This document shows positions 1 through 64,000 of a DNA stretch of 64,000 nt, piece by piece (position 1 is the first letter of the stretch; every line of letters begins with the position of its first letter). Made by a program: the position numbers and the translations under genes. This stretch comes from Rhodobacteraceae bacterium UBA6236. Its GTDB lineage: Bacteria; Pseudomonadota; Alphaproteobacteria; Rhodobacterales; Rhodobacteraceae. The stretch covers positions 9,209 through 73,208 of the forward strand of contig DJWG01000081.1 in assembly GCA_002440945.1 (NCBI GenBank). Reading direction: 5' to 3'. Below the pieces are notes generated by a model. It was not told the DNA's origin. It ran no database searches and worked only from the letters and a program-made list of their open reading frames with translations.

Positions 1-964
1 CGAAGCTGCGGTATTGCAGCAGGTTTTCGGCGGCATACATCTCGTTCAGTTCCTTGGCGATGTCGCTGCACCTGGCGCCCGGCACCAGCAGTTCCTTGCC
101 GCGGTCATGGACCTTGCAGTTGATTTCCCACAGCCGGACATGTTCCTTGCTGGCCTCTTCCGAGAACAGCGTCCGTTCCAGCGCGACGTAATAGCCCGCC
201 ACCATCGGGAAGCAGTTCAGCGACAGGATATCGCCCTTTTCGATCTTGCGGCTGGTGACGGGGTTGTGCGCGCCGTCGGTGTTGATGCCGGACTGGAACC
301 AGGTCCAGGTGTCCAGAAGCTCGCCATGCGGCCAGACCCTGGCGATTTCGCGGATCATCGTCGCGGTGGAATGCAGCGCCACCTCGTGTTCCGGCACGCC
401 CACCCCCATCGCCTCGACGCAGGCCGCGCCGCCGATGTCGGCGATCCGGGTCATCTTGGTGATATGGGCGATTTCTTCCGCCGACTTGATCATCCGCAGC
501 CGCATCGATGCGGCTGCGATATCGACGAATTCCATCTGCGGGAATTCGGACTTCAACAGGTTCAGCGTGTCGATGGTGATGTGGTCGAATTCGATCCCCA
601 GACGCTTGACCTTGCCGGTCAAGCCGCGGATCGCATGAAAATAATTGTCCTTCTGCCAGTCGGTATAGGTGACGTTCCGTCCACCGAAGGTCCGCCGCCA
701 GGGCTGGCCGCCATCGATGCCGGCGCTGATCGAGGTGGCGATGTCATGGTCCACCAGGAAGCCGTAGCGGCGGCCGAAATAGCAGAACATGAAATCGGAA
801 TAATAGTTGATGCAGTGATAGCTGGTGAACAGCGCGGCGTCGATCTTCTCCTTCGCCATATGAGCCCGGATCGCGTCCAGACGCCGCTGCATCTCGGAGT
901 CGGAAAAGGTCGGGACGGCCTTTTCGCCGTTATCCACATAGTTCTGCAGCCGTTCGCGCTCCAT
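1..964 (-). CDS. Creatinase (creatine amidinohydrolase), 3'-truncated by window edge
   Basis: Hydrolyses creatine to sarcosine and urea in the cytoplasm. Reading the minus strand from the ATG at 964 gives 321 codons open to the window edge; creatinases are about 400 residues, so roughly 80 C-terminal residues lie outside. The N-terminal domain carries the characteristic SYHCINYYSDFMFCYFGRR stretch (about residues 48-66), and the pita-bread domain has GINTDGAHNPV with His233, matching the known catalytic His232 of the Pseudomonas enzyme. A good ribosome site (GGAGG, 6 nt upstream) supports the start. It is divergent from a LysR gene 127 bp away, a likely regulator. Creatinase is preferred over the related prolidase/Xaa-Pro peptidases because of the His-containing active-site segment. 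High confidence in family. Confidence 0.93.
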   Translation of the reverse strand, partial: MERERLQNYVDNGEKAVPTFSDSEMQRRLDAIRAHMAKEKIDAALFTSYHCINYYSDFMFCYFGRRYGFLVDHDIATSISAGIDGGQPWRRTFGGRNVTYTDWQKDNYFHAIRGLTGKVKRLGIEFDHITIDTLNLLKSEFPQMEFVDIAAASMRLRMIKSAEEIAHITKMTRIADIGGAACVEAMGVGVPEHEVALHSTATMIREIARVWPHGELLDTWTWFQSGINTDGAHNPVTSRKIEKGDILSLNCFPMVAGYYVALERTLFSEEASKEHVRLWEINCKVHDRGKELLVPGARCSDIAKELNEMYAAENLLQYRSF

Positions 965-1091
965 CGGGTCCTCCACTCAAGCGGCGGGGCCAGGATTGGC
1001 CCTCTTGCGCCGAGGAAGCCGGTTTCGCCGGGGCTTGTCAAAAGACGATATCTCACCATAGCATTAGATAAATTCACCCTGAGGGCGTTTG

Positions 1092-2006
1092 ATGCCAGCA
1101 CCCCCCCTGAACGCGCTCCGCGCCTTCGAACTGGTCGCCCGGCTTGGGTCGTTCAAGGCGGCGGCAGAGGCGATGTTCGTCACCCAATCCGCCGTCAGCC
1201 ACCAGATCCGCAATGTCGAAGAGGCTCTGGGCAAGCCGCTGTTCGAACGCGAAGGGAACCGCACCCGGCTGCTGCCGCATGGCGCCGAACTTGCCCGGCA
1301 GCTCTCGGTTTCGCTGGCCGAGATCGACGCCGCCTGTGAACGCGCCCGTAACGCAAGTCAGGCGCTGGTGATCGCCGCCATCCCTTCGGTCGCGATGTGC
1401 TGGCTGATCCCGCGCCTCAACCGCTTTCGCGCTGCCCATCCGCAGATCGAGATCCGCATCGTCTACGCCATGCATGGCCGCGACATCAATTTCCACGATG
1501 TTCACCTGGCCTTCGTCTATGCCCCGGCGCCGCCCGCCAATGCTCAGCTCGAGGGTCAGTTTTTCCTTCCGGGGCATGGGGTTCCGGTTTGCAGCCCCGC
1601 CTGCATGACGCGCCTGGGCCGCCCGCCTGCGACGCTTCAGGATTTTCTGAAACTCGGTCTTCTGCACGACCGGAACGAAACCGGATGGAAGTCCTGGGCT
1701 GCCGGGCTGGAGGACGGCGCGCCGGATGGCACGTCCTTCGAAGGCACCACATTCGAGGATTTCAACCTGCTGCGCGTGGCCGCCCTTTCGGGTCAGGGTG
1801 TGGCGCTCTGCCCCCCCGCCATGATCCAGCCCGACCTCGATTCCGGCGCCCTGATCCAACTGTCGGACCGGGAGATGGATGAAGGATTTGATTACTACAT
1901 GCTTTCGGCGACCAATGCCCCGCCCAACATCCTGCGCCATTCCCGGCTGTTTCGCGAATGGGCGCTGGCGGAACGGGTGCTGCCCCTGATGCCGCCCGCC
2001 CGGTAG
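1092..2006 (+). CDS. LysR-type transcriptional regulator (GcvA-like)
   Basis: Cytoplasmic DNA-binding regulator of about 304 residues, the normal LysR length. An N-terminal winged helix-turn-helix (about residues 17-45, containing GSFKAAAEAMFVTQSAVSHQ) is followed by a LysR substrate-binding domain (about 90-295). A TTG three bases upstream could also start translation; the ATG is preferred, with GAGGG just upstream. It is divergent from the creatinase gene, the usual arrangement for a LysR regulator controlling its neighbour, so creatine or a downstream product may be the inducer (inference). The 127-bp intergenic region would carry the shared operator. Confidence 0.88.
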   Translation: MPAPPLNALRAFELVARLGSFKAAAEAMFVTQSAVSHQIRNVEEALGKPLFEREGNRTRLLPHGAELARQLSVSLAEIDAACERARNASQALVIAAIPSVAMCWLIPRLNRFRAAHPQIEIRIVYAMHGRDINFHDVHLAFVYAPAPPANAQLEGQFFLPGHGVPVCSPACMTRLGRPPATLQDFLKLGLLHDRNETGWKSWAAGLEDGAPDGTSFEGTTFEDFNLLRVAALSGQGVALCPPAMIQPDLDSGALIQLSDREMDEGFDYYMLSATNAPPNILRHSRLFREWALAERVLPLMPPAR

Positions 2007-2063
2007 CATCCCGGACAGGCGGCCAGAATAGGCCCGGACGCGGCGATCAAGCGGGCCCCGCTG

Positions 2064-2357
2064 TCAGACCCCGTCGATCAGGATATCCAGCGCGCGCTTC
2101 AGGGCGTCGCGGTGTTCGCCAAGATGGGCGACCGGGCCACGAAGCTCGCTGCCCAGAACGGCGGCCAGTTCCTGCACCCGGACGATCCATTCCGCGCCCT
2201 CGACCACCACCCTGGGCGTGATCCCGGGGAAGGCGACATAGCGTCCCGCCTCCCGCAGGGGGGCCACGATGCGCGAGGCTTCGATCCCGATGAGGTCGGT
2301 TTGCAGGTCCACCACCAACTGGCCATTGGCCAGACGAAACACGTCGAACTGCGCCAT
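2064..2357 (-). CDS. ccdB: CcdB-type toxin (gyrase poison)
   Basis: A 97-residue toxin of the CcdB family, whose members trap DNA gyrase on DNA. The start MAQFDVFRL, the central DLQTDLIG segment and the C-terminal ALDILIDGV agree with CcdB, whose last residues contact gyrase. Length matches the family (about 100). It lies 12 bp downstream of the antitoxin gene, in the antitoxin-first order expected. On a replicon with its own partition module this is most simply a post-segregational killing (addiction) pair. Activity cannot be judged from sequence, but no residue loss or truncation is apparent. Confidence 0.87.
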   Translation of the reverse strand: MAQFDVFRLANGQLVVDLQTDLIGIEASRIVAPLREAGRYVAFPGITPRVVVEGAEWIVRVQELAAVLGSELRGPVAHLGEHRDALKRALDILIDGV

Positions 2358-2369
2358 GCTCTCTGCCGC

Positions 2370-2591
2370 TCAGAAGGTGCGGAAAGAGGCAAGCGGCAGG
2401 CCTTCGCGCGCCAGCTCCTCGGCATAGGCCTTGGTCGCGGCGCGGTTCTCTTCGCGCCACAGCCGGTTGCGTTCGGCCTTCGTCGCATCGACAATCGCCT
2501 TTTCCGCCAGGCGCGACATGTTCAGGCCAAGCGCGCGCGCGGCCTCGGCCACATCGGCCTCAAGCGTCAGGTTCACCTTTATCCGCCCCAC
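2370..2591 (-). CDS. ccdA: CcdA-type antitoxin
   Basis: A 73-residue antitoxin. The N-terminal half is a ribbon-helix-helix DNA-binding domain (KVNLTLEADVAEAARALGLN, then MSRLAEKAI), and the C-terminal half is a charged, probably disordered tail that neutralises CcdB in this family. The start is GTG at 2591, preceded by a strong GGAGG. It is co-transcribed with ccdB and, as in the family generally, probably autorepresses the operon. A good sigma70-like promoter lies about 30-60 bp upstream. Confidence 0.86.
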   Translation of the reverse strand: MGRIKVNLTLEADVAEAARALGLNMSRLAEKAIVDATKAERNRLWREENRAATKAYAEELAREGLPLASFRTF

Positions 2592-2622
2592 ACCAGTACC
2601 TCCATCATACGCGTGTTTCAGG

Positions 2623-2650
2623 AGTATAATCGCTCTGCGTCGCCAATCAA
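2623..2650 (-). promoter_or_regulatory. Sigma70-type promoter of ccdAB
   Basis: On the minus strand, TTGATT (2650-2645) and TATACT (2628-2623) are separated by 16 bp and lie 32 bp upstream of the ccdA GTG. They match the -35 box at 4 of 6 positions and the -10 box at 5 of 6. CcdA/CcdB autoregulation would be expected to act here. Confidence 0.55.
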
Positions 2651-2674
2651 GGCGGCTGGCGCAATCCCCGCGGA

Positions 2675-4276
2675 TCAGTGCGTCAGGCGCAGTTTGGTGA
2701 TTGTTCGGGCGATGCTGACGAAGGCTGTCGACAGATCGACGTTTTCCACATCGAAGTAATAGGCCGGAGAACTGGCACAGGACTTGAGCGCCACTTCCCC
2801 CGACACCTCGGCGTTGAAGGCGATGGTGAAGACCATGATGCCCTTCGCGCGCGCGGCATCGCAGACGCTTCTAAGCTGGCTGTCCTTTCCCGTCGAACTG
2901 GTATGGATCACCGCCTTGCTCAGGAAGTCGGACTTGCCGGTGGCGACGCGGTAGGCGTTGTCGGCAAACCAGCGGACGGAATAGGTCTGCCAGACCTGCT
3001 GCCAGGTGAGGACCGTCTTGCCGGCCGTGAACTGCGGGCTTTTCGGCGCATTCGCATCCAGCTTCGTATAGGTCTTGCTGGCTGCGTCGAAGTAATAAAG
3101 ATACCCGGTCGCGTTATCCTTCACGACGTCGGAAGGCCCTGTCTTGTAGGCAGGCTGAAGGGCATAGGTATTGGTGTTCTGCCCGTCCGTCATCAGCACC
3201 AGGATCTTCATCGCATCCGATATGCCATAGTCCAGAGGGCGGCCGCCGATCGACGCCGAAACCCGGGGGTCGCCTGCAGAAATCAGCCCGTCAAGCGCGC
3301 TCCGGGTCGAAGGATTAAGCAGCGCGACACCCCATTTCGCGCCGATGTCGATCGCCGTGTCCCCATCCGCGGCCAGGGACCGGATGCGTTCGACGATCTT
3401 CACCTGGTTGTCCGAAAAGGCGACGACCTCGTTCGAGGGCAGTTCATAGCATTCGAAATAGGGCTTCTTGAGGGGCGTCGGCGCCTTGTTCGCATACCGA
3501 AGGTCGGCATAGGCCGTCCGCGCCAGGGGCGCCGTGGTGGACAGCGCCGTCGTCGCGAATGTCGCGGTTTCAAGATCGACGCAACTGGTCTTGTCATGGT
3601 CCGCCGCCAGGTTGAACTGCGCGGCGAGGGCCTTTCCGGGTGTGACCTGCTGGTTGTAGGGCACGACCGAGATCGACAGCTTCCCGCGCGCGCCGGTGGA
3701 TGATCCTTCCGCCGATACGAACAGCGTCGATACGAATTGCTCTGCCGCCTGACGCAGAAGCGCGATCTTGGTCGTCGACGAACTGCGCGCCAGATCCGCC
3801 ATCGAACCCGAGACGTCCAGCACCAACGACACCTCCATCAGCCCTACCTTCTCGACCGCCTTTCCCGCCGCCGGAAGCGGCAGCTGATCAAATCCGACCA
3901 TCCGCATGAACAGGGTCGGCACGCTGTCGCGGATATCGACCGAAACGACCCGCTCTGTCCCGCTGACCACGACGTGAATGTCCCGGTCGGCGGGCGGTTC
4001 AAGCCCGGAGGCCCGGAACACCTCGCGGACGACATCCTTCGGGTCGATCTGCTGCTTCAGCGACGCCGCCATCAGGACGGCGCGGTCGATGGTGTTCTGC
4101 AGGTAGGTGCGGCGCAATTCGTGGCGCATCAGGTCGATGGCGACGCCGGCCACCAGAAGCATCGTGACAAAGCAGAACAGCCCGAAGATCAGCAGCGATC
4201 CGTCATCCCGCCGCCAGAACCTGCGCGCCAGCTTCCGCAAGGGGAACCCGGGGAATGCGGCTTGAAAAACGGACAT
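2675..4276 (-). CDS. TadE/TadG-like protein with von Willebrand factor A domain
   Basis: About 533 residues from the ATG at 4276. Near the N-terminus is a positively charged segment followed by one hydrophobic helix (SLLIFGLFCFVTMLLVAGVA), typical of TadG/pilus-assembly proteins anchored in the inner membrane. A VWA domain follows, with a MIDAS metal site visible as DVSGSMAD and further VWA strands such as KILVLMTDGQNTNT and GIMVFTIAFNAE. TadG proteins accompany Flp/Tad pilus machines, but no other tad gene is present here, so this copy is solitary. A GTG at 4336 would add 20 residues that look non-native. Partner and substrate are unknown. Confidence 0.8.
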   Translation of the reverse strand: MSVFQAAFPGFPLRKLARRFWRRDDGSLLIFGLFCFVTMLLVAGVAIDLMRHELRRTYLQNTIDRAVLMAASLKQQIDPKDVVREVFRASGLEPPADRDIHVVVSGTERVVSVDIRDSVPTLFMRMVGFDQLPLPAAGKAVEKVGLMEVSLVLDVSGSMADLARSSSTTKIALLRQAAEQFVSTLFVSAEGSSTGARGKLSISVVPYNQQVTPGKALAAQFNLAADHDKTSCVDLETATFATTALSTTAPLARTAYADLRYANKAPTPLKKPYFECYELPSNEVVAFSDNQVKIVERIRSLAADGDTAIDIGAKWGVALLNPSTRSALDGLISAGDPRVSASIGGRPLDYGISDAMKILVLMTDGQNTNTYALQPAYKTGPSDVVKDNATGYLYYFDAASKTYTKLDANAPKSPQFTAGKTVLTWQQVWQTYSVRWFADNAYRVATGKSDFLSKAVIHTSSTGKDSQLRSVCDAARAKGIMVFTIAFNAEVSGEVALKSCASSPAYYFDVENVDLSTAFVSIARTITKLRLTH

Positions 4277-4464
4277 GATGCTTGACCCCGGCGAAGGCGA
4301 AAGAATGCTCGATCCTCGCAAAACGGCATCGGTCACGGCGGCGCGGTGTCAGGGACAAGACCGGCTGCGGCCTTTTCGATGGTCAAATTGCGGCTTTGCA
4401 CCAGTGGCTTGCATGAGGATGAACGCCCTCAACCAGAGGTGCGGGCGCGGCGCCTTGCGAACGG

Positions 4465-4493
4465 AAAAACCCGGCGGTCCCTGGACCGCCGGG
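4465..4493 (-). terminator. Intrinsic terminator after the outer-membrane barrel gene
   Basis: CCCGGCGGTCC pairs perfectly with GGACCGCCGGG across a 2-nt gap (4470-4493), and on the minus strand the stem is followed by five T residues (4469-4465). It lies 36 bp beyond the second in-frame stop at 4529, and so marks the natural end of the barrel transcription unit. Confidence 0.8.
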
Positions 4494-4528
4494 CGCATCC
4501 GGGGCTTGTCAAGCCGCCCCCGACGGGA

Positions 4529-4606
4529 TCAGAACTTTCCGATCAGGTTGACGAACACGCCTTCCCGGTTCTTCTCAAGGCTGCGCAGGTCGTCCGAAAC
4601 CCCACC
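4529..4606 (-). other. Untranslated tail of the barrel gene beyond an in-frame TGA
   Basis: After the TGA at 4609-4607 the same frame stays open for 25 codons and ends at TGA 4531-4529. The tail reads GGVSDDLRSL, then a short charged linker, then GVFVNLIGKF. A C-terminal phenylalanine preceded by alternating hydrophobic residues is the usual sorting signal of outer-membrane barrels, and this tail looks like the natural last strand of the upstream protein. The TGA is one base from TGG (Trp). Confidence 0.75.
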
Positions 4607-7600
4607 TCAGGCATAGCCGGCGCCCAGGCGGACGTGGTCGTTCAGGTCGCGGTAGATACCCACAAGCGCGCCGAACTCGGTCGTGTCGGCCTTGGGGAAG
4701 GCCATCGCGCGGCCCTCGGCCAGGATGTCCCAGTTGTGGACGACGTGGTAGTCCAGCCGCAGGATCGCCAGATGCGCGGTCGAGGTGACGAAATTGTCCG
4801 TCCCCCGCGCCGCCTCTTCCCGCAGGCGGAAGCCGTATTTCGCGCCCAGCGTGAACTGCTGGTTCAGATCATAGCTCAGCGCGGCGTTCACGATGTGGCT
4901 GCGCTGTTTCGCGCCGTTCACATCGCCGTCCACGTTCACCTGATCGGCCCCCGGCATGTCGTAAAGGTAGGTATAGCTGACCAGGGCGTTCAGCCGGTCA
5001 TTGGCGACCGGGCGATAGGCGTAGCCCAGCTTCGCCTCGACATAGCGGCCATCAAGCATGTTGTCGGCATCGGCCTTCGAAATCACCGCGTCCAGATCGC
5101 CGATGATCCGCCAGTCCTCGCTGGTGCGCCGTTCGACCGAACCCGAAAGCAGCAGCGACCGGCGATCCTGCACCCGCGCCGGATTGTCGCTGTCTTCGAA
5201 CCGCAGCTCACCCCGAAGCGCCGCGGAATGACCCTCGCCGCCCGAATACTTCACGCCCCAGGACAAACCTTCCCGTTCGATCGTGGTGCCGTCGCTTTCG
5301 GTGTTCTTCCCCGAAAAGAGGCCCAGGTCATAGCTCCAGACTTCGGACGGCGTGTAGCTGACGCCATAGGTGGTGGTCAGCGCCGGTTCCGATCCAAAGG
5401 CGCTGTAGCTGTGTTCGGCAGTATAGCGCCAGGCGTCGTTGATCCGCGTCTGCGCACCCAGGACCAGCGTTCCGTCATCCTGCCCGGTGGCGGTGGTGCT
5501 GTCTTCCATCCTCAGCGGGTCTTGCCGGTAACCCAGGGTGTAGGTGGTATCGGCGTTCGGCGCCCAGGCAAGCTCCAGCCGCCCCGCCGCGCCAAGACTG
5601 CCTTCCGAGGCTTCGGCCATCAGCGTCAGCGCATCCGAAAGCCGCGTCTCGACCCCGAAGCCCAGTCGGTCATTGCGCCCCAGCCCGCTGTGCGCCACCG
5701 TGGCCTGGCCAAAGACCCAGGCCGAAAGATCCTCGTCCCGCGTCCAGGTCAGCCGCGCGCCCAGATCGGTGCGGCTGCCGTTATCCTCGGGCAGTGCGCT
5801 GGTGAAGGCGGTCCGGTCGGTCGCCGCCGCCTCGACATCCAGAACCAGCTTTTCGGTCAGGTCGTAGGACAGACCCAACCGGACGTCGCTGCGGTCCTTC
5901 ACGCCTTCGTTGTCGAAGGTTTCGGCGCCGAAGGTCAGCGCCAGCCGGTCGGTCATCCCGACCTCGCCCTCGATCCCGTAGGTCGTCTGCGGCGTGCCCA
6001 CATCAAGGTCGGGCGAGGTGAATCCCGCCTCGCGGTCTTCGGCCCAGACCTTGATGATCCCGTCGCGGCCGTAATCCGCCAGATCCACCTGCGCCTCCAG
6101 CCGCAGGCCGGTGGCGCGCTTGCCGTCGACGCCCGCGCTCGGGGTCGCGGGGTCTATCTCAAGCCCGCCGTTCAGCGAAAAGCTCGACCCGAAGCCCGGC
6201 CCTTCGCTTTCGGCGACCTCGAAGTTCAGGAAGGTGCCTTCGCTGCGGCGCAAGAGGATGTCGGCACCGACAAGCGTGTTGTCGGCAAGGCCCGAGGTTT
6301 CGCGCGCGCCGGAAACCCCGAGGCGCAGGTAGTCGTTCACCCAGGTTTCCGCGCGACCACCAGCGGCGATGCCATCCACCGATCCGGTGGTCGGCACATA
6401 TTCGTACTGCGCCACCAGGTTCACGTCATTCCCGCCCAAGGGCCGGTCAAGCACCAGCCCACCCCCCGCCGCCGAAGGCGACAGCGGCCGCGTCAGGATC
6501 ACAAGGCCCTGCACATGGTCGATCCGGTAGTCCCGACCTTCGACCAGGCGCTGCGAAGTGACGATCCGCCCCGACACGGAATCCCGGATTTCGATCATCA
6601 GGGTTTCGCTGCCTTCCTGGATGTCGCGGCGCGACAGGAAATAGGCGCTGCCACCCGTCCCGCGCAGCACGTCGCGCTGGACAAGCGTATCCGGGCGCGA
6701 GGCATAGGCGCTGGTGCGGATGCGGTCCTCCCCCTGGTCGGTGGTGGCGGTCGACCGCCAGGTGCCGGTCAACCCGTAAAGCGCCCGGTCCGACCGGACC
6801 AGCCGCGACAGATCCTCGACCGGCTTGAAGTCGCCCCATTGCAGGAAGCTGCCGTCGCGTTCGATCCGGGCAAACACCTTGCCCGAGGTCGGCGCCAGGT
6901 CTTCGGTGACGGAATCGTCGCCGGTGGTCACCCAGACATCCTCGTCCTCGATGCCGCGCAGCATCTGGTCGGGATGCTTGCGGCCGAAGTCGTGGAACAT
7001 GTCCTTCAGCTCTTCCTCGCGGGTATCGACCGAAGCCGTGATCCGCGCCCCGCTGGCCAGCGTGCTGTCGACGTAGCCGGCAAGGCGTCCGCGGGTCCAG
7101 CTTTCGTCATCGACCAGATCGCGGCCCAAGGTCAGTTCGGCGATGCCGGTGGCGAAAACCTCTTTGGTGGGAATGGTCACGGGGCGGGTCAGGCTTTGAC
7201 TGCCGACACCGATCTGAACGCCGTGGTCGCCGGGCGGCAGGATGCGCTGCACGACGAAGTCGCGGTTCAGGTCCTGGACCACCTCTTCGCCCATGACGGT
7301 GATGCGGGTGCCGGCCGGCACATCGCGCCCCGATACGGTCACGGCACCGCCGCGCACGGGTATCCGGCGCCGCGCCGTGCGGTCCTCGCCTTCGCCGGGC
7401 GCAATGACCGGGCCGTCAAGCGCCGGATCGTCCTGCCGGGTCGCGGTCCGCGACAGCGGCAGCGCCGCGGTTTCGTCATACCGTCCGGCGCTGTCATAGA
7501 CGCGCAGGATGTAGTCCATCGTCGCCTCGCCGACCTCGGGCATCACCCAATCGACGGTTCCATTCGGCGCCACCGGCAGCAGGGTCACGTTGCCCTTGGC

Positions 7601-8107
7601 GTCGCGGATGCGGACCTCGGCCTTGCGGATCCAGCCCGGATAGTTGCTCGATGCGCGAAAGCTCACCCGCTCGCCCGCGACATAGCTGCGCCGCATGTCG
7701 CCGGTCGAGACATTGAGCCGCGGTTTTGCCCCCAGACCGTCATAGCTAAGCCGGATGCCCAGATCCTCGAACAGCCGGTCGATGTCGCGCGTGCGGCTTT
7801 CGGCAGGCGCGGCACCCGCGATGGCCTGGCGCGGACCGCCCCCCACCCCGTCGACCGAGATCGAGAAGCCCAAGGCCCCCAGATCGGGCGCGGCGCCGTC
7901 ATCGGTATTGGCGCCCGTTTCGCGGTGGATCACCTGACCCGCATTGGCCTGGTAGCAACCGGCGGGCAAGGCGCCGTCGACAAGCGCGCAGCCCTGGACG
8001 GCGGTCTGCGCCCCTGCCCCACCGGCCAGAAGGCCGATCACCAGCGCCGTGCTGCCCAAAAGCCCGGGCCGGGCCGACACGGCTTGCCTGCTCATGTTGC
8101 GGTTCAT
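4607..8107 (-). CDS. Large outer-membrane beta-barrel protein, truncated by an in-frame stop
   Basis: About 1166 residues from the ATG at 8107 (MNRNMSRQ), preceded by GAGGGGCG. A signal peptide ends near GLLAGGAGA. The N-terminal part contains Ig-like/periplasmic modules (about 120-330), and the rest is rich in alternating strands with aromatic girdle residues, typical of a transmembrane barrel (for example LALTFGAETFDNEGV and YAYRPVANDRLNALVSYTYL). It starts 11 bp after the stop of the giant DUF11 gene and is surely in the same operon; such pairs recur in alphaproteobacteria, suggesting the barrel exports or anchors the DUF11 protein (inference). The frame stops at 4607, although the last strand is encoded just beyond it. 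An upstream in-frame codon at 8197 would overlap the DUF11 gene and is unlikely to be the start. Confidence 0.72.
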   Translation of the reverse strand: MNRNMSRQAVSARPGLLGSTALVIGLLAGGAGAQTAVQGCALVDGALPAGCYQANAGQVIHRETGANTDDGAAPDLGALGFSISVDGVGGGPRQAIAGAAPAESRTRDIDRLFEDLGIRLSYDGLGAKPRLNVSTGDMRRSYVAGERVSFRASSNYPGWIRKAEVRIRDAKGNVTLLPVAPNGTVDWVMPEVGEATMDYILRVYDSAGRYDETAALPLSRTATRQDDPALDGPVIAPGEGEDRTARRRIPVRGGAVTVSGRDVPAGTRITVMGEEVVQDLNRDFVVQRILPPGDHGVQIGVGSQSLTRPVTIPTKEVFATGIAELTLGRDLVDDESWTRGRLAGYVDSTLASGARITASVDTREEELKDMFHDFGRKHPDQMLRGIEDEDVWVTTGDDSVTEDLAPTSGKVFARIERDGSFLQWGDFKPVEDLSRLVRSDRALYGLTGTWRSTATTDQGEDRIRTSAYASRPDTLVQRDVLRGTGGSAYFLSRRDIQEGSETLMIEIRDSVSGRIVTSQRLVEGRDYRIDHVQGLVILTRPLSPSAAGGGLVLDRPLGGNDVNLVAQYEYVPTTGSVDGIAAGGRAETWVNDYLRLGVSGARETSGLADNTLVGADILLRRSEGTFLNFEVAESEGPGFGSSFSLNGGLEIDPATPSAGVDGKRATGLRLEAQVDLADYGRDGIIKVWAEDREAGFTSPDLDVGTPQTTYGIEGEVGMTDRLALTFGAETFDNEGVKDRSDVRLGLSYDLTEKLVLDVEAAATDRTAFTSALPEDNGSRTDLGARLTWTRDEDLSAWVFGQATVAHSGLGRNDRLGFGVETRLSDALTLMAEASEGSLGAAGRLELAWAPNADTTYTLGYRQDPLRMEDSTTATGQDDGTLVLGAQTRINDAWRYTAEHSYSAFGSEPALTTTYGVSYTPSEVWSYDLGLFSGKNTESDGTTIEREGLSWGVKYSGGEGHSAALRGELRFEDSDNPARVQDRRSLLLSGSVERRTSEDWRIIGDLDAVISKADADNMLDGRYVEAKLGYAYRPVANDRLNALVSYTYLYDMPGADQVNVDGDVNGAKQRSHIVNAALSYDLNQQFTLGAKYGFRLREEAARGTDNFVTSTAHLAILRLDYHVVHNWDILAEGRAMAFPKADTTEFGALVGIYRDLNDHVRLGAGYA

Positions 8108-8118
8108 GACTGCGCCCC

Positions 8119-11100
8119 TCATTTCGTGCCCGTTCCGGTCATGCGGCGTTCGATCGCCGTCTCGACGTTCAGCTGATAGCGTCCGTTTGCTGGCCACATT
8201 TGCCGCAAGAGCTTCTCGATTGCCGCCAGCCGCCTCTTCGCCTCGCGGTCGCTCTCATCGGGCTGAAGTTGATACGAAAGCCGCAGCATCGATGGCGTAT
8301 CCGCGATCTTCGCCACCATCTGGCGCAGGCCATCGACAAGCTCTGCCCGCGGTTTCACGCCCTCTGCCACGAAGGCGCCCGCCGACAGGTCCACCCGGAT
8401 CACACGGCTGAGCGCCGCGCCGAAGTTCATCTTGGTCAGCATCCCCGGCGTGACCCGCACGACGCGCGGGTTTTCCGTGGTCAGCCGGTAACCCGACGGC
8501 AGCGTCCGCGTGTCGAGCTTCAGCATGAAGTTCGACCCGATGTCGTAAGGCAGCGCGGCGCAGGGCAGGCTGAAGCGGCCATGCGGATCGGTCGTCACCG
8601 ACAGGCCGTTCGGGGCCACCAGCCGCACCCCCGGCAGGCCCTTTTCATGGCCCGGTTCTTCGGCCACGCCGAACTTTTCGGCCCGGTAGGTCTGGTCGCT
8701 GATGGCCAGACGGTTCACCTGCGGTTCGCCGTTGTAATAGCCGTCCTGGTTCAGGTCGTCGAAGACCCGGCCGATGATGGTCGAACAGGCAAAGACCGGC
8801 TCGGCCGCGACCCGCACCGTGGCGATGGCATCCCGCGTCACCGCCGCGCCGGTCAGGGGGCTGACGCCGCGCGCGGTGTTGTCGTGGTTGCCCGGCTTGA
8901 CGCTGCCGCCGACCAGGGCATCCAGCGTGATCTCCGTGCTGGCGCCCGGCGCGATGGCGATGTCCTGCCAGACCAGCCGCCGCCCGCTGGCGACCGGCTC
9001 CGCCGCCACACCCGCGACCGCGCCGCTGCCCTGCTGGTAGATGAAGCCGGCGGGCATCAGGTCCACGACATTGGTCGTCGTGGTTTGCGTGGTCGAGGTA
9101 TTGGTGACGGTGATCGTGTAGCGCAGGATGTCGCCCACGTTCACCTGCCCACGATCCACGGTCTTGGCGATGGCAAGCCCGCCCAGCCCGAAGGTCGGCG
9201 ACACGACCGAATCCGCAGCCGTCACCACAACCCCGGCAGCCGAGGTGCCGGTTGCCGTCCCCGACAGGGTGACAGTTCCTGTCGCCACGTCGGCGGCGGT
9301 GATCGTATAGGCGTTGCCGGTGCAGACCAGCGTCCGGGTTTCCCCCACCGCCAGCGTGATCGTGGTGCAGGACAGGCCCGGAAGCGGCAGGCTCAGCGTG
9401 CTCGGGTCCATGTTCACGCTTTCCAGCGGAAGCGTTCCCAGGTTGGTCACGGTGAAGCTGTAGATCACCCGGTCGCCTGCATCGATGATGCCATTGCCGT
9501 TCGTGTCGGGAATGTCGACGATCTGGATGTCCAGCCCGATCTCGGGCCGGCCGACCGACGTGACGGTCGGGTCGTTCGCCGGATCAGTGTCGCTGGCGCC
9601 GGTGCCATCGGGCGATGCGGTCGCCTGCGGATCAAGGATGATGGTCCCGTCCGGCGCGGTGCCGGTGTCCGACACGTCCGTGACCGTGACGGGATTGCCT
9701 GAACCGTCAAGGATCGGGTTGCCCAGATCATCGACGGCATCACCCGTGACCGTCGCGGTGTTTTCGACATAGCTGCGGGTAACGTCCGCCTCGACCAGCG
9801 TATAGGTCGCGGTGAAGGCGGTGCTGTTCACCTCGCCCACGGCCAGTGTGATCGGGCCGCCGGTAACAGCGACCAGCGGGTCGGTCACGGTCACATTGGC
9901 CAGCGCCAGGTTCCCGGTGTTGGTCACCGTGAAGGCGTAGTCCAAGGTATCGCCCGCATCGAGATAGCCGTTGCCGTTCACATCGGTGGACAGGACCATC
10001 GACTTGATCAGCTCGATCCCGCTCGACTGAAGGATCAAGGCCACCGTCGGGTCATTGGTCGGATCGCCATCCGTCGCACCCGTGGCATCCGGTGTCTCGC
10101 TGGTCCTGGGATCGGTGACAGAACTGCCATCCGGCGCGGTCCCGGTGTCGGAAACATCGGTGGCCACCAGTGGTGTCCCCGATGCATCGAGGATCGGCGT
10201 CCCGCTTTCCGTCACGCCATCGCCCTGAACGGTTGCGGTGTTGACGACATGGCCGCGGTTCACATCGGCCTGCGTCAGCACATAGCTTGCCGTAAAGCTC
10301 GCATGATCCGCCTGCCCTGGGGCAAGGCTGATCGGCCCACCCACCACAGCGACAAGCGGGTCGGTGACGATCACGTTGGCCAGCGTCACGTTCCCAAGGT
10401 TCGTGACGTCGAAGCCGTAATCCGCCGTGTCGCCCGCGCCGATCTGGCCGTCGCCATTGGTATCGGTCAGGGAAAGCAGCGACTTGATCAGCTCGATCCG
10501 CGGCGTCGGCACCAGAAGCGCCAGCGTCGGGTCGTTGGTCGGATCGCCGTCCGTGGCGCCTTTGCCATCCGGCGTCTCGGTGCTTTCCGGGTTGGCGACC
10601 GGCGTGCCATTCTGCGTCGTGCCGCTGTCCGAGACATCCGAAACCGTGACCGGATTGCCCGTTCCGTCAAGGACCGGCTGGCCGGTCGCGGTGACGGCAT
10701 CCGCATCGACGATGGCGCTGTTTTCCAGATAGCCGCGGTCGATATCGGCCTGCACCAGCGTATAGCTGCCGGTGAAGGTGCTGCTGTCCGTCGCGCCAAT
10801 GGCAAGCGGGATCGGCCCCCCCTGCACGGTCAGAAGCGGGTCGGTGATCCTGACGTTGCCCAAGGCGACGTTGCCGGTATTGGTCACGGCAAAGCTGTAG
10901 CTGATGCTGTCGCCCACACCGATCTGGCCATCGCCATCGTCATCATTGATCGACACCAGCGACTTGATCAGGCTGATCGCCGGGGTAAGCTCGACCGACA
11001 GCGGCGTCGGGTCGTTTTCGCCCGTCTCGTTGCCCAGGCCGTTGCCATTGGCATCGGTGCTCACGCCGTCGTCCGACAGGTCCGAAAGCTGCGGATTGGT

Positions 11101-14100
11101 CGCCGAGGTCTGCCCCGACAGCGCACCGACCGCCGTCGCGTCTGCCTGGTTGCGGTAGCGTTCGCCTGCGCCGATCTGCGGCGGCAGCGGGTTTGTCGGC
11201 ATGAACCGCACCGCGATGTCGATGGTGCAGCTTGCCCCTGCGGCCAGCGCGAAGCCCTGCGCCACGACCGGATCGCCCGAACCGTTGTAGCCGCCATTCG
11301 TGCCGCCACAGCTGCCCGAAGGCGCAACCGGCACGGTATAGCTGCCAGAGGCGGTCGGCGTCGTCGCGGTATGACTGCCGAAGCGCGGCGCACCCCCGTC
11401 CAGGACATCGCTGACCCGGATCTGGTTCAGCGCCTCAAGGCTCGGGTTGCGGACCGTCAGGCGGAAGGTCGCCGTGAAGGTTCCGTCCGGGTTGTTCGTC
11501 GGCCCCGCGATCAGCGCCTTGGCCAACGCAACGCGCGCCTGCGGCACCTTCGGGAACAGGTAGTTCGTGGCGTCTGTCGCGGCCGGAAGGCTGATGCCCG
11601 AAATGGTGGTCGGCGCAACCGATCCTCCGGCAGTGCCCGCAGCCGTCAGGCCGTTCGACAGGTAGGTCTCGCCTATCGCGGCGTGACTGAGGCTGTAGGT
11701 TCCCTGCGGCAACTGGCCGAAGGCAAAGGCGCCGCCCGCCCCGGTCGTCGTCGTCCTTGAAATCGCGGTCCCGTCGAAGGCCGTTCCGGTCAGCGTGATG
11801 GTCAGGGCCTGAATGCCTGTGTCACCGCCGGCAAGCGTGCCGTCATTGGCGAAGTCGCGGAACACCAGACCGGAAATCTGCGACGAGTTCACCTGCACGG
11901 CACCCGAATTCGCGTTATTGGCGGTGTTGATGTCGAACGAACTGGAGGTAACGCTCGCGGTGTTGGTGAAGCTCTGCGGGGTGCTGCCCACAGTGATCAC
12001 CCGCACCGGAACCAGGATATCGACCTGTCCGCCATTGCTGAAGGTGCCCAGATCGCAGCTGAAGGACGTGGCCCCCGCAGTTCCCGTGCAGGCGTTCAGC
12101 GTCGTCGTTCCCGACACGATGCTCAGCGTCGGCGTGCCGGTCAGTTCCATGCCCGCGGGCAGGCTGTCCGATACGACCGTGTTATCCGCTTCGGCAAGGC
12201 CAGCGGCGACGTTGTTGCGCAGGGTGACGGTATAGGTGAACGGGTCCCGCAGGTTCACCACTCCCGGTGACGCCACCTTGCTCACCACCTCCAGATCGAC
12301 GCGGGTACGCGCGGTCGTGGTTTCGGTCGCCGTGTTGTTGGCGGTATTGGGTTCGAACCCCAGATCGGTTTCGCTGGACCGGACGCTGACCGCGTTCGTC
12401 GTGGTGCCCTTCGCCACCGCTTGCCCGAGGATCCGGATCATCCGTGTCTCGCCGGCGGCAAGCATGGGGAACGTGCATTCCAGCGTTCCGCCCAGCGTTG
12501 CGGGGGCAGGAACCGTGCCGCAGGTGCCATCCGCAGGCACCACATGCGACCGATAGTCGATGCGGTCGACCGGCATCGTATCGGTGACCACCACGTTCTC
12601 GGCGGCCGAGGGGCCCAGGTTCGTGACCGTCACGATGTATTCGGTCTGCGTGCTGACCGGCATCGGATCGACCGTGTCATCCTTGTTGACCAGAAGGTCG
12701 ACCACCGGCGGCTGCACCGGCGTCAGAACCGAGGCGCTGTTGTTCGTCGTATCTGTTTCGGTCGTCGTGGTGGCAACCGTCACATCGTTTTGCAGCGTGG
12801 TCGCGCGCGTCACCAGGTTCGGGCGGACGACAACCGTCACCGTCTGCTGCGATCCGTTGGTGATGGTGCCAAGGTTGCAGACCAGGCTGTTGTTGCCCGG
12901 CGCGGTGGTCGATCCTGCGGCGGGCGCGGTCGTGCATGTCCCCGATGACGGGCTGGCGGACACGAAAGTCACGTTTGCGGGCAGGGTGTCGGTGATCGTC
13001 ACCGCCCCGGCCGAGGACAGGCCGTTCGAGACGTTGCGCGCAGTGACCACATAGGTCAGGTTCTGGCCCGCTACGGCAGGGCTTGGGCTGGCCGATTTCG
13101 CCACCGTAACGTCCGCCCGCGCCTCGACCGCATAGTTCGCCACGTCCGAGTTGTTCGCCAGCGCCGGATCGGCGGTCACATAGGAAATCACGCTCGCAGT
13201 GTTGGTTCGCGCGCCCGCCTCGCCGCCCGGGCGGACCCGCACGGTAACAACCGGACAGTCGACACCCGTGGTGCAGACCGGAAGCGTGGCGATCGAACAG
13301 GTCAGTTGCCGGCCGTTGCTGCCCGATACGTTGCTTGAACAGGTTGCGCCGCTGGCCCCGCCGGGGGTAACGACCGCATCGATGAAGCCCGACCCGGTGG
13401 CGCCCACGTTGCTGTTGATCAGGTTCTGCAGATAGTCGGTCATCAAGACGTTGGTTGATACGGTCGGACCGGCGTTCGTCACTTCGATGGCGAAGGTCTG
13501 GATGTCACCCACCGGCAGGTTGGCAAGCGTCGCCGTCTTGTTCACCGCGATATCGGCCGAACCGGCCGGGTCGCTGCTGGTCACGCCATAGGTCGTGCTA
13601 TCGTTGGGGGCGTTGGTGTCGGGCAGGTTGCCATCGGGCGATCCGACCAGAAGCCCGTTCACCAGGCTGCCCGATGCCGTCACCGTGGTCGTCATTCCCA
13701 CCGCAGGCGTCGTCGCCCCGGCCGCAAGCGGCGACCCGGCGGTATAGATGCGGCTGCACAGGATCGTGGCCGGCCCGGTCACGGGTGTTGTCGGCGAACA
13801 GGTCCAGCCGTTCAGGGTAAAGCCCGTCACCTGAAGCCCGGCGGGCAGGGTGTCGCGCATCTCGATCGTGCCATAAAACGCCGCATTGCCGACGTTCGAG
13901 GTGCTGATGCTGAAGCCGTAGCTGTTGCCGACCACGGCCAGCGCCGGGTTGGGCCCGCTTTTGTTGGCGCGCAGGTCGATGGTGGGGGCGGCGATGGTCG
14001 CGCCGCCGTCCGACGCGGAGTTGTTGGCGGGGTTCGGGTCGGTCGGCCCTGTCGCCGCGATGGTTGCGGTATTGGAGGGCGTGCCCGGCAAGGCCACGGT

Positions 14101-15258
14101 TGTGGCTATGGTGATCGGCCCAAGCGCCACGTTGGCGCCTGCCCCCGAACCCGAAGGCCGGGTGCAATCGACATCCTGCCCTACCACGACGCAGGACCAG
14201 CCGGGCGCGGTGACGCTGTTGATCGTGTAGTTGCCCGGGATGGTGTCATGCACCGTGATCCCCGAAGGCGAATCCCCGGTGTAGAAGGACGACAGCGTGA
14301 AGGTCGCCGACCCGCCGACCAGCAACGTGCCGCCGGGCGACCGCAGCTTCGTGATCCGCAGGTCGGATCCACCGGTGATCGTGGTGTTGAGGGTAGAGCT
14401 GTTGTTGCTGAGGATCATGTCGGGCGGCGTGGCGCTCAACACCGATCCCACGGCGGTAACGGTCGATCCCGACGCCGCCGAAACCTGGCCGGTGAAGCTC
14501 CGCGTCACCGAAGCGCCAACCGCGATGGGCCCCGCGACAGTGCAGTTGTAGGTGGAGCCCGACAGCGTGCAACCCGCTGGCGCCACGACGTTGATCAGCC
14601 CTGTCGGCACCGGGAACTGCAACTGGACGCTGCTGGTGATATCGGGGCCATCGTTCTGGATCGTATGGGTCAGCGTGATCGTCGATCCCGCCGCGGCCGT
14701 CGCAGGCCCGCCCAGCATCAGCGCGATATCCGACCCGGCGGTGATGGTCGTCGGTTCGGACACCGCATTGTTCGTGGTGTCGATATCCCCCGTTGTCGGC
14801 ACCGAGGCCGCCAGCGTGATGCCGCCCGAAACCGCAGGCACGAGGCTCAGCGAAAGGCTGGCCGTGTCCCCCGAAAGCAGCGACGGAACGGCGCAGGTAA
14901 CAGCCGCCGGACCCGTCGCCGGCATCGGTGCGCAGCCGGTGATCGTGCCCGTCGCGGCGGTGACAGTCGTGTTGGCCGGAATCTGGATGCCAAGCGTCGT
15001 GGCGGGCGCGGCCTCGAAGCCGTTGTTGCCCACCGACAGCGCATAGACCACGGTGCCATTCGCGGGCGAAGGATCATGCCCCGCATCCGAAACGTTCAGC
15101 ACCCAGTCCACGTTCTGGGCCTGCGCCTGCCCCGCCCCGGCCAGAGGCGGCAGCGCCAGCCACAGCATCGCCAGCGCCAGCAACCTAAGGACAACCACAA
15201 CGCGCATGGCTTTGCGCAGCGTGAACTTGACGGCAGAAGCCGGGGACGGTCGCATCAT
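8119..15258 (-). CDS. Giant secreted DUF11-repeat surface protein (2379 aa)
   Basis: A signal peptide (hydrophobic core LRLLALAMLWLALPPLAG, cleavage after AQA) is followed by more than ten DUF11/Ig-like domains, recognisable by recurring phrases such as VTNTGN, NTATV, TDPL and ANNTA. Towards the C-terminus four consecutive units carry calcium-loop-like segments (DTNGDGQIGAGD and variants). A distinct C-terminal region contains an SdrD B-like segment (GRVFDDLNQDGYYNGE) and a charged OmpA-like or linker end. DUF11 proteins form long extracellular stalks or adhesins. The gene heads an operon with the barrel gene. Surface attachment or biofilm is a reasonable role, but no ligand-binding domain can be named. 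Confidence 0.85.
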   Translation of the reverse strand: MMRPSPASAVKFTLRKAMRVVVVLRLLALAMLWLALPPLAGAGQAQAQNVDWVLNVSDAGHDPSPANGTVVYALSVGNNGFEAAPATTLGIQIPANTTVTAATGTITGCAPMPATGPAAVTCAVPSLLSGDTASLSLSLVPAVSGGITLAASVPTTGDIDTTNNAVSEPTTITAGSDIALMLGGPATAAAGSTITLTHTIQNDGPDITSSVQLQFPVPTGLINVVAPAGCTLSGSTYNCTVAGPIAVGASVTRSFTGQVSAASGSTVTAVGSVLSATPPDMILSNNSSTLNTTITGGSDLRITKLRSPGGTLLVGGSATFTLSSFYTGDSPSGITVHDTIPGNYTINSVTAPGWSCVVVGQDVDCTRPSGSGAGANVALGPITIATTVALPGTPSNTATIAATGPTDPNPANNSASDGGATIAAPTIDLRANKSGPNPALAVVGNSYGFSISTSNVGNAAFYGTIEMRDTLPAGLQVTGFTLNGWTCSPTTPVTGPATILCSRIYTAGSPLAAGATTPAVGMTTTVTASGSLVNGLLVGSPDGNLPDTNAPNDSTTYGVTSSDPAGSADIAVNKTATLANLPVGDIQTFAIEVTNAGPTVSTNVLMTDYLQNLINSNVGATGSGFIDAVVTPGGASGATCSSNVSGSNGRQLTCSIATLPVCTTGVDCPVVTVRVRPGGEAGARTNTASVISYVTADPALANNSDVANYAVEARADVTVAKSASPSPAVAGQNLTYVVTARNVSNGLSSAGAVTITDTLPANVTFVSASPSSGTCTTAPAAGSTTAPGNNSLVCNLGTITNGSQQTVTVVVRPNLVTRATTLQNDVTVATTTTETDTTNNSASVLTPVQPPVVDLLVNKDDTVDPMPVSTQTEYIVTVTNLGPSAAENVVVTDTMPVDRIDYRSHVVPADGTCGTVPAPATLGGTLECTFPMLAAGETRMIRILGQAVAKGTTTNAVSVRSSETDLGFEPNTANNTATETTTARTRVDLEVVSKVASPGVVNLRDPFTYTVTLRNNVAAGLAEADNTVVSDSLPAGMELTGTPTLSIVSGTTTLNACTGTAGATSFSCDLGTFSNGGQVDILVPVRVITVGSTPQSFTNTASVTSSSFDINTANNANSGAVQVNSSQISGLVFRDFANDGTLAGGDTGIQALTITLTGTAFDGTAISRTTTTGAGGAFAFGQLPQGTYSLSHAAIGETYLSNGLTAAGTAGGSVAPTTISGISLPAATDATNYLFPKVPQARVALAKALIAGPTNNPDGTFTATFRLTVRNPSLEALNQIRVSDVLDGGAPRFGSHTATTPTASGSYTVPVAPSGSCGGTNGGYNGSGDPVVAQGFALAAGASCTIDIAVRFMPTNPLPPQIGAGERYRNQADATAVGALSGQTSATNPQLSDLSDDGVSTDANGNGLGNETGENDPTPLSVELTPAISLIKSLVSINDDDGDGQIGVGDSISYSFAVTNTGNVALGNVRITDPLLTVQGGPIPLAIGATDSSTFTGSYTLVQADIDRGYLENSAIVDADAVTATGQPVLDGTGNPVTVSDVSDSGTTQNGTPVANPESTETPDGKGATDGDPTNDPTLALLVPTPRIELIKSLLSLTDTNGDGQIGAGDTADYGFDVTNLGNVTLANVIVTDPLVAVVGGPISLAPGQADHASFTASYVLTQADVNRGHVVNTATVQGDGVTESGTPILDASGTPLVATDVSDTGTAPDGSSVTDPRTSETPDATGATDGDPTNDPTVALILQSSGIELIKSMVLSTDVNGNGYLDAGDTLDYAFTVTNTGNLALANVTVTDPLVAVTGGPITLAVGEVNSTAFTATYTLVEADVTRSYVENTATVTGDAVDDLGNPILDGSGNPVTVTDVSDTGTAPDGTIILDPQATASPDGTGASDTDPANDPTVTSVGRPEIGLDIQIVDIPDTNGNGIIDAGDRVIYSFTVTNLGTLPLESVNMDPSTLSLPLPGLSCTTITLAVGETRTLVCTGNAYTITAADVATGTVTLSGTATGTSAAGVVVTAADSVVSPTFGLGGLAIAKTVDRGQVNVGDILRYTITVTNTSTTQTTTTNVVDLMPAGFIYQQGSGAVAGVAAEPVASGRRLVWQDIAIAPGASTEITLDALVGGSVKPGNHDNTARGVSPLTGAAVTRDAIATVRVAAEPVFACSTIIGRVFDDLNQDGYYNGEPQVNRLAISDQTYRAEKFGVAEEPGHEKGLPGVRLVAPNGLSVTTDPHGRFSLPCAALPYDIGSNFMLKLDTRTLPSGYRLTTENPRVVRVTPGMLTKMNFGAALSRVIRVDLSAGAFVAEGVKPRAELVDGLRQMVAKIADTPSMLRLSYQLQPDESDREAKRRLAAIEKLLRQMWPANGRYQLNVETAIERRMTGTGTK
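9540..10990 (-). repeat. Tandem coding repeats of about 480 bp within the DUF11 gene
   Basis: Three closely similar 160-residue units begin with IELIKSL-type motifs (DNA near 10,980, 10,500 and 10,020), and a fourth, divergent unit begins near 9,545. Each contains a DxNGDGxIxxGD loop, GNVxLANVxVTDPL, a GGPIxLAxG turn, and DVSDTGTAPDG followed by DGDPTNDPT. Similarity at both DNA and protein level points to recent duplication and makes unit-number variation likely. Confidence 0.85.
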
Positions 15259-15665
15259 GGCTGGGTCCTGTGCATGGGGTCGAAGCCCGCCACGAAGGCA
15301 GGAACGACGGACTCGTGTAGGGGAAGATGCTTCGGCTCGACCAAGCGGAATGCCCCGGCGCTTGCCGGGGCTTTCAGGGCCAACACCCTGCTGTCACGGA
15401 TTTCAAAAATGCACCGACGCCCCCCGAAAGGGCCCGGGCGTTGAAAACACGCCGCCTCAAACATCAATTTTGTCTCAATAACTTCTGGCCGTGCCCTAGT
15501 CGTGCAACTGTCGCCGATCAAGCCGTGCGTAACGCCGGGTCGCGAGGGATGACATAAAGTTGCCTTAATGTCTCACCGGCGATCATCGCAGATGCCATCC
15601 CCTGCGCGGGAACATCGCCGCCGACCCCGGGTTATGCCCCTGACCCCCCGGACAGGAGCTTCAGC
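15259..15665. other. Intergenic region between the DUF11 gene and katE remnant
   Basis: About 400 bp without a gene. It must hold the promoter of the minus-strand DUF11 operon and that of the plus-strand catalase remnant. A perfect 8-bp stem (GCCCCGGC and GCCGGGGC, 15352-15371) is followed by TTTC on the plus strand; no clear gene ends upstream to use it as a terminator. A moderately AT-rich stretch around 15455-15485 is the best candidate promoter area. The catalase ribosome site AGGAG lies at 15654-15658. Confidence 0.4.
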
Positions 15666-17321
15666 ATGGCCAGCAAACCCACCGACACCCCCCTCCCGTC
15701 CGCAAGGCAGCGGCGGGGAAACCCAGCAGCGCGGCGGCCCGGCGATCACCACGAACCACGGCACCCCGGTTTCCGATAACCAGAATTCCCTGAAGGCAGG
15801 CTCCCGCGGCCCCACCCTTCTGGAAGACTTCGTCCTGCGCGAAAAGATCTTCCACTTCGACCATGAACGGATCCCCGAACGCATCGTCCACGCCCGCGGC
15901 ACCGGCGCGCATGGCTATTTCGAATGCACCGACCCGATCCCGGATCTGACGCGCGCCTCGCTGTTCCAGAAGAAGGGCGCCCAGATCCCCGCCTTCGTGC
16001 GCTTCTCGACGGTGGCGGGGTCGAAGGGCTCCAAGGACACGCCCCGCGATGTGCGCGGCTTCGCCGTCAAGCTTTACACCGACGAAGGCAACTGGGATCT
16101 CGTGGGCAACAACATCCCGGTGTTCTTCATCCAGGACGCGATGAAATTCCCCGATCTGGTCCATGCCGTGAAACCCGAAGCCGACCGGGGCTTCCCGCAG
16201 GCCGCCACCGCGCATGACACCTTCTGGGACTTCATCGGCCTGATGCCCGAAAGCATGCACATGATCATGTGGGCCATGTCCGACCGCGCAATTCCGCGCA
16301 GCTTTCGGATGATGGAGGGCTTCGGCGTCCACACCTTCCGTCTGGTCAATGCCGAAGGCAAATCGACGATGGTCAAGTTCCACTGGAAGCCGAAGCTGGG
16401 CGTCCAGTCGACCCTCTGGGACGAGGCGGTGAAGATCTCCGGCGCCGATCCCGACTACCAGCGCCGCGACCTCTATGAAGCGATCATGGCGGGCGATTTC
16501 CCCGAATGGCATCTGGGCATCCAGACCTTCGACGAAGATTTTGCCGCCCGCCAGCCCTATGACGTGCTGGATGCGACCAAGATCATCCCCGAAGAAGACA
16601 TCCCCGTCCGTATCATCGGCCGCCTGGTGCTGGACCGCACCCCCGACAACTTCTTCGCCGAAACCGAACAGGTGGCCTTCCTGCCGCAGAATGTCGTGCC
16701 GGGCATCGATTTCTCGGCCGACCCGCTCTTGCAGGGCCGGATGAAGACCTCGCCCGCCGCGTCGCCGATGGCCTGGGGATTCCCCTCCCCGAGGCGACCC
16801 CGCCCGCGAAAGCACCCGTGGACATGCCGCCCTCGGACGCGCTCTCGATCCTGAAGCACAAGGCCCCCGTGACCGGCCGCTGCCTTGGCCTTCTGGTCAC
16901 CGACGGCGCCGACGCGGCGACCCTCGCCGCGCTGCGGGACGAAGCCGAAAAGGCCGGTGCTTCGGTGAAGATCATCGCCCCCAGGGTCGGCGGCGCGACC
17001 TTGTCGGACGGTCGGCACCTGCCCGCCGATGAAAAGCTCGACGGCGCGCCATCGGTGCTCTTCGACGCGGTGGCGCTGGTGCTGTCGGACGACGCCGCAC
17101 ACCAGCTGACCCGCGAAAAGGCGGCGCTGGATTTCGTCTCGGATGCCTTCGCGCATTGCAAGGCCATCGGCCACACGACCGCCGCCCAGCCGCTTCTGGA
17201 CAAGGCCGGCGTGCAGTCCGACGGCTTCATCCTCGACCTCTCGCAGGGCGCAAGGCCCCTGATCGACAAACTCTCCTCCCGGGACTGGAGCCGCGAGCCC
17301 AAGGTGAAGATTCCCCTCTGA
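15666..17321 (+). pseudogene. katE: katE-type large-subunit catalase, disrupted by frameshifts and a large deletion
   Basis: Clade II catalases are about 700-750 residues with a C-terminal DJ-1/flavodoxin-like domain. The natural start is ATG 15666 (AGGAG 7 nt upstream), giving [13 protein letters not shown], but the frame then changes twice: [10 protein letters not shown] is in the -1 frame, and [19 protein letters not shown] onward is in the -2 frame, as expected from two single-base losses. The haem domain is then intact through the distal His segment ([13 protein letters not shown]) to [13 protein letters not shown] near 16740. There the sequence jumps directly to the linker [18 protein letters not shown] and the C-terminal domain (to 17321). 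About 150 residues are missing, including the RLFSY-type segment with the proximal haem tyrosine. Catalase activity is not expected. Confidence 0.88.
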
Positions 17322-17337
17322 TCCCCTGTGGCAAGAC

Positions 17338-17367
17338 GGCGGCGCGGGCGCCGGTCCCCGCGCCGCC
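17338..17367 (+). terminator. Hairpin after the katE remnant
   Basis: GGCGGCGCGGG pairs perfectly with CCCGCGCCGCC (11 bp, 7-8 nt loop) 17 bp after the catalase stop, followed by a pyrimidine-rich, T-containing tract (tctgcccttcttcttt). Probably the old catalase terminator. Confidence 0.6.
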
Positions 17368-17655
17368 GCCTCTGCCCTTCTTCTTTGCCCAAATACTCAA
17401 AGATCCTTTCCCCGCCACCGGCCCGCCCGCCGGGGCACCAGACACCGGGAACAACCGCGACGCCCGGGCGTTTTATCCCCGAAGATGCCGCCTGCACGTC
17501 AATCGGGCGCAGCGGCAGGAAGGACAGGGTGGTTTTCCCGATTTCCCGCCCTGGCCAACGAAACGGCAGCCGAGCTTCCGTCCCGCTTGCGGACGGCATC
17601 TTCACCCCGCGCCGCCCGGCGTGGACATCGTCATCTTCGGAAGGAGACATCCACA

Positions 17656-17952
17656 ATGGACCACAGTGGCCATACACCGCTGACACGCGAGGAACTGACA
17701 GAGGACGTTCTGACCGGCGCGCCCATCTACGGGACCGGCGATGAAAAGATCGGCACGATTTCCCATGCCCACGGCAACGGGGCGATCACGGATGTTGTCG
17801 TCGATGTCGGCGGCTTCCTGGGGATCGGCGCCAAGCCCGTGCTGCTGAGCGTCGATCAGCTGAACCTGATGCGCGACGAAAACGGCAACGTCCACGGCGT
17901 CACCTCCTGGACGAAAGAGCAGATGAAGGAACTACCCGAACATCGTCACTAA
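17656..17952 (+). CDS. PRC-barrel domain protein
   Basis: A 98-residue cytoplasmic protein with an AAGGAG ribosome site 9 nt upstream of ATG 17656. Residues about 15-75 match a PRC-barrel (LTGAPIYGTGDEKIGTISHA, then ITDVVVDVGGFLGIGAKPV and LLSVDQLNLM), a small beta-barrel found in photosynthetic reaction-centre H subunits, RimM and many stress-linked alphaproteobacterial proteins. No further domain is present. Homologues often lie beside catalase and general-stress genes, and here it sits between two decayed stress-type genes while itself intact. The molecular role of this stand-alone type is not established. Confidence 0.85.
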   Translation: MDHSGHTPLTREELTEDVLTGAPIYGTGDEKIGTISHAHGNGAITDVVVDVGGFLGIGAKPVLLSVDQLNLMRDENGNVHGVTSWTKEQMKELPEHRH

Positions 17953-18005
17953 CATGGCCCTTTTCTGCGAAACCGGCACCGCCGACCCTCCGGGCCGGCG
18001 GTTTT

Positions 18006-18128
18006 TCACGCGATGGGCTTGCCCCCGGTCACACCGATCGTCTCGCCGGTCATGTAAAGCGATTCCCCCGTGGCGGCGGCGCGGCCGATGCCGGAATCGC
18101 CCCCGGGGATCAGCGCCCGCCGCAGTCC
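18006..18128 (-). pseudogene. Short-chain dehydrogenase remnant with internal deletion
   Basis: On the minus strand one frame reads RRALIPGGDSGIGRAAA directly followed by TGESLYMTGETIGVTGGKPIA and a stop at 18008-18006. The first part is the N-terminal NAD-binding loop of an SDR (consensus TGGDSGIGRA, here with Pro for Thr); the second is the extreme C-terminus. The roughly 230 residues between them, with the Ser-Tyr-Lys catalytic site, are absent. The fusion keeps frame but cannot fold as an SDR. It resembles the deletion in the neighbouring catalase. Confidence 0.72.
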
Positions 18129-18241
18129 GGGTCCAAGACCCGGGAACCGGAGGAAAGGTTCCCGTCAAAACTCTGAAATGGCTATCGCCGCCGATCGGGG
18201 ACGGGATAGCCTGAGATTTGAAATCAACCGGAGGAACACCG

Positions 18242-18901
18242 ATGACCACCCCGACCGCCCAATCCATCGTCCACATCAAGGACGACCGTTTCACCGTCAC
18301 GGAATGGCGCTTTTCCGCAGGCGCAGAGACGGGTTGGCACATCCACGGCCATGATTATGTGATCGTGCCGCTGACGGATGGCACATTGGGGCTGGAAGAG
18401 CCCGGCGGCGTCATGAAACAGGCTGCCCTGACCCAAGGCCTGCCCTATTCCCGCCGCGTCGGCGTGAACCATAACGTCACTAACCTTGGCGAAAAGCCGC
18501 TTTCCTTCCTGGAAATCGAGGCGACCCACAGCCCCGAAACCGACCGCCGCCGCGAAATTCTGCACCGCTTCACCGCCGCCTGGAACGCGCGGGATCTGGA
18601 TCGGCTGATGGAGTGTATGGCCCAAGACTGCACCTTCCGCTCCAGCGGTCGCGGCGCCCTGCCCCAGACCGGTCACGCCGCCGTCCGCAGCGCCTTTGCC
18701 GCGATCCTCGCCCGCTTCCCTGAAGCCCGCTGGGAAGAGGATCGGCACCATGTCGCTGGCGCCACCGGACTATCGGAATGGCGCTTCATCGGCAGGTCGA
18801 CGAAGGGGCGGGCAGTTGACATGCAAGGCTGCGACGTGATCCGCTTCGAAGGCGACCTGATCGCGGCGCTGGACAGCTACGCCAAGCCGAATGTCGCCTG
18901 A
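18242..18901 (+). CDS. Cupin / SnoaL-like (NTF2 fold) fusion protein
   Basis: A 219-residue cytoplasmic protein starting at ATG 18242 with GGAGGAA upstream. Residues 1-100 form a small cupin with a metal-type histidine pair (TGWHIHGHDYVIVPLTDG). Residues about 105-215 form a SnoaL/NTF2-like domain (EILHRFTAAWNARDLDRLM, typical of the start of that fold). Such two-domain proteins are annotated in alphaproteobacteria without a known reaction. The cupin may bind a small ligand or metal and the SnoaL part may hold a hydrophobic substrate, but neither is shown by the sequence. It stands 88 bp upstream of galU on the same strand. Confidence 0.78.
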   Translation: MTTPTAQSIVHIKDDRFTVTEWRFSAGAETGWHIHGHDYVIVPLTDGTLGLEEPGGVMKQAALTQGLPYSRRVGVNHNVTNLGEKPLSFLEIEATHSPETDRRREILHRFTAAWNARDLDRLMECMAQDCTFRSSGRGALPQTGHAAVRSAFAAILARFPEARWEEDRHHVAGATGLSEWRFIGRSTKGRAVDMQGCDVIRFEGDLIAALDSYAKPNVA

Positions 18902-18989
18902 CGGGCAGGAAAGTTACCTGGCGGCAGGAACAAAAACCCCACCTTCGGAGTTTGCGTCCCGGGTTCATCAAAAAATAGGGGACTTCGTC

Positions 18990-19835
18990 ATGCCGGTAAA
19001 AACGGTCATCATTCCTGCCGGGGGTCTTGGAACTCGCCTGCTTCCCGCCACCAAATGCACCCCGAAGGAAATGCTGCCCGTCTATGACCGGCCGGTGATC
19101 CAGTTTGCGCTTGATGAAGCCGTGGCGGCGGGCGCGACGCGCATTCTGCTGGTGGTCGGGCCGGGCAAGACCGCCCTGCGGGACTATCTTCAGCCCGACG
19201 AAGATCTGGCCCGCCATCTGCAAGACAAGGGCAAGCATGCGCTGCACGAGGCGCTTGAAAGCACCGGCGTCGGGCCAGAGGTCGAGGTCGAGATCGTGGT
19301 GCAGGACAGCCCGCGCGGACTTGGCGATGCGGTCCTGTGCTGCGCGCCCCATCTGGAGCGCACGCCCTTCGGCGTCATCCTGCCCGATGACCTGATCTTC
19401 GGCGATCCTTGCCTCTTGCAGATGGCCCGGGCCTATACGGGCGGCCATATGGTTGCGGCGCAAACGGTCGCCCCGCAGCAGGTGTCGCAATACGGGATCT
19501 TTCGGATCACCGGCAGCGCCATCCGCGGCCCGATCCGGGCGAGCGGGATGGTGGAAAAGCCCTCTGTCGCCGAGGCGCCGTCGCGCATTGCCGCCGTCGG
19601 GCGTTATATCCTTGATCCGGTGGTGCTGACGCGGCTGTCGATGACCCTTCCCGGCGCCGGCGGCGAGGTTCAGTTGACCGATGCGATCGCCGAAGACGTG
19701 GACACCAAGGGCCTGACCGCCTTCCTGTTCGATGGCGAACGCTTCGATTGCGGTTGCCACGACGGGCTTTTGTCGGCCTCGATCGTCCGGGAACGTCAGC
19801 TGCGGCGTGGAAACGCCATGGCTGCGGTTGGATAA
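18990..19835 (+). CDS. galU: UTP-glucose-1-phosphate uridylyltransferase
   Basis: Makes UDP-glucose from UTP and glucose-1-phosphate for polysaccharide, lipid glycosylation and osmoregulated glucan synthesis. 281 residues, close to the bacterial GalU length. The nucleotide-binding signature AGGLGTRLLPATK lies at the N-terminus, followed by KEMLPVYDRPVIQF, the UTP-site segment GLGDAVLCCAP, and the C-terminal GERFDCGCHDG in place of the common DCGxKxG motif. The start at ATG 18990 follows ATAGGGGAC. A strong bidirectional terminator separates it from parB. A lone galU next to a replication module may supply UDP-glucose for surface polysaccharide encoded elsewhere on the replicon. Confidence 0.92.
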   Translation: MPVKTVIIPAGGLGTRLLPATKCTPKEMLPVYDRPVIQFALDEAVAAGATRILLVVGPGKTALRDYLQPDEDLARHLQDKGKHALHEALESTGVGPEVEVEIVVQDSPRGLGDAVLCCAPHLERTPFGVILPDDLIFGDPCLLQMARAYTGGHMVAAQTVAPQQVSQYGIFRITGSAIRGPIRASGMVEKPSVAEAPSRIAAVGRYILDPVVLTRLSMTLPGAGGEVQLTDAIAEDVDTKGLTAFLFDGERFDCGCHDGLLSASIVRERQLRRGNAMAAVG

Positions 19836-19865
19836 CGGGTTATCCTTTTGTTTTAACGAGTGAAA

Positions 19866-19895
19866 AATGCCGGGGCCAGCGATGGCCCCGGCATT
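19866..19895. terminator. Bidirectional terminator between galU and parB
   Basis: A perfect 12-bp stem (AATGCCGGGGCC and its complement, 6-nt loop) with A-rich sequence on the left and ATTATTTC on the right. It serves the convergent galU (plus) and parB (minus) units. Confidence 0.85.
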
Positions 19896-19920
19896 ATTTC
19901 TTCCCGGATCGGGCGCCGAC

Positions 19921-19936
19921 CTTCCCCGCGGGGAAG
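19921..19936. repeat. Probable parS site 1 (16-bp palindrome)
   Basis: CTTCCCCGCGGGGAAG, a perfect palindrome placed 8 bp beyond the parB stop. One of five sites matching CTTCCCNGCNGGGAAG, all within the par region. Confidence 0.75.
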
Positions 19937-19944
19937 CTCGCGCC

Positions 19945-21072
19945 CTACCCTTCCAACTGGTCCAGAAGCAGACGCACGGCCTGTTCCAGCCGCCGCCGAT
20001 CCAGCGTGGAAAAGTCGCGGTCGATCAGGATTTCCAGCTTGCCCGCCGCCGCCACGCATTTGGCCCGCCGCCCGGCGCGGTCGAACTGGAAGCTGGTCTT
20101 GGCGCGCGGCTGACGTGGCGCCGCCGGTGCGCGCGGGGCGGGCGCCCCCTGCCCTTCCGCCGCCTCTTCGCCATTAGCGAAGCGCCGCAGCACCGCCAGT
20201 TCATCCTGGACCGAGCGGCCATCCCAGCCTTGCAGGTCGGACCGGATCAGCCCCGTCACTTCCGGTTCCTGTTCCAGCCGCGCCGCCAGCGCCGTGCCAA
20301 GCGCGCGTGGGATCTCTGGCGCGTGGATCAGGTCTTTGCCCAAGACCTTCAGCACCCGGATGAAGGCGCGGATGTAGCTGCGCTTCTGGTAGCCCGCCGA
20401 TTTGAACAGCACCGCCACGGCCTTGTCGGGATCGTTTTCCTCGGTCTCGGGGTCAAGCGCGTAGTCAAGCGCAAGCTGCGCCATTTCCGCGAAAGAGATG
20501 TCCTTCCGCACGAGGTTCTCATCGACCATGCGGCGGTAAAGACCTTCGAGCCCCTCGCCCTGCGGCATCACCGCGGCGGGAATGGCGGCATAGCGATCCG
20601 CGTCGCCGGTTTCCTCAAGTAGCGCCCGGAAAGCCGACAGGCGGCGGTAGCCCTGGATCAGTTCGTATTGCCCGTCGGCGCGTTCCTCGACCCGGATCGG
20701 GTTCGACAGGCCGACCTCGGCAATCGAGGTCTTGAGTTCGGCCAGATCGGGGTCGTCGCCCTTGCGGCGGTCACGGACCAGCTTGAACATCTCGATCCGG
20801 TCAAGCGCAATCAGATCAACGACCAGGCCCAGCTTTTTCAGCCGGACATGGGCATGGGCCAGCGCGTCGTTTTCGGCGCGGATCCGGGCTTCGATTTCCA
20901 GCCGGTCACGGCTGGTGGAAACGGTTTCGGCGATGGCCGCCGCCATCGGGCCACGGCGCAGGGGGCGTTCCTCTTCCTTCCCTGCGGGGAAGGTCTGGGG
21001 CGCGATCGGCGCAGGACCGTCACTTTCCACGGGCATTTCGATATCGAACATGCGGCGCTTCTTGGTCATCAC
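19945..21072 (-). CDS. parB: ParB-family partition protein (RepB-like)
   Basis: A 375-residue centromere-binding protein of the plasmid segregation system. A ParB N-terminal (CTP-binding type) domain lies at about residues 100-190 (GLSNPIRVEERADGQYELIQ, GYRRLSAFRALLEETG). The helix-turn-helix region follows (about 195-260), and a proline-rich linker leads to a C-terminal dimerisation segment ending LDQLEG. It begins 7 bp after parA, so the two are one operon. One of the 16-bp palindromes lies inside the gene, where it encodes FPAGK near residue 28, in the variable N-terminal arm. This is the type accompanying DnaA-like replicases in Rhodobacterales, not the RepB of repABC plasmids. Confidence 0.88.
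   Translation of the reverse strand: MMTKKRRMFDIEMPVESDGPAPIAPQTFPAGKEEERPLRRGPMAAAIAETVSTSRDRLEIEARIRAENDALAHAHVRLKKLGLVVDLIALDRIEMFKLVRDRRKGDDPDLAELKTSIAEVGLSNPIRVEERADGQYELIQGYRRLSAFRALLEETGDADRYAAIPAAVMPQGEGLEGLYRRMVDENLVRKDISFAEMAQLALDYALDPETEENDPDKAVAVLFKSAGYQKRSYIRAFIRVLKVLGKDLIHAPEIPRALGTALAARLEQEPEVTGLIRSDLQGWDGRSVQDELAVLRRFANGEEAAEGQGAPAPRAPAAPRQPRAKTSFQFDRAGRRAKCVAAAGKLEILIDRDFSTLDRRRLEQAVRLLLDQLEG
20977..20992. repeat. Probable parS site 2, inside parB
   Basis: CTTCCCTGCGGGGAAG; the two 7-base arms are perfect and only the centre pair differs. On the coding strand it supplies the FPAGK peptide of ParB. Confidence 0.72.
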
Positions 21073-21079
21073 TCAGCCC

Positions 21080-22375
21080 TCATATCTTGTCCCAGGAGGC
21101 AACGACGCTCGCCTTGAACTCCTCATAGGCGCGATCAAAGCTTGCCCGGGCGCGCCGCCAGGTTTCGCGGGTCATCTCGCGGTAGTCGATTTCATAGACC
21201 GAAGACAGGAAGCGGCCGGACTGTTCGACCGCACGCGTCATCTCGATCGGGTGTTCGGTGACATGTGGACCGAAAACCTTGCGGAAGGCTTCATACATGG
21301 CGCGGTGCAACTCGTTGCCGGGTTCATAGCGCGTCATCAGGAAGCGGATGTCGGCAAAGGCCTTCGGCAGGGCGATCTTCCCGGCGGGGAAGGTGGTGTC
21401 GAAGCCGCGCGACAGATCCTCCAGCGCCTCGGCAAGCTGGCCGATGAAGCTGGTGGTCGAGTCGTATTCCCAGTAGCCGGGGCCGGAGGGGATATAAAGC
21501 ATGTCGGCCGCGAAGACCGCGTTCATCGACTGATACCCGATGGCGGGAGGGCAGTCGAAGATGATCAGGTCGTAGTCGTCATCCGCCAGCCCGTCGAGGT
21601 AGCGCGACACAGCGGCGAAGAAGGACCATTCGGGGTTCAGATGCCGGTACTGGGCCGAGGCGAATTCGACGAAGGCCGCGTTGGCGCACGACGGGATGAT
21701 GTCGATGGTCGACCAGTTGGTGCGCTTGATGAAGTCGCCGTGGCGCAACCCGTCCAGACCCATGTCGCGGATCGAGGACGGGATCCGCCGCTGGGGCAGG
21801 GCGGTCCCCGATTCGGCCCCGGTCGAGGCTGCGTTCATCCGGTCGGTTTCGCGGATCAGGTCGCGGGCCATGATGCCCCAGACGGTGTATTCTTCGGCCA
21901 CGTCATTCAGCCCCATCGAGTGGCTGAGGGTCGCCTGCGGGTCGAAGTCCACGACCAGCACCCGGTAGCCGTCCAGCGCCGCGGCATGGGCCAGATGCAG
22001 CGCGACGGTCGACTTGCCGGCCCCCCCCTTGAAGTTCGCGACCGCCACCCGAAAGGCGCGCCTGCCCGCCGGCCGGGTCGGCATCAGCGACTTGCGGTTG
22101 ACCTTCATGCGACGGCGCAGCTCGTTGATCTCTTCAAGCGAGAACCAGCGCTGGCGACCATCGGGTTCGACTTCCCCGCCGGGAAGGTCGGGTTCGGTCA
22201 TCAACCGGCCACGGAAGGTGGACTGGTTGATGCCCAGGATCAGCTCGGACACCTCCCATGACGAAAAACGGCGGAGCGTCTTGCTGTTTTCGGGGCTGAA
22301 GGTCTGCTGGCGGATCCAGCTTTGCATCTTCAGAGACTGCGCCTGGAGCTTCGCCAGGTCTTCATGGGTGTACAT
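21080..22375 (-). CDS. parA: ParA-family partition ATPase (RepA-like)
   Basis: 431 residues from ATG 22375 (MYTHEDLAKLQ). An N-terminal MerR-like helix-turn-helix region (FSSWEVSELILGINQSTFRG, about 38-57) precedes the deviant Walker A motif FKGGAGKST (115-123), then VVDFDPQATLS (Walker A') and IIFDCPPAIG (Walker B). This is the long plasmid-type ParA (type Ia), which autoregulates through its N-terminal domain and moves ParB-parS complexes. An in-frame ATG at 22426 would add 17 residues; still earlier codons read through the origin region and are unlikely. Two palindromic parS-like sites lie inside the gene. Confidence 0.9.
   Translation of the reverse strand: MYTHEDLAKLQAQSLKMQSWIRQQTFSPENSKTLRRFSSWEVSELILGINQSTFRGRLMTEPDLPGGEVEPDGRQRWFSLEEINELRRRMKVNRKSLMPTRPAGRRAFRVAVANFKGGAGKSTVALHLAHAAALDGYRVLVVDFDPQATLSHSMGLNDVAEEYTVWGIMARDLIRETDRMNAASTGAESGTALPQRRIPSSIRDMGLDGLRHGDFIKRTNWSTIDIIPSCANAAFVEFASAQYRHLNPEWSFFAAVSRYLDGLADDDYDLIIFDCPPAIGYQSMNAVFAADMLYIPSGPGYWEYDSTTSFIGQLAEALEDLSRGFDTTFPAGKIALPKAFADIRFLMTRYEPGNELHRAMYEAFRKVFGPHVTEHPIEMTRAVEQSGRFLSSVYEIDYREMTRETWRRARASFDRAYEEFKASVVASWDKI
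21377..21392. repeat. Probable parS site 3, inside parA
   Basis: CTTCCCGGCGGGGAAG, in the coding sequence where it again encodes FPAGK (in TTFPAGKIALP of ParA). Confidence 0.72.
22171..22186. repeat. Probable parS site 4, inside parA
   Basis: CTTCCCCGCCGGGAAG, near the 5' end of parA, encoding part of DLPGGEVEPDG in the N-terminal domain. Confidence 0.72.
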
Positions 22376-22460
22376 CTGCCTGCCAAACGTTAATTCCTGC
22401 CTTTCCGCCAAATACGCTGAATTCATCGCAATTGCAAAACTGAAGTTGCTCTGGCACGAT

Positions 22461-22476
22461 CTTCCCTGCGGGGAAG
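22461..22476. repeat. Probable parS site 5, upstream of parA
   Basis: CTTCCCTGCGGGGAAG, identical to site 2, 86 bp upstream of the parA start. A site here is well placed for autorepression of the par operon as well as segregation. Confidence 0.75.
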
Positions 22477-22862
22477 GTCCGAAAGCCCACAAGGCTGGAG
22501 AAATCCTGGGGGAATCGTCGACCCGGGCGCCGAATCGGGGCTTGGCGGATCGCTTGGAAAACAGGCTCTGTTCCGGCCCGAAATGGGGGACATCCCTGGA
22601 TCGGCCGCGAAAGATTGGGGGACATTTCCCGCCCAATAGGGGACAACCAGCCCGTCCCCCTTCACCAGAGTCACCTGTTTTCTTTTGATGTCGGTTCGGG
22701 TCGATCCGGGGCCGGGCCGCTCGGCGCTTGACAGAATCGTGAAACCGGACGCAAATCGGGAAAGACAGGCGAAGAACGTTGTGATAGCGATTTCTTCGTA
22801 ATCTCCGGGCACCAAGATCCGGGACCATTGAGACGAAGCAGAGCCCCGGCAGCGGGGCGGGA
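22477..22862. other. Probable replication origin with iteron-like repeats
   Basis: A 386-bp non-coding stretch between divergent parA and the replicase. Three direct repeats with core GGGGACA occur at 22581-22593 (AAATGGGGGACAT), 22612-22624 (AGATTGGGGGACAT-like) and 22634-22647 (AATAGGGGACAA), about 30 and 23 bp apart. The inverse GTCCCCC follows at 22653. A comparatively AT-rich stretch lies at about 22735-22810, next to the replicase. The layout fits initiator-binding iterons beside an unwinding region. Confidence 0.6.
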
Positions 22863-22874
22863 CAGGAGACCCCG

Positions 22875-23558
22875 ATGCAGCTTGTCCGGGCCGTGGGACG
22901 CGAGGCGGCCGCGCGGAAATATGACATCCTTTCGGCGCTGATGGTTCATGCGCTGGCAGAGGACAAGCATGTGCAGCGGCTGGTCCTGCGGATGATGACG
23001 CTGGTCACGACGCGCTACAACTGGCAGCAGGATGAACTGTCGATCGGCCAGGAAGAGATCGCGCGGCTCTGGTCGGTGGATGAACGGACCGTGAAGCGCG
23101 AGATGGCGAAGCTGCGCGCCCTTGGCTGGTTCGTGGTCAAGCGGCAGGGCGCGCGGGGGCGGGTCAGCGTCTATGGCATCGACCTTGCCCGGGTGATGGA
23201 GGACACGCGCCCGGCCTGGCCGCGGATCGGCGCGGATTTCGTGGCGCGGGTCAGCCCCGCCTCGGCGGCCGAGGCTGTGGCGTCGAATGTGGTGCCTCTC
23301 AGGCCCGCGGTGCCGGCGCCCGAACCGGCAGGCAGCCTTTGGGGCGCGGTGCAGCAGCGGCTGCATCAGGAGGATCCGGCGACCTATGCCGCCTGGTTCC
23401 GGGCGCTGACCGAAGCCGGGGCAGGGGAGGGGTGCCTGACGCTTGCGGCGCCGACGCGGTTTCATGCCAGCTATGTCGAGACGCATCTGAAGCACCGGCT
23501 TGTGGCGGCGCTGCGCGAAACGGAACCGTCCTTCAGGGATGTCCGCGTGATTGCCTGA
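22875..23558 (+). CDS. DnaA-like plasmid replication initiator
   Basis: A 227-residue protein with AGGAG 7 nt upstream. The N-terminal 110 residues contain a winged-helix type region (IGQEEIARLWSVDERTVKRE, about 57-76). After a proline-rich linker, residues about 154-215 (LWGAVQQRLHQEDPATYAAW, AAPTRFHASYVETHLKHRL) match the N-terminal domain of chromosomal DnaA. This architecture is the 'DnaA-like' replicase described for extrachromosomal replicons of Rhodobacterales, paired with parAB as here. It lacks the AAA+ ATPase and DnaA box-binding domains and so is not chromosomal DnaA. It is divergent from parA across the presumed origin, and defines the replicon type of this molecule. Confidence 0.87.
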   Translation: MQLVRAVGREAAARKYDILSALMVHALAEDKHVQRLVLRMMTLVTTRYNWQQDELSIGQEEIARLWSVDERTVKREMAKLRALGWFVVKRQGARGRVSVYGIDLARVMEDTRPAWPRIGADFVARVSPASAAEAVASNVVPLRPAVPAPEPAGSLWGAVQQRLHQEDPATYAAWFRALTEAGAGEGCLTLAAPTRFHASYVETHLKHRLVAALRETEPSFRDVRVIA

Positions 23559-23597
23559 CGAAACAGGGTTGATCCCCGCGCGTCGGAAACCGGAAGG

Positions 23598-24221
23598 CTA
23601 CAGCCCGAAATTGGCGCGGAAGCGGGCGATTTCGCGCGGGGCAGGGGGGTGGCCGGTGTAGATCTCGACATAGGCCGGGATGCGGGACAGCCGGGTTTCG
23701 ATGGTTTCCACGACCTGCATCGAGATATAGCCGATCTGGGTCAGATAGACGGTGCGGGCGCGGACATCGGCATCGTCAGGCCCATGCCCCCAACGTTCAA
23801 GCATCGCGGAAAGCGCCGCCAGACGCCGGGAATCGGCGTCCGTCACCTGCGCGAGGATCGCCGGGTCTTTCAGACCCCAGCCGCGAACGGCGAATTCCAG
23901 CCGGGAATCGAAAGTCTCGGCCTTCAGGAAGCAGCCGATGACGTTCAGCATAGCCTCGGTTTCGGTTTCGGCAAAGGCGGTCGTGGCGGTGATCAACGGC
24001 GCGGTGGTCCGTTCGGCCCAGATCTGCGCAAGCGATACCAGAAGTTCGTCGCGATCCTTGAAGAACCAGTAAAAGCTGGTGCGTGACAGCTTCAGTTGTT
24101 CGGCCAGGGGCAGGATCTTCACCGCATCGACGCCTTCGCGGATCAGCGCCTGATAGGCGACCTCGATCCAGCCTTCGCGCGATCCGCGCCATCCAGTTGC
24201 GGTTTCGGGGATGTTTTTCAT
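23598..24221 (-). CDS. TetR-family transcriptional regulator
   Basis: A 207-residue repressor-type protein. The N-terminal helix-turn-helix (about residues 20-60) shows AYQALIREGVDAVKILPLAE and LKLSRTSFYWFFKDRDELL, the standard TetR DNA-recognition region. The C-terminal 140 residues are a ligand-binding/dimerisation domain with no residue that predicts the ligand. It is divergent from the flavin oxidoreductase gene 121 bp away and probably represses it until an N-methylated substrate or product is present (inference). The TetR family label is secure. Confidence 0.87.
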   Translation of the reverse strand: MKNIPETATGWRGSREGWIEVAYQALIREGVDAVKILPLAEQLKLSRTSFYWFFKDRDELLVSLAQIWAERTTAPLITATTAFAETETEAMLNVIGCFLKAETFDSRLEFAVRGWGLKDPAILAQVTDADSRRLAALSAMLERWGHGPDDADVRARTVYLTQIGYISMQVVETIETRLSRIPAYVEIYTGHPPAPREIARFRANFGL

Positions 24222-24342
24222 GCCTTGACCCTAGGGGGCAGGGCGGCTGGCTGCAAGAATATTCACAGATGAACGTCTACTTGACACAGGTGACTATTTT
24301 GCCTCACACTCCATCCGTCACCCCATCCATCAGAGGATTCCC
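24222..24342 (+). promoter_or_regulatory. Divergent promoter/operator region of tetR and demethylase genes
   Basis: A 121-bp region, AT-richer than its surroundings. A -35-like TTGACA occurs at 24281-24286, with AT-rich sequence (TATTTT) shortly downstream. Its overlap with the short intergenic space implies that TetR binding here would control both genes. No perfect operator palindrome was identified. Confidence 0.4.
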
Positions 24343-26385
24343 ATGTCGTCGCGCGATCCGCTTTTGCAGCCCTTCCAGCTGAAACACCTGACGCTTCGCA
24401 ACCGGATCATGACCACCAGCCATGAACCGGCCTACCCGGAAGACGGGATGCCGAAGGACCGCTACCGGCTTTACCATCTGGAACGGGCGAAGGCCGGGGT
24501 CGCCTTGGCGATGACGGCGGGATCGGCTGCGGTGTCGAAGGACAGCCCGCCGGTCTTCAACAACGTGCTGGCCTACCGCGACGAGGTCGTGGGCTGGATG
24601 AAGCGTCTGGCCGATGACCTGCACGAGGCGGGGACGGCGGTGATGATCCAGCTTACCCATCTGGGTCGGCGCACGCGCTGGGACAAGGGCGATTGGCTGC
24701 CGGTCGTATCGTCAAGTTCGATCCGCGAACCGAGCCACCGCGCCTTCCCGAAGGTGATCGAGGACTGGGACATCGCCCGCATCATCGAGGATTACGCCGA
24801 CGCCGCCGAACGGATGAAGGACGCCGGTCTGGACGGGGTCGAGTTCGAATGTTTCGGGCACCTGATGGACCAGTTCGTCAGCCCGCTGACCAACACGCTA
24901 GCCCATCCCTATGGCGGCAGCTTCGACAACCGCCTGCGCTTTGCGATGGACGTGCTGGAGGCCTGCCGCAAGCGCGTGGGCGAGAAGTTCCTTCTGGGCG
25001 TGCGCTACACCGCCGATGAAGTGGAAAAGGGCGGCATTTCCGAAGATGACGGCATCGCCATGGGCCATCGGTTCAAGGAATCGGGGCTGGTCGATTTCGT
25101 CAACATCGTGCGGGGCCGCATCCATACCGATCCGGCGATGACTGACATGATCCCGGTGCAGGGCATGCGCAGCGCGCCGCATCTGGATTTCGCGGGCCGG
25201 GTCAGGGCCGAGGTGGGCCTGCCGACCTTCCACGCCGCCCGGATCGCCGATGTGGCGACGGCGCGTCATGCCGTGGCGACCAACCAGCTTGACATGGTGG
25301 GGATGACGCGGGCGCATATGGCCGATCCGCATATCGTCCAGAAGATCGTCGAAGGCCGCGAGGACGAGATCCGTCCCTGCGTGGGCGCGACCTATTGCCT
25401 TGACCGGATCTATCAGGGCGGCATGGCGCTTTGCATCCACAACCCCGCGACGGGGCGCGAAGCCGAAGGCATTCCGCATAAGGTGAGCCCGGCGGCGGAA
25501 AAGAAGAAGATCGTCGTGGTCGGTGCCGGACCTGCGGGCCTGGAAGCCGCGCGGGTCGCGGGCGAACGCGGCCATGAGGTCATCGTGTTCGAGGCCGCCG
25601 ACCAGCCCGGCGGGCAGGTGCGCCTGACCTCGCTTTCGAAGCGGCGGTCCGAGATGATCGGGATCATCGACTGGCGGATGGCGCAATGCGCGGCGCATGG
25701 GGTCGAATTCCGCTTCAATACCTTTGCCGAAGCCGCGGATGTGCTGGCCGAAAAGCCCGATGTGGTGATCATCGCGACCGGCGGCCTGCCGCAGAAGGAC
25801 GTGCTGGAAACCGGCAACGACCTGACGGTCACCGCATGGGACATCCTGTCGGGCGATGTGAAGCCGGGCGCGAATGTGCTGCTGTTCGACGACGCGGGCG
25901 ACCATACCGCGCTGCAGGCGGCGCAGTTCCTGGCCGAAGCGGGATCGACGGTCGAGGTGATGACGCCAGACCGCAGCTTCGCCCCCGAGGTCATGGCGAT
26001 GAACCTGGTGCCCTACATGCGCGCGTTGCAGGACAAGCCGGTGACCTTCACCGTGACCTACCGGCTGCTTGCGGCCGAACGCGACGGCAATCAGCTGAAG
26101 GCGGTGGTGGGGTCGGACTACATGACCGACCTGCGGCAGACCCGGCACTTTGACCAGATCATCGTCAACCACGGCACCCAGCCGCTGGTCGATATCTACT
26201 TCGATCTGAAGCCGCAGTCGGAAAACCTTGGTGCGGTAGACTACGAGGCCCTGATCGCGGGCCGTCCGCAAACGATGGAGGGCGGGCCGAAGGGCTTCCG
26301 TCTTTACCGGATCGGGGATGCGGTTTCGGCGCGCAACACCCACGCGGCGATCTATGACGCGCTGCGGCTGGTGAAGGAAATCTGA
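24343..26385 (+). CDS. NADH:flavin oxidoreductase of the DgcA / N-methylproline demethylase type
   Basis: A 680-residue cytoplasmic flavoenzyme. Residues 1-370 form an FMN-binding TIM barrel of the old yellow enzyme class (LKHLTLRNRIMTTSHEPAY, IQLTHLGRR, DGVEFE, SPLTNTLAHPYGGSFDNR). The cysteine-containing 4Fe-4S segment follows (CVGATYCLDRIYQG plus CIHNPATGRE). The C-terminal 290 residues are an NAD/FAD-type Rossmann region (KIVVVGAGPAGLEAARVA) ending RNTHAAIYDALRLVKE. This is the trimethylamine/dimethylglycine dehydrogenase architecture, and the sequence follows DgcA and N-methylproline demethylase most closely. Substrate is unproven; dimethylglycine, stachydrine-derived N-methylproline or a related N-methyl amine is likely. 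A divergent TetR gene probably controls it. Confidence 0.8.
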   Translation: MSSRDPLLQPFQLKHLTLRNRIMTTSHEPAYPEDGMPKDRYRLYHLERAKAGVALAMTAGSAAVSKDSPPVFNNVLAYRDEVVGWMKRLADDLHEAGTAVMIQLTHLGRRTRWDKGDWLPVVSSSSIREPSHRAFPKVIEDWDIARIIEDYADAAERMKDAGLDGVEFECFGHLMDQFVSPLTNTLAHPYGGSFDNRLRFAMDVLEACRKRVGEKFLLGVRYTADEVEKGGISEDDGIAMGHRFKESGLVDFVNIVRGRIHTDPAMTDMIPVQGMRSAPHLDFAGRVRAEVGLPTFHAARIADVATARHAVATNQLDMVGMTRAHMADPHIVQKIVEGREDEIRPCVGATYCLDRIYQGGMALCIHNPATGREAEGIPHKVSPAAEKKKIVVVGAGPAGLEAARVAGERGHEVIVFEAADQPGGQVRLTSLSKRRSEMIGIIDWRMAQCAAHGVEFRFNTFAEAADVLAEKPDVVIIATGGLPQKDVLETGNDLTVTAWDILSGDVKPGANVLLFDDAGDHTALQAAQFLAEAGSTVEVMTPDRSFAPEVMAMNLVPYMRALQDKPVTFTVTYRLLAAERDGNQLKAVVGSDYMTDLRQTRHFDQIIVNHGTQPLVDIYFDLKPQSENLGAVDYEALIAGRPQTMEGGPKGFRLYRIGDAVSARNTHAAIYDALRLVKEI

Positions 26386-26391
26386 AAACGC

Positions 26392-26423
26392 AGGCCCCCC
26401 ACCCGGATCGCGGGTGGGGGGCT
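26392..26423. terminator. Bidirectional terminator between demethylase and ycaO genes
   Basis: GCCCCCCACCCG pairs with CGGGTGGGGGGC around a 5-nt loop, between the convergent genes and 8 bp after the demethylase stop. A-rich bases precede it and TGTTG follows. Confidence 0.8.
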
Positions 26424-26462
26424 GTTGAGTTGGGGATGCGCGCCGCAAGCGTGGCGACAAGA

Positions 26463-27716
26463 TCAGACCAGCAGCGGCAAGGAATTGGGCCCAACCCGTC
26501 GGATCGGCGGCATGTCGCGTGCGTCCTGCGCCAGCAGGCGCGGGTGGCCGTGGCGGGGCTTGTAATGGCAAAGCCCCGGAACGAAGGCGCGGGCCACCGG
26601 AACACCGAAAACCTTGCGCGTGAGGTCGATGATGAAGACCTTCAGCCCCAGCCGGTCAAGCGCCGCGAGGCAGGTTTCAAGCGGATCACCCGGGGGCGTC
26701 GCAGCAGCAGGCAATGCGGCCCCGCCCAAGGGTGGCATGGCGTCGGGGCCCTGGGCCAGCCACTCGGCCATGAGCGGGTCGTTCAAGGCATCGCGCCACG
26801 GGGGCAGGGCGGTTTCAACGCCCAGCATTTCGCGGACGGCGGCTAGGGCGGCCTCGGCTTGGGTCGTCCGCGCCGCAAAGCCAAGCGCAGGGGTCCGGCC
26901 CGACGGATCGTGGGACAGCGCCGCCACCACCGGGATGCCGATGTCGGTCGTGATGTCCAGAAGCGATGTCCGGCGGTCGCGGGCCAGAAGCCATTCCGCA
27001 AGGTCCGGGGGCAGGACCGAGAGCGGCAGGGTCGGGCGGCGGCGCCGACCGTGCCACCAGCGGCCGGTCGCGTCACGCTCGATCAGTTCCAGAAGTGCTG
27101 CGGCCTGCGCTGCCGGCTCGGTCGGCCCCGCTGCGCAGCCGTTGGAATCGGCGATGGCGACCGCAGTTGGGTCGCCGGGATCGCGGCGCCCGATCAGGAC
27201 CGCATCCGCCGCGATGAAGTGCGTCTTGCCAGTCATCGCCTCGTGCGCGGCAATCCAGTCGGTAGGGTCGACTCCCTGCTGTGGGCGCCAGTCGTGACGG
27301 CCATAGCGAAGGTTCCAGGCGTCTCGCGCCGCAATCTGGCTGGCGGAGAATCCAAGGATCGATCCGGTTGGAACCGCCGCTGGCCCCAGATCGGTGGCGC
27401 GCAGGTGCAGGATCGGTTCATCGCCCCAGACGCAGCAACTGGCAAGTTCGACCGCTTCGCCAAGGGCGGCAAGCTGGCTTTGCCGCGCATCCGGGGCCGA
27501 GCCCATTCCGACGCGGCCCGCTTCGGGGCAGGCGGCGGCTGGGTAGGGGGCGGCGGGGTAGGGGGGACGGCGCAATTGAGCGCCCGGGACAGCGATGCTG
27601 ATTTGGGCAAAAGCGGAAATCTCAACCGTCTCGATGCGGAAAAGTTCCGCAAGGGCCCGCAAAGGATCGTGAACGGTGTGTTGGGTTTCGCGTCGATCTG
27701 GATTCTCGGGTATCAT
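26463..27716 (-). CDS. YcaO-domain protein
   Basis: 417 residues from ATG 27716 (MIPENPDRRE). YcaO enzymes use ATP to activate peptide amide oxygens, making azoline, thioamide or amidine groups, or act on ribosomal protein S12. YcaO features seen are SAPDARQSQLAALGEAVELA (the family's xxALGEAIER helix) and SNGCAAGP with ALLELIERDA, the nucleotide-binding helix with its glutamates. The C-terminus (GPNSLPLLV) lacks the PxPxP tail of classical azoline cyclodehydratases. No E1-like partner or obvious precursor peptide lies beside it, so its substrate is open. It is divergent from the cyclase/SARP regulator with only 32 bp between starts. Confidence 0.82.
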   Translation of the reverse strand: MIPENPDRRETQHTVHDPLRALAELFRIETVEISAFAQISIAVPGAQLRRPPYPAAPYPAAACPEAGRVGMGSAPDARQSQLAALGEAVELASCCVWGDEPILHLRATDLGPAAVPTGSILGFSASQIAARDAWNLRYGRHDWRPQQGVDPTDWIAAHEAMTGKTHFIAADAVLIGRRDPGDPTAVAIADSNGCAAGPTEPAAQAAALLELIERDATGRWWHGRRRRPTLPLSVLPPDLAEWLLARDRRTSLLDITTDIGIPVVAALSHDPSGRTPALGFAARTTQAEAALAAVREMLGVETALPPWRDALNDPLMAEWLAQGPDAMPPLGGAALPAAATPPGDPLETCLAALDRLGLKVFIIDLTRKVFGVPVARAFVPGLCHYKPRHGHPRLLAQDARDMPPIRRVGPNSLPLLV

Positions 27717-27748
27717 TGTCCACGACTCCACAGGATGGTGGGCGACCT

Positions 27749-30238
27749 ATGGTCAAGTCGATGCCCCTGGCAGCAATTCTGGTGGCCGATCTGACTGGCT
27801 ACAGCCGACGGATGAAATCGGACGAGGCTGGAACGGTTGCGCTGATCGGGCGCGCCTTCGACCGGGCGCGCCGTTGCAGCCACCGCTTTGGCGGCGAGGT
27901 GGTCAAGACCACGGGCGACGGCTGGATCGCGCTGTTCGATGGCGTGACGGCGGGGGTTGGTTGCGCCGTCGTGCTGCAACGGATGATGGCCCGCAGCAGC
28001 GATGGCGCGAGCTTTCGCATCAGCGTGCATCTGGGCGAGGTCCGCCGCGAATGGGGCGATGTCTTCGGCCATTCGGTGAATGTCGCGGTCAGGATGCAGG
28101 CGCTGGCCGATCCGGGCGGCATCGTGGTTTCGCAAAACGTGGTGGCGGAACTGGACCGGTCGCAGCGCTACCGGTTCGAAACCATCGGTCAGCCGCTTTT
28201 GAAGAACATCGGCGATGACGTGGTTCTGTATCGCGCCCATGCCGCCGCGCGGACGGAGGGCGGTGCGGGACAGGCGGACCAATTGCACCTGCGCGTGATC
28301 GGCGATGTCCGGCTTTTGCCGGGTGCGGGTCGCCAGATCCGGCTGCAATCGGCGCATGCTTCCGCTCTCCTTGGTGCGTTGGCGCTGGAACCCGAAGCGG
28401 GGATCGCGGTGGATCGTCTGGCGGTCATGTTCTGGCCCGACAAGCCGCTGGTCCGCGCCCGGGCGAATCTTGCGCGCGTCCGCCGCATGATAAACGCGAA
28501 ACTGGACCCCGGGGGGCAGAATGCCGAAGCGGTGATCGCCAAGGGGGCGGTCCTGTCGCTTGGCTCGGCCGTCGAGACAGACCTTCAGGCCCTGCGCCGG
28601 GGTCTGGACGAAGGCGCGGTGGCGCCGGTGTTGCGGCAACACGCAGACCTGCCGGGCGAGCTTCTGTCCGGTCTGGGGCCTGTGAGCCCGGTCTTTGGGG
28701 CCTGGCTTGCGGTGCAGCGCGGGGTCTGGCGCGACCGGATCATCGCCGGGCTGGAACACTGTCTTGACCGGCACGCGCCGGAACAGCCGGTTCTGGGCGC
28801 GGCGGCAGAGGCGCTTTTGCGGCTGGAACCGGGGCATGAACCGGCGTCGATGGCCCTGATGCGGCATTACGCGGCGCGGGGCCGCAAGGCGGCTGCGCTG
28901 GCGGAATTCGCCCGGCTGACCCGGCACTTGCAAACCACCTTCGACGCCAGCCCCAGCGAGGCCGCTGCCGCCCTTGCTGCGTCCTTGCGCGGAAGTGGCA
29001 CCGCCCCGGCCGCCCCCGCCGCGGCGCCAAACCCGACGCGGATCCCGCAGATCGCCATGGGCGCTTTCGACGGCGAAGACGATCCGGGGCGGGTGCTGGC
29101 CGCGCAATTCCGCGCCGAGCTGATCGCCAATCTGGCGCGCTTTCGCAACTGGTCGGTCCTTGACATGGCCGATGGCTCTGCCGGCGGGGCGGATTATGCG
29201 ATGACGGGGCGCTATGGCCCGACGGCGGCAGGCAGCAGCCTGTCGCTGCGGCTGTCCGACCCGCGCAGCCACCGCATCGCCTGGGGGGGAAGCTTCACCC
29301 TTTCGCCCTCGACCTGGCGCAGCCAGCAGCATCATGTGATCGGCCAGATCGCCTCGGCGCTGGAGATCTACATTTCCGCCGACCGCCTGTCGCGGCTGGT
29401 TCCCGGCGTCCCCACCGAACCCAACGACTATGACGACTGGCTGCGCGGCGAAGCCCTGCTGTTGCAGTGGAGCCCCGAGGCCGAGGCCGAGGCGGAAGCG
29501 ATCCTGAAGCGGTTGGTCGGCCGGTCGCCCACCCATGCGCCCGCCCATGCAAGCCTGGCCAGCATCTGCAACGTGCGCCACATCCTGCGGCCGGGCCACG
29601 CGCGGACCCCCGAAGATGACATGGCCGGCCATTTCCATGCCAGCCGCGCCGTCGCCATCGATCCGATGGACGCCCGCAACCAGCTGGCCCTGGCCTGGAG
29701 CGCGGCGCTGGCCCGCCGTTTTGACCAAGCGGCGGTGCATCTGGATCTTGCGGCATCGCTCAACCCGTGCAGCCCTTCGACCATGATTTCGGTGGCGATG
29801 GGCCATGCCTTCCTGGGCGATCACCCGCGGGCCAGATCCACGCTGGAGGAGGCGCTGGCGCTGGCCCCGATGCTGCACCCGCACCAATGGTGCTACGTCG
29901 CGGCCGTGCGCTTTCTGGGCGGCGATCCGGTGGGGGCCGAGGCGGCGGCGCTGCGGTCGGGCGACCAGATCGTCGACAACCAGGGCTGGCTCGCGGTGGC
30001 GCTGGCCCGTCAGGGCCGCCGGGCCGAGGCGCAGGCGGCTTTCGGAAAGCTGGTCGGCGCGGTGACGCCGATCTGGTCCGGCGCGGGGCCCTGCGATGCG
30101 CAGGCGGTGCATGACTGGTTCGTCCACGCCTATCCGATCCGCTTGCCCGCCGATCAGGGCGCGGTCGCCTCGGCGCTGCTGGAGGCGCGGGCGCCCGCCA
30201 TTTCCTACCCCGCCATCCGGCATCGGCTTGCGCGTTGA
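27749..30238 (+). CDS. Class III nucleotide cyclase / SARP-like / TPR regulator
   Basis: 829 residues from ATG 27749. The N-terminal class III cyclase domain (about 5-170) retains metal-binding Asp14 (LVADLTGYS) and Asp57 (KTTGDGW), Lys53, and the transition-state Asn111/Arg115 pair (NVAVR), so catalysis is plausible. Residues about 178-420 resemble the winged-helix plus BTAD unit of SARP regulators (RVIGDVRLLPGAGRQIRLQS, ANLARVRRMINAKL). Then a region like that between cyclase and TPRs in other alphaproteobacterial cyclases (about 440-560) leads to TPR-type helices (about 580-790). No membrane segment is evident. It could couple cyclic nucleotide synthesis or sensing to transcription of the neighbouring ycaO or peroxidase genes (inference). 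The very short divergent spacing means promoters must overlap coding DNA. Confidence 0.8.
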   Translation: MVKSMPLAAILVADLTGYSRRMKSDEAGTVALIGRAFDRARRCSHRFGGEVVKTTGDGWIALFDGVTAGVGCAVVLQRMMARSSDGASFRISVHLGEVRREWGDVFGHSVNVAVRMQALADPGGIVVSQNVVAELDRSQRYRFETIGQPLLKNIGDDVVLYRAHAAARTEGGAGQADQLHLRVIGDVRLLPGAGRQIRLQSAHASALLGALALEPEAGIAVDRLAVMFWPDKPLVRARANLARVRRMINAKLDPGGQNAEAVIAKGAVLSLGSAVETDLQALRRGLDEGAVAPVLRQHADLPGELLSGLGPVSPVFGAWLAVQRGVWRDRIIAGLEHCLDRHAPEQPVLGAAAEALLRLEPGHEPASMALMRHYAARGRKAAALAEFARLTRHLQTTFDASPSEAAAALAASLRGSGTAPAAPAAAPNPTRIPQIAMGAFDGEDDPGRVLAAQFRAELIANLARFRNWSVLDMADGSAGGADYAMTGRYGPTAAGSSLSLRLSDPRSHRIAWGGSFTLSPSTWRSQQHHVIGQIASALEIYISADRLSRLVPGVPTEPNDYDDWLRGEALLLQWSPEAEAEAEAILKRLVGRSPTHAPAHASLASICNVRHILRPGHARTPEDDMAGHFHASRAVAIDPMDARNQLALAWSAALARRFDQAAVHLDLAASLNPCSPSTMISVAMGHAFLGDHPRARSTLEEALALAPMLHPHQWCYVAAVRFLGGDPVGAEAAALRSGDQIVDNQGWLAVALARQGRRAEAQAAFGKLVGAVTPIWSGAGPCDAQAVHDWFVHAYPIRLPADQGAVASALLEARAPAISYPAIRHRLAR

Positions 30239-30322
30239 AGTGGAGAATCTGCGCCGATCATGATATGAAGGTGCAGATAGCATTCACATTTACGTCGAAC
30301 TTGATTTCGGGGACTTCCGCGA

Positions 30323-31897
30323 ATGACAAGGGCATCCGACGCTTGTTTGCACGGGGGCGGCCACAAGCTGATCACCGACGAAGTGGTGACGACGGCGGCA
30401 AGGCTGAAGCCGGTTACGGCGACGCTGTTCAGCCCCCAATCCGAAGTGGTGGGCCAGGCCGTCATGCACCCGGGCGAGGGAAAAACGCTGCGAGTCGTCC
30501 CGGCCCTGGACCAGATGCGCATGGGCCTGCGGCGGGACGCAGATGCACCGCCCGTCCGGTTCAGCGGCTACTACCGCATCGCACCGGACGAGGCCGATGA
30601 TCGCAAGGACGCCTTTGCCGCGCTTGGTGATGCCTTCCGCAAGGGGCCAGCGGCGCCGGAACGCCCCCTGGGCCAGATGCCTTCGGCCTATGTCTATTTC
30701 GGCCAGTTCCTTGCGCATGAGCTGAGCCGGCTGCACGAGATGGGCGATGACAGCTTCCAGAACCTGAAATCCTCGCGGCTGGATCTGGAAACGGTTCTCT
30801 GGCCCGATCAGGATGGCCCGCCGGATGTGCAGCAGGATCTGGCGGGCGTCGCACCGCTTTTGCGCGACGGCATCGCCCTGGGTCGCAGTTCCGAACCGGC
30901 GCAGGATCGCTACGCCGATGTCCCGCGCGCCGCGAACGGGTTGCCACGGATGCCCGACCCCCGCAGCGATGCCAATCTGGCGCTGGCGCAGATGCATGTC
31001 GCCATCGTCCGGCATTATGTGAACCTGGTGGACCGGCATGGCCGCGAGGCCCGCCAGCGGCTGCTGGCGGAAGTCCATGAAATCACCCTTCACGACTTCC
31101 TGCCGCGCATCGTTCCGGCGTCGGTCCATGCCGATGTGCTGGCGAACGGGCGGCAGATCGTCATGCCGGGGAAGGGCGATCCGGGCGCCTTCCAGATCCC
31201 CATCGAATTTGCCGCCGCCGCCTTTCGCTTTGGCCATTCGCTGGTGCGTCAGACCTACCACTGGACCCGCTTCAACCCAGCCGCCGAAAGCCTGCAGGCC
31301 ATGATGCAGCAGACCAACTACCTTGGCGGCGGTCTGGAAAACCGGCTGAGCGATGGGAATCGCTGCCTTGATACGACGTGGGAGGCGGATTGGTCCGACA
31401 TGATCGGGCCCGGCGCGCGGAACTGCGCGCCGCTGATCTCGGCCTCGATCGGCAGGCAGCTGGGGGAACTGCCGGCCGTCTATGTCGATGGCGCGCATCG
31501 CCCGGTCAATCTGGCGCAGCTGAACCTTGACCGTGGGCGGCAGCTGCGGCTTGCCTCGGCGCAGCGGGTCCGCGACAGCTTCCCGGGCCTGTTCCCGGAT
31601 TTCCTGACCGAGGCGCAGATGCTGGACGGGTTGCCCGATCCGATGTCCACCGCGCTTGCCGGGGGGCCATCGGGCGACCGGCTGGCGGACCGCACGCCGC
31701 TTTGGTTCTACGTCCTGCGCGAAGCCGCCGTTCTGGAGGGGGGCGTTCGGCTTGGCCCCCTGGGCGGGCGATTGGTGATGGAGACGCTGCACGCCGCGAT
31801 CTGCGCCGCCCTGGCCGGCCCGCCGCAGCCGGCACCGGCCACGCCCTTCACCCTGCACGACCTTCTGTCGGACCTGCATCCCGTCACCTCACCCTGA
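30323..31897 (+). CDS. Animal-type haem peroxidase family protein
   Basis: 524 residues without a signal peptide. The peroxidase-cyclooxygenase superfamily core is visible: distal histidine His132 in YFGQFLAHELS, the proximal histidine His305 in FRFGHSLVRQT, and the DRGRQLRLASAQRV segment corresponding to the family's xRGRDHGLPxYN. In mammalian enzymes the distal His is preceded by an Asp that is esterified to haem and followed by a calcium-binding Asp; here these positions are Ala and Glu, so covalent haem attachment at that site is unlikely. Bacterial members (peroxicins) produce hypohalous acids or oxidise organics. It is followed 12 bp later by an EF-hand protein, probably co-expressed. 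Confidence 0.86.
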   Translation: MTRASDACLHGGGHKLITDEVVTTAARLKPVTATLFSPQSEVVGQAVMHPGEGKTLRVVPALDQMRMGLRRDADAPPVRFSGYYRIAPDEADDRKDAFAALGDAFRKGPAAPERPLGQMPSAYVYFGQFLAHELSRLHEMGDDSFQNLKSSRLDLETVLWPDQDGPPDVQQDLAGVAPLLRDGIALGRSSEPAQDRYADVPRAANGLPRMPDPRSDANLALAQMHVAIVRHYVNLVDRHGREARQRLLAEVHEITLHDFLPRIVPASVHADVLANGRQIVMPGKGDPGAFQIPIEFAAAAFRFGHSLVRQTYHWTRFNPAAESLQAMMQQTNYLGGGLENRLSDGNRCLDTTWEADWSDMIGPGARNCAPLISASIGRQLGELPAVYVDGAHRPVNLAQLNLDRGRQLRLASAQRVRDSFPGLFPDFLTEAQMLDGLPDPMSTALAGGPSGDRLADRTPLWFYVLREAAVLEGGVRLGPLGGRLVMETLHAAICAALAGPPQPAPATPFTLHDLLSDLHPVTSP

Positions 31898-31909
31898 TCG
31901 GAGACTGCC

Positions 31910-32464
31910 ATGACCTCGATCGTCATCTATGGCGCCCAGCCGTCCAATCCCACCGGCCCCAACGCGCAGGCGGACCGCATCACCGGAATGGTCGAGGCGG
32001 GCGTTCAGCTGAAGCAGGCCTACAAGGATGCCGACACCAACGGCGACGGTTTCCTGACCGACAAGGAGGTCGAGAGCGCCGTTTGCAGCGTGCTTGATTT
32101 CTTTGCCGTCGCGGGCAGCGGGTTCGAACCGGTGCTGGAACAGAAGGTGGGGGCCGCGACCAACTTTTACACCATCGCGCCCAGGGCCAATCCCGCCACT
32201 TCGAAATTCGTGATCACGAACAAGACCGTGCCGGGCGACACCCGCAACCTGGATATGAACGGCAAGGCCGACAAGTTCGAGATGCCGGGGAACAGCTACC
32301 GCATGACGACGGTCGCGCCTTTGACCGCGCCCAATGCCAATTCCTGGCAGTATCTTTACGATACGGTCTATGGCGACCTGAAGCAGATCAACGCCGCGGG
32401 CGACGACCCGATGAAGACGGTGAATTACCTGGTCGCCACCTTCGCCTTCACCCGCTGCCGCTAG
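31910..32464 (+). CDS. EF-hand containing protein of unknown function
   Basis: 184 residues. One canonical EF-hand loop, DTNGDGFLTDKE (about residues 44-55), is preceded by a helix (EAGVQLKQAYKDA) and followed by a helical stretch (VESAVCSVLDFF). A second possible loop, DMNGKADKFEMP (about 120), is degenerate. There is no signal peptide or membrane helix. The remainder (FYTIAPRANPATSKFVITNK, SWQYLYDTVYGD) matches no family I recognise. Gene order and 12-bp spacing make it a probable partner of the peroxidase. Calcium binding is predicted from the loop only. Confidence 0.6.
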   Translation: MTSIVIYGAQPSNPTGPNAQADRITGMVEAGVQLKQAYKDADTNGDGFLTDKEVESAVCSVLDFFAVAGSGFEPVLEQKVGAATNFYTIAPRANPATSKFVITNKTVPGDTRNLDMNGKADKFEMPGNSYRMTTVAPLTAPNANSWQYLYDTVYGDLKQINAAGDDPMKTVNYLVATFAFTRCR

Positions 32465-32494
32465 ACGACCCCGGAACAAAGCCGAAGTGCCTCG

Positions 32495-32717
32495 GTTGCC
32501 CTTGTCAGCAAGCAGGGGCGACTGGCCGATGACATGACCCGCCTCGACTGCGTTATCCTCGACGAACTGGGCTGTCTGCCCTTCGCGCAATCCGGCGGAC
32601 AGCTGCTCTTCCACCTCATCAGCCATCTACGAACGCACTTCGATCATCGTCACGACCAACCTCGCCTTCGGCGAATGGCCCACCGTCCTCGGAGACGCCA
32701 AGATGACCACGGCGCTG
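32495..32717 (+). pseudogene. IS21-family IstB helper ATPase remnant, frameshifted
   Basis: The frame reads [38 protein letters not shown], the Walker B-containing middle of IstB. It shifts (2 bases apparently lost near 32630) into [20 protein letters not shown] and [10 protein letters not shown]. The Walker A half and C-terminus are missing, as are istA and terminal repeats. It marks a past IS21 insertion and is not functional. Confidence 0.85.
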
Positions 32718-32979
32718 AGAAAACTCCTCCGCGACAATGGATTGACGCTTGTGCTTGTGTCGATGCTCCTCTTGTCCGTGTGCGGCCTGATCCTCGCAGG
32801 GCCCGCAGTCGGTGCTGCATTATCTGGCGGCCTCTGAACTCTGGTTCGTATCCTTCCAGAAGTGGCAGTCCGAGTTTCTGTCGACGGCGCTTTTGGTCGT
32901 TCTGTCGATCTTCCTGCGCCAGCGCGGATCGCCCGAGCCCAAACCCGTGTTGGCGCCGAATACCGAGACCGGCACCTGA
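32703..32979 (+). pseudogene. DUF6766-like membrane protein remnant fused to IstB debris
   Basis: Directly after the IstB residues MTTAL the sequence reads [19 protein letters not shown], the N-terminal membrane helix of small DUF6766 proteins, and stops at 32837. In another frame [20 protein letters not shown] then QSEFLSTALLVVLSIFLRQ runs to a stop at 32979, which is the second half of the same family. A frameshift near 32800 and shortening of the loop between helices have broken the gene, and its original start has been replaced by transposase sequence. The 44-residue first-frame peptide could still be translated. Confidence 0.65.
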
Positions 32980-33017
32980 GCGGCATGTGCAAACGATCCA
33001 TAAGGCATCCTTCGCAC

Positions 33018-35114
33018 CTACCGCCCTCTGGTTGACCGGAAGCCACCGAGCGCGGGGTTCTGCGACGTGTCCAGCGTGAATTCCGCAGTGCTGGCGCAAA
33101 GCAGATCTGCGGCGCGGGTCAGTTCTTCGGTCGCGGCCGCGGTTTCCTGGAACATCGCCGCATTGCGCTGCGTCACCTGATCCAGCCGTGAAACAGACTG
33201 GCTGATCTCGGTCAGGTTATGGGACTGGTCCCGCGAAAACTCTGCGATTCCGGCCATCTGATGATCGATGTCATGGATCGCCTTCTGGATGCCTTCGATG
33301 GAAACGCCCGCGCGGTTCACCAGCGAAACCCCGCTCTTGACCTGTTCCGCCGACAACCCGATCAGGCCCGAGATCTCCCGCGCCGCCTCGGACGAGCGAT
33401 GGGCAAGCGCGCGGACCTCTGTGGCGACGACGGCGAAACCACGCCCCAGATCACCGGCCCGCGCGGCTTCGACCCCGGCGTTCAGGGCCAGCAGGTTGGT
33501 CTGGAAGGCGATTTCGTCGATCACCTTGATGATGCGCGAAATCTTGGTCGAGCTTTCGGCGATCTGCGTCATGGCCTGCACCGCTTCGGACACGACCGCG
33601 GCGGACCGGTCGGCGTCATTGCGGGCCGCGGCGGCGAATTCGCTTGCCTCGGATGTCCGCCGCGCCGTCAGGACGGTGGCTTCCGTCATGGCCTGCAAGG
33701 CGGCGGAGGTCTGTTCCAACGTTGCAGCCTGCTGTTCGGTCCGGGACGAAAGATCGTTGGCCGAACGGCTGATGCCCGCGGTTTCGTTGCGAATGAGGAC
33801 CGCGTTGCTGGCCACATCGCCCAGGACCTGCGCCAGCCGTTCCACGGCATTGTTCAGGTCATGACGAACCTGGTTCAGTTCATCTTCCAGCGTGGCATCG
33901 ATACGCACGGTCAGGTCGCCCTGCGACAGACGGTCGAGCGCCGCGCCGATTTCCCGGATCCCCTGTTTGCGTGCCGTGACATCGGTTGCGAACTTGACGA
34001 TCTTCCAGAGCCGGCCGTCCTGGTCGAAGACCGGATTGTAGCTGGCCTGTATCCAGACTTCGCGCCCGGATTTCGCCAGCCTGCAGAATTCGGCGGACTG
34101 GATCTTGCCGCCGCGCAATTCGTTCCAGAAACGGTCATATTCGGTCGCGCTGCTATCTTCCGTTCGAAGAAACAGCTGGTGATGGCGCCCGACGATTTCG
34201 GACAGCTGATAGCCCATGGCCTTTAGGAAATTTTCGTTGGCCGAAAGGACGTTGCCATCGGGGTCGAATTCGATCATCGCAAGGGCGCGGTCCGCGGCGG
34301 CCATCTTGGCCCTTGCATCGGTCGCGGCAGCCCTTTGGGCCGTGGTATCAAGCGCGAATTTCACGATCTTGACCGTCCGGCCGCTTTCATCCTTCACCGG
34401 ATTGTAGCTGGCTTGCAGCCAGACCTTTTCGCGCGCGCGGGTCAGTCGACAAAACTCTCCGGACCGGAACATGCCATTCGCCAGATCCTGCCAGAAGCGC
34501 TGGTATGCCGGCGCGGTGGCTTCTTCCTCGGGGACGAAGATCGAATGGTGCTGCCCGATGATCTGGGCCAGATCATATCCCATCGTGCGCAGGAAATTCT
34601 CATTCGCGTAAAGGATCGTCCCATCGGTGTCGAATTCGATGACCGCTTGCGATTTGGAGATCGCGTCGCGATAGCCCGTCGCCTCTCGCATGGCGATCTG
34701 GAGGGCTGTTTCATCGCGCGCGACCAGGACGCAGCGGTTCGGAGCGCCCCCGTTCAGCGACACCGGAAGGAATTCGCCCGCAAGAATGACCTGCGCCCCG
34801 GCAGCGTCAAGAATGGCATGGGCCCCTGCGACAGGGCGACCCTCCACAAGACGCTGCAGGTCTGCGGGCGTCTCGAAGGGTGTTCGCGCCGATTGGACAA
34901 GCAGGTCGCGGAATCCCCGGCCGACGACGTCATCGGGATTGAAGCCTGTCACCTTGTAGAAAGGATCGTTGGCCTGAAGAATCCTGCCCGAGAAATCGCA
35001 AAGCACCTGGATCTGGCTTTGTGCGATGGCCCCGGAGATGGCGAGGGCCTGCGTCTGACCCGGGGAGCGGAACATGTGAAGCATCGGAGTTACTCGCTTT
35101 CGCGCGTCATTCAT
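33018..35114 (-). CDS. Cytoplasmic methyl-accepting chemotaxis protein with three PAS domains
   Basis: 698 residues. Three PAS domains (about 25-140, 148-260 and 270-385; the second and third contain the near-repeat ANENFLRTMGYDLAQIIGQH and ANENFLKAMGYQLSEIVGRH) precede a HAMP-like linker (LSQGDLTVRIDATLEDELNQ) and a methyl-accepting signalling domain with the hairpin-tip sequence [20 protein letters not shown]. No membrane helix is visible, so it senses an intracellular cue such as redox state or a metabolite, possibly through haem or flavin in PAS. Last gene of the chemotaxis operon. The C-terminus lacks a CheR-tethering pentapeptide. Later starts at 35084 or 35075 are possible. Confidence 0.9.
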   Translation of the reverse strand: MNDARKRVTPMLHMFRSPGQTQALAISGAIAQSQIQVLCDFSGRILQANDPFYKVTGFNPDDVVGRGFRDLLVQSARTPFETPADLQRLVEGRPVAGAHAILDAAGAQVILAGEFLPVSLNGGAPNRCVLVARDETALQIAMREATGYRDAISKSQAVIEFDTDGTILYANENFLRTMGYDLAQIIGQHHSIFVPEEEATAPAYQRFWQDLANGMFRSGEFCRLTRAREKVWLQASYNPVKDESGRTVKIVKFALDTTAQRAAATDARAKMAAADRALAMIEFDPDGNVLSANENFLKAMGYQLSEIVGRHHQLFLRTEDSSATEYDRFWNELRGGKIQSAEFCRLAKSGREVWIQASYNPVFDQDGRLWKIVKFATDVTARKQGIREIGAALDRLSQGDLTVRIDATLEDELNQVRHDLNNAVERLAQVLGDVASNAVLIRNETAGISRSANDLSSRTEQQAATLEQTSAALQAMTEATVLTARRTSEASEFAAAARNDADRSAAVVSEAVQAMTQIAESSTKISRIIKVIDEIAFQTNLLALNAGVEAARAGDLGRGFAVVATEVRALAHRSSEAAREISGLIGLSAEQVKSGVSLVNRAGVSIEGIQKAIHDIDHQMAGIAEFSRDQSHNLTEISQSVSRLDQVTQRNAAMFQETAAATEELTRAADLLCASTAEFTLDTSQNPALGGFRSTRGR

Positions 35115-35139
35115 GCGGAGGTGGGCCTACCGCGCGGAT

Positions 35140-35487
35140 TCAGAAGAAGTCGACGTTGCCATGTGCCCCCGTCGCGGTCGTCGAAGGCGTGCGGAGCGCG
35201 TGGGTCAGGCTGAGAAGCGACAAGGATCCAAGCGCTGCCTCGAAATCGGGATCGGATGGAGTGTGCATCTGGACCGCCAGGTGGGTGAACAGATCCGACA
35301 GCGCCTCGAGTTCTTGTCGGATGAGATCGATGTGCTGCAACGCCGGAACAGGCGAATATTGCGGAACGACGCAGAGCAACGCCCCAACCTCGCTTTCGAA
35401 GGATCGGACCTGTGTCGCCATTCGCGTGGTTTCACGCGAAAGCGCCGCCAGCAGATCGACCCAGCTGGTGACCGAAACCGGGGTCAT
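35140..35487 (-). CDS. Hypothetical protein of the chemotaxis operon
   Basis: 115 residues, mostly helical, with no domain I recognise. It overlaps the upstream cheY stop by 4 bp and is followed by the PAS-MCP gene, so it is translationally coupled to chemotaxis proteins. The chain begins MTPVSVTSWVDLLAALSRET and ends GNVDFF, an acidic-aromatic tail similar in character to the C-termini of two MCPs and one CheD in this operon. Its size and helical nature would suit a small regulatory or scaffold protein (for example a phosphatase-like or coupling accessory), but this is inference only. Confidence 0.6.
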   Translation of the reverse strand: MTPVSVTSWVDLLAALSRETTRMATQVRSFESEVGALLCVVPQYSPVPALQHIDLIRQELEALSDLFTHLAVQMHTPSDPDFEAALGSLSLLSLTHALRTPSTTATGAHGNVDFF

Positions 35488-35870
35488 AGCGGACCCACCA
35501 CGGCCTGGAGGCAGCTTCGCAATTGCGCTGTCGAAAAAGGCTTGGCGATGTAGTTGTTCATCCCCAGTTGCCGGCCGGTCGCGAGGATTTCCGGGGTGAT
35601 CCGGCCCGAAACCAGAATGAAGCCGATCCTTTGCGTCATCCGGTTCTCGCGCAACGCCTTCAGCAGCTGCAGCCCGTCCATGCCCGGCATGTTGTAATCC
35701 GAAATCACCAGATGCGCGGGGTTCGCCGCGAGCGAGGCCAGCGCCGTGGTCCCGTCGGTCCGATAGTCGATCTTTTGGATGCCAAGCTCTTCCAGCGCCA
35801 TGATGATGAGGCCCCGGCTGGTCGACATGTCATCGACCACCATGACCGACAGGCTGTTCTTCAGTGCCAT
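35484..35870 (-). CDS. cheY: CheY-like response regulator
   Basis: 128-residue single receiver domain from ATG 35870. Acidic pocket Asp13/Asp14 (VVDD), phospho-acceptor Asp58 (VISDYNMPG), the Ser switch in ILVSGR and Lys in NNYIAKPF are all present. It would be phosphorylated by the operon CheA and act on the flagellar switch or as a phosphate sink. Start overlaps the end of cheR, arguing for coupled translation. It is the second of two CheY genes in the operon and differs clearly from the first. Confidence 0.88.
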   Translation of the reverse strand: MALKNSLSVMVVDDMSTSRGLIIMALEELGIQKIDYRTDGTTALASLAANPAHLVISDYNMPGMDGLQLLKALRENRMTQRIGFILVSGRITPEILATGRQLGMNNYIAKPFSTAQLRSCLQAVVGPL

Positions 35871-36754
35871 GAACCGGCCTCCTTGGTCATCTGGACAGAA
35901 CTGCCCCGGCAATAGGATGTAGGCCCGCAGGACAGGAGTTTCCCGGCAAGGTCCGGCCCCAATCGTTCGGAGTGACCGATGAAAAGCATCCCTTCCGGGT
36001 CGAGAACGCGTTCCATCCTGGACCAGAGTTGCCACTGCGTCGGCTGATCCATGTAGATCGCGACATTTCGGCAAAAGATGACGTCGAAGGGCCCGCGAAG
36101 AGGCCATTCCGAAACCAGGTTGAGCTGCCGGAAGGTCACCAATGCCTTGACGCTGTCCCGAACCTTCACGCTGTTTCCGTCGTGGGGGCTGGACGAAAAC
36201 AGGATTTCGCGCAGATTGCCTGGCAGGCCATCAAGCCGTTCTTCACTGTAAATTCCGGTCTCTGCCTCTTTGAGAACGCGCCTGTTGATGTCGGTGGCCA
36301 GAATCCGGATGTCGTGGTTGGTCGCTTCGGGAAAGCCGTTCAGGATGATCGCCGCCATTGTGTAGGCTTCTTCTCCGGTAGAGCAGCCCGCCGACCAGAG
36401 CCGAACCCGTGCGCCTCGCACCGCACGCGCGCGCAATCCGGGCAAGACCTGTTCGGCCAGTATCCTGAAATGCGCGGGCTCTCGATAAAAGCGGGTGATG
36501 TTCGTCGTCAGCGCTTCGATCATGGCAGTGCGTTCGTCCCCGCCTGCATCCGAATGGACCAGGGCGAGATAGGCCGGAAAATCGTGGCAGCCTGTTGCGC
36601 GGAGCCGCCGCATCAGCCGCGAAAAGACCAACGCTTCTGCCATTTCGATAACGTCAAGCCCGGCTTCCTTCTTCACAAGGTCCGCGATTTTTTCCAGCTC
36701 GGACCGCGAAAGACGCGGTTCATCCTGCTGCGTGTTCGGCAGGGTCTGGGTCAC
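35861..36754 (-). CDS. cheR: Chemotaxis protein methyltransferase CheR (copy 1)
   Basis: 297 residues. Uses S-adenosylmethionine to methylate glutamates of MCPs. The N-terminal helical domain (about 15-90) includes TTNITRFYREPAHF, and the SAM-binding domain shows RLWSAGCSTGEEAYTMA, ILATDINRRVL and DVIFCRNVAIYMDQP, the classical CheR motifs. Start overlaps the cheW stop by 4 bp. A second cheR lies near the operon head; the two are diverged and may serve different receptor classes. Confidence 0.92.
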   Translation of the reverse strand: MTQTLPNTQQDEPRLSRSELEKIADLVKKEAGLDVIEMAEALVFSRLMRRLRATGCHDFPAYLALVHSDAGGDERTAMIEALTTNITRFYREPAHFRILAEQVLPGLRARAVRGARVRLWSAGCSTGEEAYTMAAIILNGFPEATNHDIRILATDINRRVLKEAETGIYSEERLDGLPGNLREILFSSSPHDGNSVKVRDSVKALVTFRQLNLVSEWPLRGPFDVIFCRNVAIYMDQPTQWQLWSRMERVLDPEGMLFIGHSERLGPDLAGKLLSCGPTSYCRGSSVQMTKEAGSWH

Positions 36755-37221
36755 GAGACGAGCCTTTCCTGCGTGTGCGGAAACAACATCGACAGATCCA
36801 GAAGCCGCAGCATGCCGTCGGGCGTCGCAATGAGCCCTTGGGTGAAACCGCCCTCCTGCGCCGGGCGGCTGACTTCCGGCAGCGGCTGGATCGCCGTTTC
36901 GTCAAGTTCCAGCATTTTTGACACCGCGCTCACCAAGAAGCCTGCGGTTCTGCCCACCATTTCGGCAATTATGATGACGTGACGGGGGCAGGGCGTCGTT
37001 GGCCCCAGCCCAAGACGGGCCGACACATCGATGATCGGCACCACGATCCCACGCAGGTTCAGGACGCCCATGATGAATTCGGGCGAATGCGGAAGGGTGG
37101 TCACAGGGCTCCAACCGCGGATTTCACGGACATTCCTGATGTCGACACAGAATTCCTGATCACCGACCTGAAAGGTCACGACTTCCCGGCTGGTCGGTTG
37201 GCCCTTGGTCACGTCGGACAT
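36751..37221 (-). CDS. cheW: Chemotaxis coupling protein CheW
   Basis: 156 residues with a single CheW beta-barrel domain (about 12-148): FQVGDQEFCVDIRNVREIRG, HSPEFIMGVLNLRGIVVPII and a C-terminal LLDLSMLF. It links MCPs to CheA. Start overlaps the cheA stop by 13 bp. It is the only cheW in the operon, so the three receptors presumably share it. Confidence 0.93.
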   Translation of the reverse strand: MSDVTKGQPTSREVVTFQVGDQEFCVDIRNVREIRGWSPVTTLPHSPEFIMGVLNLRGIVVPIIDVSARLGLGPTTPCPRHVIIIAEMVGRTAGFLVSAVSKMLELDETAIQPLPEVSRPAQEGGFTQGLIATPDGMLRLLDLSMLFPHTQERLVS

Positions 37222-39269
37222 TGGCTGGATCCTTTGGCTTGCACCGGAACACTTTCCGGGCGGTGGAATTTGACTGCCTCTTCCGCATCGATGATCAGCG
37301 CGATGCGCCCGTTCCCCAGAATCGTCGCGGCGGCGATACAGGGAACTTGGCCGTAATTGGTTTCCATCCCCTTGATGACCACCTGCTGCTGGTCGTGGAT
37401 GGCATCCACTGCGAAAGCGAAATGGGATCCATTTTCGGTCTCGATGATCAGATGGACCATCTCCTCCAGGTCGATCGCGGTTTTACGCAGGCCGAAAACG
37501 CTGGCCAGATCAACGACGGGCACGAACTGGTCGCGCAGGCGGACCATGTGGCCCGTAGCCCCCAGTTGCTGCAAATCGCCGGGTGCGGGTTTCAGGGTTT
37601 GCCGGATCGCGGCAACAGGCACGACCATCGTTTCCTCGGCGATCTGGACGACCATCCCGTCAAGGACCGCCAGGGTGAGCGGCAAGCTGATGGTCATGAC
37701 GGTGCCACGTCCGGGGGAGGACTGGATTGTCATCCGGCCTCCGAGCTTGCGGATGGCGCCGCCGACGACGTCAAGCCCGACACCTCGTCCTGACAGGCTG
37801 GTCACGGCTTCCGCAGTCGAAAAGCCGGGGAGGAACAGCAGATTGTCGATCTCGGCCTCTTCGAGCGCCGCATCCGGTGGTATCAGGCCGCGGGACCGCG
37901 CCTTTTCCAGCACCCTGGGCCTGTTGATGCCGGCGCCATCGTCCGCCACTTCGATGATGATGCGCCCCGCCCGATGCGCCGCCGTCAGCCGAACCACCCC
38001 CATTTCCGGCTTGGCGTCGGCTTGTCGCTGCTCTGGCCGTTCCAACCCGTGGTCGATGGCGTTCCTGATCATGTGGGTCAGAGGATCGACCAATTGTTCG
38101 ATAACCGTCTTGTCGACTTCGGTCGTTTCGCCTTCGGTCACAAAGCGCACGGGCTTTCCGGCCAGATCGGAGGCGTCGCGCACAATCCGGGCCATGCGCT
38201 GGAACAGCGGTTTCACCGGTTGCGCGCGGATCGCCATGACGCTTTCCTGGATTTCGCGTGTCAGCCCTTGCAGGTCTGAAAGCGTGCCGGTCAGATCACA
38301 GACCGGCGCAAGCTGATCGCCGAGGCTGCGCGCAAGCACGGATTGATTGATGACCAACTCGCCCACCAGATTGATGAGGCGGTCGACATGGTCGAGGTCG
38401 ACCCGCAGTGTGGCGCGAGTCGCAACTGTTGGAACTTGCGTCTCCGCCTCGGTACGCTTCGGTTGCACCGCGGGCGCCGGCGGGCGCGGATCCTGCAGTG
38501 CAGGAAGCTCCGGCGCCGGGATTGTCTCGGAGATATCGAGCTGGCACAGACCGTTCACAAACTCGAAACTTTGCTCGATCACGTCCAGGCTGGATCGGGT
38601 TTCGAGGGTAATCTTCCAGCCGATGACCAGATCTTCGGCATCCATTTTTTCAAGCGGCGGCAGGCGATCGAGCAAAGCCTCAACCGTCATTTCCCCGAGG
38701 GTGCCGACGTCGCGCAGGATTGGCAGCGGGTCGTTTCCAGATTCAAGGAACCCCTTACCCGGCACGAACCGGATCAGCCAACGTGTCGGTTCCTTGCGAT
38801 CAATCCCGACCGGCCCGAAGGACAGGGGCAGGGGAACAAACCCCATCTGGTCGGCACCAGGGGCGGGCGATGTCGGCTCTTCGCGCATCGTCATCCGGGC
38901 CAGACGGTCTGACAGGTCCGCTCCGGGCGCGGGATCGGCTTCCGTGCCTGCCTGCGCGGCACGAACCAGATCGGCAAGGTGATCGGCAGAACGTTGTAAC
39001 GTGTCCACCACCCCGGTTGCGGCCAGCCGACCGGAGCGCAGTTCATCAAGGACATTTTCGAAGCGGTGGGAAAAATCGACCAGCGCTGCGAGCTGGAAGG
39101 CGGCAGCGCCCCCTTTTATCGAATGCACCGCGCGGAAAATGGCATTGATGGTTTCGGGGTTGGCGCCGCTTTCATCCTCCGAGATCTCGGCAAGGCCGTC
39201 GAAAAGCGTTTCCAGCAGCTCTTCGCATTCCTGAAAGAAGGTGGTGCGGATGTCGCTGGCAGTGGTCAT
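37209..39269 (-). CDS. cheA: Chemotaxis histidine kinase CheA
   Basis: 686 residues. The Hpt (P1) domain carries phospho-accepting His49 (AVHSIKGGAAAF). A linker/response-regulator-binding region (about 140-265) is followed by the dimerisation domain (LDHVDRLINLVGELVINQSV). The ATPase domain follows (N box HMIRNAIDHGLE, G1/F boxes DDGAGINRPRV and LFLPGFSTAEAVTSLSGRGV) and then a C-terminal CheW-like domain. All catalytic parts are present. It phosphorylates the two CheY proteins and CheB of the operon. It overlaps cheY upstream by 4 bp and cheW downstream by 13 bp. Confidence 0.94.
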   Translation of the reverse strand: MTTASDIRTTFFQECEELLETLFDGLAEISEDESGANPETINAIFRAVHSIKGGAAAFQLAALVDFSHRFENVLDELRSGRLAATGVVDTLQRSADHLADLVRAAQAGTEADPAPGADLSDRLARMTMREEPTSPAPGADQMGFVPLPLSFGPVGIDRKEPTRWLIRFVPGKGFLESGNDPLPILRDVGTLGEMTVEALLDRLPPLEKMDAEDLVIGWKITLETRSSLDVIEQSFEFVNGLCQLDISETIPAPELPALQDPRPPAPAVQPKRTEAETQVPTVATRATLRVDLDHVDRLINLVGELVINQSVLARSLGDQLAPVCDLTGTLSDLQGLTREIQESVMAIRAQPVKPLFQRMARIVRDASDLAGKPVRFVTEGETTEVDKTVIEQLVDPLTHMIRNAIDHGLERPEQRQADAKPEMGVVRLTAAHRAGRIIIEVADDGAGINRPRVLEKARSRGLIPPDAALEEAEIDNLLFLPGFSTAEAVTSLSGRGVGLDVVGGAIRKLGGRMTIQSSPGRGTVMTISLPLTLAVLDGMVVQIAEETMVVPVAAIRQTLKPAPGDLQQLGATGHMVRLRDQFVPVVDLASVFGLRKTAIDLEEMVHLIIETENGSHFAFAVDAIHDQQQVVIKGMETNYGQVPCIAAATILGNGRIALIIDAEEAVKFHRPESVPVQAKGSSQCPT

Positions 39270-39640
39270 GAAGCCACGCTCGCGATGCGTCGGATTGCGC
39301 TGATCAGGCGTTCATCATCAAACGGTTTGACGATCCAGCCGGTTGCGCCGGCCTTGCGCGCCCGCTCCTTCAATTCGTTTGCGCTTTCGGTTGTGAGAAC
39401 AAGGATGGGAACCCGTGTCCTGCGCGGGCCGCTTCGGATCCTTTCGATCACGCCGAACCCGTCCAGGCGGGGCATGTTCACATCGGTGATGATGACATCC
39501 GGGTCGTTTTCATTGAAACGCTCCAGTCCTTCGATTCCGTCCTCTGCAGTGATCACGGCAAAACCTGCCGCTTCGAGGCTGCTGCGCAGCATTTCGCGGA
39601 TGGTGCGGGAATCGTCGATGGCAAGGATCCGAAGGGTCAT
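39266..39640 (-). CDS. cheY: CheY-like response regulator (copy next to cheA)
   Basis: 124-residue receiver domain: Asp9/Asp10 (AIDDSRTIREM), phospho-acceptor Asp53 (IITDVNMPRLDG), Thr switch in LVLTTES and Lys in GWIVKPF. The form with LTTES and KPF is typical of chemotaxis CheY placed directly upstream of cheA in alphaproteobacteria. Its stop overlaps cheA and its start overlaps the STAS gene, so expression is tightly coupled. Confidence 0.92.
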   Translation of the reverse strand: MTLRILAIDDSRTIREMLRSSLEAAGFAVITAEDGIEGLERFNENDPDVIITDVNMPRLDGFGVIERIRSGPRRTRVPILVLTTESANELKERARKAGATGWIVKPFDDERLISAIRRIASVAS

Positions 39641-39915
39641 GCGGAGGGCTCCTGAGTAAGTTCAGGGAAGAGCAGGCCGAGGGTGGCGAAATCGCTGTAA
39701 AGCGCGGCGGAGGCCCTGAGGTGAAAGGGGTGCTTGTCGATCCGCCATTGTGCGGCTGCAGAAACCAGAATTTGCAGCGTCAGCGTGGATGCGCCTTGTG
39801 TTTCTGTCGCGTCGATTTCAAGCGCAGTGAAGCGATTGCCCAACAGGCTTTCGCGCAGGGCCGGTGCTTCATCTATCGGAAGCCGCTCGGGCAATGTCAT
39901 GCTTTTTGATGTCAT
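39637..39915 (-). CDS. STAS-domain protein of the chemotaxis operon
   Basis: 92 residues that fit a minimal STAS domain: FTALEIDATETQGASTLTLQ (strand-loop-helix with the acceptor-type Thr/Ser region) and a terminal helix. In alphaproteobacterial che operons a small STAS protein commonly precedes cheY-cheA, as here; its effect on signalling is not well defined. Overlaps cheY by 4 bp and follows cheD by 4 bp. Confidence 0.72.
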   Translation of the reverse strand: MTSKSMTLPERLPIDEAPALRESLLGNRFTALEIDATETQGASTLTLQILVSAAAQWRIDKHPFHLRASAALYSDFATLGLLFPELTQEPSA

Positions 39916-39919
39916 CGCG

Positions 39920-40501
39920 TTATTCCTCGAACAGTGTGATGGACCCGGAACCAGGGTCGGAGGCCGGGCGTGGCACCGGAGGGAAGTCCTGCCCTGCCGG
40001 GATGTCAGGGATCATCAGTTGCTGCGCCTTACCGGTCGTGGGTTCGAAGCGCAGACGGCGCGCAAACGTGCCCCCAAGACTTTCGGCAATGCAGGCAATC
40101 CCTTCATCCGCAAGGAAGCGATGCGCGAATGCGGCATTCCGTGACCCGATCGGACCCAAGGCGGGTTCCAGTTTGCCTCCTCCGAAAAGCTTGGCCTGAA
40201 GGCAGCGTTTGCGGGCGCCGAGCTTGAAGAGGGCATTCAGCAGCATTTCCATCGAATGGGTGCCGTAACGGATATTGGCGGAGGCATGCCCTTCCTGCAG
40301 TCCTGCCGTCGGCAGCAGGAAGTGGTTCATGCCCCCAACGCCGATATCTGGATCGTAAAGACAGCAGGCGACACATGACCCCAGGACGGCCGTCAGCACA
40401 TCATGTGAATGGTTTGAAACCCGGAATTCGCCCTGATGCACATGAACCAGACGCTCGGGCCGGCCACCTGCAGAATGCGGGATCATCGGTGACAACCTCA
40501 T
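39920..40501 (-). CDS. cheD: Chemoreceptor glutamine deamidase CheD (copy 1)
   Basis: 193 residues from ATG 40501, with GAGGAAAC upstream. CheD deamidates specific MCP glutamines. The catalytic cysteine Cys43 (TAVLGSCVACCLYD) and His60 (GGMNHFLLP) are present, along with the conserved KLFGGGKL and RNAAFAHRFL segments. An additional 30-residue C-terminal extension ends TLFEE. It starts 10 bp after the 505-residue MCP and is one of two cheD genes in this operon. Confidence 0.9.
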   Translation of the reverse strand: MRLSPMIPHSAGGRPERLVHVHQGEFRVSNHSHDVLTAVLGSCVACCLYDPDIGVGGMNHFLLPTAGLQEGHASANIRYGTHSMEMLLNALFKLGARKRCLQAKLFGGGKLEPALGPIGSRNAAFAHRFLADEGIACIAESLGGTFARRLRFEPTTGKAQQLMIPDIPAGQDFPPVPRPASDPGSGSITLFEE

Positions 40502-40511
40502 TGAAGTTTCC

Positions 40512-42029
40512 TCAGAAATCCTGCCATTCGCCCGGGGTCGAAGCTTGGACCGCAGATGAGGAGGCAGCACCCCGAACTGTGAGAGGTTCTTTTCCGAATT
40601 GCGCGGCCGGAATCCGGCGCTGGTCGGGCTGGGGCGTTTCTGGTCCGGGAAGACCTTGGGTGCTTCTTGAGATGCCATCCAGCCGCTGTCCAAGATCGCC
40701 AGCGCAGACCTCCAGGTCCTGCAGATCCTTGCTGCATCCCTGCAGCTGGCGACGATCTTCGGAAAGAGAGGCAGCCGCAGAAGCAAGCTGCTTCTGCAGC
40801 CTGGTGGCCGACTGCATCAGGTTCTGAACACCCAGCCCCGCCTGGGCGATGGTCAGGACAATATCCTGCAGCGCGACTTCGCTCTGGGAGACCAGATCGA
40901 CGCCTTCGCCCACTTCGGCCGCGCTGTCTTCAATCAACTGACCGATTTCGCGTGCGGCATCCGATGCGCGTCCGGCAAGCGCACGCACTTCGGCGGCGAC
41001 GACCGCGAAGCCGCGTCCCTCCTGCCCGGCTCGCGCCGCTTCGACGCCTGCGTTCAACGCCAGCAAGTTGGTCTGGAAGGCGATGCTGTCGATGATCTCG
41101 ACGAAGGCGGCGATCCGTTCGCCAGAGGCCTTGATGCCATTCATGGTCTGCGCGGCGGCCTGCAGAATCTTCGTGCTGCGTTCGGCCTGAGAGGCGGCGG
41201 TGCTGACGGCCTGCTGTGCGGAGTCTCCGGTTCTGACCGTTGCTGTTGCGGTGTCGATCTGCTCCGACATCAGGTCGCCGGCTTTTGCGAAAGAGGCGGT
41301 CATGCGCCCGGCGGTCGTCGCAAGTCCGTTTCCGGCTGCCGAAAGCCCCACCAGGTCTTGGGAGGCTTTGTCGGCGAGATGCAAGACCTCAGCCCGTTGG
41401 GCGGCCAGCAGCGACAGGGCGCGGATCGCCGCTTCCTGTTCGGGGCCGGGCTGAACCCCTTGGGCAGCCGCTTGGGCCCCGGTCAGATCGTTCGATGCCA
41501 GACTCCGCAATACTGCGCCCAGCTGAGGTCCGATCGGATCTGATGGCACCGCGAATGTTTCACCGGGAGGGAGGGTCGGCGCAGGGCCTGCGGCATCAGC
41601 GGTTTCGGGCAGCGGGGAAACCATTTCGGCGGGACGATCCGCGGACTTGAGGATTACAGGCGCGCCCTCAATCGACCGGGGCATCGCGACCGACTTTGCG
41701 GTTGCGTCGGCTTGTCTTGCTTTGGCGAGCCGCATCATGACCGTAATGCGGGCCAACACAGCCTCCGGCCTGTCCACGAGAGGCAGCGGCGCACAACCGG
41801 CAATGATTTCGGTTTCCTGCAAAGTGGATTGGATTTGGCCCAGAAGCCTTGCCTGTCTGCGCGATTGCCAAAGGACGGCACCCCATCCCGCAACGGCAAT
41901 CACGGCCCAAGGCACGATCGCGGGGGGAATGTCCTTGGACCGAAGAGGGAAAACCAGCGCCAGCGCAGCAAGGACCACCAAGAGCGAGATCCAGGCCGTT
42001 TGGCCGACTGAACGACTGACTGAATTCAT
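40512..42029 (-). CDS. Methyl-accepting chemotaxis protein without a periplasmic sensor
   Basis: 505 residues. Two N-terminal membrane helices ([18 protein letters not shown] and [18 protein letters not shown]) are joined by only about ten residues, so there is no periplasmic ligand domain. A low-complexity region (about 110-170) precedes the signalling domain with tip [20 protein letters not shown]. The last five residues are EWQDF, resembling the xWxxF pentapeptide that tethers CheR/CheB to receptors. It may detect membrane or cytoplasmic state, or act in trans with other receptors. Confidence 0.85.
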
Positions 42030-42110
42030 CTTCTGCTCTGCTTGGGTTGGCCGCGACGGCCCGCGATTCGTCTTCGTTCCGACAGCTTCGGGGACAATGT
42101 TTAAGGCGTG

Positions 42111-42656
42111 CTAAAAGAGCTCGATTTCGCCGTGCGAGGGGGGCCGTGCTATCGGAACTTCCCCGAGGGTCATCGCGGCATCGACGACGCGACAGCGGGC
42201 CATGCCGAAGTAAGGGCGAAAATCGACCCGCCGTGCCCAGTTTCCGCCGATCGACTGGTTGACTAGGGGAATGCCTTCGGCCTTCAGGAACGCTTGCGCG
42301 AAGTCGGCATTCTTGGCGCCGATCCGGCCGGATCCCGGATGTAGGGCTGCGCCGCCGTATAAGTGCGCGCGCAAATTTCTCCGGTCGGCGCCATAGGCGA
42401 GCATTTCATTGACCAGCACCTCCATCAGGTAGACGCCGTAATGTTCATCGAGGCTCTTGCCGTTGCCCGGACTGGCGAGGAGGAAATGGTTCATCCCGCC
42501 GATGCAATTCGTGCCATCGAAGAGGCAGCAGGCGACGCAGCTGCCGAGAACCGTCGTCATCTCCAGCCGCGGGTCGCCGCTGACCCGCGCCTGACCCTGC
42601 AGGAGCGTCAGGCGCACGGGCTTGTGCCTGGAAAAATCGATAACTGTCAGGGGCAT
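42111..42656 (-). CDS. cheD: Chemoreceptor glutamine deamidase CheD (copy 2)
   Basis: 181 residues with catalytic Cys40 (TTVLGSCVACCLFD) and His57 (GGMNHFLLA), HLYGGAAL and KNADFAQAFL. It overlaps the cheB stop by 10 bp. Clearly paralogous to copy 1 but divergent outside the core. Its C-terminus (GEIELF) is acidic-aromatic. Two deamidases in one operon suggest different receptor targets or a CheC/CheY-type interaction difference (inference). Confidence 0.9.
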   Translation of the reverse strand: MPLTVIDFSRHKPVRLTLLQGQARVSGDPRLEMTTVLGSCVACCLFDGTNCIGGMNHFLLASPGNGKSLDEHYGVYLMEVLVNEMLAYGADRRNLRAHLYGGAALHPGSGRIGAKNADFAQAFLKAEGIPLVNQSIGGNWARRVDFRPYFGMARCRVVDAAMTLGEVPIARPPSHGEIELF

Positions 42657-43687
42657 CCGGCGGGCCCGGTGAAGACGTGATGTGCAATACGGTGGAGGGG
42701 CGCCACGACGCCCGCTGCCCCAAGGGCGATGGCCGCGCCGGGCATACCAAAGACGACCGAGGTCGCCTCGTCCTGGACGATGGTTCTGGCGCCGGAGCGG
42801 GCCATGGCCAGCAGTCCTTCGGCGCCGTCCCTGCCCATTCCGGTCAGAAGCACCCCGACCGCATCCTTGCCAACCTGAGCGGCCGCCGAATGAAACAGCA
42901 TGTCGACACTGGGCCGGTGGCCGCTGATCTTGTCGCCGGGACGCGCCCGGACTGACAATCCGGTGGGCCCGCTCCGAACCTCCAGGTGCCGTTCGTTTCC
43001 GGGCGCGACATAGATATGTCCGGCGCGCATGGGCATGTCAGGTTCGGCGATGCCGACCTTGGCGCGGCAGATCTCGTCCAGACGGCGCGCGACCGCTTCG
43101 GCGAACGCGCCGTTGATGTGCTGGACCACCATGGTGGGGGGGCAATCGGCCGGGAATTGCGCCAGCATCACGCTCAGCGCCTCCACCCCGCCGGTCGAGG
43201 CGCCAACGGCGATCAACCGCGGCCCGAGGGCGGATTGGAGCATGGCGCCATTCTGCCCTGGTGCTGGGGCAAAGGGCCGGGCCCTTACGCGCGCCTGGGC
43301 AGCGACACGAACCATCTCGGCCAGGCGCCCTTGGTCCGTCGACAATATGCTGCCCGCGAAACCGTCAGGCTTTCCGTAGCAGTCGACCGCGCCGATCTGC
43401 AGGGCCCGGGCTGCAATGACCGACCTTTTTTGCGCGAGCCCCGAGACGATCACCACCGGTGTCGGGCGCAAGGCCATCAGTTTTTGCAGGAACTCGAGGC
43501 CGTTCATCCCCGGCATCTCGATATCGAGCGTGACCACATCTGGATCCAGGGTGCGGATCGCGCTTCGCGCCTGCCGGGCATCGGCGGCCGTGCCAACCAC
43601 CTCGATATCGCTTTCGACGCGCAGAAGCTCGGTCAGCAGCGCCCGCATTGTTGGAGAGTCGTCGACGATCACCACGCGGATTGTCAT
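42647..43687 (-). CDS. cheB: Protein-glutamate methylesterase/deamidase CheB
   Basis: 346 residues. The receiver domain has phospho-acceptor Asp55 (VVTLDIEMPGMNG). The esterase domain has the catalytic triad Ser164 (AVGASTGGVEAL), His190 (MVVQHING) and Asp287 (LTGMGRDGAEGL). It removes methyl groups added by CheR, activated by CheA phosphorylation. Start overlaps the cheR stop by 4 bp. Only one cheB serves both CheR copies. Confidence 0.94.
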   Translation of the reverse strand: MTIRVVIVDDSPTMRALLTELLRVESDIEVVGTAADARQARSAIRTLDPDVVTLDIEMPGMNGLEFLQKLMALRPTPVVIVSGLAQKRSVIAARALQIGAVDCYGKPDGFAGSILSTDQGRLAEMVRVAAQARVRARPFAPAPGQNGAMLQSALGPRLIAVGASTGGVEALSVMLAQFPADCPPTMVVQHINGAFAEAVARRLDEICRAKVGIAEPDMPMRAGHIYVAPGNERHLEVRSGPTGLSVRARPGDKISGHRPSVDMLFHSAAAQVGKDAVGVLLTGMGRDGAEGLLAMARSGARTIVQDEATSVVFGMPGAAIALGAAGVVAPLHRIAHHVFTGPAGCP

Positions 43688-44553
43688 GCCGTGTCTTTCC
43701 GATAAATGGTATTGCCGACTTGCTTGATCATCTTTGCCGCCGGACCGCTGACGCGTTCGCTGTGACCGATGTAGAGAAATCCGCCAGGCAGCAGCGCCTG
43801 CCCCAGTCGGTCAAGCAGACGCTCTTTGGACGGTTGATCGAAGTAGATCATCACGTTGCGGCAGAAGATGACGTCGAACCTGCGCTTCATCGGCCAATCC
43901 CCCAAGAGGTTGAGGCGTTTGAAATGCGCCAGCCGCTGCACCCGGGGCAGGATCGAAACGGCCCCCCTTTCGCGCCGGGTCCAGAGCCTGCGGAGCGGTT
44001 GCGGCAGGGGTTTCATCGCTTCGTCCGTGTATCGGGCGTGGCGCGCGGCCGTCAGCACCTCATCATCGATATCCGTGGCCAAAAGCCGAAAATCGCTTGC
44101 AAAAAGATCCTTTGCCGTTTCGGCCTCACCGCCCAGCAGGGTGGTCAGGATCGACCATGTTTCCTCCCCGCTTGAACAACCGGCCGACCATATCCTGACC
44201 GGTTCACCCCCGAGAGCCTTGTCGAACAGCGCGGGGCGTACGACCTGGCCGAGATGGGAGAAGTGATGATCCTCACGGAAGAAATAGGTGTGGTTGGTCG
44301 TCAGCGCGCAGATGAAGCGCCGCAGGTCCTCGTCGTTCTTTTGCACATGGTCGAGATAGCTGGCGAATGTCCCCAGCCGCGAGTCCCGCACAAGCGGGGA
44401 CAGGCGCGAATAGACCATCATCGCCTTGCTGGGAGCGAGGACAATGCCGGCCACCCCATGCACGATGTTTCGGACTGTCTTGAAGTCCTTCGGGGTAAAG
44501 ATCGCCCGGTCGATCTCCGGCAGGGCATCGAAGGCGCGGATCACGGCGCCCAT
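43684..44553 (-). CDS. cheR: Chemotaxis protein methyltransferase CheR (copy 2)
   Basis: About 289 residues from ATG 44553; a GTG 15 bp earlier is an alternative. N-terminal helices include TTNHTYFFREDHHF. The SAM domain shows RIWSAGCSSGEETWSIL, LLATDIDDEVL and DVIFCRNVMIYFDQPSKE. This CheR-CheB pairing is the classical order and is probably the ancestral adaptation pair of the operon. A beta-subdomain able to bind receptor pentapeptides, present in NWETF-type CheR enzymes, may lie between residues about 185 and 230. Confidence 0.92.
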   Translation of the reverse strand: MGAVIRAFDALPEIDRAIFTPKDFKTVRNIVHGVAGIVLAPSKAMMVYSRLSPLVRDSRLGTFASYLDHVQKNDEDLRRFICALTTNHTYFFREDHHFSHLGQVVRPALFDKALGGEPVRIWSAGCSSGEETWSILTTLLGGEAETAKDLFASDFRLLATDIDDEVLTAARHARYTDEAMKPLPQPLRRLWTRRERGAVSILPRVQRLAHFKRLNLLGDWPMKRRFDVIFCRNVMIYFDQPSKERLLDRLGQALLPGGFLYIGHSERVSGPAAKMIKQVGNTIYRKDTA

Positions 44554-44606
44554 GCTGCGTCCCCGCACAGTTTTGGCAATCGCATGCGATTCTTCGACAT
44601 GGCGCG

Positions 44607-46016
44607 TCAGAATTCGGACCAGTTGTCTTCGCTGTCGTCGAAGCGAAGGGCAAGGTTGCCAACCGCGACCGGCTGCGGGCGGGAACGACGGGCGGGCCTG
44701 GACTGCGCTGCGCCAGGCCTGGCGTGGTGACCGGTGTTGAAACGCTGGACGAGTTCGGCAAGATCCGTGGCCTCTTCGGCGAGGCTGCGTGCGGCGGCGG
44801 TCGATTGCTGGACCATAGCCGCATTCTGTTGGGTCATCTTGTCCATTTCCCCGACCGCCAGGTTGACCTGTTGCAGACGCAGGGCCTGGGCCTGCGCGGA
44901 ATCGGAAATCTCACCGATGTTCGCCGTGATGGCCGCGATGCTCTTGCCGATGTCGGACAGGACCGAGCCGGTTTCGTCGACCAGCGCCACGCCTTCGGCG
45001 ACCCCGGCGGTGGAGGCGGTGATCAGGTCCTTGATTTCCCTGGCGGCGTCGGCGGACCGCTGGGCAAGGGCCCGGACTTCGTTGGCGACAACCGCAAAGC
45101 CCTTTCCGGCATCGCCTGCCCGCGCAGCTTCGACGCTGGCGTTCAGCGCAAGAAGGTTGGTCTGGAAAGCGATCCCGTCGATCACATTGATGATCTGCGT
45201 GATCTGCTGCGCCGATCTCTGGATCGCGCTCATCGCATCGACCGCACGGCGGACAACGGTTCCGCCATCGCTGGCGGCGGCGTTCGCTTCCGAGATCTGC
45301 GATTTCACGTCGGTGGCGTTATGCGCGGTTTTCTGCACCATCGCCGTCACCTCGCGCATGGCCGCCGCGCTTTCTTCAAGGTTGGCCGCCTGCTGTTCGG
45401 TGCGGACCGACAGGTCGTCCGAGGCGGCGCGGATTTCCGAGGCACCCCCCAGAACGTTGTTCGCAGCGCTTGAAGTGCGGGTCATCACTTCGGAAAGTTC
45501 GGTGACGGCACCATTGTAATCATCGCGCAGCCGGTCATGTTCGGCACCGAAGGGCGTGGCGATCGAATAGGTCAGATCGCCCTGCTTCAGGTGTTCAAGC
45601 GCCTTGGTGAATTCCGGAATAACCCGCTTCAGGACCACATCCGACTGCCGCATCTTGATGGCATTGTCGCGGAAAACCGTCATCGCTCGGGTCATGCGGC
45701 CGGTGCAGTCGCTGTGGTCGGTAAAATCGATCGGACTTTCCAGATCTCCGGCGGCCAGCGCCTCCATCCGGGCGACGGTGGCGACGTAGGGATCGCTGAT
45801 CAGTTTCGCGGCCAGCAGCAAGATCCCGACAGTTGCCACCATTTCCGCGAATGAAATCGCGTATTCTGTCGGTGAATGCGTCTGGTTGCCGGTCCAGCCG
45901 ACGGAAAGTGCAAGCAGCGGCAAGGCGGTGACCGCCACCAGCAGCACGGCGATCACATTGAACTTCCTGCGGATCGGTGCGTCTTTGTAGAACCAGCGGA
46001 TCATGCGCGTTTCCAT
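44607..46016 (-). CDS. Methyl-accepting chemotaxis protein ending in NWSEF
   Basis: 469 residues. Helices [20 protein letters not shown] and [17 protein letters not shown] flank a loop of about 15 residues, so the periplasmic sensor is essentially absent. HAMP segments follow (two, one containing [16 protein letters not shown]), then the signalling domain with tip [20 protein letters not shown]. The C-terminus is NWSEF after a flexible Arg/Pro-rich linker. This is nearly the NWETF pentapeptide that docks CheR in high-abundance enteric receptors. First gene of the operon. Confidence 0.9.
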
Positions 46017-46183
46017 CTGAAAAAAATGCCTTCAGGGGTGGATAAGGGGCCCGGCCTAATTTTGAATGAAGCGCCTTCCGGAAACAGGCGCTGAAGCGAG
46101 AGAGGCCGCGATCCGCGACAGGCCGTCGCACGGGCCGCAAAACCGGTTGCCATCGCGGGAGAAGTCAGAGAGACTTCGACCCG

Positions 46184-46546
46184 ATGCGTATGGCTGCGAG
46201 ATATATGCAACGGCTGGCCTTTCTGGCCGTCCTGACCTTCGCCCTGGTGGCGACAGGCTTCGCGCATCGCTTGCCCTCGACCGATGATGTGGCGGTTGAC
46301 GCCTTCGTGCTTGCCGGCGGCGATCTGGCCGATCTTTGCGCGGATGGCAAAAGTGACGGCCACCAAAACCACCGCGACTGCCCGGCCTGTCAGATGTCCG
46401 GCACCGCCGATCTGCCCCCCGTGACATCGAGCGTCCATGACGCCGACCTAGTCTTTGTGGCCGAGGTCGTGGCACCCCGGGCCAGCCGCGCCGTGCGCGA
46501 GGTGGCCGATCCTGCGCTTGGGCTGCGCGCGCCTCCTCTGGTCTGA
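46184..46546 (+). CDS. Small secreted DUF2946-like protein
   Basis: 120 residues with an N-terminal signal peptide (LAFLAVLTFALVATGFA). The mature part has the DUF2946 look: ADLCADG, several histidines (DGHQNHRDCPAC), CPACQM and a C-terminal GLRAPPLV. The Cys-x-x-Cys with nearby His suggests periplasmic metal binding. DUF2946 genes often precede TonB or ABC metal-uptake genes, and here one lies 390 bp upstream of an iron-siderophore-type importer on the same strand. ATGs at 46190 and 46205 are alternative starts. Metal identity is unknown. Confidence 0.6.
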   Translation: MRMAARYMQRLAFLAVLTFALVATGFAHRLPSTDDVAVDAFVLAGGDLADLCADGKSDGHQNHRDCPACQMSGTADLPPVTSSVHDADLVFVAEVVAPRASRAVREVADPALGLRAPPLV

Positions 46547-46680
46547 TCGCGATTCGTCGTCCGATCCGTTGACCCGCGGGCGCCCTTGCGCCTGCGCCAG
46601 AGGCAAAAGCCCATGTTCCGTTTCGCAATCGCGGCCCGTGCCGCCGCCGTTCATCGAACGGCCCCGATTTCCCACCCCAT

Positions 46681-46860
46681 TTCCCTTGTAACCGGGAAGG
46701 GCGGCAGGCCCTTCGCCTGCGCAAGACCCGCACCGGGCAGATAGCGGTTCGGCCCGCGGGGGGAGCGCGTCCCGCCCGCAGGCTGAAGACTCCGCCCTGG
46801 CAGGGGCGGAGCCTGGAGGAGGGGTCCATCCGAAGGCATTGGCGGATGGACCTCTTTTCT
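46681..46860 (+). promoter_or_regulatory. Structured leader upstream of the ABC importer
   Basis: Between the DUF2946-like gene and the importer are 390 bp without a gene. Within 46681-46860 successive potential hairpins occur: TTCCC/GGGAA (46681-46698), GCAGG/CCTGC (46702-46720), CTCCGCCC/GGGGCGGAG (46789-46811) and a terminator (46823-46860). Stacked stems followed by a terminator ahead of a transporter operon suggest a cis-regulatory RNA. It does not show the conserved elements of the cobalamin, TPP, FMN or NiCo riboswitches. Confidence 0.5.
46823..46860 (+). terminator. Intrinsic terminator in the importer leader
   Basis: GGTCCATCCG pairs perfectly with CGGATGGACC around a 10-nt loop and is followed by TCTTTTCT. 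It is 76 bp upstream of the substrate-binding protein ATG, so it terminates or attenuates transcription entering the importer operon. Confidence 0.8.
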
Positions 46861-46936
46861 GGAAACGCCGCGCCGCCCGGCGCCCCAGGCAGCCTCACCA
46901 GAAGAAACGACCACTTCCAGAACCAGGAGACATGAC

Positions 46937-48025
46937 ATGAAACGAATTGCAGCCCTTGCGGCGCTGATGCTGGCCACCAGCGTCCCGGCCTGGGCCGAGG
47001 TGACGCTTGCGGACCTCAAGGGTCGTGAAGTCACCTTGAAGGACCACCCCGAACGTGTGCTCCTTGGGTTCTACTACGAGGATTTCATCGCCATCACCGG
47101 CAAGGGCGGCATGGACAAGGTCGTGGCGATTTCGCGCGGGCCCTGGGCCGAATGGCGGCCGATGCAGTGGGAAGCCTACAAGTCCGTCTATCCGCAGATC
47201 GAGACGCTGCCTGATGTGGGCGATACCGAAACCTCGACCTTCTCGGTCGAAGCCGCGATCGCCGCGAAACCCGACGTGGCGCTGCTGGCGGGTTGGCAGT
47301 TCGACGCGCTTGGCGAAGGCGTGGGCCAGCTTGAGGCGGCGGGGATCCCGGTCGTCGTGGTCGATTACAACGCCCAGACGCTTGCGGCGCACCTGGCCTC
47401 GACCCGCGTCATCGGCACGATGATGGGAACGGAAGACCGCGCCGAAAACCTGGCCAAGCTTTACGAGACGATGATCACCGACACCCAGGCGCGGGTGGCC
47501 GCCGCGGGGGACACCCCGAAGAAGGTCTACGTCGAACTGGCGAAGAAGGGTCCGTCCGAGGTCGGCAATTCCTACGGCAACGGCATGTGGGCGGGGGTGA
47601 TCGACCTGGTGGGCGGCGCCAATATCGCCAAGGGCCAGATCGAGAACTGGGGTCCGCTTGCGCCCGAATATGTCCTGGCGGAGCGGCCCGAAGTGATCCT
47701 GCTGGCCGGGTCGGAGTGGATGTCGGCGCCCGAGGCGGTCCGCGTGGGCTTCAAGGCCGATGCGGCCGAGGTTCAAAACCGGATGGCGGCCTATACGACC
47801 CGCGCGGGCTGGGCCGACCTGCCGGCGGTGAAATCGGGTGAGGTGCATGCGATCTACCACGGTGGCGCGCGGTCGCTGTCGGACTTCGTCTTCGCCCGCT
47901 ATCTGGGCAAGACGCTGCACCCTGCGGCTTTCGCCGATGTCGATCCGCAGGCGGAGCTAGCAGCCTATTATGCCGAATGGCTGCCGGTCCCGCTGGACGG
48001 CATCTTCGTGCAGAAACTGAAATGA
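46937..48025 (+). CDS. ABC transporter periplasmic substrate-binding protein (FecB/TroA-like)
   Basis: 362 residues. Signal peptide (MKRIAALAALMLATSVPAWA), then the two-lobed type III binding-protein fold of iron-siderophore/haem/cobalamin importers. AGGAG lies 7 nt upstream of the ATG. Family segments include FSVEAAIAAKPDVALLAGWQ, LAPEYVLAERPEVILLAGSE and a conserved-looking GMWAGVIDLVGGANIAKGQ. Its stop overlaps the permease start (ATGA). Substrate is not inferable from motifs; a ferric chelate or another metal complex is likely given the family and the upstream metal-type protein. Confidence 0.85.
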   Translation: MKRIAALAALMLATSVPAWAEVTLADLKGREVTLKDHPERVLLGFYYEDFIAITGKGGMDKVVAISRGPWAEWRPMQWEAYKSVYPQIETLPDVGDTETSTFSVEAAIAAKPDVALLAGWQFDALGEGVGQLEAAGIPVVVVDYNAQTLAAHLASTRVIGTMMGTEDRAENLAKLYETMITDTQARVAAAGDTPKKVYVELAKKGPSEVGNSYGNGMWAGVIDLVGGANIAKGQIENWGPLAPEYVLAERPEVILLAGSEWMSAPEAVRVGFKADAAEVQNRMAAYTTRAGWADLPAVKSGEVHAIYHGGARSLSDFVFARYLGKTLHPAAFADVDPQAELAAYYAEWLPVPLDGIFVQKLK

Positions 48026-49074
48026 GCGAACCGGGGCTGGCCATCGGCGGCTATGCCCGCCGGATCCGGCTTCGCGGCGCGGCGGTGATTGCCGCCGCGC
48101 TGGTGCTTTGCCTGCTGGTGCTGGCCGATCTGGTGACGGGGCCGTCGGGGATGCCGCTGGCCGACCTGAACCGCGCCTTCTGGGCCGGGCCGGGCGGCGA
48201 GGATCGCGCCGCCGCCGCGATCCTGTGGCAGATACGGATGCCGCAGACCATCATGGCGGTTCTGGTCGGCGCCAGCCTTGGCCTTGCCGGGCTGGTCATG
48301 CAGACGATCCTGGCAAACCCCTTGGCCAGCCCCTTCACGCTTGGCTTTTCCGCCGCCGCCGGTTTCGGGGCGGCGGTTTCGATCCTGCTGGGCGGGCTGA
48401 CCTTCCTGCCGCCCTGGGTGGAAACGCCCATCGCCGCATTTGCCATGACGCTCGCCGCCGCCGGGCTGGTCTATGTCGTCGCCCGACTGAAGGGGTCGCA
48501 GGCCGAGGTGCTGGTGCTGGCGGGCATCGCGGTGCTGTTCTTCTTCCAGGCGCTGCAATCGCTGGTGCAGTTCATGGCCTCGCCCGAGGTGCTGCAACAG
48601 ATCGTCTTCTGGCTGTTCGGCAGCCTTCTGAAGGCAAGCTGGACCTCGGTCCAGGTATCCGGCGCGATCCTGGCGATCTGCCTGCCCTTCGTGATGCGCG
48701 ATGCCTGGAACCTGACCGCGCTGCGTCTGGGCGATGCCAATGCCGCAAGCCTGGGGCTGAACGTCGACCACATGCGCCGCCGGTCTTTCCTTCTGGTCGC
48801 GGCGCTGACGGCAGGGGCGGTCAGCTTTACCGGCACCATCGGCTTCGTCGGCCTCATCGCGCCCCACGCCGCCCGCGCGGCGGTGGGCGAGGATCACCGC
48901 TTCGCGCTGCCGGTCGCGGCGCTGATGGGGGCGCTGATCCTTGTCGCGGCCTCGGTCGCGGGAAAACTGATCTCTCCGGGTGCGGTGATCCCGGTCGGGG
49001 TCATCACGGCGATTGCCGGTATCCCCATGCTCATGACGGTTCTGATCACCCTGAAACCCACAGGTGCAAGATGA
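48022..49074 (+). CDS. FecCD-family ABC transporter permease
   Basis: About 350 residues from ATG 48022 with the ten-helix FecCD/BtuC pattern. Recognisable signatures are RMPQTIMAVLVGASLGLAGL near the N-terminus, LANPLASPFTLGFSAAAGFG in the second helix pair, and GTIGFVGLIAPHAARAAVGE, which contains the ATPase-contacting loop. It would form the inner-membrane channel of the importer. Start and stop both overlap their neighbours by 4 bp, so a single polycistronic unit is certain. Confidence 0.9.
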   Translation: MSEPGLAIGGYARRIRLRGAAVIAAALVLCLLVLADLVTGPSGMPLADLNRAFWAGPGGEDRAAAAILWQIRMPQTIMAVLVGASLGLAGLVMQTILANPLASPFTLGFSAAAGFGAAVSILLGGLTFLPPWVETPIAAFAMTLAAAGLVYVVARLKGSQAEVLVLAGIAVLFFFQALQSLVQFMASPEVLQQIVFWLFGSLLKASWTSVQVSGAILAICLPFVMRDAWNLTALRLGDANAASLGLNVDHMRRRSFLLVAALTAGAVSFTGTIGFVGLIAPHAARAAVGEDHRFALPVAALMGALILVAASVAGKLISPGAVIPVGVITAIAGIPMLMTVLITLKPTGAR

Positions 49075-49823
49075 CGCTTTCGGCCATGATCCCCACGGTC
49101 CGCAAGGGCCGCACCACCATCCTGCATCCGGCGCAGATCGACGCAGGGCCCGGCGAGGTTCTGGGCATCGTCGGCCCGAACGGCGCGGGCAAGTCCACGC
49201 TGCTGCGCAGCCTTGCCGGGGCCTCGGAACCCGCCGCCCGGGTGACGTGGCACGGCCATGCCTTGCCGCCCTGCCAGATCGGCTACATGCCGCAGGCCTT
49301 CCAGGTCTGCGCGCGGCTGTCGGTGCTGGAATGCGTCGTCCTTGGTCGGCGCGAACGGTTGGGCTGGCGCGTGTCGCCGCAAGACCTCGACGACAGCGCC
49401 GCGGTGCTGGAGCTTCTGGGGATCGCGCATCTGGCCGACCGTGCGCTGGAAAGCCTGTCGGGCGGCCAGCAACAGATGGTGCTTCTGGCCCAGCGGCTCT
49501 TGCGGCAGCCCTCGCTCATGGTGCTGGATGAACCGACCTCGGCCCTGGACCTGCACCACCAGCTGAGAATCCTTGCCCGGCTGCGGGCCTATGCCCGCGA
49601 ACATCAGGTTGTCGTGGTGATGGCGCTGCATGACCTGACCATGGCCGCACGCTTCTGCGACCGGATCTTGCTGCTGCACGCCGGACAGGTCGCCGCCTGC
49701 GGAGAGGCGGCCGCCATCCTCACCCGCGAAAGGATCGGGTCCTGCTGGGGCGTCGACCCGGAAGTGCTTTACACCCGCGACGGCGCGCCGGTGATCGTGC
49801 CGCATCTGGCAGCGGCGGTGTAG
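49071..49823 (+). CDS. ABC transporter ATP-binding protein (iron-complex type)
   Basis: 250 residues. Walker A GPNGAGKSTLLRS, Q-loop region YMPQAFQ, signature LSGGQQQMVLLAQRL, Walker B LMVLDEPTSALDL and H-loop MALHDLT are all present. FecE/BtuD-like length. It drives import through the FecCD permease. The operon contains no TonB-dependent outer-membrane receptor, so this must be supplied from elsewhere or the substrate must diffuse through porins. Confidence 0.92.
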   Translation: MTLSAMIPTVRKGRTTILHPAQIDAGPGEVLGIVGPNGAGKSTLLRSLAGASEPAARVTWHGHALPPCQIGYMPQAFQVCARLSVLECVVLGRRERLGWRVSPQDLDDSAAVLELLGIAHLADRALESLSGGQQQMVLLAQRLLRQPSLMVLDEPTSALDLHHQLRILARLRAYAREHQVVVVMALHDLTMAARFCDRILLLHAGQVAACGEAAAILTRERIGSCWGVDPEVLYTRDGAPVIVPHLAAAV

Positions 49824-50061
49824 CTGTTCGCGCCTTGCCAGTGGCAACGGTCCGCCGCCTGCGGATCACGCTTTCCACCCTGCTTCGAAAAAGCTTGAAA
49901 AATGGTATCCGTCTCGTACCTTTTAGTTCTGGCGGGCGGCCGCGCTCATCAGGGACCATGGAGCTTCAAGGCAGCACATCCGAAATCCGGCGGGGAGGGT
50001 CGGGCCAGGATCGCGCCTTTCTGAAATAGCCCATGGATCACGCGGCATTGGGAGGAATGGC
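49824..50061. other. Intergenic region after the ABC importer
   Basis: 238 bp between two same-strand genes. AT-rich segments (AAAAAGCTTGAAAAATGG and TACCTTTTAG, about 49888-49925) could be a promoter for the next gene. No convincing terminator hairpin was seen. Confidence 0.3.
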
Positions 50062-50553
50062 ATGGTCGATATCATTTCCAGGCGGGATGGTCCGCGCCGC
50101 GAAGACGAACGGGCGCGGCGGCTGATCAACGAGAATCGGGGTGCCATCACCCATCTTGCCGACCGCCTGACGCAAGGCGGCTACAGTGCCGGCATTGCCG
50201 CGAAGGCCGCCGCAGCGAAGGGGCCGCAGGCGGAAGGCAAGCTGATCCACGACCTCGCCGCAAGCAGCGCCCGGACCGTTGATTCCGGTGAAACGCGGGT
50301 CAAGGTCAGCCTGAACAACCGCGTCGTGGCCTATGATGGCGGCTCGGGCCGTCAGGTCCATCTGCTGGGGGAAATCCGGCGGCAGGGTGGTCTGCGCTAC
50401 TTCGCCCTTGCGGTTCCGGCAAACGGTTTCCTGTCGGATCTGCCACCCGAAGTTCTGGCCTCGATCGAGGAACTGGATGGCCAGATCATCGACGCGGCCT
50501 GCCCTGAAACCCTGCTGGCAACCGCCATCGCCGAACGCCTTGGCTACGCTTGA
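50062..50553 (+). CDS. Hypothetical protein upstream of the propane regulator
   Basis: 163 residues, ATG preceded by GGGAGGA. No membrane helix or signal peptide. The first 60 residues are charged and helical (REDERARRLINENRGAITHL). The C-terminal half is beta-rich (VKVSLNNRVVAYDGGSGRQV, HLLGEIRRQGGLRYFALAVP). I do not recognise the family. It precedes the sigma54 activator by 123 bp on the same strand, with a small GC hairpin between them, and may or may not belong to the propane locus. Confidence 0.6.
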   Translation: MVDIISRRDGPRREDERARRLINENRGAITHLADRLTQGGYSAGIAAKAAAAKGPQAEGKLIHDLAASSARTVDSGETRVKVSLNNRVVAYDGGSGRQVHLLGEIRRQGGLRYFALAVPANGFLSDLPPEVLASIEELDGQIIDAACPETLLATAIAERLGYA

Positions 50554-50676
50554 CGACGGGCCCCGGACCAGGGGCCTTGCTATGACTTCCTCCCGCAGGT
50601 GCTCTCGCTGCACGGCTGACCGAGAGTCGAGACCGAGAAGGGCGCATCCCGCGCCCGTGCTCCCTGGAAGGAAAGC

Positions 50677-52692
50677 ATGAGCGATTTGATTGGGGGATTT
50701 CATACCCGGACGGGCGGCTTTGACGAATGGCTGGACCAGCGCGCCACGATGCGCGCCTGGGAAGATTTCCTGACCTTCCGCGACCTCGGCCGCAGCCAGA
50801 TTTCCGGCGTCCGGCGCGAGATCCTGGAATCCTGGTCACGCAGCATCGATTCAGGCATCGATGCGACCGCCGTCCTTGCGCCCCTGGACGAAACCGAAGA
50901 AAGGCTGGAGGCCGCCCGGCAGAAGAACGCCGAACTCCGCGCCGCCGCGCAGCAGCCCTTCGCCAAGATCGGCCCGCTTCTTGCCGAAGCCAGTGCGCTG
51001 CTGATCCTGACGGATGCCGAAGGCATCGTTCTGGAACAGATCGGCGACGTGCGCACCCATGACGCGGCGCGCGGCATCCATCTGGTGCGCGGTGGCAACT
51101 GGGATGAGGCGATCATCGGCACCAACGGCATCGGCACCGCAATCCGGTCGGGGCGTCCGACGGTGGTCCATGCCTCTGAACATTTCTGCCAGGGCATCAA
51201 GAACTGGACCTGCGCCGCCGCGCCCGTCCGCGACCCCATCGACCAGCGGATCATCGGCGCGGTGGACCTGTCCGGCCCGCCAAGCATCTTCCGCCCCCAT
51301 AACGTCGCCATGATCGCTTCTGTCGCGCGTGAAATCGAGGCGGCGCTTGCAGAAGGGCAGGACACCCGCCGCATCCGCCTGCTTGAGGCGTTCCTCGATT
51401 CCGGGTCTGCCTACGACAAAAGCGATGCGGTGGTCATCCTCGACCGGATCGGGCGGGTCATGTATCACCGCCATCCGGGTGCCGTGACCGAGGTGCAGCG
51501 GGCGCAGGATCTGGCGCTGGGGCGGCAACTGATCCCGCTGTCGGTGTCGATGACCGATCATGACATCGTGCGCGCCATGCCGCCGCATCTGCAACCGAAC
51601 GGCGTGAGCCGGCTTTTGCTGGATGGCGAATTCAGCGGCGCGGCGCTGATCCTGCCGTCCGGCCGAACGGTGGCGCCGCAGGCCCTTCGCCCGCCATCGG
51701 CGCCCGTGCGCATTCCGCCGCGCGCCGGGGCCGAGGGGGACGAGCTGTTGATGATCGGGCAGGCGCCGAAGTTCCTCGCCGCCGTCGATCTTGCCCGCCG
51801 CGCCGCCGCCGCGGGGGCGTCGGTCCTGATCCAGGGCGAAACCGGCGCCGGGAAGGAGCTTTTCGCGCGCCTCATCCATTCGGGCGCGGGGAAGGGCCGT
51901 GGCCCCTTCGTGACCGTCAATTGCGGCGCGATTTCCGCCGACCTTTTCGGGTCCGAGCTGTTCGGCCATGCAGCCGGGGCCTTCACCGGTGCGACCCGCG
52001 ACGGCAAGGCGGGCAAGTTCGAACAGGCCGACGGCGGCGTTCTGTGTCTGGATGAGATCGGCGAGATGCCCCGGGACTTGCAACCCTATCTGCTTCGGGT
52101 GCTGGAACAGCGCGCGGTCTACCGCATCGGCTGTTCGCGCCGCCGCCAGGTCGAGGTGCAGCTGGTCGCCATGACCAACCGCGACCTGGGGCTGGAGGTC
52201 GAGGCCGGTCGCTTCCGCCGCGATCTGTACTACCGGGTCGGCACGGTCACGATCGAGGTTCCCCCTTTGCGCGAACGCACATGCGACCTCCCTGTCCTGG
52301 CTGAGCACTTCAGCCAGCGCGTGGCCGCGCGCCTGGGCCGCGACCCGCTCAGTCTGTCGGACGCTGCGATGGACCGGCTCCTGGCCTATGCCTGGCCCGG
52401 AAACGTGCGGGAATTGCGCAACCTGCTGGAACGGCTTTACCTGATGGCCTCGGGGTCCGTGGTCACGGAAGATGCCTTGCCGCCGGTCTTCCATCAGCAA
52501 GCACCCGTGCCGCAGCCGCTGGTCGCGCCAGCCGAACCCGCAAGCCTGACCGATCTGGAGGAACAGGCGATCCGCCGCGCGCTGGTGGTGGAAGAAGGCA
52601 ACCTGACCCGGGTCGCCACGGTCCTGGGCATCTCGCGCCCGACGCTTTACCGCAAGCTGCGCGCCTACGGCATCCGGCGCACATATGAATGA
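50677..52692 (+). CDS. Sigma54-dependent activator of propane monooxygenase (MimR/AcoR-like)
   Basis: 671 residues. An N-terminal GAF-type sensing region (about 80-230) includes NWDEAIIGTNGIGTAIRSGR, the AcoR/MimR signature. A linker leads to the AAA+ domain (about 350-590): Walker A GETGAGKELFAR, the sigma54-contact loop GAFTGA, Walker B GGVLCLDEIGEM and R-finger region RRDLYYRVG. A Fis-type helix-turn-helix closes the protein (NLTRVATVLGISRPTLYRKL). It faces the prm operon convergently and is its probable activator, acting with RpoN; the ligand could be propane, an alcohol or a ketone. Confidence 0.9.
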   Translation: MSDLIGGFHTRTGGFDEWLDQRATMRAWEDFLTFRDLGRSQISGVRREILESWSRSIDSGIDATAVLAPLDETEERLEAARQKNAELRAAAQQPFAKIGPLLAEASALLILTDAEGIVLEQIGDVRTHDAARGIHLVRGGNWDEAIIGTNGIGTAIRSGRPTVVHASEHFCQGIKNWTCAAAPVRDPIDQRIIGAVDLSGPPSIFRPHNVAMIASVAREIEAALAEGQDTRRIRLLEAFLDSGSAYDKSDAVVILDRIGRVMYHRHPGAVTEVQRAQDLALGRQLIPLSVSMTDHDIVRAMPPHLQPNGVSRLLLDGEFSGAALILPSGRTVAPQALRPPSAPVRIPPRAGAEGDELLMIGQAPKFLAAVDLARRAAAAGASVLIQGETGAGKELFARLIHSGAGKGRGPFVTVNCGAISADLFGSELFGHAAGAFTGATRDGKAGKFEQADGGVLCLDEIGEMPRDLQPYLLRVLEQRAVYRIGCSRRRQVEVQLVAMTNRDLGLEVEAGRFRRDLYYRVGTVTIEVPPLRERTCDLPVLAEHFSQRVAARLGRDPLSLSDAAMDRLLAYAWPGNVRELRNLLERLYLMASGSVVTEDALPPVFHQQAPVPQPLVAPAEPASLTDLEEQAIRRALVVEEGNLTRVATVLGISRPTLYRKLRAYGIRRTYE

Positions 52693-52702
52693 CGCATCGC
52701 TT

Positions 52703-52737
52703 CCCCGGAAGGCGGAGGACAGCTCCGCCTTCCGGGG
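52703..52737. terminator. Bidirectional terminator between activator and adh genes
   Basis: A 14-bp perfect stem (CCCCGGAAGGCGGA and complement) with a 7-nt loop, located between the convergent activator and alcohol dehydrogenase genes. Confidence 0.85.
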
Positions 52738-52749
52738 TCGCACCCGCGC

Positions 52750-53793
52750 TTAAGGCACGATCACGCCGCGCCCGGTAAAGCGGCGGTTCTTGAAATCGTC
52801 GATGGCGGTGTTGATGTCGTCAAGCTTGTAAGAGGTGTAGTGCATCTTCACCTTGCCGTCGGCGTTCAATTCCATCAGTTCGACAAGCTCGGTGTAGTCG
52901 CCCACCAGGCTGCCGCCGATCTTGATTTCATTGGCGACCAGATCAAGCGTCGGGATCTGCACCGTGCCGCCATAGCCCACGACGATCACTTCGCCGCCCT
53001 TGCGCAACAGCTTCCAGCAGATGTTTTCGACGCCCAGTTCGCCGACAAAGTCGATGACCACATGCGCGCCGCCACCGGTGATCGACTTCAGTTCCTCGAT
53101 CAGGTTGGGGCCGCCGTCCAGAACGTAGTCGGCGCCCAGTTCCTTCGCCAGAAGCTGCGCCCCCGGTTCGCGGTCGATGGCGATGGTGCGGCAGCCCGAC
53201 ATTTCGCGCAGGACCTGAAGGGCGATGTGGCCCAGCCCACCCACGCCCAGGACCGCGCAGTAGCTGCCCGGCGGCAGCATCTTCGCCGCCCGTTTCGCAG
53301 CGCGGTAGGCGGTGATGCCGGCGTCGGCCATCGGCGCCACATCAAGCGGCGCGATGTTGGTATTCAGCTTGATGAGCGAGCGTTCGTTGGTCAGGAAATA
53401 TTCGGCGAACCCGCCGTTCAGGCCAAGGCCCGGAAACAGGCCGTGGTCGCAATACATGTCATGACCGTGGTGGCAGTTCAGGCAGACGCCGCAGGTGCGC
53501 AGGGGGTGGCAGATGACCGCATCGCCCGGCTTCACCGTCTTGACGTTGCTGCCGACGTCTTCGACCCAGCCCGCGTTTTCATGGCCCATCACATAGGGCA
53601 GCAGGCTGCCATGCGGGTCCATGATACCCTGCCAGACGCCTTCGATGATATGGAGGTCAGTCCGGCACAGCCCGGCGGCGCCGACGCGCACGATCACCTC
53701 GTCGGGGGCGGTGATGGTCGGGGCGGTGATGTCCTCGATCTTCAGCTTCACGTTCATGTGGGGGTCGTATTCATAAAGTCTTGCAGCCTTCAT
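52750..53793 (-). CDS. Zinc-dependent alcohol dehydrogenase of the propane locus
   Basis: 347 residues, medium-chain dehydrogenase family. Catalytic zinc ligands are seen as Cys in AGLCRTDLHIIEG and in GHENAGW; the structural zinc cysteines are in CGVCLNCHHGHDMYC. The nucleotide-binding GVGGLGHIALQVL follows, and an acidic residue (AIDRE) after the second strand favours NAD. Same position as the adh gene of actinobacterial prm/mim clusters, where it oxidises 2-propanol to acetone. Last gene of the operon. Confidence 0.88.
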   Translation of the reverse strand: MKAARLYEYDPHMNVKLKIEDITAPTITAPDEVIVRVGAAGLCRTDLHIIEGVWQGIMDPHGSLLPYVMGHENAGWVEDVGSNVKTVKPGDAVICHPLRTCGVCLNCHHGHDMYCDHGLFPGLGLNGGFAEYFLTNERSLIKLNTNIAPLDVAPMADAGITAYRAAKRAAKMLPPGSYCAVLGVGGLGHIALQVLREMSGCRTIAIDREPGAQLLAKELGADYVLDGGPNLIEELKSITGGGAHVVIDFVGELGVENICWKLLRKGGEVIVVGYGGTVQIPTLDLVANEIKIGGSLVGDYTELVELMELNADGKVKMHYTSYKLDDINTAIDDFKNRRFTGRGVIVP

Positions 53794-53858
53794 CGGCGCA
53801 GTCCTTTCCTTGGATTGGGGTCAAAAAGGGAAGGGCGGACGAGCCGCCCTTCGCGCCG

Positions 53859-55490
53859 TCACTGGCGGCCAAGCCGTTCCGCGCCGCCGCCCAGGGCCGG
53901 GCCCGCGGTCGGATCGACATGTTCTTCGGCGTGGCCGATCAGGGTTTCGGTGGTCAGGATCAGGGCGGCGACCGAAGCCGCGTTGCCAAGCGCCGAACAG
54001 GTCACGCGCACCGGATCGACGATGCCCGCGTCGATCATGTCGCGGAACGTCCCGTTCGAGGCATCAAAGCCGATGCCCGGACCCGACCGGACGACCTCGG
54101 CGATCACCGCGTTCGGGTCGCAGCCCGCGTTGATCGCGATCCGCGCCAAGGGCCGCGTCAGCACCGACCGCACAAGATCCACGCCCGCCGCGACGTCGCT
54201 GCCTTCAACCGCCAGATGATCGAGTTCCGAGGCAACATGGGCAAGCGCCGCACCGCCACCGGGCACAACGCCTTCCTCGACCGCCGCGCGGATAGCGTAG
54301 AGCGAGTCCTCGATCAGCTGGATCTTGCGCTTCTGCTCGACCGGGGTCAGCCCGCCCGCGTGGATCACCGCCGTGCCGCCCGAAAGCTTCGCCAGCCGTT
54401 CGCGCAGCTTGTCCTGTTCGATGTTCGGGGGGGCGATGTCATACTGGCGCTGCACCTGCAGGCGGCGGGCGGCAATCGCGGCCGCGTCGCCTTCGCCCTT
54501 GATCACCGTGGTCTGGCTGGCCGAGGACCGCACCTGCCGCGCCGCGCCCAGCTGTTCGCGCGTGACCGCCTCGACCTTCTTGCCAAGGTCACGGGCCAGG
54601 ACTTCGCCACCCGTGAGGATTGCCAGGTCATCCATCTGCGCCCGGCGCCAGTGGCCGTATTCCGGCGGATGGACGATCAGGTATTTCCCCGGCAGCGAGG
54701 CTTCCAGCAGCGTCACCACCACCTCGGGCGCGATTTCCTCGGCGATGACCAGCAGGGGCCGGCCTTCCGCATCGGCAATCCGGCGCGCCGCGTCCAGGGC
54801 CGAGGGGTGCAGAATCTTCTGGTCGGTCATCAGGATCAGCGGGCGTTCCAGCACCGCCTCCATCTCGTCCTGGTCGGTGACCATGTGATGCGAGATGTAG
54901 CCGCGTTCGAAGGACATGCCCTCGATCACTTCAAGCGTCGTGTCCACGGTGACAGAGAAATCGGCGCTGATGATCCCGTCGGCGCCCACGCGCTGATGCG
55001 CTTCGGCGACGATGGCGCCCAGGCGGGGGTCGGTGGCGGCGATGTTGGCCACCGCGGTCAGCAGGTGGGGATTGTCCTTCACCGACACCGCCTGCCGGCG
55101 CAGCGCGGCCACGACCGCCCCCACGGCAAGTTCGATGCCGCGGCACAGATCGACCGTGCGCGCGCCGCGATCGGCCTGCGCCACGCCCTGCTGGATCATC
55201 GCATTGGCCAGCACGATCGCCGTCGTGGTGCCATCGCCCGCGACCTCGTTGGTCTGCATCGAGACTTCGCGCACCACCTGCGCGCCCATGTTCTCGAACC
55301 GGTCGGGCAGTTCGATTTCGGTCGCGATCGACACGCCATCGCGGGTGATCAGCGGCGTTCCGACCGGGCGGTCGATCATCGCGTTCAGGCCCTTGGGGCC
55401 AAGCGTCGGTTCGACGGCGGCGGCAAGGCGGGCGACGCCGCGGGCCAGGGCCCGTCGGGCCTCGGCGCTGTGAAGCAGCATGTTCGGCAT
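53859..55490 (-). CDS. mimG: GroEL-paralogue chaperonin dedicated to the monooxygenase
   Basis: 543 residues from ATG 55490, preceded by GGAGGAC. Complete GroEL architecture: LGPKGLNAMID, ATP-site GDGTTTAIVLANAM, PGGGAALAHVASELDH and a C-terminal equatorial part. The sequence is more diverged than housekeeping GroEL, has no GGM tail and ends GAERLGRQ. No groES accompanies it. In mycobacterial mim clusters the corresponding chaperonin is required for functional expression of the hydroxylase, and the same role is inferred here. Confidence 0.9.
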   Translation of the reverse strand: MPNMLLHSAEARRALARGVARLAAAVEPTLGPKGLNAMIDRPVGTPLITRDGVSIATEIELPDRFENMGAQVVREVSMQTNEVAGDGTTTAIVLANAMIQQGVAQADRGARTVDLCRGIELAVGAVVAALRRQAVSVKDNPHLLTAVANIAATDPRLGAIVAEAHQRVGADGIISADFSVTVDTTLEVIEGMSFERGYISHHMVTDQDEMEAVLERPLILMTDQKILHPSALDAARRIADAEGRPLLVIAEEIAPEVVVTLLEASLPGKYLIVHPPEYGHWRRAQMDDLAILTGGEVLARDLGKKVEAVTREQLGAARQVRSSASQTTVIKGEGDAAAIAARRLQVQRQYDIAPPNIEQDKLRERLAKLSGGTAVIHAGGLTPVEQKRKIQLIEDSLYAIRAAVEEGVVPGGGAALAHVASELDHLAVEGSDVAAGVDLVRSVLTRPLARIAINAGCDPNAVIAEVVRSGPGIGFDASNGTFRDMIDAGIVDPVRVTCSALGNAASVAALILTTETLIGHAEEHVDPTAGPALGGGAERLGRQ

Positions 55491-55561
55491 GGGTAGTCCT
55501 CCCTTGTGACCGGACGCGTGATCCGCGCCGGCTTCCCTTCCTGGTGGTGGGTTCTGATCTG

Positions 55562-56377
55562 TCAGCCGGGGCTGACGGGGCTTGGGTCGTGGGTCCGGGG
55601 CGGCACGCGCCCGAGGATGAAGTCGATCAGCTCGGGCTCGCCGCTGGTCCGGTCGACTTCCTTGTAGCGGGCGGCGGCCAGTCCGCGGCACATCGCACCG
55701 TTGAACTCCATGTTGATGCGGATGGCGCGCAGGCGCATCAGGTGGTCGGCCAAGCCTTCGGCGGTGACGGGATCGCCCTGCCAGGTCACGAAGGCCGGAT
55801 CGTCGGGCAGGCAGGCCAGGCCATCCTCGACCAGGATCTCGCGGTAGCGCGGCTTTTGCGCCGCCGCTTCGGGCTGGTTGCCGAAATTGACCGCGCCAAG
55901 CTGCGAAAGTGTCGTTGCCGCGATTTCCCCGGCGCTCCAACCCATCGCCTTCAGGCCCAGGATCACCGCTTCCTGCCGGCGCAGGAAGGCCTTTTCGCGG
56001 AAGGTGTCGCGCACTTCGGTCAGGTCCGCGCCCTCGGTCAGTTCGGCAAAGACCTCTTCGAAGGGACGGGCGCCATTGACCGCGTCGTTCACCCGTTCGG
56101 CAAAGCAGTGGTCCATCAGCCGCACCTGGACCCGCTGCACCCAGGCGGGCGAAAGGGCGGCGTTGCGGATGCCGTCGGCCATCAGGAAGGCGAAGTTCGG
56201 CGAACACCAGTAGGTCGGCAGGCGGAACTCGATCTCGACCTCGCCCCGGCGCGACACATGCAGCCGTTCGACAAAGCCCATGTCGGTGATCGGCTCGTCA
56301 AGTTCGGGGTCGGTGACGGCGCCAAGGCGCCGCCACACTTCCCTTGCCTGCGCGCCACGGATCTGCGGCATGCCCAT
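55562..56377 (-). CDS. MIP18/DUF59-domain protein of the propane cluster
   Basis: 271 residues from ATG 56377. The N-terminal 110 residues form an iron-sulfur assembly-like (MIP18/PaaD) domain (LGAVTDPELDEPITDMGFVE, LPTYWCSPNFAFLMADGI, containing one Cys). The C-terminal half is helical and not recognised. Homologues occupy the same site in prm/mim clusters. It may help mature the diiron centre or the 2Fe-2S reductase (inference). It starts 5 bp after the amidohydrolase stop. Confidence 0.78.
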   Translation of the reverse strand: MGMPQIRGAQAREVWRRLGAVTDPELDEPITDMGFVERLHVSRRGEVEIEFRLPTYWCSPNFAFLMADGIRNAALSPAWVQRVQVRLMDHCFAERVNDAVNGARPFEEVFAELTEGADLTEVRDTFREKAFLRRQEAVILGLKAMGWSAGEIAATTLSQLGAVNFGNQPEAAAQKPRYREILVEDGLACLPDDPAFVTWQGDPVTAEGLADHLMRLRAIRINMEFNGAMCRGLAAARYKEVDRTSGEPELIDFILGRVPPRTHDPSPVSPG

Positions 56378-56382
56378 GGGAC

Positions 56383-57405
56383 TTACTCCGCCGCGATCCG
56401 CACGGGCGCGCCCGACAGTTCGGCGCGCTTGGCCGCCACGTCGATCCCGTAAAGCCGCGCCGCGTTCAGGCCCAGGATCTTTTCCTTGATCTCGGGCGTC
56501 AGCTGCACGCCGCGTTCCTGGGCGATGTCTTCCGGGATCTCGAAGTTCCACAGCCGGTCGACCAGCCATTTCGGCGTCCAGATCGCATAGTCGGACCCGA
56601 ACAGGATCTTGTCCGGCCCGACCCAGAACAGCAGTTCCGAAATCACCTCGGCAAAGTAGCGCGGGCGCGAGTGGATGAAGGGCAGCGCCACCGCAAGGCC
56701 GGCGTAGACGTTGGTTTCCTGGACCGCGATCCAGCAGAAATCGTCCAGGCGCGGCAGGCCGCAATGTTCGATGATCCAGTTCAGGCCCTGGAAATCGGTC
56801 GCGGCGTGGTCCACGTCATGCACGTCGAAGGCGTCCTTCGACAGCGGGATGATGGTCGGGCCCTTGTGGACGTGGACGTTGGTGATGCCGAGCTTCTCGC
56901 AAAGCTCGAAGCACTTGTAGGCAGACGGGTCCGTCAGTTTCCAGCCCTTGGAATCACCGTTCCATTCGGCCGTATACATCTTGACCCCTTTGATATCGAA
57001 GGTCTCTTTCATGTAGTGGATGTATTCCAGCGCCTGTTCGCCATCGCGCGGATCGAAAGAGCCGTTGACGATGAAGCGGCCGGGGTTGATCTGCGCCATC
57101 TGGCTTGACCGTTCGATCGACGAGAAGCCTTCCTTGTAGAAGTCGCGCAGGTAGGTCGACTGGATGATCGCCATGTCATCGGGGCCGTCGATGAACAGGT
57201 CGCGGTAGATGTCCTCGACCGAATATCTTTCGAACTTCGACTTGTCCCAAAGCTCTTCCTTGGGCGACAGCGCGGTGTGGTAGGCATAGAAGCAGTCGAT
57301 GAACTGCTTGCCGTGGACGTTGCGCTGGTTGGCCGGGCTGCCGTTCCAGAAATGGGTGTGGCAGTCCAGAACGAAAACTTCCTTGCCGTCTGGCGTCTTG
57401 TACAT
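56383..57405 (-). CDS. Amidohydrolase-family protein of the propane cluster
   Basis: 340 residues of the amidohydrolase-2 (ACMSD-like) TIM barrel. Metal-ligand motif DCHTHFW at the N-terminus, with others in HVHKGP, IIEHCGLPR and FGSDYAIWTP. The ligand set appears complete, so it may be a hydrolase or decarboxylase. Members lie in nearly every known prm/mim operon directly after the coupling protein, but their reaction there is not established. Co-directional with prmD upstream. Confidence 0.85.
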   Translation of the reverse strand: MYKTPDGKEVFVLDCHTHFWNGSPANQRNVHGKQFIDCFYAYHTALSPKEELWDKSKFERYSVEDIYRDLFIDGPDDMAIIQSTYLRDFYKEGFSSIERSSQMAQINPGRFIVNGSFDPRDGEQALEYIHYMKETFDIKGVKMYTAEWNGDSKGWKLTDPSAYKCFELCEKLGITNVHVHKGPTIIPLSKDAFDVHDVDHAATDFQGLNWIIEHCGLPRLDDFCWIAVQETNVYAGLAVALPFIHSRPRYFAEVISELLFWVGPDKILFGSDYAIWTPKWLVDRLWNFEIPEDIAQERGVQLTPEIKEKILGLNAARLYGIDVAAKRAELSGAPVRIAAE

Positions 57406-57470
57406 GGTGTCCTCCCTGATTTTTCTCGCTGGTTGACGGACCGCCGCGGGCGGCCCGCCTCTGTCACCGG

Positions 57471-57839
57471 TCAGATGTATTCGAACACGTCATCCATGTT
57501 TCCGTAGAGGATGACCGTGTTGTCATCGGTGCGGACCATCCGGCCGTAATGGGTCGAGGTGTTGACCTCGAAGATCTCGGCCGTCATCTCGCGGCCCAGG
57601 TATTCGCTGATCTCGTCCATCTTGAAGATCAGCTTGCCCTCGCCGTCGATGCGGATGGTGGCGGGGTTGTAGGTCACGGTCACCTTCGGATCCTGGTCCA
57701 TGAATTCGGCGATGGCGCGCGCCTCGACTGAATCGTTCATGGTGACGCCGCATTGATGCGAGATCGTCTGTTCGAAGGTGATGTCCTTCATGGCTTTGAA
57801 GATGTTACCCTTGCTGTTGTCGCGGGCTACGCTGGACAT
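57471..57839 (-). CDS. prmD: Propane monooxygenase coupling (regulatory) protein
   Basis: 122 residues, MmoB/DmpM family, cofactor-free effector that binds the hydroxylase and tunes turnover. Diagnostic stretches are CGVTMNDSVEARAIAEFM, TVTYNPATIRIDGEGKL and FEVNTSTHYGRMV. Length is normal. It lies 13 bp after prmC. Position and sequence match the mim/prm group rather than the toluene or methane monooxygenase groups. Confidence 0.92.
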   Translation of the reverse strand: MSSVARDNSKGNIFKAMKDITFEQTISHQCGVTMNDSVEARAIAEFMDQDPKVTVTYNPATIRIDGEGKLIFKMDEISEYLGREMTAEIFEVNTSTHYGRMVRTDDNTVILYGNMDDVFEYI

Positions 57840-57852
57840 GCTGTCTCTCCTC

Positions 57853-58911
57853 TCAACGGGTCAGGCCGACTTCGCCCAGGATGCGCTCCAGCCGCTCTTT
57901 CGAGACGGCCTGCGCATCGGCGAAGGACACGGGTTTGGAATGGGGCTGCGACCAGATCGGTTGCAGCGCGGCGGCGGCCTTTTCGGCCAGCGTGGCGTGC
58001 TTCTTGACCCAGCCGTTCATCAGCGCGCGGTTGTGGGCGCCGTGCTTTTCATCGTTCACCAGCAGGTAGACGAGGTCGATGGTATTGGCGAGGTTACGTT
58101 CATAATCCGCTTCGGCGGCCGAAATCACCGGCGGGGTGATGAAGTCGTTGTTGGCCGCCGCCGCCTGCATCAGGAAGCCCGAACGGAAAAGCTCTCCCAC
58201 CAGCGGTTCGAAGATCAGGTTGATGGCGAAATACTGTTCAAGGTAGTCCTCGGTGCCCATGATCGTCTCGATCGCAAGGCGCGTCGGCTGCCAGATCGGA
58301 TCTTCCAGCCAGGCCTTCTTGCCGGCCTCGTCATCCCAGCCGGGGATGTCCATGCCGATTTCGGCCAGATAAAGCGTGATGTCCTGCGCCAGCCGCATCT
58401 TGTAGGATGAATTGGTCAGCGTGGCGTTGTTGATCATCTGGGTATAGCCATAGCGCTGCGCCTGCATGAGCGAGGTGCCAAGGCCGAATTCGGCATGTTT
58501 CCAGGCCCCCAGATGCACCTGAAGGACGCGCTGCCAGACCTTGTCGAAGACCAGATGCGCGCCGGCCTTGCGGGCATTGCCGATGACCGCCTGCACCATG
58601 TTCTCGATCTTGGCCTGGCGCTGGTAATGGGTGCGTTCCCATTCCTGGTCCGGTGCCCGGAAGGCGTGCCAGTTCGACGACAGCGCGCGGGTGTTGTCCT
58701 TGGTATAGGCGCCCTTGCCGTTGCCGAAGCTGATGATCCAGTCCTGGATCAGGTAGCGTTCGGGATCGGGCTGCACGTCGCAGGTGACGTCTTCGTAATG
58801 GGTGGCGCGCTTGCCCCGCGGTTCGAAGTAGTTGTAGCGGCGGCTGGCCGATCCGGCGAAGATCGCAGCGCCTGCCGCGCCTGAACCGACGGAACTGGAA
58901 GTGGCTACCAT
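57853..58911 (-). CDS. prmC: Propane monooxygenase hydroxylase small (beta) subunit
   Basis: 352 residues from ATG 58911, preceded by GGGAGAGAGA. The fold is the diiron-oxygenase one without its ligands: helical segments such as DWIISFGNGKGAYTKDNTRA and MVQAVIGNARKAGAHLVF, and TRLAIETIMGTEDYLEQYFA. It pairs with the alpha subunit in an (alpha-beta)2 hydroxylase. A Gly/Ala/Ser-rich N-terminus (residues 5-20) is unstructured. Confidence 0.92.
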   Translation of the reverse strand: MVATSSSVGSGAAGAAIFAGSASRRYNYFEPRGKRATHYEDVTCDVQPDPERYLIQDWIISFGNGKGAYTKDNTRALSSNWHAFRAPDQEWERTHYQRQAKIENMVQAVIGNARKAGAHLVFDKVWQRVLQVHLGAWKHAEFGLGTSLMQAQRYGYTQMINNATLTNSSYKMRLAQDITLYLAEIGMDIPGWDDEAGKKAWLEDPIWQPTRLAIETIMGTEDYLEQYFAINLIFEPLVGELFRSGFLMQAAAANNDFITPPVISAAEADYERNLANTIDLVYLLVNDEKHGAHNRALMNGWVKKHATLAEKAAAALQPIWSQPHSKPVSFADAQAVSKERLERILGEVGLTR

Positions 58912-58964
58912 TGTCTCTCTCCCTTGTTGGTGGTTGTTCACTCGCACGAGCGATCGGGCCGGCC

Positions 58965-60023
58965 TTAGTGGCCCGATGAACCGGACGTGGTGGTGAACTT
59001 GTCGTAGAAGATCCGGTCGCTGTCGTAGTCGAGCATGAAGAGCGTGGGCGTCAGCGCGTCGATCATCGGGGGCGGTCCGCAGGCATAGACATCGCCCTGG
59101 CCGTCCAGCCCCAGATCCTTCAGCTTGCGCGACACCGCTTCGTGGACGAAGCCGCGTTCGCCCTGCCACACACCGTCATCGGGGGCGTGCGACAGCACCG
59201 GGATGAACTGCACGTCCGGGTGTCGGGCGCTGATCGCCGCCAGCTTGTCGAGGTGGAAGAGATCGCTTTCGGTCCGCGCCCCGTAGAAGAAATAGACCGG
59301 CCGGTCCTCGCCGCTTTCCAGATGGTCGTGCAGGATCGACCAGACCGGCGACATGCCCGACCCGGCGCCCACCAGGACCACGGGCCCCTCGCGGTTTTCG
59401 CGGCGGAAGCACATGCCGTAGGGGCCCGTCACCTTCACCTCTGCTCCGGCTCGGATTCCTCCGGCGTCGAGCTGGTTGGAGAATTTTCCCTCGGGGTATT
59501 TCTTGATGATGAAGCTGAGCTTTTGGGCTTCGCTCGGCGGATTTGCCATGGAGAACGAACGCGTGATCGTCTCCCCTTCTTCCGTGGTGACTGTGATGTC
59601 GACATACTGACCCGCCCAGAACTTGATCGGCGCATCCAGCTCGATCTCAACGCCGCGAATGTCATGCGTCAGCTTCTGGAAATCCGTGATCCGCCCCTCG
59701 AACGACTTGACGGGGATGGACTTGGACAGGACCTCTTCGTCGTAATTCAGCAGATCGATCGTCAGATTGTCGAAGGCCTTGGCCCGGCACATCAGGATCT
59801 GGCCGCTGTCGCGTTCGCCGTCGTTCAGCGCGAAGGTCGAATATTTCAGCATCTCGACCTCGCCGTCGATCAGCACGCATTTGCAGGCCGAACACTGGCC
59901 TTCCTTGCAGCCGTGCGGCAGCGAGATGCCCTGGCGGAATGCGGCGTCGAGGACGGTTTCATCCTCGTCCATCTCGAATTCCACACCCACGGGCTCCAGC
60001 CTTACGGTGTAAACCTCTCCCAT
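58965..60023 (-). CDS. prmB: Propane monooxygenase reductase (2Fe-2S / FAD)
   Basis: 352 residues. An N-terminal plant-type ferredoxin domain with cysteines 39, 44, 47 and 79 (GCKEGQCSACKC, ILMCRA) is followed by an FAD-binding domain (RSFSMANPP) and an NAD-binding domain (GAGSGMSPVWSI, ACGPPPMIDA). It moves electrons from NADH to the hydroxylase. It is placed between alpha and beta subunit genes, the order specific to prm/mim (group 5) enzymes. No N-terminal 4Fe-4S or extra domain is present. Confidence 0.94.
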   Translation of the reverse strand: MGEVYTVRLEPVGVEFEMDEDETVLDAAFRQGISLPHGCKEGQCSACKCVLIDGEVEMLKYSTFALNDGERDSGQILMCRAKAFDNLTIDLLNYDEEVLSKSIPVKSFEGRITDFQKLTHDIRGVEIELDAPIKFWAGQYVDITVTTEEGETITRSFSMANPPSEAQKLSFIIKKYPEGKFSNQLDAGGIRAGAEVKVTGPYGMCFRRENREGPVVLVGAGSGMSPVWSILHDHLESGEDRPVYFFYGARTESDLFHLDKLAAISARHPDVQFIPVLSHAPDDGVWQGERGFVHEAVSRKLKDLGLDGQGDVYACGPPPMIDALTPTLFMLDYDSDRIFYDKFTTTSGSSGH

Positions 60024-60089
60024 TCTGTCCGGCCTCCCCGCCGTCAGTCCGGCAGCCTTTCGCTGCCACGGTCATGTTCTGGATGGGGC

Positions 60090-60110
60090 GGGGGCCGGGT
60101 CGCGGCCCCC
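60090..60110 (-). terminator. Hairpin between prmA and prmB
   Basis: GGGGGCC pairs with GGCCCCC over 7 bp in the 97-bp gap after prmA. No T tract follows on the coding strand, so it is more likely an mRNA-stability or partial-attenuation element than a full terminator. Confidence 0.5.
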
Positions 60111-60120
60111 ACCGTCTGGC

Positions 60121-61791
60121 TTAGTTGCAGGCGTTGATCGTGAAGCCCTTGCGATATTCGGTGACGTGCGCCTCGCGCGCTTCCGGGGTCATCTCGCGCA
60201 GCAGCGTCAGCGGCGACAGAAGGGTGTGGCCGCGCACGTCATCCAGCGTCCACATGTCCTTGTCGTCGAAGCGCAGGTGCGGCTGCGGCGTCAGGGTCTT
60301 GCCGTCGTCGCGGACGAAGTTCAGATCCTTGATCGCATCGGCCAGATCCCAGCCGTGATACAGCGATTCCCATTCCCGCTTGCCCGAGAAGCGGCCCATA
60401 GCCGGCGTCGGACGGCCCTGGTATTCATCGGCGAACGCCTCGACGGCGGTCCAGCGGTCCAGTTCATGGCCGAAGGTGTGGACTTGGCCGTCGATCACGT
60501 CAGTCACCATGTCTTCGCGGATCAGGCACGGCACCAGGCACGACCAGCAGCGGTGCGGATAGACGTAGCCGACTTCTTCGTTGAAGGTGATGACCTTCTG
60601 GCCCGGCTTCGACAGTTTCGCATACCACTTCCAGAAATCGCCGAATTCGGCATACCAGCCCGGATACTTGTGTTCGAACCATTCGAAGTCCTTGTCGGTC
60701 TGGGCTTCGATCCGCCAGAAGTTGACCGGCCAGCCCACGGCGAAGAACTGCGCGACCTTGTGGACGTAGTTCTTCTTGGTGATGCGGTTCCAGGCTTCCT
60801 GCACGTCGTCGTGGTGCACCTTGATGCCGTATTTTTCCAGCGGCAGCATGTAGGTCCGATAGTAGTCCTCGAAGATCCAGCGGTGCCACATTTCCGCGTA
60901 GGATTCCTTTTCCTTGTCGCGGTTGGTGGTGCCGTATTCGATGAAGGTGCCGATGGCGGCATCGACGATGGCGTGGTTCTGCCAGAAGGCGTAGCGCAGG
61001 TCGCGTTCCAGAAGCAGGTGGTTCTCCGGCTCCTTCAGGGCGGCCATCAGCATCGAGTGGCCGTTGCCGATGTGGCGGCTTTCGTCCGACTGCACCGACA
61101 GGAACACGGTCGGCAGGGCATAGTCGCCATTGCGGGCGGCTTCCGACGGCATGGCCACAAACAGCGTGTTGGTGAAGGCGGTTTCCGCCACGACCGTCAG
61201 GTACATGCAGGCCGAGGTCATCACGTCGCCGGTGATGAAGCCTTCGCCGAACTGGCGGCCGATGGTGGTGGCATAGCACTTGCCGAAGGCTTCCTCGGTG
61301 ATGTCGAAGCCGGCCGGGTCGATGTAGTTTTCCATGTACCACTTCTTCAGGTTCATCTGAATGGTGGAGTGGCGGAATTCATCGACCATCTGCATGGTGA
61401 AGCCGGTGCGCAGGTCTTCACCGGGGGCCAGTCGGGCCACCATCGCCATCGAACGCGCCGCCGAGATTTCCGGGAAGGGGATGATCGCCAGGAACAGCTT
61501 CATCCATTCGACCCAGCGCGGTTCAACGTTGCGGAACATGTCGCCGCGCAGCGCGGCGTCCAGCGCGCCGTAAACCCGGTTGTCCTTTTCTTCCTGCATC
61601 GGGAAGTAGGACCGCAGCACCTGCTTCATCGGGTCGCGCGGGGCCTTGGTGATCTTGTAGTCGGTGGGGAAGGTTGCGGCTTCCTGAACGTAGCTGGGGT
61701 TCCAGCCCAGGTCCGAGATCTTCTTCGTCGCTTCGCCGACCGAGATCCCGCGCTGCGCGGTGATCTTGTTAAGCGTCAGATGCGTCGTCAT
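60121..61791 (-). CDS. prmA: Propane monooxygenase hydroxylase large (alpha) subunit
   Basis: 556 residues. Soluble diiron monooxygenase alpha subunit, hydroxylating propane at C2 in known group 5 members and also oxidising related alkanes, ketones or phenols. All six iron ligands are in place: Glu108 (IPFPEISAARS), Glu138 and His141 (DEFRHS), Glu203 (VVAETAF), Glu237 and His240 (SDESRH). Length and sequence fit PrmA/MimA better than methane, alkene or toluene enzymes. First gene of an eight-gene operon ending in adh. The substrate range cannot be settled from sequence alone. Confidence 0.94.
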   Translation of the reverse strand: MTTHLTLNKITAQRGISVGEATKKISDLGWNPSYVQEAATFPTDYKITKAPRDPMKQVLRSYFPMQEEKDNRVYGALDAALRGDMFRNVEPRWVEWMKLFLAIIPFPEISAARSMAMVARLAPGEDLRTGFTMQMVDEFRHSTIQMNLKKWYMENYIDPAGFDITEEAFGKCYATTIGRQFGEGFITGDVMTSACMYLTVVAETAFTNTLFVAMPSEAARNGDYALPTVFLSVQSDESRHIGNGHSMLMAALKEPENHLLLERDLRYAFWQNHAIVDAAIGTFIEYGTTNRDKEKESYAEMWHRWIFEDYYRTYMLPLEKYGIKVHHDDVQEAWNRITKKNYVHKVAQFFAVGWPVNFWRIEAQTDKDFEWFEHKYPGWYAEFGDFWKWYAKLSKPGQKVITFNEEVGYVYPHRCWSCLVPCLIREDMVTDVIDGQVHTFGHELDRWTAVEAFADEYQGRPTPAMGRFSGKREWESLYHGWDLADAIKDLNFVRDDGKTLTPQPHLRFDDKDMWTLDDVRGHTLLSPLTLLREMTPEAREAHVTEYRKGFTINACN

Positions 61792-62025
61792 GCCATGAAT
61801 CTCCTGATGTTGCCCGGCCGGGCAGGCGCCTGGCCGGTGGGCGGGAATGCCGCCCGGATGGGTCCGGCCTTGCGGGCCGGTGTCAGGTCACGGCAAAGGT
61901 TCCGGGTTACGGGGCCGGAAACCGAAGCGCGGCAGATCGTGCCGGTTCGGGGCCTCGTGTTCTCCTCCCAATCCTTCGTTCTTGTGGGGCCCCGTTCGGG
62001 AACCGCCTTATTATGCCGGGGATAC

Positions 62026-62042
62026 ATGCAGAACCGGTGCCC
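62026..62042 (-). promoter_or_regulatory. Sigma54-type promoter of the prm operon
   Basis: On the minus strand GGGCACCGGTTCTGCAT has GG and GC separated by exactly 10 bases, with GGCAC at -24 and TGC at -12. The consensus is TGGCAC, five bases, TTGC. It lies about 235 bp upstream of the prmA ATG, and the activator encoded nearby is of the sigma54-dependent class. Confidence 0.65.
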
Positions 62043-62181
62043 AAGGGGGCATGTCGGCGCAGTTTTTCCTGTATTTTGGATGTGGAATTTCCCAAGGCAC
62101 AGATATGTAACGGTTTTATTTTTCCGCGTGTCGGCATCCCCGGGCAGCGGGCCCGGACAGCGCCGCGACACGATACGTTGC

Positions 62182-62368
62182 GTAACGTTACACCTGTCAC
62201 ACCACCCCGTATCGGCCGTTACGTCAACTGTAACGCGGCGGTCGTGCGTGCGGGGTTTCCGGCTGATTCGACCATGCTGAAGCGCAGAAAATCCCTGCGG
62301 CAGCGCGGCATGTAACCCTGTCGAACAGCTGTAATCCGGGCCTGGAACGAAACGTTACATCCGTAACG
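62182..62368. promoter_or_regulatory. Repeated GTTAC/GTAAC inverted repeats (probable activator sites)
   Basis: GTAACGTTAC (62182-62191), GTTAC with 7-bp spacer and GTAAC (62218-62234), and CGTTAC-ATCC-GTAACG (62353-62368), with single half-sites near 62107, 62312 and 62331. They lie about 140-330 bp upstream of the sigma54-type promoter, the expected place for enhancer-bound activator. Confidence 0.6.
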
Positions 62369-62497
62369 GAAAATCCGGGTTTTTGCCTTTGTAATCATTA
62401 TGTTGCAGATACATCTTTTCTTCATGCAGGGGGGCGCGCCTGCTACGATCCCCTTCAGGCCGGGGCTTTCCCGGCATCTCCCGCAGGGGCTTTCCCA

Positions 62498-62953
62498 ATG
62501 TCCGGTCCGCTTCCCCTTGATCATCAGACCTCTCGCGTGACCGCCCAGGCGATTGTGTCTCGCGCGCCGCTGGATGTGGTCTTCACCCTGCGCTTTCTTG
62601 GCCAAAGCCAGGAAATCCTGCACAGCCATTTCCGCAGCTTTCTGGAACGTCGGCTGGCCGAAGCCGGAGTGACGTCCGACACCCATCCGCTGCTTCCGTT
62701 CTTCATCGACAGCCACGCGGTCGAGCTGCGGGATTTCGTCGCGACCGGCGTATCGCTCGCGCGGCCCTTCCGGCTGGGCGAGATCGAGCTTCTGACCGGC
62801 GATGTCGAAACGCTGATGCGGGTCGACATCTGGGACGCGATCGCCAGCCATATCGACATGGCCGAGGCGCGCTTTGCTGAAGGCATTGCCCGCGTCGTCG
62901 CCACCTTGTCAGAGGCCGAGGCCGAAATCCGCGAAGGCCAGCGCAATGGATGA
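62498..62953 (+). CDS. Hypothetical protein, first gene of three-gene operon
   Basis: 151 residues, cytoplasmic by appearance. It is helical and acidic with a C-terminal coiled-coil-like stretch (MAEARFAEGIARVVATLSEA). There is no catalytic motif I recognise. Its stop overlaps the next start by 8 bp. It is divergent from prmA over 706 bp of regulatory DNA, so a link to propane metabolism is possible but not implied by its sequence. Confidence 0.6.
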   Translation: MSGPLPLDHQTSRVTAQAIVSRAPLDVVFTLRFLGQSQEILHSHFRSFLERRLAEAGVTSDTHPLLPFFIDSHAVELRDFVATGVSLARPFRLGEIELLTGDVETLMRVDIWDAIASHIDMAEARFAEGIARVVATLSEAEAEIREGQRNG

Positions 62954-63239
62954 TCCCCGGACCCTGCAGGTTGTGCTGGCCGAACAGTTCCGGCTGACCG
63001 CCGACCTTTGCATCCTGACCGGCGAATATCACCGCCTGCTGCAAAAGGTCGCCGCTGCCGGTTTCCTGCGCCAGATGGCCGAAAGCGGATCGCAAGCGGA
63101 ACTGGCCGAGGCCGAGCGCGGCGAGATCGCTGCCGCGATGGCCGCTGAATCCTGTGAACTGCGCGTCAACGATCTTGAACAGCGGCTGGCCGTGCTGACG
63201 CGCGAACTGGCCGCCCTGTCCGAAGGACCACTGAGATGA
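62946..63239 (+). CDS. Small helical hypothetical protein
   Basis: 97 residues from ATG 62946. Predicted almost entirely helical, with heptad-like leucine spacing (LRVNDLEQRLAVLTRELAAL) suggesting a coiled coil. It overlaps the genes on both sides (8 bp and 4 bp), a sign of translational coupling and a probable complex with its neighbours. Family not recognised. Confidence 0.6.
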   Translation: MDDPRTLQVVLAEQFRLTADLCILTGEYHRLLQKVAAAGFLRQMAESGSQAELAEAERGEIAAAMAAESCELRVNDLEQRLAVLTRELAALSEGPLR

Positions 63240-64000
63240 ACATGACCCTTTCCCCGCCCCTGCCTTCGACGCAATCGGCCTTGTTCGACGTGCTGGCGCG
63301 AAGCTGGCAGCTGGACGCGCCCGTCGCGGATGTCGTCATGGACCGGGCGGGCAAATGCGCCGGTTTTGCGCTGGCCGATGGCCGCGTGGCGCTGGTGCCG
63401 CTCGACGACCCGGAATCGGCGCTGAAGCGGATGCGGGTCGAGGCGGATTCCGGCCGCAGCATCATCCGCCCGCGTGAAAAGCCGGTCGCCGCCCCGATCC
63501 TGACCGATCCGCTGGCCGAAGGCGCGCCGCTGCTGGTCGCTTCGGGGTCGCTGGGGTTGATCGCCGCCAGCCGCGATGGCCGCATCCACCGCGTCACGCC
63601 GCGGGGTCAAGCCATTTCATTGACGCGAAAGGCCGAGCCGCTGTCCGCCATTGCCTCTGACGGGCAGGGGCATCTGGCCATCGCGCGTGACGGGCAGGTC
63701 AGCTTGCATGGCGAAGGCGACATGGCGCCGCTTTCCGGCCTGCTGACGCCCGGCGCGGCCACGGCGCTTGCCATTGCGCCCGATGGGCAGCGGATTGCGG
63801 TTCTGACGCAGAACGCGCTTTTCCTGTGGCGGCCGGGGGTCGATTCTGAACGCCATGCGGTCGGCGGCGGTCAGGCTTTGGGCTTTTCGCAGGATGGTGC
63901 CTGGCTTGCGGGCGCGAACGGGGAACAGGGCCTTTGGCTCTTGCGGCTGGCGGATGGGCAGGTGGCGCGGATCGGCAAGTTCCGCGCACCGCCTTCGTCG
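63236..64000 (+). CDS. WD40-like beta-propeller protein, cut by window edge
   Basis: 255 codons visible. From residue about 30 on, blade-like repeats recur: GFALADGRVALVPLDD, GLIAASRDGRIHRVTPRG, LAIARDGQVSLHGEG, LAIAPDGQRIAVLTQNALFL and ALGFSQDGAWLAGANGEQGL, each with the DGxxxA/V pattern of bacterial WD40 or PQQ-like propellers. No signal peptide is present. It is probably a scaffold for the two small upstream proteins. The end and exact fold lie beyond the window. Confidence 0.65.
   Translation, partial: MNMTLSPPLPSTQSALFDVLARSWQLDAPVADVVMDRAGKCAGFALADGRVALVPLDDPESALKRMRVEADSGRSIIRPREKPVAAPILTDPLAEGAPLLVASGSLGLIAASRDGRIHRVTPRGQAISLTRKAEPLSAIASDGQGHLAIARDGQVSLHGEGDMAPLSGLLTPGAATALAIAPDGQRIAVLTQNALFLWRPGVDSERHAVGGGQALGFSQDGAWLAGANGEQGLWLLRLADGQVARIGKFRAPPSS

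Follow-up and report, generated by a model that had tools for sequence, protein, structure and literature searches.

A five-copy 16-bp palindrome in the par locus of a Rhodobacteraceae DnaA-like replicon is probably a distributed centromere written into parA and parB

A 16-bp palindrome that recurs across a partition operon, inside the genes as well as beside them, raises the question of what it serves and how far it has shaped the proteins it is written into. In the window (the whole 64,000-nucleotide stretch of Rhodobacteraceae bacterium UBA6236 analysed here), an exact search for CTTCCCNGCNGGGAAG returned exactly five matches, at 19921, 20977, 21377, 22171 and 22461, as the initial annotation had reported, and none in 100 dinucleotide shuffles. 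With up to three mismatches allowed, six extra matches were found scattered over the window, roughly the number expected from the shuffles, which gave a mean of 5.8 matches in all. The five-copy set spans 19921-22476, which corresponds to parB, parA and their flanks (Table 1). Also in line with the annotation, three of the copies lie in coding sequence (20977 in parB, 21377 and 22171 in parA), and two of these encode FPAGK in frame, in ParB (20977) and in ParA (21377). Site 1 sits between parB and a convergent nucleotidyltransferase gene.

The locus consists of a replicase gene with a DnaA_N domain adjoining a divergent parAB pair, which is the gene set of the DnaA-like modules of Rhodobacterales. 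ParA is a Walker ATPase with an N-terminal DNA-binding domain, and its fold is that of ParAs carrying such a domain. ParB has a ParB_N domain and a helix-turn-helix (HTH), both proteins being as expected in a type Ia-like ParABS module, and its AF2 fold matches chains of ParB, Noc, KorB and SopB, including Caulobacter ParB with parS. A sigma-70 promoter scan of 19800-22950 found none, and terminator-like matches in the same interval were no more numerous than shuffles give. One strong hairpin is present at 19866-19895.

Table 1 Features of the par locus in the window. ParA residues are numbered with the codon preceding Met counted as 1.
Feature	Position	Strand	Remarks
Site 1, downstream slot, CTTCCCCGCGGGGAAG	19921..19936		8 bp past the parB stop
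parB	19945..21072	-	375 aa from GTG at 21072, ATG is the next codon; Pfam ParB_N
Predicted ParB recognition helix, residues 228-247	20332..20391	-	
Codons of ParB Y228 and Q229	20386-20391	-	both residues track palindrome class
Site 2, parB N-terminal slot	20977..20992		reads FPAGK, ParB residues 28-32
parA	21080..22375	-	ParA ATPase with N-terminal winged-HTH-like domain; likely ATG at 22375
Site 3, parA loop slot A2	21377..21392		reads FPAGK, ParA residues 330-334
Site 4, parA N-terminal slot A1	22171..22186		reads LPGGE, ParA residues 65-69, in a frame other than that of site 3
Conserved block between site 5 and parA	22410..22440	-	from alignment of 46 upstream regions; putative ParA operator/promoter
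Site 5, upstream slot	22461..22476		86-101 nt before the parA ATG; outside genes
Three iteron-like repeats, core GGGGACA (22582..22648)	22582-22595, 22614-22627, 22635-22648	+	
Replicase with DnaA N-terminal domain	22875..23558	+	Pfam DnaA_N; divergent from parAB

Related loci were collected from three sources: 80 loci (the best 80 of 576), 13 plasmid loci, and 130 loci from a ParA search of 390 genomes, 225 of which matched with an E value of 1e-60 or lower. Together with the window this gave 224 loci, 207 of them distinct; seven with ParA below 60% identity were left out before counting, and the 200 kept (at least 60%) yielded 199 ParB rows and 195 ParA rows. Palindromes were sought de novo, as repeated 16-mers with complementary 6-bp arms. 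In 182 of the 200 loci, a palindrome class is represented by two or more exact copies, the class varying among replicons; 13 further loci were weak and 5 had no palindrome near parAB. These 182 loci fall into DnaA-like-I (171 loci; arms CTTCCC in 85, TGTCCC in 37, CTTACC in 24, GTTCCC in 12, TTTCCC in 7, CTTATC in 5 and CTTTTC in 1) and a second clade with about 62% identical ParA (GTAACC in 6, GTTACC in 5), which we take to be DnaA-like-II.

Slots were counted over 170 class-I loci (L037, which has no parB, was left out of the 171). The class palindrome is present in coding sequence in 169 of them, the exception being L172. The parA loop slot is filled in 152 and the parB N-terminal slot in 90, and exact class copies stand upstream of parA in 86 (31/84 for the CTTCCC class) and downstream of parB in 125. 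In the second clade, sites are absent from parA; four lie within the body of parB and the others downstream. Occupancy of the loop slot is complete for CTTACC (24/24), CTTATC (5/5), TTTCCC (7/7) and CTTTTC (1/1), and partial for CTTCCC (77/85), TGTCCC (34/37) and above all GTTCCC, with only 5/12. On a codon alignment of 178 class-I loci, ungapped at this place and made without preselection for palindromes, perfect 6-bp arms of nine types were found at parA codon offset 329 in 146 loci; the runner-up among 419 offsets has perfect arms in 9 loci, and reassigning the right arms at offset 329 gave a mean of 45 and a maximum of 57 over 500 shuffles.

The peptide at the loop slot follows the palindrome. 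It reads FPAGK or FPTGK with CTTCCC and TTTCCC, LPTGK or LPMGK with CTTACC, LSADK with CTTATC, FSAEK with CTTTTC, VPAGT with TGTCCC and, where the slot is filled, FPAGN with GTTCCC. The codons demanded by the palindrome are used even when they are rare, as for TTA, which makes up 1% of Leu codons elsewhere in these genes and is used in 23 of 24 cases. Compared with frequencies expected from the codon usage of the remaining gene sequence, and calculated on an assumption of independent loci that does not hold, site codons were found for FP.GK in 73/84 ParA and 69/72 ParB sequences (5% expected in each), for VP.GT in 34/44 and 16/18 (0.3% each), for LP[TM]GK in 23/24 (0.04%), for LSADK in 4/5 (0.08%) and for FP.GN in 6/9 and 3/4 (5% each). 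The 11 FP.GK exceptions include the seven TTTCCC loci, which require AAA for Lys. The annotation's proposal that the DNA site has shaped the protein sequences is therefore borne out by the codon test, the slot test and the class-tracking peptides. The comparison suggested in the annotation points the same way, the peptide being missing where the site is: the DnaA-like-II loci, with no site in parA, have no such peptide, and three loci with downstream sites, described below, have VPGGT, VPGCN or VPGCH in place of the class pentapeptide of ParA.

The reverse order of cause could be imagined, with selection acting on the peptide itself, for example as a motif for mutual contact of ParA and ParB, and the palindrome arising as a by-product of codon choice. 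FPAGK is indeed present in both proteins of the window, and the coding copies at the ParB N-terminus almost always use the frame that gives FPAGK. Against this, synonymous codons are fixed far above codon use, the peptide alters with the palindrome class, identical palindromes stand outside genes in the upstream and downstream slots counted above, and the site is also carried in another frame as LPGGE, which makes this explanation very improbable. The last of these, slot A1, behaves differently from the loop. Its LPxGE motif stays whether the site is there or not, with invariant L65, P66 and G68 in 43 rows, and among the 124 class-I loci with LPxGE it is palindromic in 56, all of the CTTCCC class (56/86, against 0/38 for the other classes). 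This restriction is expected if CTTCCC is the only class that can be spelled there without altering L65 or P66. The reading we prefer, a site imposed on the genes, would thus work in two ways: in tolerant regions, namely a disordered ParA loop and a disordered ParB N-terminus (pLDDT below 50 for residues 24-28 in the AF2 model), the site would dictate the amino acids, and in a fixed region such as LPxGE only the class that can be spelled synonymously would occur.

Residue 228 is the most class-informative column of ParB (0.598, the next column having 0.397; 170 loci). Where a locus has two or more exact copies, residues 228-229 are YQ with CTTCCC (78/84, the six others having S in 3, T in 1, A in 1 and N in 1 at 229), YT with CTTACC (24/24), YS with CTTATC (5/5) and CTTTTC (1/1), RQ with TGTCCC (37/37), KQ (10) or RQ (2) with GTTCCC, and PQ (6) or AQ (1) with TTTCCC; in the second clade they are KM with GTAACC (6/6) and KT (3) or KV (2) with GTTACC. 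M229 accompanies GTAACC in 8/8 loci once the weak ones are included. Y at 228 thus goes with arms beginning with CTT and K with GTAACC and GTTACC, and Q at 229 goes with nCCC arms, save in the six CTTCCC loci. Two combinations recur across the two clades, K228 with an outer G and T229 with TTACC arms. The code is a loose one, since six CTTCCC loci lack Q229 and two GTTCCC loci have R for K228. Both residues open the second HTH helix (residues 228-247, mean pLDDT 86 in AF2). In a PDB sequence search with ParB or its profile, the matches covered the ParB_N part and stopped short of the recognition helix, so that 228-229 are not equated here with Caulobacter positions 173 or 201.

This correspondence agrees with the annotation's view of the copies as one distributed centromere set, presumably recognised by ParB. 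A ParB dimer would bind each palindrome with its recognition helix, in which residue 228 would correspond to the outer base and residue 229 to the inner bases of the arm. In contrast to a clustered centromere, such a set would extend along the par operon for about 2.5 kb. A shift in ParB specificity would then carry the copies with it and, as these hold codons, the ParA and ParB peptides too.

The history of these changes was followed on a FastTree phylogeny of ParA and ParB (195 loci, weak backbone branches), from which the slots and ParB residues 1-60 and 222-234 were excluded. The palindrome class changed at least 14 times on this tree, and the branches on which it did so are enriched, over 592 columns, for changes at ParA 333 and 331 and ParB 107, 228 and 229. 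For a comparison including the replicase, the upstream DNA of 60 further loci was added (149 tips, 792 columns). ParA G333, ParB Q229, ParB Y228, ParA F330 and ParB D107 took ranks 1-5 in co-change, followed by ParB K32 (the last residue of the ParB FPAGK), A167 and G227 at ranks 6-8. D107 ranks beside 228 from outside the helix, a point against the proposed reading, and the p-values of these co-changes take no account of branch lengths. In independent-pair tests, each trait had 1-3 supported pairs, too few for significance, with none opposite in direction. Mutual information on the first 83 loci with a replicase (the two main classes) was uninformative, being led by ParA I397 and lineage markers. 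Within the second clade, GTAACC/M and GTTACC/T-or-V loci interleave on the tree. The single CTTTTC locus (L033, Y-S) is the sister of a CTTCCC locus (L010) that is also Y-S, as if S229 had come before the site change.

Some sites lie well away from parAB. Three loci, L023, L027 and L042 (Donghicola), have a Y-Q ParB of the CTTCCC type and no sites near parAB. On the same contigs, at 4.1-10.5 kb downstream of parA, there are seven CTTCCC palindromes, five of the seven outside ORFs of at least 200 aa, and the prediction made from the ParB residues thus holds. A fourth locus of this clade, L035, has one CTTCCC palindrome on a separate 5.7-kb contig. These distant copies, together with those upstream of parA, bear on the idea that the palindromes are RNA hairpins in the parAB transcript, acting in attenuation or processing. 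The RNA could fold into a stem of 6 bp with a loop of 4 nt, and three of the five copies in the window are inside genes, but transcript hairpins would not be expected at such places, nor with a class that tracks residues of the ParB recognition helix, and we give this explanation hardly any weight.

Across 16 genomes (65.9 Mb), 96 palindromes with CTTCCC arms were found, 79 of them within par-locus stretches; the off-locus number, obtained as totals minus locus counts, is 17, compared with 23 for a reversed control pattern, and a few off-locus copies do match in full. For CTTACC, 24 of 28 copies in 8 genomes are on par contigs. Of the genomes with TGTCCC, G360, G113, G227 and G160 have 3, 4, 3 and 4 copies, on the par contig, and G196 and G299 have 17 and 12 copies on a chromosome-size contig, partly in the same places, which indicates that this class also occurs outside the par locus. 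A pair of TGTCCC sites on contig C2 of these two genomes was considered as the mark of a second parAB, and tblastn with the ParA and ParB of the window found none there. The annotation had held that many copies away from par genes would speak against a centromere; this is what the two TGTCCC genomes show, and the 16 CTTCCC genomes do not. The scattered TGTCCC copies would also suit a mobile or multiplying palindromic repeat that is present by chance. Such a repeat would hardly keep to fixed slots in homologous genes, in one reading frame, with class-matched ParB residues and with an off-locus number at background in the 16 CTTCCC genomes, and it has next to no probability in our view.

The copy preceding parA was earlier proposed to serve autorepression as well. 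This is not supported, as an exact class copy stands there in only 86 of the 170 class-I loci, a distinct conserved block lies nearer parA, and ParA itself has the fold with the N-terminal DNA-binding domain. The block, TTTTGC..GCAAAT..GCGTATTT, is shared by relatives between the upstream copy and parA (46 regions), and may possibly be a ParA operator or promoter. It would suit an operator, since type Ia ParAs repress their own operon through an N-terminal winged HTH (PMC8465637). In R. leguminosarum, parS is not mandatory for repABC repression (PMC4492784).

The palindromes could more generally be operators for the replicase, ParA or another protein, acting in the control of copy number or in autorepression, as one copy precedes parA and, in repABC systems, RepA binds operators that are palindromic (PMC4492784). 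The iteron core, read TGTCCCC on the parA strand, is relevant to this on both sides: the TGTCCC half-site is identical to it, so that cross-talk is possible in this class, but the core is common to the class-I classes (means of about 2 copies upstream of parA in classes with more than one locus) while the palindrome changes. Three of the sites are within genes and sites can be kilobases distant, and the replicase columns rank below ParB 228-229 in co-change (best rank 9 of 792), yet not far behind. Taken together, an operator role for the palindromes appears very unlikely. That palindrome class might define compatibility groups within DnaA-like-I was likewise considered and is unsupported, because none of 124 genomes pairs two class-I ParAs, whatever their class (no genome had two ParA matches of at least 74%, with at most 4 candidates scored per genome). 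With a constant iteron core and no genome with two class-I ParAs, palindrome class seems to vary without altering replication control.

We conclude, with a probability of roughly 0.88, that the five 16-mers make up the distributed parS of a ParABS replicon of the DnaA-like kind and that this parS is written into parA and parB; ParB binding, centromere function and the order of changes are inferred from the sequence comparisons above. The palindromes probably mark the replicon for delivery to both daughter cells. It also seems fairly likely, if less so, that the centromere is dual-coding by rule throughout DnaA-like-I, read by a two-residue ParB code and uncoupled in its class from replication compatibility. 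Each ParB shift would then force ParA and ParB alike to change residues in pairs, at positions 1 and 5 of the pentapeptide (F-K, L-K, V-T, F-N) and at positions 2 and 4 (P-G, S-D, S-E).

Conserved palindromes in the DnaA-like modules of Rhodobacterales were reportedly described by Petersen and colleagues in 2011 and taken as centromeric anchors, and the same work is said to have distinguished two compatibility groups of such modules. To our knowledge, it contains neither the rewriting of coding slots, nor class-tracking peptides, nor a correlation with ParB residues 228-229. In the literature searched, which did not extend to that article or to most subscription titles, we found no account of class-tracking palindromes in DnaA-like parA and parB. 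A centromere inside a partition gene, as here, is known from parBm of the Thermus thermophilus megaplasmid (PMC4409726) and from repB of Rhizobium leguminosarum (PMC4492784), where parS is within the gene; as described in the available parts of these sources they are single cases, showing neither recurrent slots in parA and parB together nor a peptide that changes with the class. In the RepABC replicons of Rhodobacteraceae, compatibility groups differ in their palindrome by a single base, exchanged reciprocally in both arms, and palindrome and partition genes co-evolve (PMC5613091). Those sites are 14 bp long, are reported downstream of repC for groups 1 and 2, and are not described as coding in the available part of that source. 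For ParB and Noc, which bases of a 16-bp palindrome are preferred depends on a few residues in the HTH region, and permissive changes preceded the others in the switch between them (PMC7383237). That system is chromosomal and involves residues 173, 179, 184 and 201 of Caulobacter ParB, which are other positions than here, and its site, as far as the same partial source goes, is not tied to par coding sequence, unlike the present one. The presence of parS inside parB-type genes was thus already known, and what is new is the class-wise co-rewriting of the site, two proteins and ParB specificity.

In these replicons, a DNA address seems to prescribe short pieces of the partition proteins. Many times over, the loci provide natural pairs of a DNA site and the ParB recognition helix that goes with it, and the change has left a second record in protein sequence. 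They thus make it possible to test how a multi-copy site and its reader change jointly, which of the two changes first, and to what extent a protein can be bent by a non-coding signal. Two ParB residues would predict the class of a centromere and help to locate distant sites, as they did for three loci.

The iteron-like core is common to the DnaA-like-I loci across palindrome classes (Table), and its sequence is the same as the half-site of the TGTCCC class. On the chromosome-size contigs G196:C1 and G299:C1, TGTCCCCGCGGGGACA-type palindromes are dispersed, with 17 and 12 copies, respectively (sites sampled as L228–L245), and the flanks of several copies are identical between the two genomes. 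GTTTCG-N3/4-CGAAAC palindromes are present in the par loci L084, L085, L088, L092 and L093, which belong to other replicon types (ParA 33–36% identical), where copies also lie within parA or parB, in other frames.

Table. Coordinates of features in the window
Feature	Position	Remark
Iteron-like core, GGGGACA / TGTCCCC	22582–22648	also in upstream regions of class-I loci
Catalase-like reading frame	15568–16854	
Apparent continuation in another frame	16818–17321	

The catalase-like frame, as it appears in the list of open reading frames, may carry a frameshift (15568–17321).

With up to four candidates scored per genome, none of the 390 genomes held two DnaA-like-I ParA matches of at least 74%, whatever the palindrome class. 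Outside the helix-turn-helix of ParB, changes at residues 106–107 and 167 fall on the same branches as the changes of palindrome class. Palindromes with mixed arms, one CTTATC and one CTTACC, were found in L188, L196 and L198 (parA with flanks), where ParB has Y-S at residues 228–229; these hybrids are possibly intermediates between the classes.
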